In this document: positions 1 to 7,189 of the stretch, one piece after another
Layout: every line of letters starts with the position of its first letter
How positions within the stretch are numbered: position 1 is the stretch's first letter
NCBI GenBank assembly: GCA_029856375.1
Contig: JAHQWX010000087.1
Span: 1 to 7,189 of the forward strand
DNA length: 7,189 bases
Direction: 5' to 3'
Source: Promethearchaeia archaeon
GTDB lineage: Archaea > Asgardarchaeota > Lokiarchaeia > Sigyniarchaeales > SOKP01
The notes under the pieces: generated by a model
Databases searched by the model: none
Told to the model about the DNA's origin: nothing
Seen by the model: only the letters and a program-made list of their open reading frames with translations
Position numbers and translations under genes: made by a program

Positions 1-1
1 A

Positions 2-283
2 ATCGTCCGAGTAGTGGAACCTCATTTAGTGCTATTTGTAGGAGATAGTCTCGCTGGAAACGACGCTTTGAGACAGGCTAGACAATTCAACGAAGAAGTG
101 GGTATTCACGCGTCGATACTTACCAAACTTGATGCGGACGCGAAAGGAGGTGCAGCGTTATCAATTATTTGGGCGACTAAAAAGCCAATTCTTGCAGTGG
201 GAGTTGGTCAAGGATACGATGATATCGAATTATTTGATCCAAAAGTTTTTCTCGAGAAAATTTTAGGATTAGAAGGAGAATAA
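2..283 (+). CDS. ftsY: Signal recognition particle receptor FtsY, C-terminal part (5' end outside window)
   Basis: This is the last 93 residues of the SRP GTPase FtsY, which docks SRP-ribosome complexes at the membrane and passes nascent membrane proteins to the translocon. The frame is open from base 2, so the gene continues to the left; the GTG at 14 is an internal valine (IVRVVEPHLVLF), not a start. Visible G-domain motifs, counted from the first residue here, are VGDSLAGND (13-21), the guanine-specificity motif TKLD followed by ADAKGG (41-50), and the closing GVGQGYDD (67-74) with the FDP..F.EKILG tail. The tail ends soon after ILG, as FtsY proteins normally do. Lacking the N domain and P-loop, the fragment cannot show how the protein binds the membrane. 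secE follows after 32 bases on the same strand, so the two are probably cotranscribed. FtsY rather than SRP54 because no M domain follows. Confidence 0.95.
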   Translation: MVRVVEPHLVLFVGDSLAGNDALRQARQFNEEVGIHASILTKLDADAKGGAALSIIWATKKPILAVGVGQGYDDIELFDPKVFLEKILGLEGE

Positions 284-315
284 ATTTTAAAATTAAGAGT
301 ATATTATGATTTAAT

Positions 316-534
316 ATGAGTAAATACGAAGCACAAAAAGTATCGGAGAAATCTATTAAAGCCCGACTCTCCAGATTTTATCAGAACACTAAAAGAATTG
401 TAAAAGTCGCTTCGAAACCTTCAAGAAAAGAGTATTGGTTAGTAACAAAGATATGTCTCATTGGTATCGTGATTTTAGGAGTCCTTTCTTATGTAATACA
501 GTTAATTTTTTCTGTTATTCCAATAGGATCGTAA
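316..534 (+). CDS. secE: Preprotein translocase subunit SecE / Sec61 gamma
   Basis: This 72-residue protein is the small clamp subunit of the archaeal/eukaryotic-type protein-conducting channel (SecY-SecE-Sec61beta). It has an amphipathic basic N-terminal helix (about 10-30), the family hinge KPSRKEYW (34-41), and one transmembrane segment (about 42-66) ending in VIPIGS. Length and single-span layout match archaeal SecE rather than the three-span form of some bacteria. The ATG at 316 is chosen because the ATG at 306 runs into a stop at once. It lies 32 bases after ftsY, so receptor and channel subunit form a compact unit. A U-tract follows at 560-566. No truncation or unusual residue is seen. 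Confidence 0.93.
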   Translation: MSKYEAQKVSEKSIKARLSRFYQNTKRIVKVASKPSRKEYWLVTKICLIGIVILGVLSYVIQLIFSVIPIGS

Positions 535-559
535 AATTTTATTATTTTCCATTAATCTG

Positions 560-566
560 TTTTTTT
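560..566 (+). terminator. U-tract terminator after ftsY-secE
   Basis: A run of seven T lies 26 bases after the secE stop and just before the likely promoter of the next gene. Archaeal RNA polymerase can terminate on U-tracts without a strong hairpin, and no good hairpin is seen here. The position between two transcription units supports the call. Confidence 0.45.
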
Positions 567-570
567 ACAA

Positions 571-578
571 TATAAAAT
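571..578 (+). promoter_or_regulatory. TATA box for the OsmC-family gene
   Basis: The sequence TATAAAAT is centred about 24 bases before the ATG at 598. In archaea transcription starts about 25 bases after the TATA centre, so the mRNA would begin at or next to the start codon (leaderless). No Shine-Dalgarno sequence precedes the ATG, which fits. Confidence 0.5.
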
Positions 579-597
579 AAAGCAATAGACGATTTTT

Positions 598-1014
598 ATG
601 AGAATTTCAATAGATTGGATAGACCAATTAGGTTTTTCAGCGGATATTAGGCATTTTAAGAATCTATTAATGGACGAGCCAGCTTCTTTTAAGGGGAGCG
701 ATCGAGGACCAAGCCCCGTTGAATATTTATTAACGGGAATTGGGGGGTGTTTGGGTGCTAGCTTTATTTACTGTTGTAAAATTAACGAATTGAAAATAAA
801 ATCGCTCAATATTGTTGTAGATGGAACACTTACGCATAAAGGTCCATACAATTTGCTGCAATTAGATCACATAGATGTAGAGCTGAATGTTAATGAAATA
901 GAAGAGAAATATAAAAAAAAATTAGATAAGTGTATTGGTCTTTTTGAAAGTTATTGTGTTATTTCGAATACTCTTTCAACTGGATTGTCTATTGCAACAA
1001 CTGTGAATTATTAA
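598..1014 (+). CDS. OsmC/Ohr family thiol-dependent (peroxiredoxin-like) protein
   Basis: This 138-residue protein belongs to the OsmC/Ohr fold, whose characterised members reduce organic hydroperoxides with a pair of cysteines. The two family cysteines are visible: Cys51 in TGIGGCLGAS and Cys120 in YCVISNTL, after the conserved block DRGPSPVEYLL (35-45) with Glu42. Three further cysteines (59, 60, 112) are not part of the family motif. Length is typical. It sits in its own unit behind a TATA box and is probably leaderless. It converges on dnaG, and the stop codons overlap by four bases (TTAA at 1011-1014). The split between OsmC, Ohr and the less studied YhfA-like subgroup cannot be made by eye, so peroxidase activity is inferred from the cysteine pair only. 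It could instead be a redox or sulfur-handling protein. Confidence 0.88.
   Translation: MRISIDWIDQLGFSADIRHFKNLLMDEPASFKGSDRGPSPVEYLLTGIGGCLGASFIYCCKINELKIKSLNIVVDGTLTHKGPYNLLQLDHIDVELNVNEIEEKYKKKLDKCIGLFESYCVISNTLSTGLSIATTVNY
913..921 (-). terminator. Possible U-tract terminator for dnaG inside osmC
   Basis: A run of nine A on the plus strand (lysine codons of the OsmC-family gene) reads as nine U in a leftward transcript, about 90 bases after the dnaG stop. It could end dnaG transcription. It may equally be only a lysine-rich stretch. Confidence 0.25.
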
Positions 1015-2266
1015 CTCTTAAAAACGATGATTTGTTTTGGGATTTGCAAATCTTCTTCCGTGTCTATGCAAATAATGGCGTAGATCTTTAAATTTATCGC
1101 TAAAGATAAAAGTCGCTTGCTCAGGATTCCATCTAAAATTAAAAATTTCACATCGGAGTACTCGTTCAATTTTTCGTAAACTTCCGCGGTATCTAACTCA
1201 AAAACTATATTTTGTTTGGAGTTGATACCAAATGCTTTCTTTGTGTTTCTAGAGTTATCTAAGTAGTCTGGAATTTTTGAATGCTTGTCAAGTTTCAATA
1301 TTTTAATCAGGTTTTTGTGTTTATCCTTAAAGAATCTACCCCTTTTCTTAGTTCCGATTTCTTTCTCTTGAATAACGGCTTCTTCAAATTCTGCTTTAGT
1401 GCTTTTTATGATGTCAGCTACTGGTCTTTTGTTTTGTAACGCTTTAATCATTTGTTTTCGCGTTAAATCTTCAACCTCGAATCCATCGGGAGCTCTTGCA
1501 ACATAATCAATGTGAGCAACTTGTAATAATTCGTTGAGAATTATCGTACCGCCGCGGTCTCCGTCTAAAAATGCTGTAACCGGAGTTTTTTTCCTTGATA
1601 TGTCTATGATAGATTTTGGGATTTGAGTGCCCTCAACGGCGATTGTATTCTTAATACCGATTCTTAGCAAATTTAAAACATCTGCGCGACCTTCAACAAT
1701 TATTAAATCTTGACTTTCTTCCATCTCAGGTCCCGCGGGTAAATTATCGGGTCCCCACTTTTGTACTTCACTCACTCTAATATCTTGAGAGATTTGTTCT
1801 TCGATTTCTCTTGGTTCGGGAGTTTTTTCGTCCCACTCTTTTAATAATTCGGTTGCTCTCTCAATAATTTGCTTTCTTTTGTCTTCTCGAATATCGTTTA
1901 TTGCTTCAAGTTTTACACTGGCCGAGCAGGGTCCAACTCTGCTAACGGTTTCGATTGTCGCAGCCAATAGCGCGGTCTCTTTTCTCGTTAGGCTCGAAGG
2001 GATGATAATTTCCCCGCTAGAGACGCCTTCTTCCGCTTCGATTGTTACTTCGATGCGACCGATACGTCCGCTTTTTTGTAGCTCCCTCAAGTCTAAATCA
2101 GACAAAAGACCTTCGGTTTAGACGATATACCGAAGTGGTTATATCATTGTCCGAATATGGCTCCGACGATATCGCTCTTTTCAACAACTCCATTTACTGT
2201 ATAACTAGCAATTATATTGTATTTAGTAGTGAAGCTTGATTCGTGAGTATTATTATCTGGAATAAT
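1011..2266 (-). CDS. dnaG: Archaeal DnaG primase-like protein, reading frame interrupted by a 29-base insert (exon 1 2266-2147, exon 2 2117-1011)
   Basis: Archaeal DnaG is a TOPRIM protein found in the RNA exosome (poly(A)-binding, contacting Csl4) and with reported primase activity. The continuous frame from a TTG at 2105 to 1011 gives 364 residues beginning SDLDLRELQKSGRIGRIEV and lacks the usual N-terminus. That N-terminus is encoded just upstream in another frame (2266-2147): TTKYNIIASYTVNGVVEK then SDIVGAIFGQ. Joining it to 2117 gives GAIFGQ-TEGLLSDLDLREL, the family signature. TOPRIM residues in the 364-residue numbering are Glu138 (VEGRAD) and Asp181/Asp183 (LDGDRGG). The C-terminal domain ends with LDGILSKRLLSLAI, as in relatives. 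With the ATT at 2266 as start the product would be about 408 residues, a normal length. There is no ATG/GTG/TTG in frame in exon 1. The gene is divergent from the GET3-like gene and convergent with osmC. Family identity is very sure; whether 2118-2146 is spliced, bypassed or a mutation is inferred. Confidence 0.9.
2118..2146 (-). other. 29-nt candidate bulge-helix-bulge mRNA intron in dnaG
   Basis: These 29 bases separate the Gln codon CAA of GAIFGQ from the ACC of TEGLL. They begin with TGA in the exon 1 frame and carry two TAA in the exon 2 frame, so neither frame can be read through. Folding by eye: intron bases 2-6 GAUAU pair with 19-23 AUAUC, extended by ACC/GGU. The last GGAC of exon 1 (2152-2149) pairs with GUCU (intron 24-27) as a four-base-pair central helix. 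A three-base bulge AAU lies at the 5' site. A bulge starting AAA lies at the 3' site, five bases wide if exon UUC/GAA closes the outer helix. Cutting after the second bulge base on each side gives CAA|ACC, exactly the join that restores the protein. This is the geometry of archaeal splicing-endonuclease substrates. The 3' bulge is relaxed. Because both sides end in AA, the exact cut could shift by up to two bases without changing the product. Confidence 0.65.
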
Positions 2267-2274
2267 TAATCACA

Positions 2275-2280
2275 CTCCTT
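2275..2280 (-). promoter_or_regulatory. Shine-Dalgarno sequence of dnaG
   Basis: AAGGAG on the minus strand, followed by TGTGAT, closely resembles the complement of the 16S rRNA 3' end. It is eight bases before the ATT at 2266, which is in frame with exon 1. The GTG at 2273 is only one base away and meets TAA after six codons (MINYSR). The site therefore argues for a start near 2266, possibly non-canonical. Confidence 0.5.
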
Positions 2281-2294
2281 TTTTTTTTATTTTT

Positions 2295-2303
2295 TATTTA
2301 ATT
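2295..2303 (-). promoter_or_regulatory. Weak TATA-like element upstream of dnaG
   Basis: ATTAAATAA on the minus strand lies about 33 bases before the ATT at 2266 and would give a leader of roughly ten bases. The surroundings are so A-rich that this match could be chance, and a leader that short would cut close to the Shine-Dalgarno sequence. Confidence 0.22.
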
Positions 2304-2365
2304 GATGAGTAATTTTTTTCTATTTAGTGAGTTTTGATGTGTTTATGTGAATGGTGATGGTGATT

Positions 2366-2392
2366 GTGAAATTATAACTATTGAATTTTCAC
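2366..2392. repeat. Inverted repeat GTGAAA...TTTCAC
   Basis: The six-base arms GTGAAA (2366-2371) and TTTCAC (2387-2392) are perfect. They extend by TT/AA if one T is bulged, around an AT-rich centre of about fifteen bases. It could be an operator or a weak hairpin between the divergent genes. In such AT-rich DNA a chance match is quite possible. Confidence 0.3.
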
Positions 2393-2480
2393 AAGTAATT
2401 AAATTCTGTTATTTCTAAAAAACGAACTATTAAATATATTTTTTATTCTTTTACATCTTCAAAATTCATTCTAACTAAGT

Positions 2481-2490
2481 TATAGTATAT
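2481..2490 (+). promoter_or_regulatory. TATA-like element before the 54-residue ORF
   Basis: TATAGTATAT lies about 54 bases before the ATG at 2540, predicting transcription from about 2510 and a leader near 30 bases. It is one of the better TATA matches in this interval, but it depends on the small ORF being real. Confidence 0.28.
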
Positions 2491-2539
2491 CATAAGCGTA
2501 TTATCGAATTTTTTATTTTTAGATTGTTGATCTAAATTT

Positions 2540-2704
2540 ATGTACTGGGATGAGAAAATTCTTGAACGCGTGTGTAAAAATATTGTTCCTAAGGTGTATA
2601 AGATGACATACGAAACCGAAATTGGTAATTTTTATGTGTATCTTTCAAATTCGAATAACGACATGATTTCGGGTAAAGTTGCGTTTTTTCCTAGTTCAAA
2701 ATGA
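2540..2704 (+). CDS. Hypothetical 54-residue protein (small ORF)
   Basis: I do not recognise this protein. It opens MYWDEKILERVCKNIVPKVY, continues with mixed charged and aromatic residues (KMTYETEIGNFYVYL), and ends GKVAFFPSSK. Composition is balanced, with less lysine/asparagine/isoleucine bias than random AT-rich frames here. It could fold as a helix followed by a small beta hairpin. There is no signal peptide, membrane span or metal-binding cysteine pair. A TGA lies in frame four codons upstream, so the ATG is the natural start, and a TATA-like element sits about 54 bases upstream. It stands alone in a 530-base gap, transcribed toward the GET3-like gene. It could be a real small gene, a remnant of a longer one, or chance. 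Confidence 0.35.
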   Translation: MYWDEKILERVCKNIVPKVYKMTYETEIGNFYVYLSNSNNDMISGKVAFFPSSK

Positions 2705-2757
2705 TTTTGTTTGTCCAACATTCACTTCTTTTTTATTTATACGAGTCTTGAAGTTAT

Positions 2758-2774
2758 GAAAATAGTTTTAAGTA
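2758..2774 (+). promoter_or_regulatory. BRE/TATA promoter of the GET3-like gene
   Basis: GAAAATA (2758-2764, purine-rich as in archaeal BRE elements) is followed by TTTTAAGTA (2766-2774). The box centre is about 29 bases before the ATG at 2799, so the transcript would start within a few bases of the start codon. No Shine-Dalgarno sequence is present, consistent with a leaderless or near-leaderless message. Confidence 0.5.
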
Positions 2775-2798
2775 CTCCCTAATTTATCTAAACCAATA

Positions 2799-3833
2799 AT
2801 GATTGAGAAAATTCTTGTTTTCGGTGGGAAAGGTGGTGTAGGAAAAAGTTCTATCAGTAGTGCTACTGCCGTAAAAATATCAGATTTACTTCCGGATAAA
2901 AAAATCCTTTTAATCTCGTTCGATATTGCGCACAATTTAACCGATCTATTTGGAGTTGAAGTTGGAAACGAATTATACCAGATTAAGGATAATCTTTGGG
3001 TAATTGAACCCGATCCTCACATTTACGCAGAAGAATATACCAGAGATTTCGCTGAAAAAGCGAAAAAACTGATGAAAAAAATGCCGCTTGTAAATTTAAT
3101 TCCAAAATTAGAGGAATATATAGACGAGACTTTCAACGCTAATTCAATCCCAGTAGCACTAAAAAACGCCATATTTTTCCAAAAAATTCTTGACGCTGAA
3201 GAAATTAACGATCAAAACTTACAATTCGATATTATAGTATGCGATTTTCCACCAACAGCTAATATGGTAGCCCTTTTCGAGATACCGGAAGATCAGGTAA
3301 AAGGCATTATGAAATACTCTCTCAAAGTCTTCGCGCAAATACGCGGGACGATGAGAAGGATGACAGATGTAGCTTCTAAAATATTGAATCCGTTTGGGCA
3401 AGAAGATCGAGAAGAAAGAAGAGGATTAGCTGATGATCTCCTCTATATGATGAACGAAGTAGAAAAGCGAGGAGAAAGGATTACTGAACTAATAAAAAAT
3501 GTGGGATCGTTAAGGTTGGTGACGATTGCAGAGAAACCATCGTACGAAGAGATAAAAAGGGCTCGTGAATTGACTGAAAAATACATTAAAACAGACGGAG
3601 TTCATGTTAATATGCTTATTCCCGAAGGTGCTGCCGATCATTGCGATTTTTGCAGTATTAAACATGATAAACAAAAAAAATACCTCAAGCAAATAGAGAA
3701 CGACTTTAAAAACTTAAAAATATGGAAATCTCACTCCTTAAGAATCGAGCCAATAGGCTTGGAAGGATTGAGTTCTTTAGCGAACGAAGTTTACGGTGTA
3801 GTAAACGATGTTAATGAAATTTTAAATCCATAA
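2799..3833 (+). CDS. get3: GET3/ArsA-family ATPase (tail-anchored protein targeting type)
   Basis: This 344-residue protein is a single-domain member of the ArsA/GET3 ATPases of the deviant Walker A class. Eukaryotic GET3 is a dimer that carries tail-anchored membrane proteins to the ER; bacterial ArsA is usually a double-length arsenite pump ATPase. Visible features are the P-loop GGKGGVGKSS (9-18) with the intermonomer Lys11, switch I SFDIAHNLTD (40-49) with the likely catalytic Asp42, switch II CDFPPTANMVALF (148-160), and a zinc-type CxxC in DHCDFCSIKHDKQKKYL (Cys282, Cys285), the dimer-zinc motif of GET3. Single length plus CxxC favours GET3 over ArsA. Oddities: switch I has Ile where Pro is usual (DPAHN), and switch II is far from the usual DTAPTGHTLR. 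The central helical region (about 80-225) carries Met-rich segments that could serve a client-binding groove. It has its own promoter, and a small GTPase follows on the same strand after 84 bases. An arsenical role is less likely, since no arsenic genes are nearby. Confidence 0.87.
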   Translation: MIEKILVFGGKGGVGKSSISSATAVKISDLLPDKKILLISFDIAHNLTDLFGVEVGNELYQIKDNLWVIEPDPHIYAEEYTRDFAEKAKKLMKKMPLVNLIPKLEEYIDETFNANSIPVALKNAIFFQKILDAEEINDQNLQFDIIVCDFPPTANMVALFEIPEDQVKGIMKYSLKVFAQIRGTMRRMTDVASKILNPFGQEDREERRGLADDLLYMMNEVEKRGERITELIKNVGSLRLVTIAEKPSYEEIKRARELTEKYIKTDGVHVNMLIPEGAADHCDFCSIKHDKQKKYLKQIENDFKNLKIWKSHSLRIEPIGLEGLSSLANEVYGVVNDVNEILNP

Positions 3834-3851
3834 AAAAAGAATAACTCTTAT

Positions 3852-3863
3852 AGAATAAATTCT
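3852..3863. repeat. Short palindrome between the GET3-like and GTPase genes
   Basis: AGAAT-AA-ATTCT is a perfect inverted repeat 18 bases after the GET3-like stop. It overlaps an AT-rich TATA-like stretch (CTTATAGAATAAAT) that may start transcription of the GTPase gene. It is too short to be sure of a role. Confidence 0.25.
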
Positions 3864-3917
3864 TCAATAATTTTGATTCAATGCAATACTCAAAAAAGGA
3901 AATAGAAATGATGTAGT

Positions 3918-4442
3918 ATGGAATATCAATACAAAATAATACTCATTGGTCCTAGCGCCGTCGGAAAGACAAGTCTTCTTAATAGATTTATACACAATAA
4001 ATTCTCGCAATCTTACAAGCTTACAATAGGTGTGGATTTCATGAATAAAGAGATTACAGTTGGAGATTCGACCCTTAATTTAAATATATGGGATATTGGT
4101 GGTCAAGATCGGTTTAAAGCCGTGCGAAAAAGCTTCTATAGCGGAGCAAGCGGGGCTTTATTAATATTTGACTTAACAAGAGCCTCGACATACGAAGGAG
4201 TTATTGATAAATGGTATCCCGAAATGATGCAGTTCGCGTTGTCCAAAGTTCCGTTTATATTAATAGGAAATAAAAAGGATCTTATCGGAGATGTAGGTCA
4301 AGCGGTTGAGTCAAATATTCCTGAAGAATTTGCAGCAAAAAACGAAAGTATTTACATCGAAACTTCAGCGAAAACTGGAGAAAATGTCGAAGAAGCGTTT
4401 GCAAAACTAGCCCAAAGGATCCTCCCGAATTCTTCTTCTTAA
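3918..4442 (+). CDS. Small GTPase, Rab/Ras-like (Asgard-type)
   Basis: This is a complete 174-residue Ras-superfamily GTPase: G1 GPSAVGKT (11-18), G2 threonine at 36 in KLTIGVDF, G3 WDIGGQDRF (58-66) with catalytic Gln63, G4 NKKD (118-121) and G5 ETSAK (148-152). YKIILIGPSAVGKTSLLNRF and TIGVDF resemble Rab proteins, while WDIGGQ replaces the Rab WDTAGQ and is nearer the Arf-like DxGGQ form. There is no C-terminal cysteine for prenylation (the end is LPNSSS) and no Arf-type N-terminal amphipathic helix, so membrane attachment, if any, must use partners. Expanded families of such GTPases are a known trait of Asgard archaea. Upstream ATGs at 3908 and 3911 stop at once, fixing the start at 3918. 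The gene ends with three TAA codons in a row (4440-4448). It may be cotranscribed with the GET3-like gene 84 bases upstream. Partner and process are unknown. Confidence 0.92.
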   Translation: MEYQYKIILIGPSAVGKTSLLNRFIHNKFSQSYKLTIGVDFMNKEITVGDSTLNLNIWDIGGQDRFKAVRKSFYSGASGALLIFDLTRASTYEGVIDKWYPEMMQFALSKVPFILIGNKKDLIGDVGQAVESNIPEEFAAKNESIYIETSAKTGENVEEAFAKLAQRILPNSSS

Positions 4443-4495
4443 TAATAATTGGTTTAATTAAGTTTTCCTCGAATGACTTATTCATGACCTTCACA

Positions 4496-4510
4496 TTTTT
4501 TAATTTTTCT
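4496..4510 (+). terminator. U-tract terminator after the GTPase gene
   Basis: Two T-runs, six and five long, are separated by AA about 54 bases past the stop and upstream of the MFS gene. U-tracts without a strong stem are sufficient for archaeal termination. No clear hairpin is seen. Confidence 0.42.
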
Positions 4511-4513
4511 TAC

Positions 4514-4608
4514 TCGAGAAAAATTAGTAAGACTTAATTAATATATCAAATAATTAAAATAATGGAAAATCATCGAGAAAAATTAGAAAGATTTAATATA
4601 AATCAAAA
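4514..4608 (+). repeat. Imperfect direct repeat spanning the 5' end of the MFS gene
   Basis: A segment starting at 4514 (TCGAGAAAAATTAG, then a diverged AAGA.TTAAT...ATCAAA) recurs starting at 4573, 59 bases downstream. The second copy lies inside the coding region (residues 5-17 of the transporter). The first 14 bases are identical, and the following roughly 20 align with a few changes and a two-base gap. Read in the corresponding frame, the upstream copy gives TREKLVRLN then stop, against HREKLERFN in the gene. This suggests a local tandem duplication of the gene's first codons. Confidence 0.5.
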
Positions 4609-5848
4609 GTCGGCCATGGGAACGATAGTCTTATGTATTATGGTCGATGTTTTAGGATATTCGATGATCTTGCCCTTATTGCCGCATATTATTAACGAGG
4701 TTTTTGGGGCGCCTCCTCTTTTAACTGGTATAATAATTGCTTCGAATGCAGCTGCAGCATTTTTATTCGCTCCAATCTGGGGAAAACTAAGCGATATATA
4801 CGGGAGAAAGCCTCTTTTACTAATTTCTCAATTTGGAACTCTTGCTTCTTTCATATTGTTAGGATTATCAAATTCAATTTTTATGATTTTTACATCTAGA
4901 ATCCTTGATGGCGTGTTTGGAGGACAGATCCCTGTAATCCGAGCCTATGTTAACGATATAACGGAAGCAGAAACTCGTTCAACTCAAGTAGGAAAATTTA
5001 CGGCTGTAATGGCTTTCGGTATGATTTTCGGTCCAGCTATCGGCGGAATTGCGGGAAATGTAATTTGGCAAATCCCCCCTTTTATCGCATCAGTGCTCTC
5101 ATCAGTTTCAATTATATTAGTCTTGAGATTCTTAGTCGAAAGTATGCCTAAAGAGCGAATTTTAGAAATAAAGGAAAGAAAAAAGCAAAATATGGAACAG
5201 AGTGGAGATGATAAATCTAATGTCCTTACTAAAGTCGTCGTTCTCCGATTGGGGATGGTATTTCTTATGAATTTTGTCGTCGTTTTATTTAATACGAGCT
5301 TTCCTTATGTCCTTGGGGCTAGATACGGTTTAGCTATTGTCTTTATTGGGTTGTTTGCGGCAACTTCAGGCGTTATTATGATAATCGTAGGTGCTGGTTT
5401 GATGAAACCTTTGAATACTAAATTTGGAGAATCGAAAATGTTTGTTTCAGCAATAATTATTGGAATTAGCGTTTCTTTATTGTATCCGTTCATGATCGAA
5501 GCGTGGTGGTTGTTTATTTTTATATTTCCTTTTGTTTTCTCGAATGTATTTACTCGGACGATTACTCAAACTGCGCTCAGTAAGGCTGTCGAAGAAGATA
5601 AACAAGGAGTTGTGTCAGGTTACGCTTCTAACATGCAATCTATTGGCCAAATTATTGCTCCGATTCTTGCTTATTCATATTTAGATGTAGGAACGATATT
5701 GTTCTTAGGATTAACCGTGGACGCGTATTTTCTTATAGGTATAACTTGCGCTCTATCGATGTCCATACTACTCGTCCTTGGAATAATTGACATTCGAAAA
5801 CATTCAAAGGATTTTTCCAAACCAAAACAATTAGAAACAAAGAATTAA
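4562..5848 (+). CDS. Major facilitator superfamily transporter (DHA1/TetA-like drug:H+ antiporter type)
   Basis: This 428-residue membrane protein has about twelve hydrophobic spans in two groups of six (about 18-40, 53-73, 84-104, 106-130, 147-167, 170-192, then 226-250, 257-280, 292-310, 313-335, 354-375, 387-409). A charged cytoplasmic loop rich in K/E (about 194-223) separates the halves. Motif A is GKLSDIYGRKP (74-84) in loop 2-3. The TM4 signature RILDGVFGGQIP (113-124) and the antiporter motif C GPAIGG (157-162) in TM5 place it with 12-span multidrug/tetracycline-type exporters. The substrate cannot be told from sequence; motif C is known mainly in drug:proton antiporters, so export is inferred. 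The ATG at 4562 follows an AT-rich leader, and the first codons belong to a local direct repeat. It appears to be a separate unit between the GTPase and LuxE-like genes. Confidence 0.9.
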   Translation: MENHREKLERFNINQKSAMGTIVLCIMVDVLGYSMILPLLPHIINEVFGAPPLLTGIIIASNAAAAFLFAPIWGKLSDIYGRKPLLLISQFGTLASFILLGLSNSIFMIFTSRILDGVFGGQIPVIRAYVNDITEAETRSTQVGKFTAVMAFGMIFGPAIGGIAGNVIWQIPPFIASVLSSVSIILVLRFLVESMPKERILEIKERKKQNMEQSGDDKSNVLTKVVVLRLGMVFLMNFVVVLFNTSFPYVLGARYGLAIVFIGLFAATSGVIMIIVGAGLMKPLNTKFGESKMFVSAIIIGISVSLLYPFMIEAWWLFIFIFPFVFSNVFTRTITQTALSKAVEEDKQGVVSGYASNMQSIGQIIAPILAYSYLDVGTILFLGLTVDAYFLIGITCALSMSILLVLGIIDIRKHSKDFSKPKQLETKN

Positions 5849-5956
5849 AAAAAAATGCTAAAGCTCCTTCTTCCATAGCTGATTTTTCTACAAATTTCTT
5901 GAGAAAATATTTAATAGTTATCTCTGATATTCAATTTTATGGGAAAAATAATGTTT

Positions 5957-5970
5957 GAAAAGCCTTATAT
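5957..5970 (+). promoter_or_regulatory. BRE/TATA promoter candidate for the LuxE-like gene
   Basis: GAAAA followed by GCC and TTATAT matches the archaeal BRE-TATA arrangement. It predicts transcription from about 5993 and a leader of roughly 80 bases that contains the Shine-Dalgarno sequence at 6059-6063. Another AT-rich match lies near 5900-5917, so the choice is tentative. Confidence 0.35.
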
Positions 5971-6058
5971 CCAATTAATATTGTTGAATATCTTTCAGCA
6001 GAAATCCTAAATCAAAAGAAATTTAAAAAAATCTAGATTTAATTATGAAAGTAAAAAA

Positions 6059-6063
6059 GAGGT
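6059..6063 (+). promoter_or_regulatory. Ribosome binding site of the LuxE-like gene
   Basis: GAGGT sits nine bases before the ATG at 6073. The nearby ATGs (6045, 6065) stop after a few codons, so this site decides the start. Having a leader with a Shine-Dalgarno sequence sets this gene apart from the probably leaderless genes elsewhere in the window. Confidence 0.55.
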
Positions 6064-6072
6064 TATGAAATA

Positions 6073-7189
6073 ATGGAAATATCTAGTCTCTTCATTCCTA
6101 ACGAAAAAATTCGCTCTATTATTAATTCAGATTATGAAAATAATCAATTTATGAATTTAATGAGGGAAATCACTATTGAATCTATTGAGTCAAATTCTAT
6201 CTATAAGAAATTAGTTGAAAATGAAAAATTTAATCCTGATGATCTGAATAAATTAGACGATTTAGCCCAAATTCCTTATTTACCTTCTCATCTTTTCAAG
6301 GAATCCGTAAACATGTTTAAGAAATTCTTAAAAATACCTTTAAACTCTCCAGAGTTTAATATGTGGAACGTGTCATCGTGTACATGTGGAGATCCCTCCC
6401 TAGTTGGACGTTCAATAGATGATAACGAATTTTTAGCGAGTATGACGATTAAGTGTATTTATGATTTCATACCAATTCCAAAAGATCAATGGGACAACAC
6501 GCACTCGTTTAATTTCTCTCCGAGTATTAAATTCTTGAATAGAATTGCACAGAGGTATACTAAAATCAGACCGGTTGTATTATATAGCAGTAATTTACAT
6601 AAAATCACAAAAAGAATGTCAAATCCGTATTTCTTAATTAAATTTTTTCCAATAAAGGCGATTAAAGAGATCATTAAAAGACGTAGCCTTGTAGGAGCTT
6701 TTGGAATAAATTCGAAATATGTAATTGAAAAAATCAATAAAAATCTGAAAAAACCAAAAGAGAAACAAAAATTTATCTCATTTGGCGGGAGCTTACAATT
6801 ATTAAACAGTTTTATTACTAAATATTTAGTAGAACGCAACCTAAAATTTAATCTTCCTGATAGTGTTGTCAATGTAGGTGGTGGGGGATGGGATGGACAT
6901 AAATCTCAATTGAAATTTCCTCCAATAGACAAAGCAAAATTTGTTTCCGATTGTAACGAAAAATTAGGGACCAAAGCTGAGAGGATCACTGATATATATG
7001 GGTTTACCGAAACTCCAATTATTTTCGGCAGTCACTGGTCGGAAAAACATCAAGACTTCATTTTCCATTGTCCACCCCAAGGAAAAATTATAATTAGAGA
7101 TTTAGAAACTCAAGATCCTCTTAAAACGATAGGAGATGAGGGTTTTCTCGAAGTACTTACACCTTTTGGAGTAGATGCGTCAGTAAATC
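6073..7189 (+). CDS. LuxE-like acyl-protein synthetase (3' end outside window)
   Basis: The frame is open for 372 codons to the right edge with no stop, so this is the N-terminal bulk of a longer protein. It resembles the LuxE family of the acyl-adenylate-forming superfamily: the reference enzyme activates a fatty acid with ATP and holds it as a thioester for reduction by LuxC. Matching features are an entry region IPYLPSHLFKES (67-78), GGGWDGHKS (269-277, like GGGWK in LuxE), DIYGFTET (307-314, the adenylation motif like DxYGMTE), HCPPQGKIIIRDLET (332-346), and GDEGFLEV (354-361). The usual phosphate-loop motif SSGTTG reads SSCTCG (101-106), with cysteines at 103 and 105, which is unusual. 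Many archaeal and bacterial LuxE homologues have nothing to do with light and work in lipid or surface-glycan pathways, so the acyl substrate is unknown. A LuxC-like reductase should be looked for just to the right. The start is set by a Shine-Dalgarno sequence at 6059. The AT-rich codon use matches its neighbours. Confidence 0.82.
   Translation, partial: MEISSLFIPNEKIRSIINSDYENNQFMNLMREITIESIESNSIYKKLVENEKFNPDDLNKLDDLAQIPYLPSHLFKESVNMFKKFLKIPLNSPEFNMWNVSSCTCGDPSLVGRSIDDNEFLASMTIKCIYDFIPIPKDQWDNTHSFNFSPSIKFLNRIAQRYTKIRPVVLYSSNLHKITKRMSNPYFLIKFFPIKAIKEIIKRRSLVGAFGINSKYVIEKINKNLKKPKEKQKFISFGGSLQLLNSFITKYLVERNLKFNLPDSVVNVGGGGWDGHKSQLKFPPIDKAKFVSDCNEKLGTKAERITDIYGFTETPIIFGSHWSEKHQDFIFHCPPQGKIIIRDLETQDPLKTIGDEGFLEVLTPFGVDASVN
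6340..6359. repeat. Perfect 9-bp inverted repeat inside the LuxE-like gene
   Basis: The arms TTAAACTCT and AGAGTTTAA are exact reverse complements separated by CC. They lie over codons for P-L-N-S-P-E-F-N, just before the altered phosphate-loop motif. The spacing is that of a dimeric DNA-binding protein site rather than an RNA hairpin, since a two-base loop is too tight. It may be chance. Confidence 0.5.

What the first reader, a model, noticed from the sequence alone, without database searches (positions are those of the whole stretch)
2118..2146. A 29-nt bulge-helix-bulge-like intron appears to split archaeal dnaG
Seen directly: exon 1 (to 2147) ends in GAIFGQ and exon 2 (from 2117) begins TEGLLSDLDLREL, which together form the invariant N-terminal block of archaeal DnaG. 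The 29 bases between them are not a multiple of three, start with TGA in the exon 1 frame and contain two TAA in the exon 2 frame. The RNA can form an inner hairpin, a 4-bp central helix GGAC/GUCU, and bulges AAU and AAA(CC). Known: the archaeal tRNA-splicing endonuclease cuts bulge-helix-bulge structures and also removes introns from some mRNAs (cbf5 in Crenarchaeota). Inference: cuts two bases into each bulge give exactly the frame-restoring join. An intron this short in a protein gene, at a conserved motif, would be unusual.
Basis: partly seen in the sequence, partly recalled or inferred. Interest (0 to 1): 0.88.

Follow-up and report, generated by a model that had tools for sequence, protein, structure and literature searches.

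The report
Spliced mRNA introns in Asgard dnaG
In this Asgard archaeon the gene for the protein DnaG is interrupted by 29 extra bases that are predicted to be cut out of the messenger RNA by the cell's tRNA-splicing enzymes; other Asgard archaea carry such inserts in dnaG at this and three further places, which would make it a second protein gene with this kind of intron beside the one case reported in the papers found.

Summary
dnaG (minus strand) is cut by 29 nt at 2118-2146; removing them restores GAIFGQ|TEGLLSDLDLREL. Of 208 Asgard genomes whose dnaG could be judged, 37 carry an insert at one of four positions in the N-terminal block: A (27, the window's), B (8), C (1), D (1). Inserts of 28-43 nt fall in all three frames and share one anatomy: a 4-bp exon-insert helix (3 of 4 pairs at C and in two A genomes), 3-nt bulges, an inner hairpin. 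Joining between bulge bases 2 and 3 restores the protein each time. At A the exon's wobble base covaries with the insert (19 of 19 distinct inserts pair). The genus encodes catalytic and non-catalytic EndA subunits, RtcB and apparently intron-bearing tRNAs. A public protein from a 1.5-kb contig equals the predicted B product and is 99.7% identical to a truncated protein from a 74-kb contig: a candidate spliced transcript, not proven. Many relatives lack the insert exactly, implying gain and loss; cbf5 and radA are uninterrupted in the same family. I read these as EndA/RtcB-spliced pre-mRNA introns. RNA evidence is missing, and simple folding disfavours the splice fold in most full contexts.

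The parts
2147..2266 (-). dnaG exon 1 (39-40 codons, ends GAIFGQ); no ATG/GTG/TTG in frame, start probably ATT at 2266-2264 or 2263-2261
   Evidence: translation and in-frame stop TGA at 2272-2270; homology to intronless Lokiarchaeal dnaG
2118..2146 (-). 29-nt BHB-like intron (predicted to be spliced)
   Evidence: same-position inserts in 27 Asgard genomes, exact absence in relatives
2149..2152 (-). central helix, 5' strand GGAC (exonic)
   Evidence: pairs 4/4 with 2123-2120; 21 of 21 tabulated rows pair; wobble base covaries
2120..2123 (-). central helix, 3' strand GUCU (intronic)
2146..2148 (-). 5' bulge AA^U, predicted cut between 2147 and 2146
   Evidence: position fixed by the protein join in the relatives
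2117..2119 (-). 3' bulge AA^A, predicted cut between 2118 and 2117
2124..2145 (-). inner hairpin GAUAUA...UAUAUC
   Evidence: 6 bp run; inner pairs covary across inserts, 91.2% of cells paired
2112..2114 (-). GAA that can pair with UUC 2155-2153 (short outer helix, 5-nt bulge)
   Evidence: helix 1: 100% paired, but both sides are codon-constrained (Phe, Glu), so it is weak evidence
1011..2117 (-). dnaG exon 2, 368 codons plus stop
   Evidence: NCBIfam NF003108 DnaG, 385 bits, profile positions 27-418 of 419

Best explanation
The 29 bases at 2118-2146 interrupt dnaG exactly between two codons of a conserved block and are predicted to be a BHB-like pre-mRNA intron that the tRNA-splicing endonuclease (EndA) would cut out and RtcB would join. 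Shown here: the interruption, its exact absence in relatives, same-position inserts in 27 Asgard genomes, the conserved exon-intron pairing, and EndA and RtcB genes in the genus. Inferred: the pre-mRNA folds so that exonic GGNC pairs with intronic GNCY, leaving 3-nt bulges AR^N and (A/T)A^A; a hetero-oligomeric EndA (catalytic EndA-1 with non-catalytic EndA-2) cuts between bulge bases 2 and 3; RtcB seals CAA to ACC. Inserts at three other positions (B, C, D) fit the same rule, so dnaG has probably acquired such introns several times and lost them often.
For: Exact junction with and without insert. Site A in 27, B in 8, C in 1, D in 1 of 208 judged Asgard genomes. Central helix 4/4 in 21 of 21 tabulated site A rows, 8 of 8 at B, 1 of 1 at D; 3 of 4 pairs at C and in the 2 f19 rows of A. 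Wobble base of the Gly codon pairs with the insert in 19 of 19 distinct inserts; 0 of 200,000 permutations reach that. Covariation 0.347 against 0.180 +- 0.019 shuffled, 0 of 500, and 0.017-0.092 when slid. Site B splice product reads TEGLLGEDLDLRELQ in 8 of 8; site D has a 9-bp inner helix and joins to VERPDVVGALFGQTEGLLGEELDLREL. PF01974 in 5 of 5 genus genomes, two copies in 4 of 5; EndA-1 matches crystallised tRNA-splicing endonucleases at 2.6e-36, EndA-2 lacks the matching His. RtcB in 5 of 5 (in the own genome only a fragment at a contig end). Third-base A in four-fold codons next to the junction 8.9% in 25 intron-bearing against 33.2% in 30 intronless genes, elsewhere 36.9 and 36.3%. 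P0173 is continuous across site B and 99.65% identical over 286 aa to the truncated P0154.
Against: No RNA reads were available; P0173 may come from an intronless strain, since the type of its 1524-nt contig and the DNA upstream of P0154 are not visible. With 25 nt of exon on each side the central helix reaches pairing probability 0.5 in only 2 of 19 distinct site A inserts, and 0.00 in the window; the window's free fold sequesters the 3' site. In the isolated core a fold with the central helix equals the free minimum in 11 of 19. The outer helix is weak: two further bases are unpaired at site A. Related rows are not independent. Sites C and D rest on one MAG each, and C pairs only 3 of 4. At f19 the join gives Leu for the usual Thr. 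The top 120 hits with the spliced window protein contain no continuous protein from the window's genus, and no near-identical continuous partner (at most 90% identity) for any of 25 intron-bearing genes tested.
Confidence: 0.92

Rival explanations
1. The ribosome, not a splicing enzyme, skips the insert: programmed bypassing, frameshifting or stop read-through.
For: The insert begins with or holds a stop codon and a hairpin, as in known bypass elements (recalled); RNA splicing was not observed here.
Against: Take-off codon CAA/CAG never equals the last triplet of the insert (TAA in 20, TTA in 1 of 21 rows). Insert lengths of 29-43 fall in all three frames, so no single frameshift or read-through fits. 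Site B splits a codon. Covariation between exon wobble base and insert end is not needed by the ribosome.
Confidence: 0.03
2. dnaG is a decayed or split gene: exon 2 alone is made from an internal TTG start and the N-terminal piece is lost or separate.
For: Predicted proteins start downstream (TTG 2105 in the window; P0001, P0002 truncated). Unspliced mRNA could give this product.
Against: Exon 1 up to its last codon and exon 2 from its first codon stay recognisable with synonymous variation in 25 genes (these genes were picked with a motif, so this is partly by construction). Same position and fold in genomes of several families; only one dnaG match in the own genome.
Confidence: 0.04
3. The insert is an assembly or sequencing error.
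For: The named genomes here are MAGs; sites C and D rest on one genome each.
Against: Same-position inserts in many separate genomes: the same 32 nt in 4 genus members, 29-43 nt elsewhere.
Confidence: 0.005

Closest known systems
BHB pre-mRNA intron of cbf5 in Desulfurococcales and Sulfolobales (PMC2738675: passages and conclusion section seen)
   Same: Short intron in a conserved protein gene, predicted cuts between bases 2 and 3 of the bulges, mostly unconventional BHB, hetero-oligomeric EndA, gain followed by independent losses
   Different: Other gene (dnaG), other phylum (Asgard), four positions, no cDNA yet; cbf5 itself shows no internal stop in 64 of 64 over-cut-off matches in the window's family (65 genomes searched; two run off contig ends)
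Archaeal pre-tRNA BHB introns
   Same: 4-bp central helix with 3-nt bulges; tRNA matches of 92-138 nt, longer than an uninterrupted tRNA, occur in three genomes of the genus
   Different: Here in an open reading frame; outer helix weak
BHB processing site in the 5' UTR of HVO_1309 in Haloferax (PMC7714728, passages)
   Same: EndA acting on an mRNA
   Different: Leader processing, not an intron that interrupts a reading frame
Group I introns of archaea (PMC6125680, start of abstract in search listing)
   Same: Introns reported from archaeal genomes
   Different: Ribozymes; a 28-43 nt insert cannot hold a group I core (recalled size)

Membership tests
BHB (EndA-spliced) archaeal introns | Exact removal restores the mature product | tested here: met
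   Joins restore the conserved DnaG block at all four sites; intronless relatives read directly across; f19 gives Leu for Thr
BHB (EndA-spliced) archaeal introns | 4-bp central helix | tested here: met
   4/4 in 21 of 21 tabulated rows at A, 8 of 8 at B, 1 of 1 at D; 3 of 4 pairs at C and in the two f19 rows; covariation at A
BHB (EndA-spliced) archaeal introns | Two 3-nt bulges, cut between bases 2 and 3 | tested here: met
   Register fixed by the protein join; cutting itself not observed
BHB (EndA-spliced) archaeal introns | Inner and outer flanking helices | tested here: inconclusive
   Inner helix 91.2% paired with covariation; outer 3 bp at A only after two extra unpaired bases and codon-constrained; full-context folds favour other structures
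BHB (EndA-spliced) archaeal introns | Splicing endonuclease and RtcB encoded | tested here: met
   PF01974 in 5/5 and PF01139 in 5/5 genus genomes; PF01974 in 31/31 other Asgard genomes that I picked; RtcB not searched outside the genus
BHB (EndA-spliced) archaeal introns | Spliced RNA observed | not testable with these tools
   Only candidate is protein P0173
Translational bypass elements | Matching take-off and landing codons (recalled) | tested here: not met
   0 of 21 rows
Group I / group II introns | Ribozyme core of a few hundred nt (recalled) | tested here: not met
   Inserts are 28-43 nt

The most novel reading that the evidence does not exclude
The N-terminal block of dnaG is a hotspot where Asgard archaea repeatedly create BHB mRNA introns de novo, for instance by short duplication of a palindromic GGCC-AA stretch that supplies both the central helix and the two bulges, and keep them because splicing sets the dose of full-length DnaG, itself a subunit of the RNA exosome: a self-regulating mRNA splicing circuit in the archaeal relatives of eukaryotes.
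Probability: 0.2. Interest if true: 0.93.

Novelty: new member of a known kind. Interest (0 to 1): 0.82.

Why it matters
A 2020 paper (PMC7714728, passages) still counted cbf5 as the only reported additional BHB intron, in an mRNA, and the 2009 cbf5 paper (PMC2738675, conclusion) mentions only unconfirmed predictions elsewhere. None of my eight paper searches (open-licence papers only) listed one in dnaG or in any Asgard protein gene. If splicing is confirmed, protein-gene introns removed by the tRNA-splicing machinery occur in the archaea closest to eukaryotes, with several positions, gains and losses laid out across dozens of genomes. That makes intron birth and loss by this route testable, and it explains why predicted DnaG proteins of these lineages are cut short in databases (examples).

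Tried and rejected
Programmed bypass, frameshift, read-through, pseudogene and assembly error were weighed and rejected as above. A dispersed or mobile element: covariance model R1 over the 65 genomes of the window's family found only the 23 dnaG site A inserts, one per genome (stricter filters and E <= 0.02, so weak copies could be lost). General gene interruption in this family: cbf5 (over the cut-off in 64 of 65 genomes) and radA (63 of 65) show no internal stop in any over-cut-off match listed (one 24.7-bit row below the cbf5 cut-off, G155, has a TAA and was not followed). Spliced transcripts of the window's own genus: none in the top 120 of the protein search; the nearest, P0108, is 98.7% identical to G093 but truncated. 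A search with residues 1-156 of P0173 for shorter proteins gave no close continuous site-B relative among the 120 listed (best identity 68%). The direct-repeat origin idea is weak: exon end and insert end agree in 1-5 of 6 bases over 19 inserts, and for a palindromic GGCC pairing alone forces likeness. I did not search non-Asgard archaea for dnaG inserts, nor other Asgard genes genome-wide; beyond dnaG only cbf5 and radA were checked in the window's family, and the dnaG query covers about 300 residues.

Full report
What is in the window. The window is one contig (G000:C7) of a genome rated 69.3% complete; close named relatives are labelled Lokiarchaeota or Lokiarchaeia. dnaG lies on the minus strand. 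Exon 2 (1011-2117) is DnaG by NCBIfam NF003108 at 385 bits but lacks the first 26 profile positions. Those are found upstream in another frame, ending GAIFGQ at 2147, with 29 nt in between. The own genome shows one dnaG match only.

Relatives. The search for related loci gave 27 loci; 26 reach the junction. In 20 of these CAA/CAG runs straight into ACN GAR; in 6 an insert of 30-37 nt sits at exactly the same place. I then searched the whole phylum available here: 227 genomes, 209 with a dnaG match. One (G110) is cut by a contig end. Of the 208 that could be judged, 37 are interrupted: site A (FGQ|T) 27, site B (TEGL|L, inside a codon) 8, site C (inside the Ile codon of SDIVG) 1, site D (GIVE|RPD) 1. 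The other 171 are uninterrupted: for 35 I read the junction; for the rest I rely on match tables that run from about residue 1-11 of the query through the block without a stop there. One genome, G151, holds two copies, one with and one without; it is counted as interrupted.

Distribution. In the window's family (f1) 24 of 59 judged genomes are interrupted: 23 at A and G130 at C. The judged genomes of genera g1 (5), g3 (2), g4 (1) and g9 (4) carry A throughout; g7 and g8 are mixed; g2, g5 and g6 have none. Outside f1, A is in f2 (1 of 1), f29 (1 of 1) and f19 (2 of 2), B in f18 (8 of 8), D in f6 (1 of 1); f3 (0 of 6) and f4 (0 of 5) have none. Named homologues of f18 DnaG are labelled Odinarchaeota, Hermodarchaeia, Hodarchaeota and others, inconsistently.

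Anatomy. In 21 of 21 tabulated site A rows (19 distinct inserts, 25 genomes) exonic GGNC pairs 4/4 with bases 6 to 3 from the end of the insert, with bulges AR^N and (A/T)A^A. The exonic wobble base N is A, C, G or T, and the partner in the insert follows it in 19 of 19 (15 Watson-Crick); 0 of 200,000 permutations do as well. On a MAFFT alignment of these 19, not fitted to the structure, 97.4% of cells pair, covariation is 0.347 against 0.180 +- 0.019, and sliding by one to three columns gives 0.017-0.092. Related sequences inflate such tests. The two f19 rows were left out of these counts: they show GGCC with GGCA (3 of 4), bulges AA^U and AA^U, a strong inner stem, and the join Q|LEGLL (read by eye). 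Site B: 8 of 8 have central GYCU/GGGY, bulges AC^A and AA^U (AU^U once), unbroken inner stems of 4-10 bp, and all join to DVVGALFGQTEGLLGEDLDLRELQQS. Site D: GUAG/CUAU, AA^A, AU^A, 9-bp inner helix, 37 nt. Site C: 3 of 4 central pairs, inner 8 of 9, 30 nt with an in-frame TAA.

What speaks against a simple picture. The free fold of the window's 71 nt is not the BHB. With 25 nt of exon on each side the central helix reaches probability 0.5 in 2 of 19; in the isolated core a fold with the central helix equals the free minimum in 11 of 19. The outer helix at A starts only after two further unpaired bases. Kinetic folding or enzyme binding must be assumed.

Selection on the exons. Near the junction four-fold codons end in A in 8.9% of cases in 25 intron-bearing genes and 33.2% in 30 intronless ones, while the rest of the gene gives 36.9 and 36.3%. 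TTC and ACC next to the junction are commoner with the intron (10 of 25 against 2 of 32; 11 of 25 against 2 of 32). Sites B, C (as an intron) and f19 were not in these sets; phylogeny is not corrected for.

Machinery. In the genus, PF01974 is found in 5 of 5 genomes, two paralogues in 4 of 5. EndA-1 matches PDB tRNA-splicing endonucleases (3p1z, 3ajv; the A. pernix enzyme by recall) and keeps the His of the motif DHxPF, which is Ala in 3ajv; EndA-2 has TTEPAKY there. A hetero-oligomeric enzyme is what PMC2738675 (passages) links to the unconventional BHB of cbf5. RtcB is complete in 4 and a contig-end fragment in the window's genome. PF01974 is in 31 of 31 further Asgard genomes that I picked, with two matches or more in 26. 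tRNA matches of 92-138 nt occur in all three genus members scanned; 17 of 20 fetched stretches gave an ARAGORN tRNA when introns were allowed, several with the same anatomy by a scripted search that picks the best fit, so illustrative only.

Gain and loss. A quick LG+G4 tree of 57 DnaG rows puts intron-bearing g1, g4 and g9/g3 outside a crown where intronless clades are nested; 7 changes of the site A label are needed (2 forced by well-supported branches), against 18.8 in shuffles. Ancestral presence in f1 with repeated exact loss is my reading; the tree cannot show direction. G130, labelled intronless for A in that tree, carries site C inside a group lacking A, which looks like a gain. Model R1 finds no second copy elsewhere in f1. 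Control genes cbf5 and radA show no internal stop in the over-cut-off matches listed in the same 65 genomes.

A candidate spliced message. Of the 56 proteins P0121-P0176 that I take as site-B-type (61-94% identity to f18 exon 2), 55 lack the joined block: they begin after the insert, or (19 of them) run through it out of frame as ...AYTS...EG(V/A/F)(I/F)GEDLDLRELQ or close to it, which shows the insert in their DNA. P0173 (source jgi, contig 1524 nt) alone is continuous, ETPDVVGALFGQTEGLLGEDLDLRELQ, and is 99.65% identical over 286 residues to P0154 (contig 74,437 nt), which starts only at the residue matching 64 of P0173. It is a spliced transcript or an intronless strain; I could not see either contig. 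Its last ten residues lie outside the aligned part.

Literature. Searches listed no report of an intron in dnaG or of BHB introns in Asgard protein genes, judged by titles, abstract starts and the passages that I opened. The library holds open-licence papers only. PMC7714728 (passages) names cbf5 as the only other reported BHB intron; PMC2738675 (passages, conclusion) notes unconfirmed predictions in other genes. That aDnaG is an exosome subunit is from the start of the abstract of PMC7667871 in search listings.

Verdict. Observation confirmed, interpretation supported. A new member of a known kind: EndA-type pre-mRNA introns, in a second gene, a new phylum and four positions.

Noticed in passing
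window 2261-2280 (minus): dnaG seems to start at AUU: no ATG/GTG/TTG in frame in the window, its genus mates (L059-L062) or L117; L034 and L036 have an in-frame stop between GTG and ATT; most other genes of the family have an in-frame GTG that overlaps the Shine-Dalgarno-like GGAAGTGAT (2 of 53 loci gave no result)
   Followed up: partly
window 2112-2140 (minus): Insert CUUCGG can pair with exon 2 CCGAAG, an alternative fold that hides the 3' splice site; could be a switch or accident
   Followed up: partly
G151: C40 (L050) and C91 (L076): Two dnaG copies, one with and one without the site A intron; mixed bin or true paralogues
   Followed up: no
L082, L084: In f19 the join gives Leu where the other joined genes have Thr (Q|LEGLL)
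   Followed up: no
window 4562-5848 (+): MFS transporter resembling Tet efflux models but far below their curated cut-offs
   Followed up: no
window 3918-4442 and 2799-3833 (+): Small GTPase and a Get3/ArsA-family ATPase near dnaG
   Followed up: no
L188-L190: f13 DnaG has a roughly 15-residue insertion in a later linker, open in frame
   Followed up: partly
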